Assembly: GCA_963691655.1 (NCBI GenBank)
Contig: OY829326.1
Span: 81,461,235-81,525,234 of the forward strand
Reading direction: 5' to 3'
DNA: 64,000 bases
Source: Toxonevra muliebris
Taxonomy: Eukaryota > Arthropoda > Insecta > Diptera > Pallopteridae
Translations under genes and position numbers: made by a program
The notes under the pieces: model-generated
What the model was told of the DNA's origin: nothing
What the model saw: the letters and a program-made list of their open reading frames with translations, nothing else
Databases searched by the model: none
Shown: piece after piece, positions 1-64,000 of the stretch
How positions within the stretch are numbered: position 1 is the stretch's first letter
How the letters are laid out: each line of letters starts with the position of its first letter

Positions 1-88
1 TGAGTTTGTGGGGTGAGCGAGTAGCGGTGAAGTGGATCGACCCCAACAATATAATCGTATGGTTGCGGTTTTATAGTTGGTTGTTATT

Positions 89-106
89 TGTGTGTGTGTG
101 TGTGTG
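89..106. repeat. (TG)n microsatellite
   Basis: Short alternating TG run. It makes the minus-strand open frame over this stretch a repeat artefact. Confidence 0.9.
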
Positions 107-340
107 AGTGGGTATATGTGTATAGGTTTTTGTGGCATTATGTGAGCATAAAGATAATGATTTGCAATTCTGAAATTTAATTTTGTAATAATTTGCCTGA
201 TGAAGATAAATGCTCATTAACGTTTGATAACTTAAGTCATAAACTTTGAGCCAACCATATACACAAATTAGTACCTTCACTTACACATGTGCAAGTACTA
301 GAGATGGCAATCCGAGATTTGGCTCAACACTATGTGTATA

Positions 341-2170
341 TTAGGGTGGCCCTTAGCTATAGGTAATTTTTCAAAAGTAAAAATGTTGCTACTCTCTTGT
401 ACTAGTCTGGTTCCAATCAAAAAAAAACAGGGCTGTGCAAAACTTCAGCTCCATCGGACAACTTCTAGGCGACCCTCAAACGCCTTGAAGTTGAAACATA
501 GTATACGCAACTATTAACTCCGTTCAAAAGCGATATAGTCTTCCCTATCTTAACTATTTTCTTGTTTCGTCTTAGAAAAATTTATTTGGACACATCCAGG
601 AAATTGTGCAGAAACCTTATGAATCAAATTTTTTAAAAGTAAATCCGCACAATTCCTAAAACAACATGAAAAATATAATCGCCCACGATTCTATAGGAGA
701 AACGTATTTTTTTTACAAGAATAATATCCATAGAATCAGTTGTGAATTTCACAAGAATTTCAACGAAATTCACCTGAAATCCAGAAAGTAACTCAGCAAC
801 CCTCAAACACATGGTTGTCTGTCTGTCAGGGCAAATATGTCATTTTGCATTTTGTTTTCATAACAGTTGCTCTTGCAATAAAAAATAAAAGTTGCTCTTG
901 GTAAAAATTAAAAACAGCATGACTAGAGTTAAAATTTAAAATATTTTATCACATATTTTGGACTATAAATAATTAACTGATGCGAATTTTTAAATAGTTT
1001 TTAGATTTACTTATATATCATTTTAAGAATGATCTTTCGTTTGAAACAATAGCTGGGTTTTATTCGCCATTTGTTTCTAGTTATGTATAACTAACAGCGA
1101 AATATATATGAAAAACAACAACAAAACCGCAGAGATAATACGTATAATTATTGCACAAAAAATTCTTCTTCTTCTCCAAACTTTTAAAGTCAAAACCGAA
1201 ATTCGATTCTAAATGAAGTTATTTTTTTGTCGTGTGTCCAACTAAATTTGAAAATACACTTTCGTGTATCCGCACTATAAGAAAGAAATAGTAGTAGTTG
1301 GGTATTTTTTTGGTCTTCGGCGACGATTTGTAAAACAAATTGTTTCTCAACTTCATTTTTTGTGAAAATGGTATTGTATTTCTAAATTTTTTTCAAATTT
1401 TTTTCTGCAAAGTCATTGACAATAACTTTCTTCCCAAGTTTTTCAATTCCATTTTTGTAACCTGGATTATCTTTCGATATAGTAAGTTCTTTGTTGAAGA
1501 AATCGGTGCTGATAGAAAACTTCGCGAAGAAAATTTTTGTACCAGGAGTTACAAAAAAACGTAAACTCGATGTTTATAAACAAAGAAAAATTATTTTTTT
1601 GTAGCCTTATTTGCCTTAACCGCTGTTGGAACATTTTCATCAAATAATGATAGAGCCACAGTTTAGGGAGCTAAGTACTCGAGGTGGGTGACAAATTTGT
1701 CCGCAGCACCTTTCTGATTTTCGATCAATATCCTGATAATTTATCAATGTACGCATAAGCAAAAAGTAATGATAAGGTGCTTTAATTCCATCTGGTTACA
1801 GGAACCAGGCTCGAGCAAGAAAAATGCAAATTCTTTTTAAGAATTCTTTTTTCCCCTTATGAGATAACTGAAACTGGTCTTGAGAAAGGTTTATCTTGAA
1901 AATACAAATCATTTTTAGCTCTAACAATTTTGGCTAATCATCTCAGTGTTGCTTGTTCATAGAAAGATGTTGTTCAAGAAATCCAAGAATTGATTTATCT
2001 GAAAAAATTACTTTCCGGGCGGCAATGTACAACTTCATGGTCGATGAGGGTCGCCTCGCAGTTGTCCGATTGAGCTCAAATTTTGCACAGATTGTTTCTT
2101 TATTGATTGAAACAAGATAGGGGTCTGGGAGCTCAGCTTTTAGAAAGTTGAAATATAAGGGCCACCCTAA
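341..2170. mobile_element. Non-autonomous DNA element with long terminal inverted repeats
   Basis: The left end TTAGGGTGGCCC and the right end GGCCACCCTAA are inverted copies. The similarity continues inward for roughly 150-170 nt in diverged form: the segment around 430-510 about gaccctcaaacg matches the complement of 2020-2100. A perfect 6-bp direct repeat TGTATA flanks it at 335-340 and 2171-2176. No transposase-like reading frame is present, so it is non-autonomous. The superfamily is not assigned. A segment at about 1050-1160 (containing ctagttatgtataacta) recurs near 39980-40085, so the interior carries a dispersed repeat. Confidence 0.7.
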
Positions 2171-2529
2171 TGTATATGCTAACTAGATCTCAAAATTTAT
2201 GCCTACATCAATATTTTTGTAGTGATTTTGAAGATCGTATGATTTTTCGTACAATAACAATTGCACATAAAAAGTTATTCCACAAATAATGACTGTTCAT
2301 TTTTTTTCATATGCTGGCTTTAAAACTGAACTTCATTATTTAAAATTTTTTGGTTTTTCCTGTCTAAAAAGGAACACTTTTTGGGAGAAAAAAACTAAAT
2401 ACATATATTGGTTTTGCATTTGAAATGGTAAATTTAAATAGTTCAAATAGCAAACTTTTTTTTTTATTCATTATGATTATTATTATTATTTACTCATTAT
2501 TCTACTTGACGTAAAAGTTATAACTAAAC

Positions 2530-2893
2530 AGGTGACTCTAATCGACCGCTTTTTCATGGTGGATGTTCTTCGGAAATGAGCGATTTGATGCCACTAGTTC
2601 TAGTGTTCTCCAGAGCTACACGAACCGCAAGTAGAAGTCACGCATTCCACGTGGACACAGTATTCCAACGCACCATGCATTACAGAGATAGTTCTTTCCG
2701 ATTATGGAACAGGCTCCCCGCAAATATTTTTCCTGATTGTTATGACCTTTTCAAATTTAAAACAAACGTTCACAGACACTTCGCCCTCTTTCCTCCATTA
2801 ACCTATCTTCCTTTCCCAATCAATACAATGCTCTGCATTTATAGGTTTATAGGAGCAATATCCCTGTGTGTTGACTAATCAATAAAAAAAAAG
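2530..2893 (+). pseudogene. LINE 3' end fragment (reverse transcriptase C-terminal tail)
   Basis: An open frame from 2576 to 2878 ends in residues FRLWNRLPANIFP, followed shortly by FKTNVHRHF. An RLWN-LP...F motif of this kind is what I recall from the extreme C-terminus of CR1/Jockey-like LINE polymerases. The stop is followed at once by an adenine-rich tract (aatcaataaaaaaaaa, to about 2893), as expected for a LINE 3' terminus. The catalytic domains are absent, so it is a 5'-truncated dead copy. A short host peptide is possible but unlikely. Confidence 0.6.
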
Positions 2894-3780
2894 GTATCAT
2901 TTTTCAAAAACTACAGCGGACTAAACATAAAAAAACGTATAAAAAAATTGTCAAATTTCAGTAAAGCCGTACTGCTCTAAATTTTACTGTTTTTAACTCA
3001 CAATAACTTCTAAAATAATGTTTTTATACACGCAGAAAGTTTATTGGTCAAGGTTTTGCATATGATTCTGCCTACTTTTCTGCACGGTTGGTCACTTCAT
3101 ATTTTCGGGATTCGACAATTACACAGTTGCATTTTACTACAAATTTCAAAAATAGATATTAATTCAAACTCAAAGAAAAATGAAAATTATAATAACTAAT
3201 GCATATAAAACAAATCTTCAATATAGAAAAAGGATAGCTATGGGGACGATATTGACAGGAAAAATGTGAATTCCAACAAAACCTGGATGTACATGAATTA
3301 ATTAAATTTTTGTTATATTTATTTTTTTAAATCATACATATTTCTGTTTGTATTTAGTTAATATTTTTCTACTATCGCAATTAATAAAGAAAAAATATAG
3401 ATATTTCTTATTGCAATAATAATAACATGAAAATATATAAAATTTAAATATTTTTATTCTCAGAATCCACACAAATTATTTGTTTCAACTCGAAATGTTG
3501 AAATGTTCTCTGTCAAAATTTTATCTCCATTTCGCATAGCAAAATTACAATTTTTTTTCACCACTATTTCCATCGAGTAAAAAGTTACCGTTTCACACAC
3601 ACCCAAATTAAACTTTTATGCTTGTTTTTCTATTAATAAGGAGTTCGATTTTTGACTTGACTTTAAAGCCAAAAACCTTTAAAAAAGTACAAAATTTCAA
3701 ATATTGGGCAATCCAAAACCACCTGTTTATGCCAGATTAAAGTGAATGATGCCATATAACATCAAAATAGATAAAGGGTT

Positions 3781-3812
3781 AATGGTAGTGAACAACATAT
3801 TCCACTACCATT
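3781..3812. repeat. Perfect 10-bp-arm hairpin
   Basis: AATGGTAGTG and CACTACCATT are perfect inverted arms separated by 12 nt. A second perfect hairpin lies about 70 bp downstream. Function unknown. Confidence 0.6.
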
Positions 3813-3882
3813 AAACGGTAGGTTTACGGGATTATATTTTAAAATACAAAAGAGACCAGTATTGGTGGGTGCCCAAAAATTT

Positions 3883-3919
3883 ACATCACTAACATGTAAT
3901 ATGTACTTGTTAGTGATGT
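3883..3919. repeat. Perfect 12-bp-arm hairpin
   Basis: ACATCACTAACA and TGTTAGTGATGT flank a 13-nt loop. The rest of 2894-5600 shows no gene that I can support. Confidence 0.6.
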
Positions 3920-5599
3920 TGAAGTCATAATTCTTAATGACTTGAGTAGGAAGCTATTAATTGCAATAGATCGATTGCTGAATTTTAAACATCAAATGCA
4001 CACTAGCGGATGAAGACATTTCCTAAATGTGGGCTGGTTAACTTTTTTGTCTCTTATAATGTTTTTTGTATTCATGACGAACGACCAGAACAGCTCGTCT
4101 AAAAATCATCTGAAACTAAAAATTTTGGTTGAATACAAATCTACACGTAGCTTCTAGCTTTACAAATGACAATGTGCAATGGCACCTTATAAAATAAAAT
4201 AGCAAACTGATAACTTTTTAAGGTTAATTCGTAGTTGCTGATTTTGCTTCTGTATCCAGATTTTCTCTATCACGTCTTAGGTCCTTACTATGAAGCCCAC
4301 TAAGCCTTAGCACATCGGTTCTAAATAATGAAGAAAAATATGTTTTCATCATCCTTTGATTAAAGAATAGACAAAACTATGAAGCCAGTAAATTAAGTCA
4401 AAATACGAATATAAATGCAAAGCCCAATTTGATTAGTTATGAATCCAGAAAATGCTTGTGGCCTAAAATTTTTATATGGAGTAGCTTTCAATGTTATTTG
4501 GCTTATTATTTTAAATAGTAATTATATCATTTGTGGATATTATTTGGCTCTCCCAAAAACTGGGTCACTGTTTTTCTTCTTCTTTTTTGTAGTGCTCTTT
4601 GTAAGGATTCCATCGTAGAAAGCCCTGTAATCTTCAGGCATGTAGTGGACTATTTCGTTATAATTGATGGGGATCTTGTACTGTGTGCATTAATGTGGAC
4701 ATTATCTTGTTTCTTTATATTAAAAAGTCCATAAGGCAGGACAAATCGGCACTGCATTCAAATACCTTAATATCGCTTTTCTTTGCCATTTAAATCAACG
4801 TCCGCGAGTTATATAGTTATAATATATAATGTTTTTATAGTAAAAATAATTGAAAGCCGAATTTTTTCATACGTTTTTTCATTGAGGTTTTTTAAAAACA
4901 GATATTATCCCCTAGTGAACCCAGCCACTAATTTTCAGTATTTGACCCATATTCTTAAGTCTACAAAATACTAATATTTAAAAATAAAAAAAGGTACTTC
5001 CAGAGATATCCACATATCTTTGAAGGATGTTATGTTCTTTGAAAATTATGTTCCTAATTAATTTTTTTTTTTATATTTTACTTAAACTCCTCTGTATCGA
5101 AAACTTTGGGTGACCACTGAAGGTAAACCATGAGAGATAAGAAACTTCATATTCTTAAATATTAAAAAAAAATCTAAAAATCATCATGTTTCAAGGAGTG
5201 TCGGATCTCATTTTCTTGTTTTTTAGTCGAAACTGGCTGGAATTACCTTTATTTAGAGTTTGAATAATTTTGAAAAGTTATGCATTTCATACTCATATTG
5301 ATGTATTTTCTTTTTTTTTAACTATATAGTTACAACTTCACATTCCCCGCCCCTACCATATATGTTAATTTAGGTCTGAATACGACAACTAAAAATAACT
5401 TCTCGCTGAGAGTTAAGTTTCAATCAAGCAAATGTATAGTTATATATCCTAACGTTACCAACTATCACGTATATATAATATATAAGCAGTGCGTGCAAGT
5501 GATTACCGAAATCATGACACCACATAACGTTCTAACCTCTATACTTTTTTACTTCACGCTATGCTAATTTACAACACGTTTGCATAAATAAACTTTAAG

Positions 5600-5903
5600 A
5601 GCCCACAGTGCGCTTGAACTGGAATTAATTCAAGGGTTCTTGCCTACACAATTTTCTCCCTGATTTTGAATCAGTAGTGTTCCCTGAACATAAAAATCTA
5701 AAAACTAAAAAAATCCGAGGAGGGCTTTTTGAGAAAAATGATTTGAATATTTCCGTATTCTAAATGTATAAAGATTCTCAAGAAGATGATATTGATATGT
5801 CAAAATATGGAATAAATAGAGAACATTACTGATTCAAAATCATGAAGAAAACTCTGTGTGCAAGGACCTTTGAACTAATTGCAGTTCAGACGCACCGTGA
5901 GCC
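5600..5903. mobile_element. Foldback (MITE-like) element of about 300 bp
   Basis: Arms of about 90 nt, from GCCCACAGTGCG at the left and its diverged complement CGCACCGTGAGCC at the right, are inverted copies at roughly 80% identity. Both contain the stretch gattttgaatcagta or its complement. There is no coding capacity. The target duplication is not clear. Edges are approximate. Confidence 0.6.
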
Positions 5904-7323
5904 AATGTCAAGAGAAATAAATGAACGAAATTTGAAAGAGATGATCTGATTTCAGTGGGCACCTCTTCTTAACCAATCCAAGGTGATAAGATCACAACGA
6001 ATGGGATTTCCTTTCTACACAAACGACATTCAATCATCTCCTCGAACAGACATGATTAATTTTAATAAAATTTATGATTATATTTTACTACGCTTGAAGT
6101 ACACTCAAAATGAAAAGGATACACCTCCCACAACCACCAACAAATTACTTATTTTCAGAATCAATGAAGCAAAATGAGGAAGCCTTCTGATAACAGAAGT
6201 GTCCGAATAATGTTTGATCGCACTATCCCTCGTCATGTTACATTTGCCCTGCCATGTTCCGCATCAAAATGTCAATTTTAATTTTTTTTAACCATGCATC
6301 TTACTACCCCTTTAAAATGTTCATTATAAATTCAACAAAAATAAAAAGGAAAACTTTCAAAATGTTTCCGTTTCCGTTCCTCTGACCACACGACGGACTA
6401 TCTTCCGCTACATCCGCCTTCAAGCTTCGAGTGCGAACGCGAACGAGCATTAACGTTAATGCGTTCCTACTGTTCTTACGTTTTCCATATTTTCATATCA
6501 TTATCAACTTCATTCCCTTAACATTACATCTATCTATCTACGGATATGCATATGTATGTGTGCAAGTAGATGTTGATCTGATGCCTGACTGGCATCTCAA
6601 TCTCATATTCCCAAAGCGGCGGTGATGGTGTTAGCTATGCTTGTTGTTTGTATTCATGTTGCTGTGTTTTGTTTTTTTTTTTTAATTTTGTTTCTGCTAT
6701 AGCTGCGCAAAAGTTTTCATATTTCATTTTTTTCACCCTCAATTTGATGTTTTCACAAAGTTCGTCTTCATTTCACTTTCCTTTCCTGCTTGACATAATT
6801 TAATTTTGTTACAGAAGTTTCTCGTTTTTACTTTTTCTTTCACTCTCTCTATCTCTATCTCTCATATGAAAACATGCTCAGGATACTGTTCCATTATATG
6901 CCATTGTGTCTTTCAAAATAATTAGTATGGATTTTTTCCGTAGCTTTCGTTCATTTCGAATTCCCCAATTATGTTCATATAAAATGTATCCAACCCTTTC
7001 ACATCAACCAGAAATATAAAAATGATTAATATATTGCACAATATCTTTTTTCAGAATTTTAAATACAATTAAATTTAATTAGACCTTAAATTAACTAAGA
7101 TCAAAATTATAATTATTGGTTCAAAGTTCATTGTCTTAGAAGCTGATCTTAAAATTTGTGTCTCAATTAAAATTGGTTTTCTTTCATTACGAAATAAAGG
7201 ATAATTTATATGCACAATACATAATTCGGATTTCTCAAAAGAAAGAGCTTAAGAACTTGCGAATAAAGTGAAACTTCTCACAGCCAATTTGATTTTTTCC
7301 GCAAAACGTAATTGATCAATTTA

Positions 7324-7429
7324 CAAGCTGTCTTATTCGTTGTCGTATCCTCTCATTTGTCATATATTCTCTCATTTTTCATACAAAATTATACGACATT
7401 ATAATTATACGACAGTGTATGACAGCTTG
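7324..7429. mobile_element. Small MITE-like inverted-repeat element
   Basis: CAAGCTGTC (7324-7332) and GACAGCTTG (7421-7429) are perfect inverted ends. Weaker pairing continues inward through two tgtcgta-like blocks. No target duplication is evident. Confidence 0.4.
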
Positions 7430-8402
7430 AGAATCAGCAAAATATTTGGAAACGTTACAGTGGTTTATGCTCAAACATCGTAATTATTGTGATTTATTTA
7501 TTTTGTTTATCACATTCATTACTTGTGTACTTAAATCAATCTGTGCTTGACGTTTTCTATATTCCCTCATGTACAACGCCCTCTTATTTTGTTGTTCTTT
7601 TTCTATTTCTATTCAAACTACCATTTATGTAAAAATTCAAACAAAACACGATGGAAAAATCAACACGAATGAAAAAAAAAACACATAGCCCAACTATAGA
7701 GTTGACCAAATGTATTAAATTACAACGAAAAACTTGTGCAAACTTTTGGGATTGAATGAAATTACGTTCGTAACATTTCACTTAATTTTGAGAAGCTTCG
7801 CTTCAATAAATCAGCATTCGCTTTTCGAAGAAACTCAGGATAGTGATGCTTAACAAAGGTGTTATGAGTATTTTTAAAGTCATCATATCCCTGTATTTAA
7901 TATTGTCGGGTCTATGGTACTGTGAAGTAAAAAAGCAAATACAAAAAAAAAATGGATGTGTGCAAGGCACTCAAGATATTTGATGTGTAAACAGTTAAGC
8001 CAACTGAATGCCATGTACATAAGCTCACATATGTATAGCCATATATAGGGATTTGATGTATAATCTAAATGCTAGGTAAATATTTAATTCGAATTAAAAC
8101 AATTCTTTTATAAACTTAAAAATTTATTAGATATCATTATGTTTTATATATAATAGCCCAATTCACTATAAATTGCAAATGGTCTTGCATCATTGCAAAT
8201 TTTTATTCCATATCGCATATATTTGTTGTTGTGAATGCAAAAATATTTTGCAATTGCACCAAATCGTAGCTGCATTATTTTTCTTTTACTCAATACATCG
8301 GACACGATATGTTTGCATATACGCAGCTGTAATTGCATCTATTTTTCCGCGCTTCAAGTTTTTCTTCCTTGAAATTTTATTAGATTTGCAAAATTTACAT
8401 AA

Positions 8403-8478
8403 CGTCGCCTGAGAATTGATCTGGCGTATAGGTATATGAATTTGTACACACATGCGCCAAATCAATCCTCAGGCGACG
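8403..8478. repeat. 76-nt stable hairpin with 24-nt arms
   Basis: The arms 8403-8426 (starting CGTCGCCTGAG) and 8455-8478 (ending CTCAGGCGACG) pair at 22 of 24 positions around a loop of about 28 nt. It is markedly GC-richer than its surroundings. It could be a miniature inverted-repeat element or a microRNA-like precursor; the sequence alone does not decide. Confidence 0.65.
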
Positions 8479-9164
8479 ATAAGTGCTTTCCGCATTTAAC
8501 CTTAGAAAGGCAATAGGGGTGATTAGTCAGCCCACTACTTTTTAAAGGCACCGCAAAGAGATTTGCCTTAACTGCATTTAATAAAAATAAGAAACAATGT
8601 ATTTTTATTGAAGTAAATAAGTGATTTTATAATAAATAAGGTAAATGCACAAAGCAAAGTTTTTATAATGCCGTGGTTTGTATGTGAGTAAATTTATCGA
8701 AACATAAACAAACAAACTCCGCTCGTATTTTAATTTCTCGCTCTCTTCTTCTCTTCTCTTTGTTGTTTAGAGTAGCACAGTCATGCCGCGCAGTAGTGCG
8801 AGCGAGAGGGTAACTGGACGTTACAGTTATCTTACATCTTACGTTACAGTTATTCTTACATTTTACACATTTGAAATTTTGCCCATACCGTGAGCTAAAA
8901 TGTTTACACATAAAAAATCGTTATGTAGAATATTGTTACAAAAAAGAATACTATGCAAAAATCGGTAAGGAAAATCACGCAAAAACTGTCGTGTCTAAAA
9001 GCGGACTAATGAATACAAAGAAATTCATATTATACATAAGAATTGCATTGAGCAATGAAATAGTTAACATTACGATCACAAAGCTGAAAGCATCTGGAAG
9101 AAAAGATAATCAATAGTAAAAATTTCTATTCAACCGTTTCTGTTCCTTCTCTTTATAAAAGATT

Positions 9165-9360
9165 TGACGTTTGCTATTCTCCACTCAAAAACTTTAATGT
9201 ATGCAGAGGACGTCAAGCTGTTCCTTTCGCATAATTCATAATAAAAACCAGAAGTTACTACCATCCGATCTAAACAGCTTGGTACAATGGTGCAATATAA
9301 ATTTAATGATCTTGAACATATCATTTTCGGACCAAAAATTTTTAAAAAACTGTAAATCGA
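9165..9360 (+). pseudogene. Reverse transcriptase catalytic-region relic of a LINE
   Basis: Plus-strand reading gives LMYAEDVKLFLS around 9195-9230, a decayed form of the YADD-VKLF catalytic motif with the first Asp changed to Glu. After a frame change it continues SDLNSLVQWCNINLMILN, the usual downstream helix of LINE polymerases. Both pieces are short and the frame is broken, so it is an old dead fragment of a CR1/Jockey-like element. Confidence 0.65.
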
Positions 9361-10050
9361 TTTAAAAAAAAACTGTATATTTCGCGGTATCAATTTTTTC
9401 AATGAATAGGGAAAGCTATTTATCCATCATCTAAATCGTCTTCGTTCTCCATTTTCATATCTCCTTCTGTAGTTGTATTTAATTTGTGCTTTGAAGAAAT
9501 TTGGCGAAGCGATTCCGGCTTTGCTATGAGATATTTATAGAAATCAACGCATGGATATTACATTTGGCGACAAGAATCGCCACTTCTTTCAAAAGTATAC
9601 TCACAACGAGTTGCCATTGTTCTTTCAGACATTTTGCATTGCGATTGATAAATTTGAATTTCATAGCGCTAAAATTTTTATATTTTTTTTCTTAGTATAA
9701 ACGCGGTATTTTGGTAAAAAAAAAATAGTGGTATGCGGTTTTGGAGTTGAAAAAAAAGGTATAGTACCGCGAAAAACTTTGCCTTCTTACAGAATATTCA
9801 ATTGGAAATACTGTCTAAACTCATTTGGATTCCTTGGTTGACTAGGGAGTTGGACTCCAAGGACTCCAAATTTCGTTTTCATTTGCATATAAATGTATGC
9901 TTAAATAAATAAAATTAAAAAAAAAAATTAATTGATTAAAAACAAATTTTTGTTGGCTTCACCTTGGCTCAAAATATTTTTCTGGAAAAGGTGTACCTCG
10001 TAGGTTATTCCGATGTTTTGGGGCCCCTTATAATTTTTAATAAGAAACAT

Positions 10051-10130
10051 TTCATGATAGTTTTTTAGGAGACTATGAAAATTAAATCTAGAGGTTAATT
10101 TTCAAAGTCATGACTTAAGTTCATGTCAAT
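10051..10130 (-). repeat. Inverted 80-bp copy of part of the 486-bp unit
   Basis: The left arm beginning ttcatgatag is the perfect complement of 10215-10294, which ends ctatcatgaa. The loop between arms is 84 nt. Similarity stops exactly at both ends. Four nucleotides (gaac) separate it from the direct array. Confidence 0.95.
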
Positions 10131-10134
10131 GAAC

Positions 10135-10620
10135 TGCCCGTCTCTATATACATTGTTGTTGTGATGACTACATTTGTTCATTAAGCCTGTTTATATATAA
10201 CTTCAAATAACGAAATTGACATGAACTTAAGTCATGACTTTGAAAATTAACCTCTAGATTTAATTTTCATAGTCTCCTAAAAAACTATCATGAACTGATC
10301 GAATGGGGACCGTTCAGAAAAAATGACACCTAGAATCATTTTCTCACAAACACACACACTCTCCCATGTACTAGACTTTCAAATAACGAACTGTTATGCA
10401 GAATAGCTACAATGGGAAAAAAACAACAACATAAGTGTATAGAACGGTAGTGGTAGTTTCTTTCAATATCTCTATTCAGTGAAGATATTTGGAATCAAAT
10501 CCGTAATTCTGAGTTATGATTTCAAATATTAGTAGCTTATATAGGATATTGAAAGATTAAGAACTATCACTAAGATCACTGATGAGGAATTGTGGCGGAT
10601 TCCGAAACGGCCGTCTGATT
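10135..10620 (+). repeat. 486-bp tandem unit, copy 1
   Basis: It begins tgcccgtctc and ends ccgtctgatt. It includes a near-duplicate internal motif ttcaaataacgaa, seen twice per unit, and a full hammerhead at its 3' end. The start lies 5 nt past the ribozyme cleavage point, the position where a linearised self-cleaved RNA would begin if a few nucleotides were lost. Confidence 0.95.
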
Positions 10621-10621
10621 T
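10573..10621 (+). ncRNA. Hammerhead ribozyme, copy 1
   Basis: All conserved parts are present in order. Helix I is AGATCA (10573-10578) with TGATTT (10616-10621). The core is CTGATGA (10579-10585). Helix II is GGAAT/ATTCC with an 8-nt loop TGTGGCGG. GAAA follows (10604-10607). Helix III is ACG/CGT with only a 2-nt loop, and the cleavage triplet is GTC, so cutting is predicted between 10615 and 10616. Hammerheads self-cleave by transesterification to leave a 2',3'-cyclic phosphate. The palindrome ACGGCCGT in helix III suggests that two molecules, or tandem copies, pair to form the active dimer, as known for other short-helix-III hammerheads. Confidence 0.9.
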
Positions 10622-11106
10622 GCCCGTCTCTATATACATTGTTGTTGTGATGACTACATTTGTTCATTAAGCCTGTTTATATATAACTTCAAATAACGAA
10701 ATTGACATGAACTTAAGTCATGACTTTGAAAATTAACCTCTAGATTTAATTTTCATAGTCTCCTAAAAAACTATCATGAACTGATCGAATGGGGACCGTT
10801 CAGAAAAAATGACACCTAGAATCATTTTCTCACAAACACACACACTCTCCCATGTACTAGACTTTCAAATAACGAACTGTTATGCAGAATAGCTACAATG
10901 GGAAAAAAACAACAACATAAGTGTATAGAACGGTAGTGGTAGTTTCTTTCAATATCTCTATTCAGTGAAGATATTTGGAATCAAATCCGTAATTCTGAGT
11001 TATGATTTCAAATATTAGTAGCTTATATAGGATATTGAAAGATTAAGAACTATCACTAAGATCACTGATGAGGAATTGTGGCGGATTCCGAAACGGCCGT
11101 CTGATT
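10621..11106 (+). repeat. 486-bp tandem unit, copy 2
   Basis: Head-to-tail copy of the preceding unit with no difference that I could see. The near-identity of the copies means either a recent insertion or a single round of rolling or concatemeric copying. Confidence 0.95.
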
Positions 11107-11107
11107 T
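11059..11107 (+). ncRNA. Hammerhead ribozyme, copy 2
   Basis: Same motif as copy 1, exactly 486 nt downstream, with predicted cleavage between 11101 and 11102. Cutting at both sites would release a monomer RNA of 486 nt (10616-11101). Confidence 0.9.
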
Positions 11108-11178
11108 GCCCGTCTCTATATACATTGTTGTTGTGATGACTACATTTGTTCATTAAGCCTGTTTATATATAACTTCAA
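11107..11178 (+). repeat. Partial third copy of the 486-bp unit
   Basis: It matches the first 72 nt of the unit, then switches to flanking DNA at the aagaaacattt target repeat. Confidence 0.9.
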
Positions 11179-11319
11179 GAAACATTTTTTCCAAAGACAG
11201 TTTAATAGTTTTCTCAACGGTTTTTGTTTTATCGGCCATTTTTTTTAAAAAGGGGGCCTAAAACCTCATTTTCAAAAGGAAGGGTAAGAGATGCTGGAAA
11301 AGTATGAAAACAAAAATTG

Positions 11320-11560
11320 TTTATCTTTTTGTGCTTAGCAACTTTGCTTCAGACATCAAATTCGTATCTGTTGAAGTAAAGAATTTTTTTTAATAGCCTG
11401 TGAAGACCCCATTTTTCCGACTTCAGGTCCATATTGTTGGAGAACTAGATGGAGAAAAACTGAGGACGCAGTCGTGATTAACGACCCTAAATTACTATAA
11501 AACCGTTGGAAAATCTTGCGTATAAAATTTTTGTTGCACTGTGTAATCTGTAGCTGAATT
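11320..11560. repeat. Dispersed repeat (family also at about 53460-53640)
   Basis: Blocks such as catcaaattcgtatc and tttttccgacttcaggtcc recur in the same order near 53480-53560, and gcactgtgtaat recurs near 53625. No coding potential. An old interspersed repeat. Confidence 0.7.
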
Positions 11561-12364
11561 AAGACAACTATACATTTATGGTACCAGCAAAATTCGTTTT
11601 ACTAAAAAAATAGAATTTGTAATGTGTGCTAGTAATTCCACTAGATTTCAAGAGGAATAACTAATAGTTCAGTCATTATAAAGATAAAAAAACCTTTTTT
11701 TTTACTAATAAATGGTTAATCGTTGGAGATATCAAAAAATTATCTAGGACACAAAAAAAGTATCCAGTAATTTTTTCGTATATATCAGAGCTGTAAAAGA
11801 TTGCAGTCTTTTTCAGTTTGAAGTCAACAGTCTTTTTGTGAATGCGGAATTAAGACTTTGAAGTCACAAGTCATATTGAAGTCAATGACTTATCATTCAT
11901 TTTTGAAATCATTTTTTTGAAGTCATGAATGATCAGTTTCTTATTTGCAGTCCTAATCTGAACAAAGTATTAATTGACTTGTAGTCATTCATTCTGAAGT
12001 CATTTAAAGTGAATTTAAGTCACTTGAAGTCAATTGCAGCCATTTTAAGTCAATTGACTTCAGTTTATTTCAATGAAGTCAATTGACTTCACCGAAATAA
12101 ACTGAATTCATTGAAATAACTTGAAAGTCATTTGAGTTATTTTTCATAATTTTACACATTTTCATGTTCACACTTATTACGAATTATTTTTCTTGTTGCA
12201 AATATCCGCCCAAACCCAATAAGCTATATAACAAAGTGTAGTACACGTGAAACTAACATATGTAAACTAGTGTAATCAAAATGCAATGTTATTTGTGTTT
12301 TTAAAATTGTGCCGTTAAAACTTAATAAATACATTACACTATCGTCGGCAATTGAAATTTAGAA

Positions 12365-12792
12365 GAGAGTTTGGCACATGACGTATTTTTCGTGAGAAAG
12401 CGAGAATCGAAAATTCACCATGATGACCTTTTGTGAGTGTTAGTAAAAAATAAAGACACGCGAGTACATTCGTGAACGTGACATGATTTTCACGTGAGCA
12501 AGCTAGAGCGCGATTTAATTTTTATAATTCCCACATGAACATGTGTGAGTGCGATATAATTTTCACGTAAAAATACGTGAGCAATAATTTCTTTTGTTCA
12601 TGATGCCATTTTATTTGTATATGTGTGTACCTAAATTTACATATTTTAGAATAAAAAGACAGCGTGCGTAAGCATGCGTGAAATATTTGGAAAATATCAA
12701 CGTTCGTGAACATTCATGAATTTTTTAAAAATGTTAGCGTGCGTGAACATGCGTGAGCGTTAGTCAAAAAGTATTCACGCGCCCATCTCTAG
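12365..12792. repeat. Repeat rich in GTGAGCG/CGTGAAC motifs, nested in the hAT element
   Basis: Motifs of the form cgtgaacatgcgtgagcg recur irregularly across this block, which ends acgcgcccatctcta. It interrupts the GAAGTCA array of the surrounding element, so it probably inserted later. Edges and family are uncertain. Confidence 0.45.
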
Positions 12793-12891
12793 TAAAAAAT
12801 TTTGCACTACACTTTAAGATACAGCATTTTTGGTTGAGGCAGAGGTTTGTAAAAAAAAAATTATTGGCAGGTACATAGTCCTCAAAACCAG

Positions 12892-13135
12892 AGCTGGGAG
12901 GTAATGATTACTTTTGTAATATAATTACTCATGAAGTACCATTACTTAAAAGTACAATTTCTCCAATAGGCTTCAAAATTGTTTGAGCTATGCTCATTTC
13001 TTAATGCAGAGTATAATTAAGTCAACATGATGAACAACAAAGCTTTTATATATTTTCGGTTAAACACATGAAGAGCTTTTTTGTTTAATTAAATAATTAT
13101 ACTACTTATAAATACTGTATATTTTTTATCATTCA
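12892..13135. repeat. Second hAT-like end fragment, nested
   Basis: It starts CAGAGCTGGGAGGTAATG, a hAT-style terminus different from that of the host element. No matching opposite end was found, so it is a solo or truncated piece. Confidence 0.35.
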
Positions 13136-13529
13136 ATAATAGACTTCACTCAGTGAAGGTGAAGTCTCAATTGACTGCAAGACTTCATGGCTGGGACTTC
13201 AAACCAATTTTAAGTCATGACTGTGACTTCAAACCAATTTGAAGTCATGACTGCGACTTCAAGTATAATGTGAACTCATGTGAGTGATTGTGACTTATTT
13301 GCATTGAAGTCTCAAATTGATTGCTATAATCAATGAGCAGTCATTGACTTCAAAAAGACTGGTGACTTAATTTTTTAAAGTCATAAGTCTCAAATGAAAT
13401 CAAAGACTGTAAACAGAAAACGTAATTCATTTGCAGTGACTTCAATGAATGCAGCTCGAAATGACTGCAATCTTTTACAGCTCTGGTATATATCATAGTT
13501 TTCGAGATATTCAATATTTCTAAACTTTT

Positions 13530-13725
13530 TTTTAAAGAAATCACTTAAGCTTTTTTTGTGTGGTAGATAATTTTTTGGCTTCTCCAACGGTTAAGCAGTA
13601 ATTATTAAAAAAGTTTTTTTTCACCAAAGAGGGGCAGAACTGATTTTTGTGGTTTTTCCATCATCATACCCCCACTAACAATTACAAAAAAAAAATCTCA
13701 GATAAAAATTATTAAGCACTTTTGG
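13530..13725. repeat. Dispersed repeat (family also at 50360-50575)
   Basis: aaatcacttaagctttttt, cggttaa, catacccccactaacaatta and aaaatctcag recur in order at 50360-50560. The hAT element at 11786-13485 appears to sit beside or within this repeat. Confidence 0.7.
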
Positions 13726-13795
13726 TGGATTTTTTACTCTACCGACTGGACTATAAGCGCAAACATAAAAAAAGGCAAAAACTTGACTGCACACA

Positions 13796-13960
13796 CAGTG
13801 GCGGATACAAAGGTGGAGAGGGGGCATGGGGGAAATACCCTCACCCACAGTAATAACTTACTTATGTAAAATTTCTGCATATGTGCAGAATTATTTTTTG
13901 TTTCTGGTCTTCTCATCCCCCCTCCCCACTCCCCAAAAATACTTCCATAATCCGCCACTA
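13796..13960. mobile_element. Small hAT-like MITE, about 165 bp
   Basis: CAGTGGCGGAT at the left is mirrored by ATCCGCCACTA at the right, with GGGG-rich/CCCC-rich subterminal segments also inverted. The terminal base differs and no clean 8-bp duplication is seen, so the assignment is tentative. Confidence 0.5.
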
Positions 13961-14549
13961 TCACATATGTGTACGTTTCAGCGAAGATGTTATAGACATT
14001 AAGGCTTTTTCATTAACGCCATCTGAAATTGGAATTCATTGCCTAATTATTTACGATGTATTGTTAACGCTAAGGAAAATAAAAAAACCAATTACCTAAT
14101 ATAATTTTTTATAAGGCATTCCATAGAGATTAAGCTACACTTTATTCAGAAATACGATTATTATACAAAAGAGATTTTCTCATATGTACATTTTTTACAA
14201 ATAAAATAAAATAAATCGTGTATCATCAGGCTTCACATAAATAAATAAATAAATAAAAAATGCTTTGAACAGTATACCAGGAGGGAAGGGCAATCAGATT
14301 TGACATTGATTTCAATGCCTGATATGCACATACTTAGTGCATACTTTCTATTTCTACTATGCCTCGCTATGGCATATAATTTGAGTGTATGCCTAATATA
14401 AAAATTCGATTTGTAATTTATTACAATTGATATGAAATTTGATTACAAAGTGAAGTTTTTATTGAGTTTTATTTTTATGTGTTCACAAGAGCGAAATTGA
14501 GAAGTAAACGTGCCATTTTTATTCTTTATGTAATTGTAGATGTCATATC

Positions 14550-15883
14550 ATGGGCTGTTTTTTCGAAACAGCTAAACAAGGAAATCAATGTGGCAACGTC
14601 AACAGCGTCATCACCAATAACAATAACGTCAAGAATTACGACAGCAGTCATCAAGAGCCAACAATAAAAGTAGCGTTTTGCCAAAACGAAGAGGAAAATA
14701 TATTCTACACTAACAACAGCAACAACAAAACCGCCAAGGATATAAATCAGCAACAGCAAAATAGTAAAAAGTTTCAAACCACAATAGAAAACAGAATTGC
14801 AGCAAACTGTGAAGAAGCACACGAAAACAAAACAGAACAGCAAAAGCAACAAGGGCAACAACAACAAAACGAGCAATTATACGATTTTAAAGACTCGAAC
14901 AACAACCACAACAACAACAAAAGCAAATCCATTACTAAACTAAAAACATTCACAGAAGACGACAGCAACAGCAACAGCAACACCTCCATCGATATAAACA
15001 ATTTGCAAATATCCTGTAGACATTGCTATCCAATTGCCTGCCACTGCAACAACAACAACAACCACAACAACAGCAACGCCAACCAAAACAATAATACTAT
15101 ACCGAATACGAACAGTTGTTGTTGCAGCCACACATCTAATTCTACAAATACAAGAAGCAATAGTTGCTGCCGGCGTCAAACACAAACACTGCACCGTACA
15201 ACGCAACAGTATGAGCAACAGCAACAGTCGCGCCAAAGTTATCGCAATGCAACAATGGCAGCACGCAATATGGCTGCCAATATGGCGGCCGCATGCAGCG
15301 GCAGCAGTAACAATATCCAAGAGATGTTGCTGTATGCGCGAAATACCTTAACGACACATTTGATCAGTGTCAGCAACAGTTTAATCGAAAATATAAACTA
15401 TTATTCAGCAGCAGATACGGCTGTTGCGTTGCTCAAGCGTAAAAAGCAGCAACAGCAACATCATCATCAGCATCACCAGCAACAGCATCGGAATTATCAG
15501 CATCATCATCATTGCCATCATTATCATCAATATGCTCCGTATCATCATCATCATCATCATCATCATCACCTTCATAATCATCGACAACAGAAGCAAAAGC
15601 ACAACGCAACAAGAAATTGCTGTCTTCAGCAGCAGCAGCATCAGCAGGGACATAAACAACAAGAAAATGCCGCCACCACCACAACCATCTCGACCACCAG
15701 CTACAGCTGCAATATTGCCTCGACCACCGCCGCCGCTGCTGCCGCTTACAATTACATTGGCCACAACTCGATTAGCTTCTATGCTGCCTCGAGCGTTATA
15801 CTCGTACTCTGCTACTTGACTAGCACAACTTCAGCAGCTGCTGCCAACTCAGAGAATACTGCAGCACTCGACAAACACCCCAT
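14550..15883 (+). CDS. pHCl-1: pHCl-1-like chloride channel, first coding exon (low-complexity N-terminus and signal-like segment)
   Basis: Start at the first Met after an in-frame stop (14505-14507). Residues 1 to about 400 are Asn/Gln/His-rich, with poly-Q, poly-N, a Cys-rich patch, and a run of about ten His near residue 331. Residues about 409-431 (FYAASSVILVLCYLTSTTSA) form a hydrophobic segment with small residues after it, like a signal peptide. The exon ends in phase 2 at donor gtaagt (15884), and its last codon completes with the microexon at 16246. Membership in the channel gene rests on this exact phase join and on the expected position of a secretion signal before the ligand-binding domain. 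The long extension ahead of the signal is odd; translation might start elsewhere. Long frames on the other strand here are shadows of the codon repeats. Confidence 0.75.
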
Positions 15884-16043
15884 GTAAGTTGAATTGTTGA
15901 AAGTAGTCTTCGTACGTGCCGTGTACTCGTACATTGCTGTTGACTGAATACACTTAACTCGTAGTAGTAGTAGTACATTAGTACATACATAGATTGTGCG
16001 CCTAAAAGCATACATATCACATTAAACGTCTAACACAATTGTA

Positions 16044-16124
16044 GTACGTTTACGTTAACGTTTACGTTTCCGTTTACGTTTACGTTTCCGTTTCAACTTC
16101 TTGTCGCACACACACACACACACC
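16044..16124. repeat. TTTACG/TTTCCG minisatellite followed by (CA)n
   Basis: Irregular cgtttacgtttccgtttacg hexamer array to 16093, then a CA run at 16106-16123. It lies in the first intron. Confidence 0.85.
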
Positions 16125-16245
16125 CTTAATTTTTTATTCTTCTGTTCGTTAGTTTGTTCGTTCGTTCGTTTGTTCTTTTAGTTTGGTAAGGGTTTCCTTC
16201 CGTATTTCATCTGAAACTATTTTATTTCTTTTGATTTTCTTTCAG

Positions 16246-16266
16246 TCAAGGCATCGATTGGTCAAA
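16246..16266 (+). CDS. pHCl-1: pHCl-1-like channel, 21-nt microexon
   Basis: The acceptor tttcag ends at 16245 and the donor gtaagt starts at 16267. With one base completing the previous codon, it reads I-QGIDWS, and its last two bases join the next exon to make Lys. The intron before it is 362 bp and the one after is 5.6 kb. At 21 nt it preserves frame if skipped together with its phase (2 in, 2 out), so it may be an optional cassette. Confidence 0.75.
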
Positions 16267-16269
16267 GTA

Positions 16270-16990
16270 AGTGCACACCCAAAAAGTTTTTCGAAATTCA
16301 AAAAATATTTCACAAAAGTTGTTGCCTCAATTTAACAATTATATACATATCTATCTACCTAACTATTTACAATTACAGCGCCTAAAATTTTAACAATTTT
16401 AAATTTGCATGATTTACATTTTTGTTAAATTAACTTAAAAATAAAACAATACAAAGAAACTCAAACACAAATAAATCACACTCACGTGGTATACATAAAT
16501 ACATACATACAAATATATCATCATATTAATAAACGATAGAGGTTCATTTATCTAGAGTCCTTGATTTTCGAAAGTTCAAATTTATTCGTTGCCATATAAG
16601 CTATAAAATTTTATAAAGCTTTTTCTTTATTATTTTACTCTATTCGGAGTCAGGAAATTTATTGTTGTGGAGTTCCAGATTCCATCACCAATGAGAAAAA
16701 ACATCAAATTGAAATCTCAAAGACGTCGCTTTCACTTCTTTACGTTTCTAATGGTAGTCTCTTGAATCCAGATGACATTAATCTACAACTAAAGATAAGA
16801 AAAGTTAAATCATACCTAGCCCAAATAGACGCTGGTCATTAACGACCTTCCGAGTTGAATTGTCAGTTGCCAGATGTTTTTGTTCAATACTAAAAATAGT
16901 ATACTTGCATGGAAACTCTTTCCACTGAAGCTTTCATTTAGATCAAACTTGACCCTCGGTCAAACGCATGTTTCCATTGTCTCTTTAGTA
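16270..16990. other. Intronic sequence without a recognised feature
   Basis: AT-rich intron sequence after the microexon. No gene or element end is seen. Confidence 0.4.
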
Positions 16991-17639
16991 AATCATGAAG
17001 CCTGGCCAGACCCACATGCATTTCAGTGCATTCGTATGGAAATATTGCGATTTTGGGCATGCATTCGGACACATTTTTTTGCATAGTAGGTGCAAATTTC
17101 TTGAGAAGGTATAAAAAAAAGATAAATGTGAAAAAAAGATTTTATTTTTTTTATTTTTGTGTATTATTTAAAAACAAAAAGTATTGTGGTTGTGAATAAC
17201 ATTTTATGGAAATTTTATGATGTAAATATATTAAGGAGCCCTCAGCAACGCAACTAAATCACACATAATTGACCTTCGGGTATTGTTGGCATACTGGGTG
17301 GACCAAATGGTCACTCACTTTACATTACTTGTAACTCACTTTACATTACATGTAACCCATTGAAAATCGCAGTGTAACAATCCAACGCCCAGTAAACAAA
17401 TTTTCTAAATATGTCATATTTTTAAATGAACATTTGTATACAAAATATTGCAATTTCAAGAAAAAATGTTTATCAGGAGAACAGATTAGTAGGTCGGTAG
17501 CGTGGCTACTCCTTCACATAGGAAGCACAATTAGCGCTGGAACACCGTTTTGATACCAAACCTCATTAGTTAATGGGATTTTGTTCTTTGTTGTCTATAT
17601 CCAGTTCGTGAGATTAAGAAAAGGTATATGGAATGATTT

Positions 17640-19760
17640 TAGTCTGGTTCTAGCAAGAGTCGGGCAATGACAGAAAAAGTGGGTGGGAAAAGTCTCTGTT
17701 TCTTTAAGATTATTGTAGCTTCTGCAATGCGTATTGTGTGGGATGCAGCGGTTGTGAGAGTCTGGCCGCATGGTCCTCCTCTATTGACCAGTGTCCCATC
17801 AGTACTGCAGACAATTGGCTACATTAAATTGAGTTTGACAAAAAAAGCCCTTGGTTCTGATGTTTTTGAATTTTGGTCATGTTTTCTTGGTTATGTTGCA
17901 TGGGGAAAGACTTTTCCATCTGCCATCTGCAAGGGTAAGGAAATAAGAGAGTATATCAGCCTCGATTTTATTTAGGGGGGTTGCTACAGATTGCGCCTGA
18001 ATTAAATCCAGAGCTGAACCTCGTCCCGATAATTCCTCCCTTTCATTACCTTCGACTTTCCTGTGACCAGGAACCCAGATACGGTCAATATGCAGACTTA
18101 AGTTGGCGAGTAACACCCCGCATTGGTTAACTAATCTAAAGGATATTATGTGTGAGCCTATAGCCTTAATTGCCGCTTGGCTGTATGAGAATACAGCTAT
18201 TTTAGCCCTCCTTTGAAATTTGAAGAAGTTCAGCCTGGAAAACACTGGCTTCTTTCGGGAGTCTAATAGCGTTTTCTTTTCTTGACAAAATATTGCATTT
18301 TTTTGCCTCGTGCAACGGCAACAATTTTTTAATGTTGCCCACAACACTGCCAAAATATTGCCTTTTTATTGCAAGCAAAGAACATAAAAATGCTACTCTG
18401 TCAGAATCAGCTAATTTGCAGGGCAACATTCTCAGAGTGCAAAAGTGTTACATTTTTCCCCGCTCAGAAGGCAACATTTTTTAGAAAAGAACACAATACT
18501 CTTGGAAAGGGCTGCCTCTTTTTCAGAAAAGAACACGAAATTTGACAGCCCCCGCACTGTGCAGAAAAAATGCAACATTTTATAGAGAAAAGAAAACGCT
18601 ATAAGAGACTCAGCAATATTGAGATTTTCTAAGTAGACTCCCGCACCGACCCCGTAGTCCATCTTTTACCCGTGTACCTAGTACCTATTTTTGCCAGAAT
18701 CACTCTGGCTTTGAACATGGATATGATCCAGGTAATTAATGCCTCTTAGGTATCTTACCCGTAGCGGATTGGATAGCCTCTGTCTTAACGTTATTGAAAG
18801 CGCCTTCTATGCCAAGGAAGGAAGCTAATGAGAAAGGCTTGTGCTCTAGTAATTTTTCGATTGTTCCGATTACCTCATGTAGGGCAGTTTCGGTGGGCTT
18901 GCCCTGGAAGTAGTCGTGCTGGGATTTGAGAGCGCTTTACTTTCGATTGTCTTTCTAAGATAAATGTCTAGAACGCATTCTAGTGACTTGAGTACAAAGG
19001 TAGTTAAGCTGATGGATCTGAAGTCTTTAGCTCCTTCGTGCCTTCTTATGCCTACTTTTGGAATGAAAATGACCTTAACCCTTCTTCAGCTTTTAATGAT
19101 ATGGCCTAATTGCAAGCTTTTTTTTGAAGAGCATCACCATCCAGAGAACTATAAAGTCTTTTAAGTTCCATAGCATAATTGGGGCATTGTATGGGCTGAA
19201 ACTCTTAATTGACCAAAGAATTTTTTAAGTAATCATGAATCAATAGAGGTTGGAGAGATGTTTATTGAGGGGATTGTATATTACGACTTCCTTGACGAAG
19301 TCTGTACTACCAGAAAAATGGGTGCTTACAAGTGAATCTAAAGATTCGGCCACGGATGTCGTCCAGGTACGGTCTTGATATAAGAGGGGCAAGAATGTTC
19401 TTTAGACAGCAACTTTCCTATGAGAGCTGAATCTTTTATTTCGTCTATGGAACTACAGAAATCCCTCCAGGCCTTATTTTTGGCTTCTCCGATGACAATC
19501 TTTGTAGGGTGGATAGAATTTATTACTGTGACAGATGTTGATGATCAACCTCATGAGTTTTCCCAGCTTGCATAGAACTTGATTGTACCATACCGGAAAT
19601 GGTTTCTTAATATGGGTGATCAGGCAGAAGGCCGCTTGTCGTCCTAAAAGTTTTCTACCTTCTCATTCAAATTTTCTGTGGTAATAATATTTGTAATATG
19701 TTTAGGGCGTAGCTTCTTCTAAAAGAGTTCCAGTCAGTTCTATGTAGAGCAGGGTTTTTA
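17640..19760 (-). pseudogene. Dead non-LTR retrotransposon with RT and RNase H (LOA/I/R1-like)
   Basis: Reading the minus strand from high to low coordinates, reverse transcriptase pieces come first: FIPKVG-RRHEGAKDFR with SLTTF-LKSLE near 19060-18950, and IEGAFNNVKTEAIQS near 18810-18770. Next is the RNase H C-terminal half (SYSQAAIKAIGS and IWVPGHRKVEGNE, 18180-18040). The zinc-knuckle-like tail HFFCHCPTLARTR lies near 17660. RNase H downstream of RT is typical of the I/LOA/R1 group of LINEs. Several frameshifts and stops and a nested MITE (18259-18612) show that it is dead. Confidence 0.75.
18259..18612. mobile_element. MITE nested in the dead LINE
   Basis: GAGTCT...ATAGCGTTTTCTTTTCT at the left is mirrored by agaaaagaaaacgctat...AGACTC at the right (2-bp offset near the ends). 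Inward, GTTGCC/GGCAAC motifs recur on both sides. It splits the RNase H reading of the surrounding LINE. Edges are within a few bases. Confidence 0.6.
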
Positions 19761-20129
19761 CGGAATGTAAGACAATTTCAAAAGCATATTTCAGAAAGTG
19801 TAACAACCCAATGTTGTTTAAAATTCAAATTTTCAACTTCTACAAAATATTTTGGAAAAATTTAAAGTAGTTTATCAAAGATCTCTTTTGGATATCTTTA
19901 TATGGGCTGAAAATTAAAAATATATTACATTAGCGAAAAAAGTTATTGAAATAGATGTGTTAAAACAACTGAGAAAAAAAAAGTTAAGTAAGTTGCACCT
20001 GCAAGGCATAAAAATGTGTCCGAATGTATGCCCAAAATCGCAATATCTCCATACAAATGTAATGAAATGTATATGGGTCTGGCCAGGCCTCATGTGTTAC
20101 GAACGTGATGTGTATTATATTAAAATATC

Positions 20130-21380
20130 CTTATAGTTAGGTTGAATCGATAGCCTCATAGACACGAATAAAACTATCGAATATGTACTTGTATCGAATA
20201 CTCGTTTAACCCTTCCCTGCTCAACAACGCAAATTTTATTTAAAAAAATATTAAGGAATAGCATTCATCATTCTGAACAACTTTTGTTCTATGACTTTTT
20301 CAATACCTTAATTACAAGTGTTAACATCTGAAATTACCTTATGGGCCATATATGGTTCGTTGGACAGTACCAAGTAAAAGAGAAATCTGTAGCTTTTTTT
20401 TAATTGAGAAAAATAACCAAAAATTCAAATTTATACCAATTATTCTGTGTGAATTTTTGTAGAAAGTAGAGTACGTTTACCACAACCAGGAACTTTGCAT
20501 TTGAATCGCCTCTAAAAGGCTGTCATCAAATGTTTATTCCAACTGTTGGAAACAAAAATTTGATAATACTTTGATTGCTTCGAAGAAAAACAAATACCAA
20601 TCAGCACACCTTTAACAACACAACAATATTTTTTTTATGTTGAAATTCGTAAAATTTCTTGAAGTTTTTGCTGTTTGAGAATCAAAAATCTTATTTGTGT
20701 CCGAAAAACGTATATTTTCACATAAAAATGGCAATAACTTTCGACAGCTGCCATTTTCTAATACTGGTATATACGCGCATCGATAAAGAGAGCCAAAATC
20801 TACGAAACCCATATTGTGTTTTGGATGTTGGAGGTAAGATGGCGATACTATTACCGTCTAAAGTGGTGGGACCATATACGGCAGCATAAGCAAGGAAGGG
20901 TTAAAGAGACAGATTGCACTTTTTAAGTGATTGTCGAGGCCAGAACGGCTCATTGTGATACCACATAGTTGAATCTACAGTTTACACTATTCAAAACAAG
21001 TTTTTTGTCTATACATCATGGTTTTGACATATTTCCACTGGAAACGCGTGAATCATATAGAAATTACTTTAACTTGAGTATATGATATTTATTATGCTTA
21101 GATGCAAATCGGTAGAAAATTTCGAATAGAAGGAAAACTAATCAGCAGATTATAGCTTGTTAAAAATATTTTATTTTAATGAAGAGGCTTCAATAAACAT
21201 TATGTTCTACATGCATGGCCGGCCATATTTTCTAGAACTTCAATACAGTACTGCAATATTTTCGTACATTACAATATTGCAATATGGACTGAAATATTTT
21301 GAATATGCATATTGAATAATTCTGCAGTGGCATTTTGAAATATATTATTGATTGCTGTAAAAGATTGTAAAACGATCCAC
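20130..21380. mobile_element. Copy of the 39.5-kb element family, interrupted by a piggyBac-like insertion
   Basis: atgtacttgtatcgaatactcgttt precedes the insertion here and also occurs at about 39558. The stretch 21065-21360 (for example gatatttattatgcttaga, tgcaatattttc, actgaaatattttgaatatgc) is closely similar to 39765-39965. Its own inverted ends are not clear, so this copy is probably degraded. Edges are approximate. Confidence 0.65.
20210..20900. mobile_element. Non-autonomous piggyBac-like element (691 bp)
   Basis: TTAA duplications at 20206-20209 and 20901-20904 flank imperfect inverted ends CCCTTCCCTGCT and AGCAAGGAAGGG. TTAA targeting with CCC-starting termini is the piggyBac signature. 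There is no transposase frame. It sits inside another transposon copy. Confidence 0.8.
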
Positions 21381-21830
21381 AATTTGAAATAGGTATTGTC
21401 TAGCAACATTTCAGTTTTTTTAATAAATAGGATTGTACCTATTTGAGTTCCAAGAACTACGAGCACATACACAAGCCCTAACTACTCCTCATTACTTTTA
21501 AAACATTCAATGCAATACCACTACATATGTACAATACATACTTGCGTAAACTCATTCAACCATGTACATATATATGTATATAAATATAGATACTCCTCAC
21601 CTTGTGTTACTATCATTTTGGCGCTTTTAATTAAAATCCGTTTCCTTTTGGTTTTTGTGTTAATAATTTTCCTTTTAACTACAACAATTAAAAAAAGCAT
21701 TCAACGTGTTAACAAATAAAATAAAACTTAACATTTTCGCGCAATTTTTACTTACCACTTTTTGTTCTGGGAGGAGAATTTTTTTGTGCATAAAAATGTT
21801 TTCGCTTTTGTTCTTTCTCTACATTCACAG

Positions 21831-21919
21831 ATTCGATGAATCGAGCTCGGACAAAGAAATTTTAGATTTGCTGCTGGAGAAGAAACGCTACGATAAAAGA
21901 CTACTGCCGCCAGTGAATG
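21831..21919 (+). CDS. pHCl-1: pHCl-1-like channel, exon 3 (N-terminal extracellular part)
   Basis: The acceptor attcacag ends at 21830 and the donor gtaagt begins at 21920. It reads K-FDESSSDKEILDLLLEKKR followed by YDKRLLPPVN, the mature N-terminal helix of a Cys-loop subunit (the YD-R-PP motif sits just ahead of the first beta strand in this family). It enters in phase 2 from the microexon and leaves in phase 1 to the exon at 26184. Reading on past 21919 reaches a stop only after 70 residues, so intron retention would truncate the protein. Confidence 0.85.
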
Positions 21920-23300
21920 GTAAGTGGGTGTCTCTAAAGGACTCACATATGTACATATTTATTTGTCTATGTATGTGTGAGAAGTGTTGGAGTGAAGTGT
22001 TGCCGTTGCTGCGGTTGCATTCGACAGCAGCCACCAAGGCCAACAGCAGCAACCGGCAACAAATATTTAATTTCGTGATTATCATTTTCTTAAGTGTTTT
22101 TTTTTCTCTCAAAGCATCTTCCAGTATCAATTAAGGAGCTTCTTTAATTTCACAAATGTATTCTTGGAAAATTTACACACACAAACACACATACTACATA
22201 TAAATTTCAATTCACACATGTGTACACATATATTTATACATTTTACATGTGTTATTTTATACGAGAGTGTAAGAGTGCCCATTCACTCATGTACGAGTAT
22301 TTTTTTAAAACGATTGTCATTCCATTAAAAGTAAATAGTCCGGATGCGTCAGAATGTGTATGGGACCGAGTGACTATCCGTCGGTCGTCGGTCGCATTTG
22401 AGGCACTACTTAAATGATTTCAGAACATTAAAGGAATTATATACACAATCAAATTTAATGAAGGCTTTGTTATGCAAAAGAAAAAATGTGCAAATGATTT
22501 TAAAATACTCTCATTAGTTGAAGTTGAAGAAAAAAGTTTCTAGCAAAGAAGCTTCCCGCAAAACTTGAAAGTTTCTTATCGTTCATAGTCATCAAAATAA
22601 ATTATAAGATTATCGTTTAAGTTGTACGTTTCTTTCTTATTTCGTGAAAATTATTGGTTTCCTTAAAGTATAAAAAACGCAAAGTTTCATTGTTTTTATG
22701 CATACATACTTATATATTTTTGAACTTATTTTTTTCTATAAAATTTAGTAATTATAAATCCTTGAACTTTTTCTGTGTTTATTTACTCGACATTTGAAAG
22801 TTCTACGCAATTTACTTCTTTGACTTATTGCGAAATTGTTGGAAACTTTTATTTTGTTGCTTTTTACAATTAATTTCCTTCAATTTCAAAAATAGAAACT
22901 TACTATTTGTAGAAAGTTTATTTTATAGTGAAATTGTTTATTAACAATTTAATTACTGGCATTTCTTAGTTTGAGTATTTGAATGCACTAAAATAAAAAA
23001 ATCCCTGATGATTGAAGGGATGAGTCTCGAATTTTTTTATAATTTCGGCCATGGATTGTGTTTGAGTATTTAAACTATTATGCTAAATATTAGTATAAAA
23101 AATTTAAGATTTTCACATAAACTATATACTTCCAATCAAAATTAAGTTAAGTCTCCGACACTTTTTGAGCGGGAAGCTTTTATGTTTTATGAAAAAATTT
23201 GAGAAATCTAAATTGTTGACTAGAGTTTAGATTTGTGGGTGGGCTGGACTTAACCATAGCACTCAGTCAACGAGGACCATTGTGCTATACCCAAGGATAG
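21920..23300. other. Intron sequence, nothing recognised
   Basis: AT-rich intron. It has CAG/CAA-type triplets at 22020-22065 but no element ends or exons that I can support. Confidence 0.4.
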
Positions 23301-24995
23301 AACCAGTTGAAGAGAGTAGAGAGACAGGAAAGTTATGTGGGGATAAATGGGAAGAGGAAAGGTCTAGGGTCTCCCAACTTCTTTGTTTCACTGATGAGCC
23401 TTAGAAGCTCAGGAAGAGGGAGAGTATGGACATTATTCATACTCAATCATACTCATTATTCATCACTACCCAACAGCCTTAATCTGATTCTCGCGAACAC
23501 CGGACAGCTACAAAGATAATGTTCCGTAGTATCGTCGTCCTCAAGACACGATTGGCAAATTGGATCGGTGATGACGCCCATGTTAGTCATATGCTGACCG
23601 CATGTGTTGTGACCTGTGATGACACCCACCAGTAATCTCAGGTCCTTTCTTCTCAATTTGAGAAGAAATTGCGCTGATTTCCTGTTAGGTTGTCTCACTA
23701 AGCACTTTGCGGTTCTACAGGAGTCAAGCTGGGACCATCTTTCTCTATGGATAAAACCCACGAAATCGTTGATCCAATGCATGATCTCCCCAGAACTTAC
23801 TCCAAGAAATAGTTCCGGACCCCATGGTGTAATTGCAGAGCTTTCATTAGCTAGTTTATCAGCTAGTTCATTCCCTGCAATACCACAGTGTCCTGGAACC
23901 CATATAAGGCATAACTTGTTGTGTTTTGCAACACTATTTAGTTTTGCCTTACACTCGCTGACCAATTTTGAGGAGCTGACAGGGTTAGCAGGAGCCTTCA
24001 GTGCTGCTTGGCTATCACTACACATACCTATGCACTTCCCATTAGGAACGGTGTGTTAAAAATACCCCTTCCTTGCCGAGCCAAGGCTGGACATTAACAC
24101 AGAACATGAGATGTCGTTTCATCATCCTCCATACGGATATAACATTCTGTCTCATGTGACAGACCTAATTTACTTAGGGGCCAGATAGAAATCTACTATC
24201 CGTAATCTGAGATCCGTTTTATTTAAGTTCAGGGATTTGGTGAGAGTGAGAGAAGAAACAAGCTTCTTTGCCTGACTAAGGCCTTGAACGGAATGCCAAT
24301 AAGCCATTCTTCTCTCGCCCACGGCTCTATGAATGATTTGGAACTAGTGCAGCCGATTCCACAAAATAGATCGGTGCCTGAGCCTACAACGCGTGACTTT
24401 GTTATGAGTAGACAACTGCTGCAGACTGTCAAAACACTCCTTCACTAGCTTCGAAGTGAAGCACCATGATGAATATGCCTTGAGAGCCGCTTGGCTGTCA
24501 GAGACGATTATGATGTTAGCACCTTTTAGACCTTTATTAAGGTTATTTCTGGCGTTAAGTTGGAGCAAACTTGCAGCCTCAAGGCAGTAATCTTCTTTAT
24601 GAAGATGTGCAGAGGTGTAAGTCCCATCAACAGCTCAATCGCAGGAGTGGGTCAAGTTCGTATAGACCAACTAAATCTTTTATCGAGTATGACATCCAAG
24701 TATTTGATTTCGTCAGAACCAGTTTGTATCTTCTAGAGAAGGGAACAAAAATAGCTTTATTGGGGTTTATTGATATGTCCCCTTTGACGCAACAATCAGA
24801 AACCAGTTTGAGAGCTGATTTTATTACTTCTGTAATGGTTGAATCAAAGTTTCCGGAGGCAATGATAGCTAAATCATCTACATAGCCGATTGATTCGTAA
24901 CCATGATCACCTAGTTTAACCCTTGCGGTATTTTGATACCATATAGCATCGTTGAATCCGAATCCGAGGTCCGAAAAATACCAGCACGTCAAAAA
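23300..24995 (-). pseudogene. Dead non-LTR retrotransposon, RT to C-terminus (LOA/I/R1-like)
   Basis: Minus strand, high to low: a polymerase block with GYVDDLAIIASG (catalytic YVDD near 24874-24885) and INPNKAIFVPFSRR; RNase H starting IIVSDSQAALKAYSS near 24510; and a second, longer open frame 24025-23456 with SDSQAALKAPANPVSSSKL, IWVPGHCGIAGNELADKLAN, then a cysteine tail C-SCLEDDDTTEHYLCSCP. The RNase H start occurs twice (24510 and about 24015), so two truncated copies may be joined. Stops between blocks make it non-functional. YVDD with a downstream RNase H fits LOA/R1/I-group LINEs. Confidence 0.8.
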
Positions 24996-26183
24996 ACCTC
25001 ATAAAATTTTTTTCGAGCCCGGGAGTCAGATCAAGTTTATAATATGTTTTTGTGGTCGCTGAATCCGAAGTCCATGTCAGGTTTTTCAAATTTGTTTGTG
25101 GTTTTTATCCTCCCTTTATCAACAATCCATTTTATTTTAAAAATATTTTTTTTTTACTCCATTTTGCTTTTCTAGTATTTAAAAATTAAAAAATAGTAAA
25201 TTTTGTTTTTTTTTTTTTCAATAAAACTTAATAAAATAGACCTAATATGAAAATTTTTTCTTGCAAAGTAGTGTATTCTTCTACGGATTGAAACTTTGTA
25301 TTAGATTGACTGAAAACTTATAGGAATGTTTGACATATACAATAAATAATGCAAAGTTGGGTTTTTTTTTAATTTACTAATAGCTATAGTTTGTAGAATT
25401 TGAAACTTACCCATAAGTGGCTGCTCACTAAACAACTATGCTATAGCGTCATGAATTTTGGCAGCCACTATTTTGGAGTTTCGTTTTTCTAAGCGATGCA
25501 ATTGAAGCATATAAAACACACACTTATAATCTCATACATACTATGAAACCTAACACGGCACCGAAGTGACATTTCATTTTAATTTTTTTATCAGTTCACT
25601 TCACTGTAAATAAAGATGTTATCACATCAAAAACAAAAATATTACTCTATAAAATACCAATTGTTAAAAGAAAAGCACACTTAGTTTTTTTGACTAATAC
25701 TTTTGATCCCGATTGTATATATGCCAAAAGAAGCTAATTTTGCTTACTTTCATTTGTTGTGTTTCTAAAAATCGTTTAATTTTTTTAGTGTCGTTTTTAG
25801 AAAAAAAAATCTTTAAGCTTACCAAAGTTACAAATTTTACAAATCATTAAGACCGAGCGTTGCATTGTCGCAACGTACCTTATTGGTCCAGGGGGTTGGA
25901 TAAGGGATTATTTTCTTACTTTCTTTTTTCTTGATATGACCAAATGATAAGTCTGTGAGAAATTTTATCGATTTTGCTTCAGCCATTCTAGAGTGTCAAG
26001 GATTTAATGGGTTAAATGGTTCCAAGGAAGAACAAAGGGCCGTATCATTTTTATTAAATTTGTTTAATATATTTATTTCTGAATTTCTGAATTTCCAGTC
26101 AGTTTTTAATAAATTCAAACTTGAAATGAGATCTTATGCATAGTTATTTATCACGGTGTGATTTAAGATTGTTATTTTTACAG
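24996..26183. other. Intron sequence, nothing recognised
   Basis: T-rich and A-rich intron. A short palindrome AGTGGCTGC...GCAGCCACT lies near 25416-25470. No exon or element is supported. Confidence 0.4.
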
Positions 26184-26258
26184 ATGAAGACTTTTGCTGT
26201 GGATTGTCTTCACCAGATACAGTTATAAATACAAACATAAGGAGACCGCATAATCGGG
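26184..26258 (+). CDS. pHCl-1: pHCl-1-like channel, exon 4 (linker before the first beta strand)
   Basis: The acceptor ttttacag ends at 26183 and the donor gtaaaa starts at 26259. Phase 1 in, phase 1 out, joining D-EDFCCGLSSPDTVIN and NIRRPHNRG to the next exon's TLTVNVNV. The peptide carries a Cys pair (FCC) and an RR. It is variable linker sequence; identification depends on splice sites and phase, not on a domain. Confidence 0.7.
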
Positions 26259-26527
26259 GTAAAAATCTTATATAGATTCTTAAGTTCTTTCGTTTTTGTA
26301 ACTACTTCATTTTTATCAGATTTATTTCTTATAAAGCTTATATAAATTAGTTTGTTTTCGTGTAGCATCTTCTGGTCTCTATTTTTTTAGTTATACTTAC
26401 GTACTGAAATGTAATTTAATATTATACATACACCATTTTAATTTCTTGATTTATAATTTTAATTCATGTGGTTTTACAAATATAGATGAAACTTGATTTA
26501 ATGGAAACTTCTGAATTTTCAATTTAG

Positions 26528-26592
26528 GAACGCTGACGGTGAATGTGAACGTATTACTTCTCAGTTTAGCATCGCCCGATGAAAGTAGTTTG
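26528..26592 (+). CDS. pHCl-1: pHCl-1-like channel, exon 5 (first beta strands)
   Basis: The acceptor aatttag ends at 26527 and the donor gtaatt begins at 26593. It reads TLTVNVNVLLLSLASPDESSL, the strand with the V-V-V alternation typical of the start of the Cys-loop ligand-binding domain. Phase 0 exit to the exon at 26662 across a 69-bp intron. Confidence 0.9.
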
Positions 26593-26661
26593 GTAATTAG
26601 TTCGTTCTTATCGCTATACATTTCTCCTCTTATACAAATATATCACAAATTTCTTTCACAG
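26593..26661 (+). other. 69-bp in-frame, stop-free intron
   Basis: It begins gtaatt and ends tttcacag. The length is a multiple of three and it contains no stop, so retention would insert 23 hydrophobic residues between SSL and KYE within the ligand-binding domain. Other family members run directly from SSL to KYE, as far as I recall, which favours removal. Confidence 0.75.
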
Positions 26662-26882
26662 AAATACGAAGTTGAATTCCTACTCAATCAGCAATGGAAC
26701 GATCCCCGTTTACAGTATGGCAATAAATCGCATTATGATTTCTTGAATGCATTGCATCATCACGACAGCATCTGGACACCGGATACGTATTTCATTATGC
26801 ATGGCGATTTTAAGGATCCCATCATACCAATGCATTTCGCTTTAAGAATTTACCGGAACGGGACCATTACGTACGCAATGAG
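26662..26882 (+). CDS. pHCl-1: pHCl-1-like channel, exon 6 (loops D, A and E region)
   Basis: It reads KYEVEFLLNQQWNDPRLQYG, then HYDFLNALHHHDSIWTPD, TYFIMHGDFKD, and FALRIYRNGTITYAMR. These are Cys-loop landmarks: QQW-D-RL (loop D), the invariant WTPD (loop A) and the R-NGT-Y strand (loop E). The family resemblance is to pH-sensitive chloride channel 1 rather than GluCl, Rdl or HisCl. It ends in phase 2 (AG) at donor gtgtgt (26883), and the next exon supplies the G of Arg. Confidence 0.93.
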
Positions 26883-29409
26883 GTGTGTATAAGTATCAAT
26901 GTCCCTTTTTTAATATTGAATATGTAAATTTCTGATACAGCGCACATTTCATTGGAATTGTGTATTTAAATTTGCCGCAATGGAAAAATGTGTTGAAAAC
27001 TGCGCACAAAAATGAATGGAACAATAAAAAATATGTAAATTTCTCTGCAAGTAAATGAAGTTGACAAAACTCAAATGTATCATACACACACACACACACA
27101 CACATACTTGCATATACTATACACATACTTTCACACAGAGAAATATGATGCTCTATGAATATTTTACTTGAATTTTTGCTTCTGCTGAAGCAGTAAGAAA
27201 ATGAATTTTATTTATAATAAAAATTTTAAATATGACGTTCATTGTGACGTGGAACTTCCAGCTTTACATGTCGGTATGTGTGTGCCTTAGAGGTTGAAAA
27301 TTACGTTTGTAGGAGGGAGAGGAGTATTTAATTTAAACTTTCAAAATATTCTCGAAACCATATTTTTTTTTCTGATCACTTTCCAGGGAATTTTTGTTCT
27401 GGTGAAGTACATAAATCGACATTATCAGTTTTGTTGCTGACTTTTGTTGTCATGTTTAATCCTTTCTATTGATCCTAAATTCTTACGGTCAAGAAATGGT
27501 TAAGTGAAAAATTAATACTAAAAGACCTTGTCCATCTATGAAAAATATCTAACAGAAATGTACTAAAAAAGTTCGTAAAAAATTCTCATTGACGGCCACA
27601 AGGTCGTTAAAAACTTTAGGGGTGTAAAACTTCTGTTTGGATGAAAAATTGTAATAAAAAATTGGAGTCAAAGAATACAAATCCGTGTAGATTTTGCGCT
27701 ACTTCCTCTGATTTTCTTATGGTCCCGAAAGGGTTAATCTATCGGCTGATCTATCGGTTAAACCTTTCGGGTCCATGGAGAAATAACATGGACTACTGTT
27801 TGATTTTCGGATCATTCCAATAGAAGCAATCTTCATCCCCTGCTATGATTTTATTAAACGAGCTTCTAAATTTTGTAAGAAAATATTGGAAAGTGTCATT
27901 TTTTGACCGTCATTCCTATCCACTTACCTATGCACTAAGCCACCGAAGTAGCTTTCTTACTATATCGTTTCGATATTTTTTATAGTAATTACCCACTATT
28001 TGGGAATCGAACCTAAGGCATCTGGGAATCCAGTCTAACACTCTAACCACAATCATTCAAAATTCGTTTAACCCATCAAACAAATGTCTTCGTATATTCC
28101 AGAGAATTTTGTAATATTCGTCACACTACCATGGCATTCAAACCCAGTTCATCAGCTTTTATTTCTTTGGTTAATCTTGGATCTTTGTCAATTTTAAAAT
28201 CCATGAAGATTACATTTTCACCGAGGGTTGATGATTTCGAGTGGTCTTAGCCAGGGACGTCGCACAGTGTCGCGTCTCCACATAACCTGTGGCCAAAAAT
28301 AGAGAACGTTGTTCAATCTCTATGAAACTTTTCAAAAGTAAAGTTCAAAACAAAAAATCGTAAAAATTTGCCCACTGCCACGCCCACCTCCCATACGAAT
28401 GAAACACTCATTTTGAAAAAACATACTAAATATAAACACCAGAATGCTCAAATTAAGTTTGTAAAATTATAGATGTAATAATATTTTTTATACGGAAAAT
28501 GGGCGGGCTGCCACTCCTACTTTAAAAAATACCTCTAACTTCCACATAAATGACGCCAAAAGTATAAAACATGGCACAAGATGTTATAAAACAACTTTTT
28601 AATCTTATACTAAGCGTAAACAGGCGACCACGCCCACTTTATAAAATAGCTATTGTTTATAAAATAATGATACATCATTATAATAACTATTAACCGCTCC
28701 ATTACAGCTTTAAATATCAGTTTTTTCTCTTATATACCGAAGTTTATTAATTTGCATTTACATAAATGCAGATATAAAATATAAGCTACTCGTTTTCGCT
28801 TTCTCAACCATAACTAAATGATAAATCGTTTAAAATTAAATTTCCAAAATCTATTCCCGGAATAAAAAAAAAGTGTAGAAAACACTTTCTTATTATGTTT
28901 CTTCAATTAAAATATAATTTAAAATATCTTCGGTAATTGTATGTTTCGTAGAATGAATTTTTCTATGAGCAGAAGTAAATGGCTCCGAAGAAAGTACATA
29001 GTTACTAATATATTCCTATTTGAGGATTCCCGAGAAGTTTTTCGTGTGTTATTTAAGCGAAACTTTCGAATTTCCTTAAGTCTTCCTTCAAGTCCATCTT
29101 CTGAAAGCATTCCAATTGGAATGCTAAAATATTTATAAAATAATCAATTTGGATTCTATGTTGGCCGTGGAATTTCTTACTTTATTCCTTGGGACCTTAC
29201 ATCAGCAATTTTATTTTTCTCTTTTTAATTTTTAGCTATTTGCTTGAAATTTAAAATCAAATATCGTAATATTATACCATTTCGTCTACCAACTTTGAAT
29301 TTTTCAAAAACTAATAAAATGCCACCAACTTAGCGATCTTTTGTTAGTCCCCTCGAATATTATCGTATTAATCTCTAAAAATATGTCTATAAATTTTCTC
29401 TTTTTCCAG
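26883..29409. other. Intron with microsatellite, small palindrome and SINE head
   Basis: (CA)n at 27083-27105. A 48-nt palindrome CCCGAAAGGGTTAA...TTAAACCTTTCGGG at 27724-27771. A tRNA-like head is listed separately. No further exon is needed, because the phases of the exons at 26882 and 29410 fit. Confidence 0.6.
27990..28052 (-). repeat. tRNA-derived SINE-like head
   Basis: The minus strand reads an A-box-like GTGGTTAGAGTGTTAGAC, a short paired arm, then a B-box-like GGTTCGATTCCC with the usual spacing. There is no acceptor-stem pairing, so it is not a functional tRNA gene but a tRNA-derived repeat. Confidence 0.55.
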
Positions 29410-29492
29410 GCGACACTTGATATTATCCTGTCAGGGAAGTCTACATATATTTCCTTTTGATGATCCAAAGTGCTCCTTTTCAATGGAAAGTA
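29410..29492 (+). CDS. pHCl-1: pHCl-1-like channel, exon 7 (the Cys-loop)
   Basis: The acceptor tttttccag ends at 29409 and the donor gtaagt starts at 29493. Joined in phase it reads R-HLILSCQGSLHIFPFDDPKC then SFSMES. The two cysteines are separated by exactly 13 residues, with the invariant F-P-FD-P core: the signature Cys-loop that couples ligand binding to gating. The exon was found by searching for this motif between flanking exons and fits both neighbouring phases (2 in, 1 out). Confidence 0.95.
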
Positions 29493-30532
29493 GTAAGTAA
29501 AACAATACCACCAACTAAAACTATTTGGCTGTATGTATCTAGTCGAATACAATTCTCAAAAGTTTCAATATAAAAAATTAGTAATCAGTAGAAGTCCGAG
29601 TCGCAAAAAACCTGTAATATTTTCCATTATAAATATATATTATTTTGGTAAATATATTTTGTTTGGTTGAATTTTGGTCCTGGCTACCCTTATACTTGTA
29701 GCAACACAAAATCTGGTAGATTCCCTTAAAGAATTTTTTTAGGAGTCCGTCTTTGATATTTGTTTTAACTCTTAAACGCCTAGTACGTCCGACTTAAAAA
29801 CATACCTAGAGGCAGTAGTTGTGATTTCGAACAACGTTTGTTCTACGTGTTTTCAAATAAATTAGTTAAAGGTGCCGTAATTTCGATTTACATGGTTGAC
29901 CTCTGTAGTAACCTTAAATATTATCTGAAGAATAAATTAAAATACAGTCGCAATAATTTTTTAAAATAATTATTTGCCGTTTGGCACAAATTTTTAAACA
30001 CGACAATATATTTATTGTACAAAAATTCGAAAATAATTGGTTCAAAATTTTTGCAAAACATGCTTTTCGAGCTAAAAATAACTGTAACAGTACGACAGCT
30101 GTCATTTTTCCATTCTTATTTATACGTATTGATAAAGAAAACGTGAGACAGTTAGATCAGATGTTTATTTTAAATGGCGAACGTAAAATGGTGGCACAGG
30201 CAGCCGCGGAAGCCTCGCAAAAAAAACTAAGTAAAAAATGTTTTCGAAATACAGTATATAAAAAATTTTCAAAGCAAAAACGGAATCAGAATAACAATGG
30301 TGCTTCATTTCATTAACCCATTAAGGACGAGCCGGAACCAAAATAGATAGGTCAAGAAAGTAACTTGAGAAAAAAATTGTTTTTGAACCTGGCTCAGGAT
30401 TGGCTCAGCTACAAGGTGTCATATGGCTAGGCATTGCTGGATTAAGTTCACCGTTTCTTTGCGTCTCGAAATGTTGGTCTTTAATTAATTCACTATCTTA
30501 AAGCATTTTCGTCACCGCAATTAACCGAGAGC
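29493..30532. other. Intron sequence, no gene
   Basis: AT-rich. An open frame at 29981-30316 shows no recognisable motif. A TTAACCC motif at 30314 has no matching opposite end. Confidence 0.4.
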
Positions 30533-30970
30533 CAGTGGCGTAGGTAGGAGAGAGTGGCCAAAATAATTCAACTAACTGAGAATACAAAAATGTACATAAG
30601 ATGAGAAGATGTTGGAAAAATTCCAGAAATTAGTCCGCAATTTTTTTGGGCAATTTTTGGAAGGTATGGGATTAAAAATTTTATGGCTTTCTAAATCATC
30701 AATGCATTGAAGCAACTTGAAGGCAATATTATTAATATTCGGTGAATAAATACGTGAAACTAAAAAAATTTCATTAGTGCAATCCTGCAAGTGAACAGTT
30801 TTAAGGCAGTTTTTACTCTTGGGGGTTTGTCACTGTCAACCAAAAGTTGATGCAGTGTAGAACCGTGCCGAGCATCGCAGTCAGGCTCTCTGCGTAGGAG
30901 CTCACTAACCGCGGCGCTACGGCAACCACTTCGTATATTTAAACAAGTAAAATCCCTACCTACGTCACTG
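30533..30970. mobile_element. Non-autonomous hAT-like element (438 bp)
   Basis: The left end CAGTGGCGTAGGTAGG and the right end CCTACCTACGTCACTG are inverted repeats with one mismatch in 16. The flanks ccgagagc (30525-30532) and ccgagatc (30971-30978) match at 7 of 8 positions, as a slightly decayed hAT target duplication. The GC-rich interior at 30840-30935 has weak tRNA-like features. Confidence 0.75.
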
Positions 30971-32600
30971 CCGAGATCTCATGGGAAAAGCAAAGAAATT
31001 GTGAAAACAAAAACGCTAAGTTAAATTTATAGTTAATTTAGAGAATGGATTTTTTAATTTAAAATGATCAAATTCAGCAGGAGAGGAAATTACTTTCATT
31101 ATTGCTAAATCTCTTTTCTTTTCTTGTTACAATATTTTACAATTTTCATTTTTTCCAATTACAGTCAGAAATCAAACAAAACAACAATAGAACAAAAAAT
31201 ATTTGCGTCAAATGACGTAGTTGATGTTGATAATTTTGTTGTTGCCGCTTGCTGACACTATTTTTCACAATTTGACGTTTGTTATTGTCATTATTGTCGC
31301 CATTGTTACCAAAAGCACTTGTTGTTTGTCATTGTTTGTCATTATAAAATCAATTGTTGTTGTTGTTATTGGCGTCAAGTCATTATCTCTCGAAATACAT
31401 ATTCACACTATACAATATTAATGAAGAAGATTCATATACATACTTAAATATTCCCATGTACTATGTATTTTTATTGCGGAATATTTTAAAGAAGCAAGTG
31501 AATAGATTTAAATGCAAACATCAGAAGGCAGCGTTTGATTTTCTGTGTTGTCTGAACTTTGAAAGTTGATGTAGACAAAGCTGCAAGAATTTCTTAAATT
31601 TAGAAGATGATAACCTTTAAATTAAAGCTTACGAGCATCTATTGCATCAATATGTCTGAATATAAACGTTTGAGTTTTTTAATTAATTATTTAAATTATC
31701 TACAAGTTGGAATGTTATTTGATATTCTATCTTCGTAAATATGAACACTTGATAAAATAGCGATACTTTTATAGCTTTTTATGTTTTTGTTTATTTTTAA
31801 AGACATACATATATGCAGGTATGTATATGCCAAAGTCTTATAGCAATAATATTTTAATTACCGATAACTTCATTACTAAAGTAATTAAAAAAAAAACCCT
31901 GAGATTCGTTGCAGTTCTACGCGTTTGTATTTGTTTGAGAGTTTGTTGTGAACTCAAAAGCTAATATTTTTTGTAAAACCTCTTGAAAACCTTAAAAACG
32001 CAATTTCAAAAAAAAAAAATAAATTTTTTTGCAAATTTTTTCTATTCCCGACAGAACAAAATGTAAATATTATAACAACTGAACATGGTGATAATTCATG
32101 CAGTAGATAATTCTCAAAATCCACCTGTGATAGAAAAATTCTGCACTGGAATTCGGATTCAACACACAAATATACATTCGAAACCTTCCTGTTTTCAATA
32201 TTATCGGAAAAATGTTAATTTCACAAGCCTTTGTTAGTTTAAGATCCAAAACTAATTTGTTCTAGACGTGCCCGACTATCTGTCATCATTCCTTGTAAAG
32301 AATGTAATGCATTTTGAGCAAGTTATCCTATCAGGAATATCATCGAAATGTGCTTAGAGACCAAGTTAACACACTAACACTCAAAAAAAATTACACGGAA
32401 CCAATATGAAAATCGTACTATTTCAATAGGATTTGGTCAATGGTATTTTTCCATAATTTTAATAGTTTTTAGGCTATCATTTTTGATATAATTTAGCTAT
32501 ATTATGGTGTATCTAATTGTTTTCATGGTACAGTCCTATTGATTTCATGCTGTAACACTATTAATTTCAACATTATATCATTGAATCTGATTTCAGAAAA
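30971..32600. other. Intron sequence with TTG-rich block
   Basis: 31200-31390 is rich in gttgtt/gtcatt triplets, similar to low-complexity regulatory DNA in flies. A solitary aacactcaaaaaaaa at 32376 resembles the end of the element at 52673. No gene. Confidence 0.4.
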
Positions 32601-35600
32601 CAGGTTTTCATCAACTAACGTTATATAGAAGGCACAACGCTCAATCGACAAATTCCGTCCTTTTTCCGTGAGGAAATTGAGAGGTTATTCCATGTCAAAT
32701 CGACCAATCCCACTCTCATATTCCCTACTTAATAAAAAATTTCTCTCATTGTGTTCGGGTCATTTTTTCTGCTCTCTGTCTTACATTATATATAAACAAG
32801 AAAATAATAAACATTTAAAAAACTTTTTATTTTGGCATATTCGCCATTATGATTTGCATAAAATGTAACTTGCACTGCTTAGCAGATGAAAACATTACAT
32901 GTGGTGTCTGCTATCTCAAAGTTCATATTAAGTGCTCTAAGCTAAACTCTAATATTTTAAATATAATAAAGATCAATAAAAATATTGTCTATAGATGCGA
33001 TGGTTGTACCAATCGCCCCGCTCCATTTTCGCAATCCAAAATAAATGAAGTCCGGAATAACTTGAATGTGCTAAGTGAATTTCTAAATTCTTTCAACAAC
33101 ACGCAGTCATCTATCCCAGCTGATTTGGGTAACACCTCAAATAATTATAATACAACAACTAATAATACACCAACTACTATAAACAAAATTTACACGCGCT
33201 CTAAAGCTAAGGTCATTGAACCTAATCGAATGCAATTGCTATCCAATGCTGGTCGCAAGAGCATAACATCTAACTCGCCTGCACTCGTTCACTCGTCAAA
33301 TAAAAACGGTAATAATAATGCCAGTGCTCTATCTATTGCTCGCTCTTCTCAACCGCTCTCGCGCAATTTAACGAAAGCTCCTGTCATTAAATCATGTTCG
33401 CAGCCTAATTCTACGCAGCCAAAAATAACTAACTCTGGCTCTTCAGCTACTATAGATAATGCTATGGATAATGATAGCGTTGACGCTGATATTGTCGTCA
33501 TTAATGATGACAGCGAAATTGGTGCTTGTATTGCTCTCTCACATGCCGAATCTGTTGCTATTGAATCTACCGTTGCTGATGCTAACGTTAGTTTACCTCT
33601 CTCTTATGCTGCTGCTGGTGCCTCTGCTGTTAAACATTCTTCTGATCTTGCTGTTGCTTCTCCGATCACTAATGGTGTAATAAGAAAACGAAACAAAAAC
33701 AATGCGATTGTTGTTGGGAGTAGTTCGAACAGTGAGCTTGGTGTTGCTGTTCGTTGGAAATGGCTCCATTTATCGTTTTTTAAGCCCTCCGTTTCTGAAG
33801 AAAACATAATTGATTATGTCTCGAAACATGCAGACATTGATGCTTCTCTAATTTTTTGCCGTACACTAATAAAGAGAGGTGTTGCTGCTGATTCTTTAAA
33901 AAGAGTAAGCTTTAAATTTGGCATCTCTTCGTCACATTACAACAAACTGCTGAACCCAGCACTATGGCCTGCTAATGTTAAGGTGTGCCCGTTTCTTTTT
34001 TTTTCAAAAGAAAGGTATTCCTTTATTGGATCCATAACGAATACAGCAATTAATACAATTGCTCAACCTTACTGTCAGTCTAATGGCCCGAGTAATAATA
34101 ATTCGGGTAATCATAAACAAATAAACAACCTAAAACTATACTATCACAACGTATCTGGAATGAGGACAAAACTGAAGACCATATACGCAGCTATTTCTCA
34201 GGCCGACTATGATATAATAATTCTCGTTGAAACATGGTTAAATATGGATTTTTTTGATGGTGAAATTTGTGATCTTAATTTATATCACGTCTATCGTAAG
34301 GATCGTGATGCTGTAACGACTGGCTGTAATAGAGGTGGTGGTGTTCTCATAGCTATCAATCGTGTGTTACAATCTTCGTTAATATCCCTGCATAACTCTG
34401 ATACTCTTTTGGACCAGCTTAGTGTATCAGTTTCAAGTCCACTAGGTATGCTAAAAATATGTGCTTCGTACATCCCGCCTAACAGCTCTGATGCCGTTTA
34501 TGCTGCTCATGTTGAAAATATAACCCACATTTCGGCTGATAGTGGTGAGAACTGTCATCTTGTTATACTTGGGGATTACAATTTAAATATGGTTAAGTGG
34601 TCGTACTTATCTAATGCTACAGTATTAACACCCAGTAATATAAATCATGCACATGAAATAAATTTTATTGACAGTTTGTTTTCTGCAGATTTAGTTCAAA
34701 TTAATTCGTTTCACAATAAGCTAAATAGATTACTTGACCTAATTTTCATTAATGATAATGTTAAGTATGAACTAAATAAATGTAGTTTTCCAATTTCATC
34801 CTCTGATATGCATCATGTCCCTTTAGTCTTAGAAATTGAATTTTATATTTATCCCAAACTTCCTCAAGATAATATCAGTTGTAATTTTAATTTCAATTTA
34901 TGTAATTTTGATGATATTAATTACTTGTTAAACAGTATTCAATGGGAGTACATGTTTTATCAAAACAATGTCTCTCACTGCTTTGAACTATTTCTTAAAA
35001 ATGTTTTTCAGATTTTTACTAAAAATGTTCCCTTTAAGAAACAAAAAGTTTATAAATTGCCCTGGTATACTGTTGGCCTAAAAAAACTTAAGAACCGTCG
35101 AAATAAATTTTATAAATTATATACAGCAACTAATAATGCCACTCATAAATCAAAATATGAATATTATTCACGTGAATTTAATTGTTTAGATAAATTTTTA
35201 TACAATCAATATATCATGCAATTTGAAAAATCAATTAAATTGGATCCAAAAACATTCTGGAATTTTGTGCAGAGCAAAAAAACCTGCTCCAGTATGCCTA
35301 GTTCTATGTTCTTGAATGATAAAGTATCATACTCTATCCATGATACTGTTAATCTTTTCTCTGATTATTTCCTGGCTAATTTTGATCCTCAAGTCGAAGT
35401 GGATGATTCTAATTTGTTGAATATTGTATCATCTGTTGATTTCGGTTCGTTAATACTAACAGATGCAGATGTTATAAATGGGATCATAAATCTTAAAAAT
35501 TCCTCTAAATTAGATATTGATGGTGTATCGCCATTGTTAATAAAAAAGTGTGCTGACTCTCTTGTTACGCCATTGAAACTTATCTTTAACAAATCACTCA

Positions 35601-37083
35601 GCACTGGTATTTTTATTGACAAATGGAAAGTTGCTTTAGTTTCGCCTGTATTAAAAAAAGGTAATAAGTGTAATATTTCTAATTATAGACCCATCTCTAA
35701 GCTCTCAACTATATCAAAACTTTTTGAAAGCATTGTCAAAGACAAAGTATTTTTTGCAGTAAAAAGATTGATCTCTCCGAATCAACATGGTTTCGTGTTA
35801 GGTCGCTCAACTGTAACCAATCTTGCAGTTTTCACAAAATATTGTATCACTTCATTTGAATCAGGCTGCCAAGTTGACACTATATACACTGACTTCTCGA
35901 AAGCCTTTGACAAAGTTTCGCATAGTATTCTGATTTCTAAGCTGTTAAAAATGGGTTTCCATTCTGCAATGGATCAAATCATACCTTCATCAAAGATGCT
36001 GCTATGTATTGATTGATGGAGTAAGGTCAAAGTCTTTCATAGCAACATCTGGTGTCCCCCAGGGTAGTATACTTGGTCCCTTACTATTCATATTATTTAT
36101 TAATGACGTGGGGGGTTGTTTCTCTAGAGTAAATTATCTTTTATATGCTGACGACTTGAAATTATATCTTGCCATTAGAAATTTATCGGACATTAACATC
36201 TTACAATCTGAACTCAATAATTTTGTTAATTGGTGTACAGCCAATCATTTACATCTTAATTATACTAAATGTTCGCATATTACTTTCTCTAGACTGCGCA
36301 ACCCAATCTCATCCTCATTTAGTATTGCTAATAACTGTCTCAATTCGCTAAAGGAAATATTGGATCTTGGAGTTATTTTTGACTCTTGCCTTTCATTTGT
36401 GCAGCATCTCAATTACATTATTCCAAAAGCTTACTCCGTTATGGCATTTGTTCGTCGAAATAGTTCTGAGTTCAAGGACCCATATACACATAAGTTGTTA
36501 TATAGTTCTTTTGTCCGCTCAAAGCTAGAATATGCAGCATTTATTTGGAACCCGTTCTATGCTGTACATTCCAACCGTCTCGAGCGTATTCAAAAAATTT
36601 TCATTAAATACGCTTTGCGATCCCTAAACTTTGTGGAACCACTTCCATCCTATAATGCGCGATGCTTGCTTTTGAGCTTAAAATCGCTTGAAACTAGAAG
36701 AGCAACTCTCTCATTAATGTTTGTATATGACATTATCTGTGGCAATATTGACTGCTCGTATTTATTAGAATTGATTACTTTTAAAGTACCTGCGCGGAAT
36801 TTGCGTCTATGTCATACATTTAACGTAAATCTCCACAAAGCTAATTATGCCTCAAATGAACCCATTACCAGGGCTTTAACGATATATAATAGAATCGCTG
36901 AAGAACATTTTTTAGATTTTTCAATTGCAAAAAAAAGTTTTAAAATGCTTCTCATAGAAACTATCTAGCATTAAGTCTGTATTATTGTATAAATTTGCAC
37001 TTCAATTTATTATTATTAGTTGAATTGTTATACCTAGTCTGTAAGGATGTAAATTCCATAGACTAAATAAATAAATAAATAAT
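32600..37083 (+). mobile_element. CR1-like LINE, near full length
   Basis: One plus-strand frame of 1055 codons, then a frame change and 319 more codons, followed by a short 3' UTR that ends in an (AAAT)n tail at 37065-37083. Endonuclease, polymerase and PHD-type ORF1 regions are all present, so it is essentially complete at the protein level. The exact 5' boundary and any target duplication were not determined; CR1-group elements often lack one. It lies in the intron between the Cys-loop exon and the exon at 38137, in the same orientation as the host gene. Confidence 0.85.
32849..36968 (+). pseudogene. LINE polyprotein: PHD finger, ORF1 core, endonuclease, reverse transcriptase (one frameshift)
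   Basis: Residues 3-53 form a PHD-like zinc finger (CIKC, CGVC, H-KC, CDGC). Residues 60-275 are Ser/Asn/Ala-rich. A region at about 300-395 (RWKWLHLSFF to WPANVKVCPF) is the conserved C-terminal part of CR1-type ORF1 proteins. The apurinic-type endonuclease begins at about 428 with YYHNVSGM, then VETWL, GDYN (near 574) and SDMHH (near 653). The polymerase starts near 880, with YRPIS and DFSKAFDKV near 1014. A frame change near 35966-35972 sends the first frame to a stop at 36016. The other frame holds SGVPQGSILGPLLF and the catalytic YADD (36144-36155), and ends at 36968. Only one lesion in about 1,370 codons means a young copy. ORF1 and ORF2 being in one frame is unusual. Confidence 0.9.
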
Positions 37084-37099
37084 GCCCAGGTATCATAAA

Positions 37100-37830
37100 T
37101 CAAACAAGAAAGGACAACCCAACACCAATGGTGATGCGTGCTTTTGGTCCACAAAATTCCTCTGTTGAACCGTTTTTAGCCAAAAGGTCAGCAGTTTCAA
37201 TTTGCTCTATGCCTGAATGTTTTCTCGCCCACAAAAAAATAAATAAAATTACCCATGACCAACCTGAAGGTTATATCTGCCCGCTACACTCACTTAATCA
37301 CTGACTAATTGTCAAAGGCAATAACATTTCCCTTGCTATTATCCTTACTCTCCAGCATCTTTGCCTGGTTGACGGAAACATATTTTTCCAATCGTAGAGC
37401 ACAGGACAGGTTTAACTCATCTGGGAAAATACCTGCCCGGGCTCTACCTTCAAGTACAGAATCATCAGAAAAGATACTGATATCGAAGATACTATCTGCA
37501 ACTTCCACATCGATAGTTCCATGTGTCCATGTAGAGCCGTCGATTTGTACCATGTCGCATTACTCAACAACGGAAGGGCTGTAATTGCCGACATTTTGTT
37601 TATTGCTAAATCCAAAGCAACAAACCTAACAGAACCTTTATCGCGCTTACTGGTGTGGTGCGTATTGCACCGGTTATACCGATACTAGCCAACCGTTGGA
37701 CTCTATCGAACATTCTTTTAATTGTTTCCTGGTTTATTTTCGACCTAGGTGATACACACGTGATGATAGGTCTAACCATTATAGTGTAGATCCATTTTAA
37801 GCCTGATAGAATATACCCCATTTTAGACTA
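37100..37830 (-). pseudogene. Dead LINE fragment, RT C-terminus to RNase H
   Basis: The minus strand gives LKWIYTIMVRPIITC and MFDRVQRLASIGITGAIRTTP (37800-37640), the thumb/connector of I-group LINE polymerases. Next comes an RNase H start WYKSTALHG and ELSMWKLQI-like blocks (37560-37480), then LRLEKYVSVNQAKM. Frames alternate between blocks, so it is dead. It abuts the tail of the CR1-like element. Confidence 0.7.
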
Positions 37831-38136
37831 CAAACTCCAGGTTAATTTGATATCTAAGATTACCCCAAGATAATCTTACTTAATAAGCTTCAAATTAAAA
37901 AATTTTCAAAACACTGTCCATAAAACTAATTATTGAATAGGTAATTCATTTAATTAGTGGTTCTTATGACTAAATTTAGGGGTGATTCGTTAGTCATGAC
38001 TAAGATTTTAGTTGCCTACTTAGTTGATCAAAGAAATTTGTTTATTACGGCGTCCTCTGAAGCATACATACAACCGTTCATAAATATATATAAATAATAA
38101 TTGGCATTGTAATTTCCATAAATTTCATCTCTACAG

Positions 38137-38274
38137 TTTCATACGAAGAAGCGCAAATCAAATACGTTTGGAAGAATGATGAAGATACGCTCCGGAAGAG
38201 TCCGTCGCTGACTACATTGAATGCGTACTTGATCAAAAATCAAACGACGGCCTGTGACCAAAACAGCTGGCGAG
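38137..38274 (+). CDS. pHCl-1: pHCl-1-like channel, exon 8 (loops B/F to first Cys of loop C)
   Basis: The acceptor atctctacag ends at 38136 and the donor gtgagt starts at 38275. It reads I-SYEEAQIKYVWKNDEDTLRK, then SPSLTTLNAYLIKNQTTACDQNSWR. SYEEAQI-Y-W is the strand after the Cys-loop. NQT is a potential N-glycosylation site. The Cys in TTACD pairs, by position, with the Cys in NYSC of the following alternative exons, the second disulphide found in glycine/histamine/glutamate-type anion channels. Phase 1 in, phase 1 out. Confidence 0.93.
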
Positions 38275-39454
38275 GTGAGTGTGCAATGTAGCAGTTTTCA
38301 CCGTATTTTTTTATGTGCTTTTAGTTCCTAGTATTTTTTGTTTGTTGTTACTGAGATTTTACGTTTACAACGATATTTAACCGAAAATTCTATTGTTTAT
38401 CTTAAAATTAGTTCAGAGCTAGGCGTCTTAATTAAAATTACATTTTAATTGTTGTTAGTTCAATTGGGATTACTTTTTTCAGTTTATTTATTTTTTTATT
38501 AAGCATAATTGAGTCATTAAAATAGTAATGAAAATTAGCAAACAAACAATTTAAAATTTAAACAAATAAAAATATTCATTTTAATTTTTATTATGAAATT
38601 TGTTTGTATTGTAAAAGTTTATAGTAAAATTTGTTTGATTATATTTGCAGTTTTTAAGTTATAACTAACAGTTAGAAAATATTTTTAATAATATTTCAAT
38701 TTATAATGCATAATGTATTCGTTTTTATTATTTAGTTTTTGAGTGGGAAATATTTTCTATTAGAGATTTGAGTAGAAAATAATTGTTTGACATATCTACA
38801 TTTTATATCTTTAATTGAAAACTTAATGAGTATTTTTAAATGTATGTATATAAGTATCCTGGAAATATGTATATTGATCCTAACCACCAAATTGTTATAA
38901 GAGAAGAGAGCAGAAACCCGAAATCATTTATATCAATTTGATGGATATGGCTCGATATTTCATGAATCGCGGGCATATTTACTACTATGCAAATAGTTTT
39001 TTCTATTGTATATATCAACTAAATCTTTCTTCTGTACTTCAAGATTTCAAATTCCTATTTTCTGTGATCATTTTCTCTGTTCATTTTCGTTCTGTGAAGA
39101 ATTGAGCATCAAAGTTTAAAACAGAGTTATTATAAATTTTCCAAAAAATCTTTAATTTTAAATAAATTCTTCGTCAGATAAAATAAAAAAGTTTGTTGTA
39201 TTTAAAAAAATGTCTGCATTTTTTTATGAAAGTACCACTTGATAAATGTCAGTTTAACCCTAGGATGCATACCATGAGTCTCCGAGACTCACAAGCATAT
39301 TCATTTTGTAATATCTACAAATCTAGACAAAATACACTGTGTGGCAGTGAAAATATACTTTCCTTGAGACATAGCTCAAATTGTAGGTATAGTCAAGAAG
39401 ATAAAAACTGCATACTCAGAATTTTGAATTGACCCTCAAAATCTGGACTTAGGG

Positions 39455-40535
39455 TAGTGTTGATTCGATACCCACATAATATCGATACTTTTACTCATTG
39501 CTTGTATCGAATAAAAGTATAAATGCCACCGAAAATATCGGAAAAAAATATCGAGTATGTACTTGTATCGAATACTCGTTTACTCAAAACGAAATTGGCG
39601 TCAGGCACCTTATACTTCATTTCTCTGATCACTATGCCGTACTCAGTTTTTCGCCTTTACGTCATGCTTTTAAGATATTTTAACTTGAAACATGTTAATA
39701 ATATAGAACTGCCTGTCGTAAAAGAAAAGTTGGAATTTGTTGAGTAGTGTTAACTTATGTATATAATATTTATTATGTTTAGATGCAAATCGCTAGAAAA
39801 TTTATTGTAAATATTTTATTTTAATGAAAAGATTTCAATATACATACATTATATTCTCCATGGGCGGCAATATTTTCTAGGACTTCAATAATGTACTGCA
39901 ATATTTTCCTACATTGGAATATTACAATATGAACTGAAATATTTTGAATATGCAGTAGCATTTGAAATACATTAACTGTGTTTTACTCGCCACTTGCTTC
40001 TAGTTATGTATAACTATCAGCGATAATTTTATGGGAAAACAACAAAAAAGCCACAGAGATAACTCGCATAATTATGGCTGTTATGTATACTTAAAAAGTA
40101 GTTTAGCTACATCAAATTCTATTGTGAATTGCCAATAGTGAAAGGAGAAGCATGACAGTTTGCAAAAAAAAAAAACAAAAAAAGAAAAGTTTCGAAATGG
40201 CTGCCGGCGAAAATAAGTTAAAATCATCATTAAATATTATTATAAAGGGTAAAAACTAAAAATAATGCCCGCGATTAATCGCAATGACTGGGATAAAAAG
40301 GTTTCACCTCTAGCTGCTGAGCAGTTCCATTGTAAATAACAATATTATGAAGAAGAGACTTAACAACTTGCAATACGACTCACAATCTTAATATTGTACA
40401 GCAATATTTCAGTTTTATAAATCAAAGTTTTCCCAAAATATGGAGTATCCGACACTGGCCTTTTTTTTCGATACCAAGTAAAATACTTATGGCATGGCAT
40501 CGAGTAAAAAAAGTACTTGAATCGAATCACCACTA
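39455..40535. mobile_element. DNA element with TAGTG...CACTA ends (1.08 kb, hAT-like)
   Basis: The left end TAGTGTTGATTCGATAC and the right end GAATCGAATCACCACTA are inverted with a few mismatches. The flanks acttaggg (39447-39454) and acttagga (40536-40543) match at 7 of 8 positions. The interior is closely similar to 20130-21380. No transposase. An 8-bp duplication suggests hAT, but the TAG start is atypical. Confidence 0.65.
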
Positions 40536-40790
40536 ACTTAGGAATCGAAAACCCATTACTGATAGTTTAAAGCATAGTATTTGAATTGAATGAACAGTAT
40601 CGAGTATTAATTGTATTTACTTGTATCGAATCATCACTAACTTAAGGCCGAAAACCCATTATTGATGATTTAAAGCATAGTACTTGAATCGAATGGAAAG
40701 TATCGAGTATTTACTCGTATTTACTTGTATCGAATCATCACTAACTTAAGGCCGAAAACCCATTTTTGATAGTTTAAAGCATATACTTGC
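40521..40790. repeat. 104-bp tandem repeat built from the element's right end
   Basis: atcgaatcatcactaactta recurs at 40521, 40625 and 40729, a constant 104-bp period. The last copy breaks off near 40786. The first copy overlaps the right terminus of the element at 39455-40535, so the array seems to have grown from a transposon end plus flanking DNA. Confidence 0.85.
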
Positions 40791-42860
40791 CCATACCATT
40801 ATTTTTATTTATCCGATGTGTAAGTTTCTATAAGTCATTCCAGCTGTTTATAACGATGTATAAATTGCTAATATATCTTAAAGAATACCTGAGTTAGAAT
40901 GCAAAAGGAAATTTGAAAATTTGTTTACATTTTATTGACGTTTTAAACGACTATTTTGCTTACCAGTGTATATATAAAAGTATATAAAAATAAACTACAT
41001 TCAATTCTGTTTCCAACGAGCTATACTTTTTTTAAATTCATTCAGGCTTGACTAAGATATTCAACTTCAAGCACCATATACTGTACGTATAACTGTAGAT
41101 TTGTTTCGTATGCATCCTAGGGATTATAGTTTAAATAACCAAAGAACCTTGAACCCAAATCGAAACCAAGGCAACGGCCGGGAGGACACTATTAAAGTTG
41201 TTTTCGATTCCCCAGTTTTCCAGCTCGTTTTTTTCCTTCAATTTATATGAAACACAAAAACAAACTATACGAGCTCAGTATTTTTGAAAAGTAAACGGCT
41301 TTGTGAACTTGTGAATCGAACGCAGTATGTCTCTCTTACTATGTCACATTTTTTTTATTTTAAATTTATATAAAAAAGTTTATACATACATATATATTTT
41401 GAGTAAGATTCAAAAATGCAAATACAATTGAACATGTTTGTATGTACATATATACTTTAATTTTTAAAAGCACATATATACAGCAAACTGGATACTGGGA
41501 TATGAACTACAACATGGCAGATAGTTTATTTTCATGAACACTTTATTCGAGGCCAAACTTTCTATAGAAGTTAGTCAATCTCCATTATCTTTCTTTGTGA
41601 CAGGCCTTCAAAGTACGAAGTATCAATCGAACCCAAACGTTGGGCTTTTTTTAAGGTTCTACCGAAACCCCGAACTTTTCCATGTTTTCTTACCAGTTAA
41701 AAATATGAGTTAAAAATATTTAATTTGATGTAGAACTAAAAAATATAAAGTTTTGTACCGATTGGTGTAATTTTAGAACACAGTTGGAAAACACATGAGC
41801 TCTAAAGTTGGAAAAAATATTTTCTCATAATTTTTCATGGATTTCAACCAAATAATTACTTTAAACAACTCTTCAAATCAAAAATAGTAGTTTAGGAATC
41901 AAATAAACATATTTTTACCAATTTTACCTTTCCAAAACGTTTTTGTACCGAATCCTGAACCATACACGAACGCGTGATTTTTGGCCGAACCGAACCTATC
42001 CCGAACCCAAATCCGAACGTTCGGTCGAGTACTGCTGACCACACATATGTTTTGATTACCTTTTCCCCTATTTAAATGATAAAAACTTTTAATTCAATTT
42101 GCATACAAAAATATTGCAGAATTCTCTTCACACTTGTGAAGCAAACAGAGTTTTATCAATATCTCGCGAAATATTTCGCAGTTTTTTCCCGACCTATTTT
42201 TTATATGAAGTTTGACGTAGAGTAGAGTACCAGTCTTTATCTTTCAACCCATATTTGAATAAAGTGCCATAAAACAGTTATGTGTATCTGCATTTTTGAA
42301 TAAAAAGACTGAAAAATATAACAGTTATAATCGTCTTCTTATTACGGCAATAGCTTAAGCCATCAAAAAGATAATGCATCCAAATTTTTAGCCATTTTTA
42401 TGACTTTTTTGGCGGTCCAAGACAAAATATAAGTTGTATAGTTAAGTCATTTATTTAAAATATAAAATGAGTTCAGGCAAAAATAAATTTTTAAAGAATA
42501 TGTAACAGACAGAGCAAAACAATTCTATTGGTTTTGTGGGATTGGCGTGTGGGATTTTTCTGCCAAAACAGCAGTGCTATAAAGATTTTTCCTTACACCT
42601 CGAAAATGGTCAAGTGATTCAAGAAAACGCTTTGAAAATAACAGATGAACTCATAGCAATCTCGGGTAGAACCAAATTCCCTATTTGAGCTCTGTTTAAT
42701 ATTTGTAACATGACAAGACCTGACCGTGAAGGACAAAAAACACATATCTTTTGTTGTTGTCTATATGATTTGTTTGATACTTATCTCACGTTTAAATGAA
42801 GCAACAGCTCTTTTTTTTACAATTCTCAGAAGAACAATACAAGAGTTTGTCGACAGTCAA
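40791..42860. other. Intron sequence, no gene recognised
   Basis: The block 41610-42020 is rich in cgaaccgaacc-like motifs on either strand. There are no clean element ends. Confidence 0.4.
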
Positions 42861-42865
42861 ATCAC

Positions 42866-43640
42866 TTGATGGATATAAACGTGAATAAAAGCCGCAAGAG
42901 ACAAACTGTAAATGATGACATCTGTACTGGGAGCAAAATCGTGCCGAAGGCCGAAAAGCACTTCATCTATTGGCATCTGTCATCAAATCTCAGATGGATG
43001 AGAACGAAAATATGTTATCTCGCTCGATGTTTCTTCGGATTCTTCGTTGCTTTCGGATTAAATCACGACAGATGGAAGTTGAAATCATACGAACAACTTC
43101 AAGCCTGAAACTCTTCTAATGTTTCATTGGGATAGGAAATCTGTCAAGACAAAACCAAACGGATGCTGTTTACAAATCTTTAGTGGAGTGAAATCTGGTG
43201 GATAAAATAAAGACAATGTGTTTCAATACGGTCCCCAGTAATTCTGAAGATAGATTGATATTTAACTTTGTTTGTCAGCATCATATTCTAGAGCTTATAA
43301 TTGCTGCAGTTTGTGATAGCTTATTCGGAGTATCTTCGGGCCCTGAGATAAAAATGTTCCAGCGTTTCCAGAAATCCTGGGCGTCGCGGAATATTACAGA
43401 GATTTAATTGAAGATCATGAAGTTGTTCCAGAATTCATTCCGCTGATACTCAACACTACTGAAATGATAAAACCTCAACTTACTCATTCCCTTGGTTTTC
43501 CTTGCAGCTGAAGTTATCCAAAATATTTCAATCCGCTTTCCTGCTGCCACAGGGCACCAGAGATGGCTAAGCCACAGAAATCTCCAATTTCTTCAATCAT
43601 CCAGGAAGTTTAAAACTTCAAAATGGCCGGTTTTCTAATT
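42866..43640 (+). pseudogene. Degenerate transposase-like gene (family uncertain)
   Basis: Three plus-strand pieces in different frames follow one another: FIYWHLSSNLRWMRTKICYL-like text at 42960-43020, HWDGK-like and GVKSGG-like text near 43120-43200, and NFVCQHHILELIIAAVCDSL followed by SSGPEIKMFQRFQKSW at 43260-43390. The C-HHI-E and SSGPEI--F-RF order is one I associate with transposon-derived genes scattered in insects and cnidarians, but I cannot name the superfamily. Multiple frameshifts show decay. Confidence 0.5.
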
Positions 43641-44478
43641 CATCTTTAGAAGCAAGGACAACTAAAGACCAACATCATGCTCCCTGCTGAAAAATACAAG
43701 GAAGTAAATATTATGCCTATTTTTTTAAATTATCGGGCCCCTAAATACAAAGATAACTTGAAAAATTGCCTCCTGGTTTTTGAAATTTTTCTCTAAGAGG
43801 GGGCATTATTTTGCAAAACAAAGAATGGGATCTATGGAATAGGGAAAAATTCATGGAAAATCATAATGTCGTTATAATTTTTGTCCCTTATCATGCTAGT
43901 ACGGGGAGTCAGATTGAAAAAACTTAAGTAAAAGTGCAAAATGACTTAAGGCATAAAAATGGTTAAAAATTTGAATGCAGTATATTTTTCATGGCTTAAA
44001 ACTATTGCCGAGACGTGTGGAACTGTTGTGGTTTTTTTTTTTGGACAACCCTAATATAAATATCTCGATTTTAGTGTGTCTCAAATACTAGACTTTAGAG
44101 TTGCTTTTCTTAAGATATGATTGCTGCTTTCGATTCGCATAAAGATTTTTTATATTTTTAATTTTTAACATCGTTAATTTGTGAATCCAGCACAGTCAAT
44201 ACGTATTTTATTTAATAGAAATTATTGTTAGATAATTAATTTGAAAGCATCGCTTAAAATCTGATAATATGTATGTTAACTTTATTTAAACTAGGTACAA
44301 ACGCAACAATCTCGTTTTTGTTACATTTTTTTTCTTTGACATAGTTTAGTTGATTGTAACCTTTACTGCTACATTCAAAAACATGCATATAAGTCTTTAA
44401 GCCTTAATCGTTTTATGTAGTATATAGCATCTATTTAATGCCCAATTATATGTACATACTCATATATATTGTATATAG

Positions 44479-44631
44479 GGAACTACAGCTGTCTTAGGGT
44501 CGATTTAATATTTACCAGAGATCGAGCATTCTATTTCACCACCGTTTTTATACCTGGCATAATATTGGTGACGTCATCTTTTATAACATTCTGGCTAGAA
44601 TGGAATGCAGTTCCGGCTAGATCAATGATAG
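44479..44631 (+). CDS. pHCl-1: pHCl-1-like channel, alternative exon 9a (loop C end, M1, M2 entry)
   Basis: The acceptor tatatag ends at 44478 and the donor gtaaca starts at 44632. It reads G-NYSCLRVDLIFTRDRAF, then the first membrane segment YFTTVFIPGIILVTSSFITF, then WLEWNAVPARSMI-G. PAR just before M2 is the anion-selectivity motif of Cys-loop channels. It has the same length (153 nt) and phases as exon 9b, so exactly one can be used. It differs from 9b at 5 of 50 residues, including Ser in place of Val right after PAR (1' position of the pore helix) and Arg/Asp in place of Gln/Glu after the loop C cysteine. Confidence 0.93.
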
Positions 44632-45640
44632 GTAACAACAACAAATATACTGCAACAACTACAATCACAAAAATAAAAAAACAGCAAAATAAAACCATTT
44701 TTTAAATGAATTTATATCTTAAATAATTTTTCGCTCGACACATTATCTCAAACAAATCACCATAATTGAATTACAATTTTTAGACATACATACGTATTTT
44801 TTTCACAATTTACTTTGCCTTATTATAAATAAAAAACAACCCAACCTTTTTGCAATCAGTTGCCTGGTAGTTTTTAACCTTGCCTTAATTATAAACAATT
44901 TTTACAATTTTTTACAAAGACCCATTTTCAATTATTTCGTAGTTTAGTTGTGCTTTTGAAAAGATTTTCAGTTCCATTTTTCTTTTTCTTGGCTTTTGCA
45001 TTAAGCCAATATTTTTCGATTAATATCTTATTTATTCTTACATAAATCCATCACCCAATCACAAAGAGCAAAGTTGTTGATATTTTACCGGTTGCTGCAT
45101 GAGATCCACCTCCGCATCCGCATCCGCATCCGCATACATATCCAACGACCTTCTCTTCCTTCTCCACATTTCAATTATTTTGCCATTTGCCAAACTTTTT
45201 CGTAGCTTATACTCAAACTTGTTTATACTTACATACATACTTACTACATATTCAACGATTATTAAGATGCTACATATAGTCCTTTACAGATATAGAGCAG
45301 AGAAATATATAGCTTAAAAAATCATGCTTTTTATTATTATTATTACTAGAGATGCAAGCTTTCCTTATTCTACATATACATACTTATACAAACTTTTATG
45401 TATTTACTAGGAAACTAAAAGGTTCCCGAAAATAGATAGCAACATTTTAATGTGGGTGTATTTGGATAATTTATGATATTTCTAAGTGTATGTGAAATGA
45501 AGTGAAGTTTTGATGTCTCGTCCTAAATATCATGAATATAGATATATACTATTTATGTGTGTGTGTGTAATTAATGTTAATAAATATTCTCTGATTGATG
45601 TATGCCAACATCTGGCATTTGTATGTATATATATTTTAAG
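44632..45640. other. Intron between the two alternative M1 exons
   Basis: About 1 kb of AT-rich sequence. It has a (CATCCG)n run at 45111-45137 and no further copy of the exon. Confidence 0.7.
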
Positions 45641-45793
45641 GTAATTACAGTTGCCTACAAGTCGAGTTGACTTTTACCAGAGATCGTGCTTATTATTTCA
45701 CAACTGTATTTATTCCTGGAATAATATTGGTGACATCATCATTTATCACATTTTGGCTGGAGTGGAATGCTGTCCCAGCCAGAGTTATGATTG
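45641..45793 (+). CDS. pHCl-1: pHCl-1-like channel, alternative exon 9b (loop C end, M1, M2 entry)
   Basis: The acceptor atattttaag ends at 45640 and the donor gtatgt starts at 45794. It reads G-NYSCLQVELTFTRDRAY, then the same first membrane segment as 9a, then WLEWNAVPARVMI-G. Val after PAR is the common residue at this position in the family as I remember it, so 9b looks like the ancestral or standard form and 9a like a diverged duplicate. At nucleotide level the two exons differ mainly at third positions, which suggests an old duplication kept by selection. The next exon (rest of M2) is not in the window. Confidence 0.94.
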
Positions 45794-46153
45794 GTATGTA
45801 AAATTCTTCTAAGCAATAGCATTTCTCCTTAGTTTTTAGATAGATAGTCAGACAAATAGACAAAGAAACATATATCTATGTATAGGAGAGATAGTTAGAT
45901 AGATATGTAAAAAGACATTGTAAATATACATGAACCCAAATTATAAAGAACGAAACAAGAAAAAATTGGCAACTTTAGAGTGACATAAATAAAATATAAA
46001 TCCATTTAAGGTGTCTTCCTAATTTTTAAGGCTGAAAATCGATTAATTTTTATATATTGTTTTTTTTTTCCCGCTTATTTTATAAAATATTAAATTGAAA
46101 CTTTTTATGTCCAAATTTTATCATAATTTTTTTTTCTGCGCTCCATTTTTTTT

Positions 46154-46522
46154 GGCAGAGAGCGTCAGAGTCGGCATCTAAAAAACAAAGGTGCCCCTCC
46201 GGCTACAACCACACCTCCATTTTGGTCAATTTAAAATAAAAAAACAAAACGGAATTTTAAAATTAATACTTTTATCGAGTTAGATGGAAGCGTTTTTTCT
46301 AAAAAAAAAAAATTTAAATTTTTGAGTTAATAAAAACCGGCATTTTTCTTTGTCTATTTTTTTTTTTTTAAATGCGTGGAATTTTTTTAAAACTTTTTTT
46401 AACTTGGTTAAAGTTTCAGTTTTAAAATGCCGTTTTGTTGTCTATTTTAGATGGGGTGAAATAGAACTGTGGTTGCAACCACAAGAGCACTTTTTTAGAA
46501 ACCGACTTTGACGCCCTCTGCC
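46154..46522. mobile_element. Foldback element (369 bp)
   Basis: The left GGCAGAGAGCGTCAGAGTCGG and the right complement ending GCCCTCTGCC are inverted. Pairing continues inward for about 60-70 nt through the ggttgcaaccac-type block. No target duplication was identified. Confidence 0.65.
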
Positions 46523-47410
46523 GGTAAAACGTAGCACATAAAAATTTATAATGAAGTTAAGACATAATATATTAATATGTAAAAAGTTGCAATTTAATAT
46601 CTTATAAAATAAACGAGAACAAAAATAAATAAAAATTATGAATTTTCAGTCTCAAAAATTAGGAAGATTCCTTAAACGCTCCCGTGTTGAATCACTTCTT
46701 TTAACATTGATCACGTTTGTGATCGCTTGATATATAAATAACATTTTAAAAATTTAATACTTATGTAGTAAAAAAAATGGGAGTAGCATCCAAATAACAT
46801 GGTAACTGTAGAACTATTCAGAGCTATATAACATAGTCCAACACAAAAAAAAAAAATACTAGGCTCAGTATCAAACCGAAACCGATCAATTTCAAAGAAA
46901 ACAAGAGGCTCAGAAAATAATTTATTTATTCGTTTTTGAAAGTGGATTCTGAGAGAGCATAAAAAATTCATTACATGTGCCCCTCCGTTTTAAAAGCTAG
47001 CATCTGATTTTTGTTTTAAAGTTCTCATTTTTTGGCTTTTTTGGTACAATAAAACCAAAAAAAATATACTTCTTTCTTTTGCATAAAGACATAAACTATA
47101 CGCTGAACTACAAAGAAGTCAAATTTTCCCCTTCTTTCTTCTTTATTTTCCAAAAAAAGAAAAAACACATATTTGATGTATTTCGGTTTTTCCAAATCAG
47201 TACAGTAGAAATCAAATCCTCCTAGTTCAAAAAATATTGTTTGGAAAAAAACGCGTTTTAAGTTAAATTATTTTTTATCCAAATTACTTTTAGTCAACCA
47301 TCCCTGGTGCATACTGAAGGTCTTCAAGTTCTGTCAATTTCTTTTGATGCTCTGACTCTGATTTTCAAAGCCTTTGATCTGTATAGAAAAAGTATACTGA
47401 TTATCAATCG

Positions 47411-47785
47411 GATGTCAGTTTTTTAAAATTCAAAATGGCGGATCCAATATGGCAAACGATTTTTTAAAAATTGATCTGATGAACTTGAAACCCTTTACTC
47501 CAGGTTTGCGGGGTCGTTAATTACGAATCTGGCATCAGATTTTAAAAATGCAAAATGGCGGATCCAATATGGCTGAAGAATTAAAAAATCGATCGGATCA
47601 CTTGAAACTCTTTACTAGGGGATTTTTGGGGGCACTAATTACGAAATGTCAGATTTGTAATTAGAGACCACGTTGAGTTTCGAAAATCCGATGTTAGATT
47701 CTTAATCAACTCTCCCAGAATTCCCCTATATTCGTCCGCCATATTTGATCAGCCATTTTGAATTTTTAAAATCTGTCTGCAGATT
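47411..47785. repeat. 120-bp tandem repeat with an inverted third copy
   Basis: AAAATGGCGGATCCAATATG occurs at 47434 and 47554, inside units about 120 bp long that share gatct/gatcg, cttgaaac and ctttact. At 47733-47785 the complement of the same block (ccgccatatttgatcagcca) appears. No coding potential. Confidence 0.75.
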
Positions 47786-50359
47786 TTGAACCACTGACGC
47801 CTAAAACATTTCAGACCATTGCACTGTTCATTATGTCTGGGCGTAGGTGTAACTATGATATAATCGGTTCTGTGTATATTTTTTCCTCATTTGAAAGGGC
47901 ATGGTCCATAGTTTAATTGCTGGCATTAGCAAATTTTGTACGACGTCAGGGTTCAGCTCTACAATTTTCCAAAAATGGCTAAAACGCTATTTTTGGATGT
48001 TTCAACCTCTTTTTCTACGAAACCGTGACGTGGTGGGAAGATTTTGTCCCCAGATTGGTTTTCATCATGAAAAATTATTATTATTCAGAAACAATAGGAA
48101 CCATCTTATTCGCAAAACCCATGTAGGGCAGTGATATTCTCCAGAAAATTATGTTGCTGAACATTTAAATCATCTCAGACCCAAAACTAATCCTGATATC
48201 TTTATTCTCCCCAATCATTCAAAAAACTGCAGGTTTTAATCCCACGTAAAATATAAATCAGATAGATTCTGGTACATGTATAATTCATTTTTTTGAGCTC
48301 TTCCAGAATCCACTTTCAGAATCTTGTTATTTTTGAAAAATTAATATTGTTGAACAATTTTATTGGCATATCCAGCCATTTCTGAATATTCTAGAAAAAA
48401 TCTGGCAGATTGATATTATGTATTATATTGTATTCTCATAAAAGTTCAGGTAACTTGAATGCCCAGTGTTTCTGAGAAGTAATCGCATCTCTTATAGCAC
48501 AGGCTTCCGAAATTAAGGTTCTTGTGGAGTCAGACTACGTCTGGAGAAATAAAAACTAGAGGAACTTCTTAATCAATTGTGATTTCTAGTGGTATATAGT
48601 AATATACACAAAACAAAGCATTTTAAGCTAATTGAAATACTAAAGTAGAATAATTGAACGCATGTTTAGATTTTGAGCATTTACTATATTTTAGATATAG
48701 AATATTTTACATATGTTTGTAAGTAGTGATTTTTGTTTTAATTATTATTATTTTTAATTTACTGCTAATTCTCATTATCGCACCAAACAACCTGTAAATT
48801 TAGCATGATGAAGTATAATTATTTTTTAAGCCTCAATTAAAAAGCAACTAAAGTTATCACATTTTCACGCAAACACAAAAAAAAACCAAATCCCGCCATG
48901 AAGATGCATACAAAATTCATTCACTAATCTCCATCAAATAAAAGTTTATATCAAACACAAACAAAACCGAAATTTTGTGAATTGCAACTTTGATCGAAAA
49001 TAGTAGCTACAAAATAGTAGTAAGAAAAACAAAGTATAAGTACCCACCCTGCATTCGTTGTATGTAGTGACATAGTCTCAAGCACTGACAGGAAACGGAA
49101 GACAATGTTACTTATCCAACTTTTCAATGTAAACTAAGGAAACAATTGAAACGCTGACAAAAGATAACAAGAAAATATTGTGATGTAATTACAAAACTAG
49201 AGAATAAAGTACAGAAACAAAACAAAAAGAAGACAATATTTATGTGAAATGAAAATTAGATGAATCATTGTTGTTTGTGTTAGTTATGCCGTCCGTGGAG
49301 ATATAAAAGTATGAGGATAATTAGAGATTGAAAAAAGTGGAAGGTACTACAGCACCAAGAAAAAAGCATAAAATTTTTGTTTCACTAAACACTTGGCAAA
49401 ACTAGCACGTTGTCCCAATTAGATGCTGATGGCGTTTGTCACATTTTTACAATCTGAATTAAGCAACTACATACACGCTCAGCACATGGCAGATAAGCAA
49501 GACCAAAAAGGTGGTGGTTAATAATAGATATATTACACATAAGTAGAGCAGAAAATGCCACCAACGATATTTCTATTCTCTCAAAATTTCTAAAATTTGT
49601 GGATGTATAATTTTTTTTTTTTATATTTTAAGCGAATCATAATAAGAGAGAATCAGCATGTTTGAATTATAATGCTCTGACCTTTCTAAAGCTAGCTTAA
49701 CTGTTGCTTAAGCTTTTCACACATAATGTAGTCACAAAAAATAGCAGTAGCTTCAAATGGAATACAAATCAAAAATATTCTTTAAAATTTGATGAATTCC
49801 ATCACGTAAAATTTTGCAGACATAACTTCTTGGTTAATATTGTAATATGAACAGTGGCGATTAATTTCATTCTTAGTGGAAAATAAAATAGAGCAAATTC
49901 AAATGCTGCTTTAAATTTTAAATTAAACTTAAATTAAAATTAATAAATTAGAAAAATTTCAAGTTTAAAGCTAAAAAAAAAAGCTATGGTACATGTTATG
50001 CAGATATAAGCAATTTGGCACAATTAGTTTGTATTTTTTATTCAGAAATATAGCACATAAGGCGAACCTCAAAAAGATAGCGCTGTGTGTTCTTTATGCA
50101 CCAAAAGTTCAAAAATTATCCGTTGTCAATGAAAATCGCAGAGGATGTTGTACTTTACCCCTTCAAAACCCTTTTTGATTTTTCTTCCTAGCTTGTTTTG
50201 TTTTTGAGTTATTCTATTTTTCCTATAGGCTCCGCACGCAAAAATTCAAATAAACAAAGATGCGCGCGCATCCACAGTACATCCAAAGTACTAAATTAGC
50301 AATTTCTTAAATATTGAAAATCTTAAAACTATGACATATACAAAAAAATTTTTTTTTAG
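47786..50359. other. Gene-free intron sequence
   Basis: AT-rich. Short frames only, without recognisable motifs. Confidence 0.4.
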
Positions 50360-50575
50360 GAAATCACTTAAGCTTTTTTTTTTTTGTTGTACGTAATTTT
50401 TTGATATCTCTAACGGTTAAAAAGTTATTAGTAAAAAAAGGCGTTTTTCACCAAAGGGGGAATTTTTTTGTGGGGTCGCTCTGCAACCCCAGGACTGATT
50501 TTTGTGGTTTTTGAATCTATCATACCCCCACTAACAATTACTGAAGAAAAATCTCAGTTTAGAATTTTTATGATG
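50360..50575. repeat. Dispersed repeat, second copy
   Basis: Diverged copy of 13530-13725 in the same orientation, with small insertions (for example tggggtcgctctgcaacc at 50472). Confidence 0.7.
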
Positions 50576-52672
50576 TAAATCTTTATAATGGCTTGACTAG
50601 TAAGGCGAATCAAAGCTTTAAGGTAGAACTACAATTTTTAAAAATTTTTTTTGAAGGTATTTTATTATGTATTAAAGTCGGGATTTACTTGTAAAGTTAT
50701 TTACGCTTTCAAGAATACAAAACAAATGGTTTTTTCAATTTTAATTTTACATTTAAATTATACGCGTTTTCCCCAAAACTCACTTTTCTGAATGGCCGAT
50801 AGTTATTCTCCGGATAGACTGGGCTAATTTTTATATTTTATACAACAATCATGTATTATGTATTCCGAAAAATCCCAAAAAAAAAATTCCAAAGGAAAAA
50901 TTATTCGAAAAAAAAGACTGTAAATTTTTTTTCACAATTTTTTAAAAAAAAAAAGTGGTTTATTCCTTTGCACTTTGGGGAAATCTAGTACTTTTTCTGG
51001 CCAAAACCTCAAAATTTAAATCTTCAAGAGGGCAATGCTTTTAACTTTTTTGTAAAGTAGACACCCCAAATCCAGCGGACTTGTACTTGTTTTATTTCTA
51101 AAATATTACTACGCTAAATGGCAGGCATATGAAATTAAGATTTTAATTGGATATAAATTTTTTAAAAACAAATAAATAAGTATGTCTGAAATAAAAAGGT
51201 TAATATTTCCTTATATTTTTTTTACACCAGTATAAAGTCAAATTTATTTCTTTCTCATATACATTCTGTAAAATAAATACCGGAAATTCTTCATTTGAAA
51301 ATTCTTGTTGGAACTAATATGCCTAACTAACTGTTGTAAAGAATCGAATAAGCTGTTGATTAGCTTAGTCGACCTCAAGCAACACACTTGAGTGTGGCTC
51401 GTTATGGTTTGTTTCATGAATGCTGGGTCTGAATTTACTCGTTCAAGTGTATTTGATGCGATGCTTATTTTTGAAGAAAGTTTAATTCCTTAGGAAGAAG
51501 CCGAGATGTGACGCGTGACATGCCTACCAATCCATCAACTGAAATGGCCCGAACGGAAACGTGAAACACGCCCGTTCCTGAGCCATCCGTTTTAAACTTA
51601 AATTCCTGAGTCAGTCGAGGGTATTGAAGATCAACCGAAGAGAGATAAGTTTCTACCCAACACTTGCCCTTCCTTGAATGCTTTGTACTAATTATAACTA
51701 TGCTCGTGTTTCCGACACAGCCGATGGACTTTTTTCAGCAAGTTCAACAATTCAGCACAATAAATTTTGTTGGCAACAACTAAATTTGAGGCACACATTT
51801 TGCTCGATATTCTGATCCATTTTAAAAATTACAAAGCACGCTTGAGGGCGACTAATCTAATCAATATGGTTGACCATGTAGAATATACAATAATATTCTC
51901 CAAACTCTGGGGAATGTTATTAAAAAATATTGAACATTTTGTTTAAAAATAACACAAGTTGCTGCAAATTAAATTTACCACGCAAATGCAATTTCCTTCA
52001 GAAGCCACTGTTCGAATATTCGTGCGTAGTGGGAAGCATAAACTCGAACCGGATATTCCGCTTTCACACATCATAACAAAGTAACTAAATTATTATCCAC
52101 TGCATCAGCATCAGTAGTACGCAGGATGCTCGTAGTTTGATGATAGTAAAAGAGAGTGAGAATGCAACGAATGAACGACATGCGGATGTCGTCGGTAATA
52201 ATAAAAGCAACAGTAGCTGCAACAACAATAACTACTATTTCAACGTCATACAAAGTCCCTCAGATACTTTATGCATATGTGTGTGTCTGTGTGTCTATGT
52301 ATACGTGAGTGCTGTATATGTGTAAGTCCATGTTTGTTGAAAGCCAGTTGTTCTTGTAGCTGTTGCTGCTGCATTCTTCATATTTTATTCAAACGTTGGA
52401 TGTCACAGCAAATTTGGTTCACTTTCATTTAGGTTTCAGTCAGTTCTCGAATGCTGGCTGCCAAACCACACCAAACCCAACCAAACCCAACCAAACCAGT
52501 AAAAGTATAAATATCAGAATATGCGTGTGCTAGTATTTTAATGGGTTTCGCTGTAGCACTGCAAGTAAATCATCGTAATGTTTTATAAAATACAACCTTA
52601 CAAATTATACAAGTGCTCGCCTCATATGGAAGTATATACATATATATACTCATCTATCTAAATACATAGGTA
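50576..52672. other. Gene-free intron sequence
   Basis: No exon or element end is supported. Contains a CCAAACCCAA minisatellite at 52461-52498 and a TG/TA-rich stretch near 52275-52320. Confidence 0.4.
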
Positions 52673-53057
52673 CACTCAAAAAAACCTTATCTCAAAGTCA
52701 AGTAAATATACCCTTTATTTTTAAGATGACAAACCATCCTTAATATTGAGTGAAATATGTGCACGAAAGAAACTGATCGTAAGAAAATTAATTTTGTTCA
52801 AAAAACTTGAAAATCCAGGCATATCTCATAACGACATCACCAAAAATGGGCAAATCCTCAAATATTTAATTCGTTATATATAAAAAAAAAACCGCCAGTG
52901 ATAGAAAACAAAGATTTAATCACAGATTAAAGCAAAAAAAAAAGTGTTAACCTATTTGAAACGAAATCCTGCACTTTCATCTCTTACCGACAAAAAAGTA
53001 GAAATGTTACCTTCGTATAAATAAAAAGTACGCAAGAATGTTGGATTACGTTCATGT

Positions 53058-53856
53058 AGGGTTGCCAGATGCAAATGAAGCTTCATCTGGACATTGAGGT
53101 AAAATATCGGCATTTTTCAACTTTCATCTGGATATTGAAAAAAGATTTTTCCACACAACAAAAAACAATAAACAGAAAAAATTATTTATTTCTGTATGTA
53201 ATTATATATGTATATATGTATGTACATTAAGTGTTTTGAGTCCCATACACAAAAAAACTCGGTTTTTTTTATGATGATTCCCAAAAAATTTCAGCTCTAG
53301 CAATTGCCGTTAGTAAGCTGAGCCATCTTGAAAAACCTCTTCTTTCAATTTTGCTTTTTTTGTTATTGAGTGAACAGCTGCTAACACTGTTCAACAAAAT
53401 TTAAACTTTTGTCATATGGGCCAGATTTATCTTTGGGAATTCTTTATCTCTTAATGTTTAACAACTTTGCATTAGAGATCAAATTCGTATCAGTTAAAAT
53501 AAACAAATTTTTTAATAGCCCCTGAAGACCCAATTTTTCCGACTTCAGGTCCATATTGTGGAAAAACTAGGTATAATGGAGAAAAACTGATTACACAGTA
53601 GTGATTTACTATAAAACTGTTGCACTGTGTAATTAGTGTAGCGCGCCATTTAAACTTTAAATTACGGAGCCGATGCATAAATATTTTTAGCGCCTGAGAC
53701 TTCTGGTATATTTTTAAATTGTTTAATTTATTTGCTCAAAATTTTATCTCTACAAATTTGAAAATTTTATCTTGACAAGCTTCTGAAAATCGGGAGTGTG
53801 GACACGAGACTAAATATCTGGACAATCAAGACGAATCAAGACCGTCTGGCAACCCT
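53058..53856. mobile_element. DNA element with AGGGTTGCCAGA ends and 10-bp target duplication
   Basis: AGGGTTGCCAGA and TCTGGCAACCCT are perfect 12-bp inverted ends. ACGTTCATGT is duplicated exactly on both sides (53048-53057, 53857-53866). The 799-bp interior carries the dispersed repeat also seen at 11320-11560 and shares blocks with 62045-62180. A 9-10-bp duplication would suit a Mutator-like element, but no transposase is present to confirm. Confidence 0.85.
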
Positions 53857-54589
53857 ACGTTCATGTAAACCAAACCGCAATGACAACCAAAATTTTTTGG
53901 CAAAACAACGTGCTCAAAAATCATGCGACAAGTTCATGCATAATTCAAACTGTGTTGCAATGAACGACGATTTCTACGTGAAAGCGGACTTTCAACAAAT
54001 TTGCGAGCGCCAATTTGACACTGAAAACAAATTTTAAAAATAAAAATCTCGGCAAATTTTCAAAAAAGGCAGGTCATATGCCAGTGTGGTTTTAATCGTG
54101 AAATATTTGTTGGCACTGGTACAATAAACCAAGATATTTATGTTACTGATTGATTACAGAAACGGCTTCTACCTTTAATTAAGCTTCACAAGGACCCAGT
54201 TCTCTTTTGAACTGATCTTGCGATATGCCACTACGGAAAAGTGGCTTTATGTAAAGTGGGTTTTGAGAAAAAATATGAAAACAATCTTTAATATGACGAA
54301 TATTTTCCTGAGTTCAAGTAAAACTCTATCAAAAATTGAGAAATATATCTTTACATTTAAGTAAGTATTTTTTGAAGTATAAGTAAATTTTAAGAGAACG
54401 TGTGAGAAATATTTACATATATTGAGAAAAAGTTTCTATCACATTCAAATAAATTAACAAAAAATTGGGAAACGATTTACTTAAATGGAGAAAAATTCAG
54501 GGACCCAAAATAATTGTTTTTTGTTGTTATCGTAAATTGGTTGTGGCAAAAATAATTGCTTTTAAAAAAATTACTTCTATATCATTATA

Positions 54590-55000
54590 ATGCCACCAAT
54601 TTATTTTTTGGTCTTCCATAACTAATTAAAATAAGAAAATTTTGTTTTGGTTATTCATAACCAATTAAAAAAAAAAACAATATTCCTTTTGGTCTTTCAT
54701 AACCATTATAAATATTTTTTTTATGTTTCGGTTTAGCATATAAATACAATTTTCGCTTAGCTTCCATTTCACATATTGAACGTTATTCTATGAATGATTT
54801 GTGCATAAGCACTTACATTGGCTATGAATAACCAAAAAAAAAATTCTTATTATTATTGGTTATTAAAATTTTCTTATCTTTATTATTCTTTATTAATGGT
54901 TAGGAAAGACCAAAAAAATATTTTCTTTTTTATAACAATTATGAATAACCAAAAAAATACTTTTTTTTATAATGGTTATGAAGTATTGGTCATTTAAAAC
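54590..55000. repeat. AT-rich imperfect palindrome with GGTTATGAATAACC motifs
   Basis: tttggttattcataacca at about 54646 and ggctatgaataaccaaaa at about 54819 are inverted. ggtctttcataacc and ggttaggaaagacc pair likewise. It would fold into a long imperfect hairpin. Confidence 0.6.
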
Positions 55001-55385
55001 CATTGTTCGCAAAAAATTTAAAAAAAAAATATAATTTGATAATTATTTAGCGATTTTTTCCAATATTGGTTATAACTCTTATCTGAATTTTAATGATTGA
55101 AAGCTTTTGGCTCAATTTCAATACAAATTTTCCAAAGATTTCAGATATTTTTCTTCAAAAATTTTTTTTTTTTTTGAGTGTACAAATATATATAAAACTA
55201 AGTAGAGATGTAAGCAGTTAAAAGCATTTACAGGTTGCTGTTAAGCAAATAATAATAAAATATGCGTAACGCACAATTATCCTTATACTAAGTATAAAAT
55301 ATGTATGTATTTAACCAAGAATTTCAAGTTGTGTAATTGTAAAAGTACGGATATCTTTTCAAATAATTGAGCTACAGTCTTCACT

Positions 55386-55995
55386 TTCATTAAGCTGGCG
55401 GGTAGAGGAGATTTCTGGAATATTTTTATGAGTATTTTTTAAATTGTTGTGTAAAATTCTTTTGAAATGTGCAGAACAATGTGGCCAGGTTAGTTTTGAA
55501 GAAGTGCATATTCTGTAAAAATGTATTGCCCAAAAGCGCCTAATTTACACTTTATATTTATAATTAAAATCTTAAATAATCTATTTTTCAAAATGTATTT
55601 TATTTTAAAACATTCAATGCATACGAAGACAAACGGATCGCGATAAATAACTTTGTGGCGTAAGCACAATGTGTAAAGTAAAGCGAATCGATTTCTATAA
55701 GCTTCAATCGCGCGTGTTACTCGTGCGTTGGAATCTTCAAGAATTATTTGTTTGATTGCTCTAATAGAATAAGTACATACAGGGTTTTAGAGTTGATCTA
55801 CCACGGTTGTATTAGGTATACGCCACATCCTACCCCCTATGCGGGAAAGCGAAAGCATACTCAACATCCGGACGTGTGCTGCGTTTTCACCATCGGCGCA
55901 GTTGGATTTTTTTTGGATGTGTATGCTGTCTTTAGTCGGTCGACGGATATGTTGACTTCTTTTCCTCGAATTTTTAATTCATTAAGCTGGCGGGT
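55386..55995. repeat. 18-nt direct repeat bracketing the gypsy 3' end
   Basis: ttcattaagctggcgggt occurs at 55386-55403 and 55978-55995. The second copy lies in the decayed pol gene (minus-strand residues around RQLNELKIRG). The first lies past the putative LTR, so a piece of pol has been duplicated or the repeat marks an insertion boundary. Confidence 0.7.
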
Positions 55996-56134
55996 GAATA
56001 ATAATGGTTTTTAATATGAAGAATTTATCATTTCTTTCCATGATCCGTATAGATGCCTTCATGGTGGTATAGTGTTCAGTATAGTGTATGTATACTCTGC
56101 TTAGAATGGTTTGATGTAGGCGACAGCCTCAAAC

Positions 56135-57904
56135 CAAAGAATATATAATACATAGAAGGCGCATCTCTCAAAATTTTTCCAAAATATGTTGCCTTCGTTT
56201 CGGGGGCGGGCAGTCGCAGTAAAGAGGATGAACAAAACCACTCATTTATTTTGCTTTTACTCTCTCCCATGCACTCTCATGATGTTTTTTTTCTTAGGCT
56301 CTCTCACATCGTTACAGAGTGCTGCCAAGTGAGACTGCGTATAGTTTCATATGAATGGGTTTTTTGAGGAGAATATGTAGGTACATGTGGTTGTTTTTTT
56401 TTGCGTTGTTGCCGTATATCAATATTGCTTTCCAACCTAACTGATGTTTTTTCAATTTGGGACCCAAGATTATGGTCGTCGCAAAATTTCTTTTTTGTAA
56501 TCACGATTTTGATTAATCCAAATTGAAATTATTCGATTAATCGAGATTTTGATTAGTTGGAGAAAAATTATTCAAACAATTTCTTTTTATTTCCAATTTT
56601 ATGTATTTTTTTCAATATTTTTCTTTGCGCTTTCTTTTGCACAACCAATTTCTGCAACGGTGAAACTATGTCCCACCTCGCAAAAAAGATAAGTATTGAA
56701 AAAAAATCCAAAAAATTAAAAATAAAAACAAATTTTTTGAATATGTTCAAATAATTTTATTCCAAATAATCAGAATCTTGATTAATCGAATAATTTTAAT
56801 TTGAATTAATCAAAATCCTGTTTAAGCGAATAGTTTGCATTTTGATTAATCAAAATCCTAATTAATCGAACAATTGTATAGTCAAGCATTTTGATTGATC
56901 AGAATTCTTACTTAAACGATTAATCGCAAAGCCCTAGTTGCAATCAATCGATTTATAAAGTTCTTAAGGGGGCACCTCTAGTAGTAACCTTTAAAAATCG
57001 ACTTGTTTTTGGATTTTCTTAAAGTATATGTTTTCAAAAATATGTCTAAAAATTTTGAAGTTGATCCGAAAAAAATTTATTCTTTGTTATTTCCAGAAAA
57101 AATTTTTCTTCCCGACATTAAAGTGAATTGAAACTTTAAACGCGTTTTTCTCAAAACGTCGTTATTGAAGTCGGTGACCACGATTATTCAACAACTTCGA
57201 AACCGATTGTTTTAAAATTTATATGCTTTTTCAATACATAACAATCTAGAGATTGATCAAAGGATTTTTTTTTATGCAAAACTTTTTTTTTACAGCTGAA
57301 AAAAAAGTGTTTTTAGTGAAAATTAAACTGTTACTTTGACAGTTGGCCATTTTATTAAATGTGCATATTTTTTCAAATCCTTCGGTTTATCACAAGATAA
57401 TCTAAGAATAAAAGTAAATCTATTTCATTTTTGGATTTCAAATGATCTAGATTTGCAAGATATTGGCCACCGCAAAACATGTTTTTCAGAAAGGTGTCGA
57501 TGGGAACGCTCATTACTCATAAAGTTTTAAATATTTTTGAATAGAAATTAGTTAATACATGTACCTTTAAATACTAAATATGTATATAGTTTTTATAAAA
57601 ATTAGTTTACCTGAAAAAAATTCTTGAGAAATACCTATTTTTTCGCGTCACATGTAATGAAAATACCAGCACGAAAACCAAAAAAGAAAAGAAACATGAA
57701 AAAAAAAAGAGAACACAAAACTTCTGCCTCTCATTAAACAAAGACAACAGCAAAGAGAAACAAATAATTTTAACCACTCATTGCTTTTATGAGAACCACT
57801 TAATTTTGAGCGTAAAGTGGAGCCAGTTATGGCTCCATAGAACAAAATGTTTGTGCAAATAAATTTGTTCGTGATGCGCCTTCTATGTATTATATATTCT
57901 TTGC
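56135..57904. mobile_element. DNA element with exact 31-bp inverted ends and 7-bp target duplication, nested in gypsy pol
   Basis: The 31 nt at 56135-56165 (starting CAAAGAATATATAATA and ending AGGCGCATC) are repeated exactly inverted at 57874-57904. CTCAAAC is duplicated at 56128-56134 and 57905-57911. Outside both copies the decayed gypsy integrase resumes, so the insertion site is confirmed by the host element. TIR and duplication lengths recall P-superfamily elements (31-bp ends; 7-8 bp duplications), but the termini are not those of the canonical P element and no transposase was recognised in the interior. Confidence 0.85.
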
Positions 57905-59125
57905 TCAAACGTTTCCTTTTCCTGATCGCCCATGAATTGTCCTGGTATACGTAGTGTATCGCCATATACCATTTCTACCGCTGTTGCTTTTAAATCTCCC
58001 TCAAAGATCTTCAAAGATCTGTGCCAAATGTTTGATGCCTAGTACTCTGTTTTATTCGCGAAAGAACGTTGATTCAAATCGCTACTTTGGTCGGACGTCT
58101 CTTTACCAGGAACTCCAAATCTAGCAATCCAATTATTAAAAATGTAAATGCAATTGTTTCTGTTGTAATATCCTCAAGAGAGTACGCCTCTAGCCAACGG
58201 AAATAACGATATGCTATCGTGAGGCAGTAACGATAACCTCTGCAAGGAGGTAGCGATCCCACCAAGTCTATATTTACATGTTCGGATCTGTATTCTGTTA
58301 GTTGAAAAATACCCAGCGGTGCTTAATTGTGGCGCTTCACCTTTGGCTTTTGGCACAGGATGCATTGCCTAGGCCATGCCCTACAGTCTTTTCGAATTTC
58401 ACGCCATTCAAACTTTTCGGATACCAGCTTCGTCGTTTTGGTTCTGCATTGTCACGCTGACTTTCTGAGAGTTTCACGAAGTCCATTGTGAGCGTCGTGT
58501 GGATGGCGTCTATATATGACAGCGCATCCAAAATCACGTTGTCTTTTCCAGGTATAAAACGAATTTCCGTGGTGAACTTCACATTGAACTCGGAGTGGCG
58601 AGTTAAGCGGGGAGATGCCTTTTCCATCTTTTGCTAAAAAATATATTGTAGCGGATTATGATCTGTTAGAATAAAAAACTCTTTCTTTTCTAACATGTGT
58701 TGAAAATATTTAACTGCTTCATTCGAGGCGAGCAGCTCGCGGTCAGACGTACTGTATCTCGTTTGTGCTGCGGTCAGCCGTTCTGAATAGTAACCAATGC
58801 TCGTTGAATTTTGGAAAAGAAAGCAGTGTAGCTATGAGTAAGTCATTTTTGCAAAACTGAAAAGCGCGCCTTGCGTCATCAGTCCAACCGATTCTTGTTT
58901 TGTCGTAACCCTTTATGAGCTTTGACAATGCTAACTGCCGTTCTGCAGCATTAGGTAGAAATCTTCGGAAAAAGCTTACCATACCGAGAAATCATCTTAA
59001 GTTGCAAGCCCGTTCGAGCAACTTGTAATCTCTTCTGATGGAGTGATACCGTTTTTACTAATTGTAAATCCCAAAAATTTTACCTGTGGCTGACCCAATG
59101 TGCGTTTGGAAGAATTTATAACTAA

Positions 59126-59233
59126 TGCTTGGTTTTCACTATGTCATATTTCCTGTCAAAGAGAGAGAAAAAGAGAATTTCCCATATAAAATTGTCAACA
59201 TGTTGGCAAATTTGACATAGTAAAAACTAAGCA
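59126..59233. mobile_element. 108-bp MITE in the gypsy RT, TAA duplication
   Basis: TGCTTGGTTTTCACTATGTC and its near-perfect complement at the right are inverted (two mismatches). TAA flanks both sides (59123-59125, 59234-59236). A 3-bp TAA/TWA target is typical of PIF/Harbinger. The gypsy polymerase reading resumes on both sides. Confidence 0.8.
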
Positions 59234-59339
59234 TAAGCCATACTCTCGGAATTTTGTAAGCACCATACGCAAATGCCAGCGGCCCGAAGTCAAATTTTTG
59301 AAGTATGTGGTTCATAAAACTTTATCACGCTTGGCTAGG

Positions 59340-60700
59340 ATAGCCAGACTTTTGAACCGCAAAATTGTACTGATTTAGAAGTTAGAAAACAGTGAAAATA
59401 AGGACAAACCAGTACAGCTTTTAATGCTTTTATTATCTAGTAATTTCAATGTAATATAGTGATATAAACGTCCTGTTCTCTTTCCCCGATTTTGTGTGTA
59501 CATTTTATATTTTTTTTCTTCGTCAATAGACAATGTTGTTTACCTATCAGTTTCTATATTTAAAGAACTGTGAGAACTGAGGACAATAATCAAGCAAGAA
59601 TTGCTTTTTTCCCCCGGATAGCAGCAACGCGTATGTATTTTACTTTTTGAACAATCAGAATAAGGAGCAAACAGGGTGAGACTGTCTGCAAAAACGATTT
59701 TAAGGCCATTAAGGTTAAGCACTTAAGATATTAATTTGAAAAAAAAAACAGTACAAAATACAAAAATCAGTACATTTTCGTACTAATTTCGAGATTTCAA
59801 AAAATCAGTATTTAAGAAAATAATCAGGACATGTACTGATCAAATCAGTACGTCGGGCTACCCTTCGCTTGGCCGGCGTTTCGTAAACCAAAGCATATGT
59901 ATGAAAACTCTTACATGCCAAACGGCGTGGTGATTGCCGTCTTCGGTATATCGGACGGCTTTACGGGCACCTGATGGTATGCTCAGGTTTTTTGGCTATA
60001 ATATTTTTTAAGGTTAAAATTTTGTTTTTCAAAATTTTACCCCACCTTGTCAAGTTCCACTTGATAATACCAGCTTTAAAAGTTGCCCGAATCTAAAAAA
60101 AAAATTGCCTACTTACTACTAACATCAAATGCTAATTTTGTGGGTGGAGATTTTTCTGGCTTCATATAGCTTCACTGAAAAAAATGTGCTCCGTAGTTCG
60201 GGAGATTGAGTTTTTTTAGTCTTTTTAGTTTTTATGCGGTTTTCATTAAATCGGTCAAAATTAAAAGTAGGTGATTTGCAATCACATAAAGCTTTTCATT
60301 TGCCCAGATGGCCTAGTAAATGAGTGCTAGATTGGTCCCAGCTTCCTCAGATTTGATGCACAGACGCGGATTAATTACTCCAAACAAAATTCGTACGGAT
60401 TGTTCTAATAAAAGGAGTCGCATAGATTGCTTAGATCTTACATTCTTGACTGCAGTACGGGGTTCAACTCTCAAGTACAGAATTGAATCCATTTAAGAAC
60501 AAAATATTTTTTTTGTTAAAGAATCTTTTATGTCACTCTATATTATTTATTGCTTATGGGCACACAACGCTGCGGGTACTGCCTAATGTATTTATTTATG
60601 ATTTGATTATTATTTGAAGGAAGTACGACTCGAAAGTCAGGCACAGTGACCCGTAAGATCTATTGTACCAAAGTCCCAAGTTATGGAAGAAAGAGAGCAA
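59340..60700. other. Gene-free sequence, possible SINE parts
   Basis: A plus-strand B-box-like GGGGTTCAACTC at about 60461 follows an A-box-like stretch near 60417-60432, hinting at another tRNA-derived repeat. The evidence is weak. Nothing else is recognised. Confidence 0.3.
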
Positions 60701-60729
60701 GAGGGAAATAAAGATGGATAAGAAACATA

Positions 60730-60796
60730 CCCAAGCCCAGAATCGAACTCGGGTCTCGGACAAGAGTCTAATACTCTGCCACTAGACCACAGTGAC
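60730..60796 (-). repeat. tRNA-derived SINE-like head
   Basis: The minus strand reads CACTGTGGTCTAGTGGCAGA (A-box region), a CTC/GAG arm, then GAGTTCGATTCTGG (B-box). The acceptor ends do not pair, so it is tRNA-derived rather than a tRNA gene. The body of the repeat probably continues toward 60560. Confidence 0.65.
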
Positions 60797-60949
60797 GATG
60801 GTTGGACCTACAGTTTAACGCCGATTCCGAACAGCTGTGTGGCAATTTTTTATCAGCTCGGTAGTTTCCCCATTACCAAGCAAGGTAATTTCTTATAATT
60901 CTCATTTACTTCATATCGATGGTGAATATAAGAAGTTTATGAGAATTAA

Positions 60950-61012
60950 CCAAGGGAATCGATCCCGCAACCTAATGGGTGAAAATCTGGTACACTATCC
61001 ACTAGAGTCCAA
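60950..61012 (-). repeat. Second tRNA-derived SINE-like head
   Basis: The minus strand reads TTGGACTCTAGTGGATAGTG, then GGGATCGATTCCC, at tRNA-like spacing. It lies about 200 bp from the previous head in the same orientation but is clearly diverged from it. Confidence 0.55.
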
Positions 61013-61121
61013 TGTATTGTTGCCATATGATTGTTTGACTAAATCTGGTCACACTGTTCGATATCTTTTCAGAAGAAAATATAATCTGAAATATTTTTTT
61101 GTAAGTTTTCAAAGTTATAAC

Positions 61122-61403
61122 CAGGGAGCGGAATTTTTCTTGCCCCCAACATAAGAAGTTATCATTTGCGTTTGAAAAATCGATTTTCATAATGGGTAAA
61201 AAACCTCAATAAGACATTTATTATTTAAAAAAAGCAATAATTAGAAAATAGGTGGTAACTAGCGAAAAATATAAAATTTTTGAAAAGTGGCAAATTAAAA
61301 TATATATTAGGAATCAGGAGGGCTTGAAATGGATATATATTTTATCGGTCATCATGTAAAATTAGGCAGAAAAAAAGGAGAATTCTTCATAATCTGCTCC
61401 CTG
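61122..61403. mobile_element. Small hAT-like MITE (282 bp)
   Basis: CAGGGAGCGGA and TCTGCTCCCTG are inverted ends (one mismatch). The flanks gttataac and gttaattt match only partly, so the target duplication is uncertain. Confidence 0.5.
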
Positions 61404-61423
61404 GTTAATTTAGGGATAATGAC

Positions 61424-61936
61424 GCGGTGTAAGACCTGGAAATGATGTGATAGAAGTACTACTATAGCTGAGTAAAATGCTTGCTGTGTAATGTAAAGTT
61501 GGCGATGCAGCGAATTTTATTCCTAATTGTAATTCAGTGAATATTTCTAATATTGCTCTTATCAGTTTTTGGTCATTAACTGCGACACTATTGGTGATAG
61601 CGTCTTGCTGTCTATAATATTGTAGCTGCATAGGAGTTCAGTAAATAAATTTCAAGAACAAAGTACAATATAAGAAAAGAAATAACTTCTGGTCAGTGTT
61701 TTAAACCAAGCCACCAAAAAAAAAAACTTACGAAATTGAGTTTTATGAGCTGTATAGTTGAAAACAAAAATCGATTTTTTTCGAGTTTGCTCCAAAACAC
61801 TGACCAGAAGTGAACTTTATTAATTGAGCTCTTAGCTACAATATTGGGATTGACCGCCAACTTTGCAAAAACTAGCAAAGGGTTTTACTCTGCTAGGACA
61901 ATACTTTCACCCATCATAGTCAAGTCTTACACCGGC
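61424..61936. mobile_element. Foldback element with a nested palindromic MITE
   Basis: GCGGTGTAAGAC at the left and GTCTTACACCGGC at the right are inverted. Weaker pairing extends about 60 nt inward (for example gagtaaaat and attttactc-like blocks). Inside, 61685-61702 (ACTTCTGGTCAGTGTTTT) pairs perfectly with 61794-61811, a 127-bp nested element. Confidence 0.6.
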
Positions 61937-62044
61937 AACCACTGTTGTACTATGTAATCACATAGTTCTGATCTTATGAGATCGAGCATCATTCGATTTC
62001 TTTCATTAGAGTATAAATAATTTAAAATTATGAGTATAAATATT

Positions 62045-62180
62045 TTCAACGCCTGAGGCTTAGTTTGTTATATTTTCTGGTTTATTTTCATTTTGTTTAA
62101 TGTGTTTGCTCAAACTTAACAATAGAAATTCTATGTGAACTAATTTCTGAAAGTCGAGACTCTGGACACGATACTAAAAA
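62045..62180. repeat. Diverged copy of the 53.7-kb repeat
   Basis: gcctgagrcttnntggt-like, ttgctcaaa, ctgaaaatcggg/ctgaaagtcgag and tggacacgagacta/tggacacgatacta occur in the same order as at 53690-53815. Confidence 0.6.
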
Positions 62181-62189
62181 TTGTCTGAG

Positions 62190-64000
62190 AACCTTAAATC
62201 TTAAACTTTCAAAAAGCGCTATCAAAAAAGCAGAAATCCTACAAATTCAAATTTAGCTTATTAAAATTCCAATTTTGTTTACAATTATACAAAAATTCAA
62301 ACCCTCATGTTAGAACCCTAGTTCCGTCATTGCCCTTATCCATAAAAGTTGGCATAAGATGAGAGCCGTTTTCCTTGGGTATGGTTGAATCACATTACGG
62401 TATAGTACAAAACAAAAGGGAATCCTTCAGAATGTAAAAAAATACAAAATTATTTTAAATCCTTTGATAAAAATTGTAGTCTTCACTTAATTTGTTGCAA
62501 TTATCACTCGCGTGCAGCTTGTAATAGCATAATGTAGAAAAAGCATCCAAACAACAATTGCAACAAACTGAAAATGAGCACCGGCAATAACATTTAACAC
62601 TATCGCTACGACAATAAAGGGAATCTGCCTTTTGCAGCAGCAACAACAACAACAACAGCACTATGCAATACAAACTTGTGCATGTGAAACTTATGCTGTA
62701 TGCTCTTTGCTCCCAGACGAAATATTCTACGCCAATTATGTAACGAATTTTAAATGGAGGAGCGTTCGAGTGCACACTTGCACAGGCACACATACACACA
62801 CTCACACACTCTTAACAAAATATGCATAAAATGCAACACAAACACTTTGTATACAAGTGCATGGATGAGTTGTAAATGTGTGTGTGTATGTGCAATGCAA
62901 TGTATTTCTTGTTGTTGTAAGGATATGCTCATATAAATAAATAAATAAAAAATCACTGTGCAAAGAAGATAAATAAATAAACACATGCGCCTGCGGAAGG
63001 AAATGGAAATGTTTTTTTTTTAAGCTTTCATCATCCAAAGCAGCACAGTAAAATACAAAATATCTAAAGGAACACAACAAAACGTTGCTTAATTTTAAAG
63101 TATTGCTCGAAGCGATTGCAAAGGGTTCCCTCTCTACTGTCTCTGCATACCATGTCAAATACTCACTACATACATTTTGCCGGAAACTTAAATAGGTTTT
63201 CGTCTTCTGTTTGTACTGCAAAAGGTCGTAAAATGATAAAAAAAAAAACAATTTTTACTTTCAAAAAGCAACAACGTATTTATTCTTAAGTTCAAGGTTT
63301 GTAAAATTAGCCAAGGATTATGAGATCCGAGTAATAATGTACTATACTAAAGTATAAAATATTTATCTACATAATATATTTCATATTTATTTCAATTTAT
63401 TGTCAAACTTATTTAGAATGCCACACAAAAATCGCTGTGATAACAATTCATGCAATAGAGAGTTAATATATTTTCACAAAATAAGTAAATTTATGAAATA
63501 TTCAAATATTACACTAAAATTAAAAATAAAAAAGCCCTAGATAGTGGAATATCACCCCAATTCACGTCAAAATTTCTTGCTTTCCATAAATTTATTTTGC
63601 CCCCAAAATGGACGGCTGAACTACCCTTAATCCTCACCCGGGCAGGTGGGTCCTTTCCGGTTTGAGGCGATGGTTTTTTTGAAAAACGTTGTTAAAATTT
63701 AATTTCCAATGTTTGAGAGTTTGCTCTCTTATAAAAAAGAGTTTTTGGGATCAACCATTAGATGGCGCTCCGTGGAGCTTTGTTTTAAAGCTGACCACAA
63801 ACGGGCAAATGGGTTCTCCGTGGTACTATACATAAAACATGTATGTAACTGCATGGCACACATATTCCGTACAGCGGAAAACAAACCGGCGATCATTTGC
63901 CTATTTTATGAATTTCATTAATGTGGCGGGAGTGGCGGCATTTATTATCTAGAGAGATGTGCACAATAAATTGGGCGAACCTACACAACAAGAACAAAAG
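62190..64000. other. Right-end sequence without a gene
   Basis: CAG/CAA run at 62633-62657, (CA)n at 62785-62806, TG-rich at 62876-62892. Open frames here come from these simple repeats. An open frame at 63709-63921 has no motif that I recognise. This should still be intron of the channel gene. Confidence 0.4.

Follow-up and report, generated by a model that had tools for sequence, protein, structure and literature searches.

A retrozyme family with Penelope-type hammerheads and Penelope-style insertion marks in the fly Toxonevra muliebris

The insert and its two hammerheads

The window analysed in this study is a 64-kb stretch of fly DNA and carries an insert of about 1.1 kb at 10053-11177. 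Two 11-bp target-site duplications flank the insert, with AAGAAACATTT at 10042-10052 repeated exactly at 11178-11188. A short inverted head comes first (10053-10130, minus strand). These 78 bp repeat unit positions 86-168 in inverted orientation; the match proper covers 10048-10130 (98.8% over 83 bp), its first 5 bases being common to the duplication. The head is followed by 2.15 perfect forward units of 486 bp with two type I hammerheads, all on the plus strand. The first unit is truncated at its 5' side (10135-10615, unit positions 6-486), the second is complete and lies between both expected cut sites (10616-11101), and the last is a 76-nt partial, a 3' tail of unit positions 1-76 at 11102-11177. 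TRF reported 10135-11178 with period 486, 2.1 copies and 100% matches, and the perfect run in the 486 register extends over 558 positions starting at 10135. The original prediction had placed two head-to-tail 486-bp units between 10042 and 11187. The perfect tandem stands, but it comprises 2.15 units plus the inverted head and not two units alone; the limits given practically coincide with the outer borders of the duplications, of which the right one reaches 11188.

An exon that encodes a neurotransmitter-gated channel ligand-binding domain (Pfam PF02931, E 1.1e-13) is located at 26515-26892 on the plus strand, about 15 kb downstream of the insert. At 32819-36968 (plus strand), two stop-free stretches that overlap in different frames encode the endonuclease and reverse transcriptase domains of a LINE-type element, and a remnant of another LINE with RNase H and zf-RVT domains was found at 23456-24055 (minus strand). 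Long near-perfect hairpins at 8396-8485 and 12046-12122, with below-threshold matches to miRNA families, are possibly small inverted-repeat elements. A further tandem repeat of 104 bp (2.7 copies, 88%) is present at 40514-40789.

The unit is non-coding, as had been proposed: it contains no reading frame, and the longest stop-free stretch in the six circular frames is 52 codons. A coding circle, suggested by the divisibility of 486 by 3, was ruled out by the 9-17 stops per circle in each of the six frames, and also by the existence of 484, 485 and 487-nt units. The 486-nt unit as a whole is strongly self-paired (z -5.71 against 100 shuffles). The GC content over 10001-12000 is 0.32, in line with the low GC (<50%) of retrozymes.

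Hammerhead 1 is located at 10573-10621 and hammerhead 2 at 11059-11107. Each of them is composed of CTGATGA (at 10579 and 11065), helix II GGAATT/GATTCC, GAA, ACGGCCGT and C, with a GTC cleavage site and a 6-bp helix I that closes across the cut. Helix II is 6 bp long and its last pair is G.U. The expected cut points follow from the motif positions and are those first proposed, 10615/10616 and 11101/11102. Screening both strands of the 64 kb with the rule set yielded these two hammerheads only, compared with a mean of 0.0 matches in 300 first-order Markov windows at each of four strictness settings, which corroborates the claim of two rule-satisfying motifs. A type I hammerhead per unit of a short tandem repeat, as in retrozymes, is thus found by the rule set, and Rfam made no call. 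The family-model search proposed with the original prediction came out negative: over 8000-14000, none of the Rfam hammerhead families gave a match at E<=1. Rfam also offered small-RNA labels such as MIR4372 and SNORD24, which were dropped, as all 12 matches fell below their gathering scores. The lowest-energy fold of the 54-nt stretch retains helix II and not the whole hammerhead (z -0.43), and a cofold of two motifs was not in the hammerhead state; energy folding lent the hammerhead no support.

Copies of the unit and their ends

The genome, 491 Mb in 96 contigs, was searched for further copies. The unit search reported 153 matches, with the best 40 of 1662 candidates scored; the full-length matches listed were 95-100% identical, nearly all of them 99-100%. 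A search with unit positions 1-168 gave 100% identity for all of the best 40 of 1155 candidates. When up to 3 mismatches were allowed, a 41-nt hammerhead pattern had at least 1548 matches and 0 in the control, the number being a lower bound as it was reported identically in both strand columns. The 100 pattern places listed are all exact, come from the first 32.3 Mb of contig C1 and form 75 short scattered loci; 65 of these hold a single exact hammerhead and the other 10 hold several. The original prediction had made its case depend on other copies in the species, and these are abundant. One exact 30-mer of the unit had 0 matches in viral and 0 in prokaryote contigs, as expected for an insect element. 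Unit length is 483-487 nt, up to 499, outside the range reported for retrozymes (~170-400 nt, 150-450 bp repeats); that range represents other species' figures and no rule, and the unit is therefore still filed as a retrozyme.

The 40 scored candidates represent 40 loci, of which 26 were read, the window included, giving 27 elements. The 3' ends of the main segments fall at unit positions 76-86 or 150-168, counted in nt past the cut site, in 25 of the 27 (the exceptions end at 64 in L052 and at 443 in L003). In the window, end mapping places these two zones at 10691-10701 and 10765-10783 on the plus strand, where reverse transcription may start, and the 3' tail of the insert stops in the first of them. 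The 5' ends scatter, with 1 of 36 inside the two zones. Segments on the opposite strand, arranged head to head, occur in nine of the 27 elements, and in seven of the nine their outer ends lie within the same zones (exceptions: 68 in L045, and 411 in L008, next to a run of Ns). As the zones were defined with the main ends already in view, the binomial figure for the main ends is descriptive only; the opposite-strand heads provide the fairer test (tail 1.1e-7). Exact duplications of 7-14 bp were found at 14 of the 27 elements and of 5-6 bp at four, while none of at least 5 bp was found at nine. The duplication score exceeded the highest shifted control (6.7) in 10 of 27. Such numerous, scattered copies, some of them with target-site duplications, accord with what is seen in retrozymes.

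A retroelement with hammerheads, as originally proposed, is the best reading of these dispersed near-identical copies with partial duplications, defined 3' ends and no reading frame. Satellite DNA amplified by unequal exchange, on which the hammerhead would be decorative, would likewise consist of tandem units. Dolichopoda pDo500, a cave-cricket satellite of roughly 500 bp, bears a hammerhead and was proposed to act in double-hammerhead form (PMC2837043, in the portion accessible). However, the loci of the unit are short and scattered, most with a single exact hammerhead, and dispersed copies flanked by duplications, together with the 3'-end zones, strain the satellite explanation so far that we find it barely credible. 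The accessible portion of PMC2837043 treats pDo500 as satellite DNA, and insertion marks were not seen described there.

Another explanation is that a LINE reverse transcriptase mobilises the unit in the manner of a SINE, with the hammerhead as a passenger. LINE-type reverse transcriptases are present in the genome, such as that at 32819-36968, and LINEs also produce 5' truncation, inversion and duplications. This origin is nevertheless improbable: the 3' ends lie at two internal zones instead of one terminal end, the opposite-strand heads use the same zones, and a simple scan found no Pol III box motif.

Divergent copies were informative on the hammerhead itself. L029, a copy 74% alike, was found beside a weak GIY-YIG candidate and thus was not chosen for its hammerhead. 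Its core and helix I are changed at 0 of 21 positions against 62 of 216 elsewhere (gaps in the copy included; Fisher p 0.0015). In helices II and III and the loop, 8 of 26 positions are changed, including an exchange of T-A to C-G, and helix III has turned from ACGGCCGT into ACGATCGT, again a palindrome. A pattern search with both middle bases of helix III changed found 228+255 places and 0 in the control. All 14 of those with letters listed have ACGATCGT, and each helix II pair is kept in 11-14 of the 14; the pattern fixed the neighbouring bases and the copies share ancestry, so that they count as few events.

Penelope-like elements in the same genome

A GIY-YIG search of the genome gave 13 matches, seven of them over the cut-off, and one Penelope-like element (PLE) protein as query gave 68 matches with the best 59 of 546 candidates scored. 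Long stop-free PLE frames belong to three families, PLE-A (L026, 758 aa), PLE-B (866 aa) and PLE-D (859 aa). RVT_1 is over the cut-off in L026, and GIY-YIG reaches 20.8 bits, just below its 22.6. Three PLE-B frames of 866 aa and equal score (C3:82087350, C4:32220057 and C60:40584) are perhaps recently active.

PLE-A, PLE-B and PLE-D each possess their own minimal hammerhead with a palindromic helix III (ACGCGT, ACGT and ATAT), and helix III is palindromic in all five hammerheads compared. This suggests action as dimers, by which multimers would be cut and circles would not, and the hammerheads of the unit are probably dimeric as judged from their sequence. PLE hammerheads were reportedly described by Lunse in 2017 as cleaving as dimers.

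The PLEs also end internally. Between two PLE-A copies compared, one ends 84 nt past its own cut and the other (inverted head) 97 nt. One PLE-B copy ends 113 nt past its own cut, its inverted head ends at 77 nt, and it carries a 12-bp duplication seen by eye. According to the accessible portion of PMC11167929, the lizard PLE PAc, when purified, initiates copying internally on the RNA. The start is 111-118 nt into the ORF and the hammerhead cut 26 nt in, which by subtraction puts the start at ~85-92 nt past the cut; both target strands were cut and extended in vitro. In Adineta (PMC3846280, likewise in part), Penelope insertions have a 5' pLTR in inverted orientation and duplications of 8-10 bp, with or without a 31-bp tail, and a foreign gene was apparently mobilised in trans by one of the families. 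As far as these two accounts go, the unit resembles PLEs in that helix III of its hammerhead is a palindrome, the 3' ends lie internally beyond the cut, inverted copies occur at the 5' side, and the duplications are of similar size. Its copies look PLE-inserted as far as the genomic record indicates. It differs from PLEs in its lack of an ORF, its seamless unit tandems and the lack of a match to the three local families compared. An autonomous PLE has an ORF with reverse transcriptase and GIY-YIG, and the unit without ORF is thus not one.

The unit was also considered as the pLTR of a PLE, as it lies just downstream of a GIY-YIG ORF at L011/L024. This was rejected: that PLE has a different hammerhead of its own and a tail, both of which come before the unit, and no sequence in common with the unit was found in the pLTR regions of the three families PLE-A, PLE-B and PLE-D (best E 0.33). 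The broader proposal is that an autonomous PLE outside the sample gave rise to the unit, an ORF-less derivative representing its pLTR, with tandems from multimeric linear transcripts and a hammerhead that need not act. The PLE-style anatomy of the copies would suit it, the pLTR comparison covered the three families only with 59 of 546 PLE candidates scored, and insertion by PAc in vitro did not need the hammerhead, which also speaks against the cycle proposed below (PMC11167929, accessible portion). That study found no RNA reads with an end at the PAc cut. We hold this derivation to be unlikely, since no sequence is common to the unit and the families compared, and the sameness of units within arrays and the differences between arrays, described below, are easier to obtain from one circle.

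Sameness of units and the proposed cycle

Variants are uniform within arrays. Nine sites are variable in at least two elements, and 3 of the 215 element-site pairs with at least two units are mixed, compared with a mean of 49.2 (38-60) in 2000 shuffles. Two of the three mixed pairs lie within ~20 nt of the element end, and the third (site 288, L035) is internal. Among the element-private variants, three are present in all covering units and 32 are not; 19 of the latter lie within 18 nt of an end, and the 13 internal ones are as later mutation or copying error would give. Seven of ten multi-hammerhead clusters have at least two same-strand spacings, which are constant in six (483, 484, 485 or 486) and 486 plus 487 in one. 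The search with unit 1-168 gave two further arrays with non-constant spacings (487, 487, 488 and 499, 499, 487). In the latter, L057, three variants are common to the three complete units and a 12-nt A-rich insert is missing from the last, by either later slippage or template change. Arrays that are uniform in themselves yet differ from one another would be expected if each had been copied from one circular RNA by a rolling-circle mechanism; a homogeneous source array, copied as a linear multimer, could also account for them.

We classify the unit as a family of animal non-LTR retrozymes that has hammerheads of the PLE type and insertion marks in the style of PLEs, on the basis of what is observed: motif, tandem, dispersal, end zones, heads, duplications and unit sameness. 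We regard a non-coding, non-autonomous retrozyme moved by PLE machinery as the probable identity. For transcription, cleavage, circularity and the enzyme, we infer the following cycle. Read-through transcription of a copy with at least two hammerheads would be followed by pairing of two hammerheads via the palindromic helix III and cutting at GUC, giving 486-nt monomers. A host ligase would close the monomer, and a circle with a single hammerhead would resist re-cutting. A PLE reverse transcriptase with GIY-YIG endonuclease would then initiate internally on the RNA, ~80 or 160 nt beyond the cut, in many cases from both target strands, and would go round the circle more than once. After repair, the product would be a tandem array truncated at its 5' side, frequently with an inverted head and a short duplication. 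We lean towards the view that the copies record their mover, a PLE reverse transcriptase that initiates at fixed distances beyond the cut, works from both strands of the target and rolls around one and the same circular RNA, each array being the DNA print of one circle.

Retrozymes and PLE hammerheads are both already known, and PLEs have been proposed as movers. Metazoan non-LTR retrozymes, with insects among the hosts, were described by Cervera and de la Pena in 2020 (PMC7229834), who proposed PLEs as likely movers. In the accessible portions of PMC7761336 and PMC7229834, the animal repeats hold no motif pointing to a partner and the mover was left open in 2020, with PLEs as likely candidates. 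According to the same portions, the unit is like metazoan retrozymes in its non-coding tandems, type I hammerheads, low GC, duplications where present and strongly self-paired monomer. It is unlike them (~170-400 nt) in its 486 nt and in a helix III that is short and palindromic as in PLEs, and the two 3'-end zones and head-to-head inverted heads were not seen described for them there. Circular RNA has been shown for metazoan retrozymes, whereas here it is presumed from genomic DNA. Plant LTR retrozymes, in the available text of PMC4918200 and PMC7229834, are also non-autonomous and hammerhead-flanked with a circular RNA intermediate, which is presumed for the unit; their type III hammerheads, LTRs and 4-bp duplications are all absent from it. 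Integration marks that tie a retrozyme to PLE machinery, and a within-array test of a circular template, were not found in the open-licence literature searched. With at least 1548 hammerhead matches, two 3'-end zones and intact-looking PLE frames in one genome, the question of the retrozyme mover becomes directly testable, and a route to reading circular RNA templates from genomic DNA alone is suggested.

An old copy of the unit was also noted in L026 at ~9107-9341 in PLE orientation, where the hammerhead core is missing and both sides remain.
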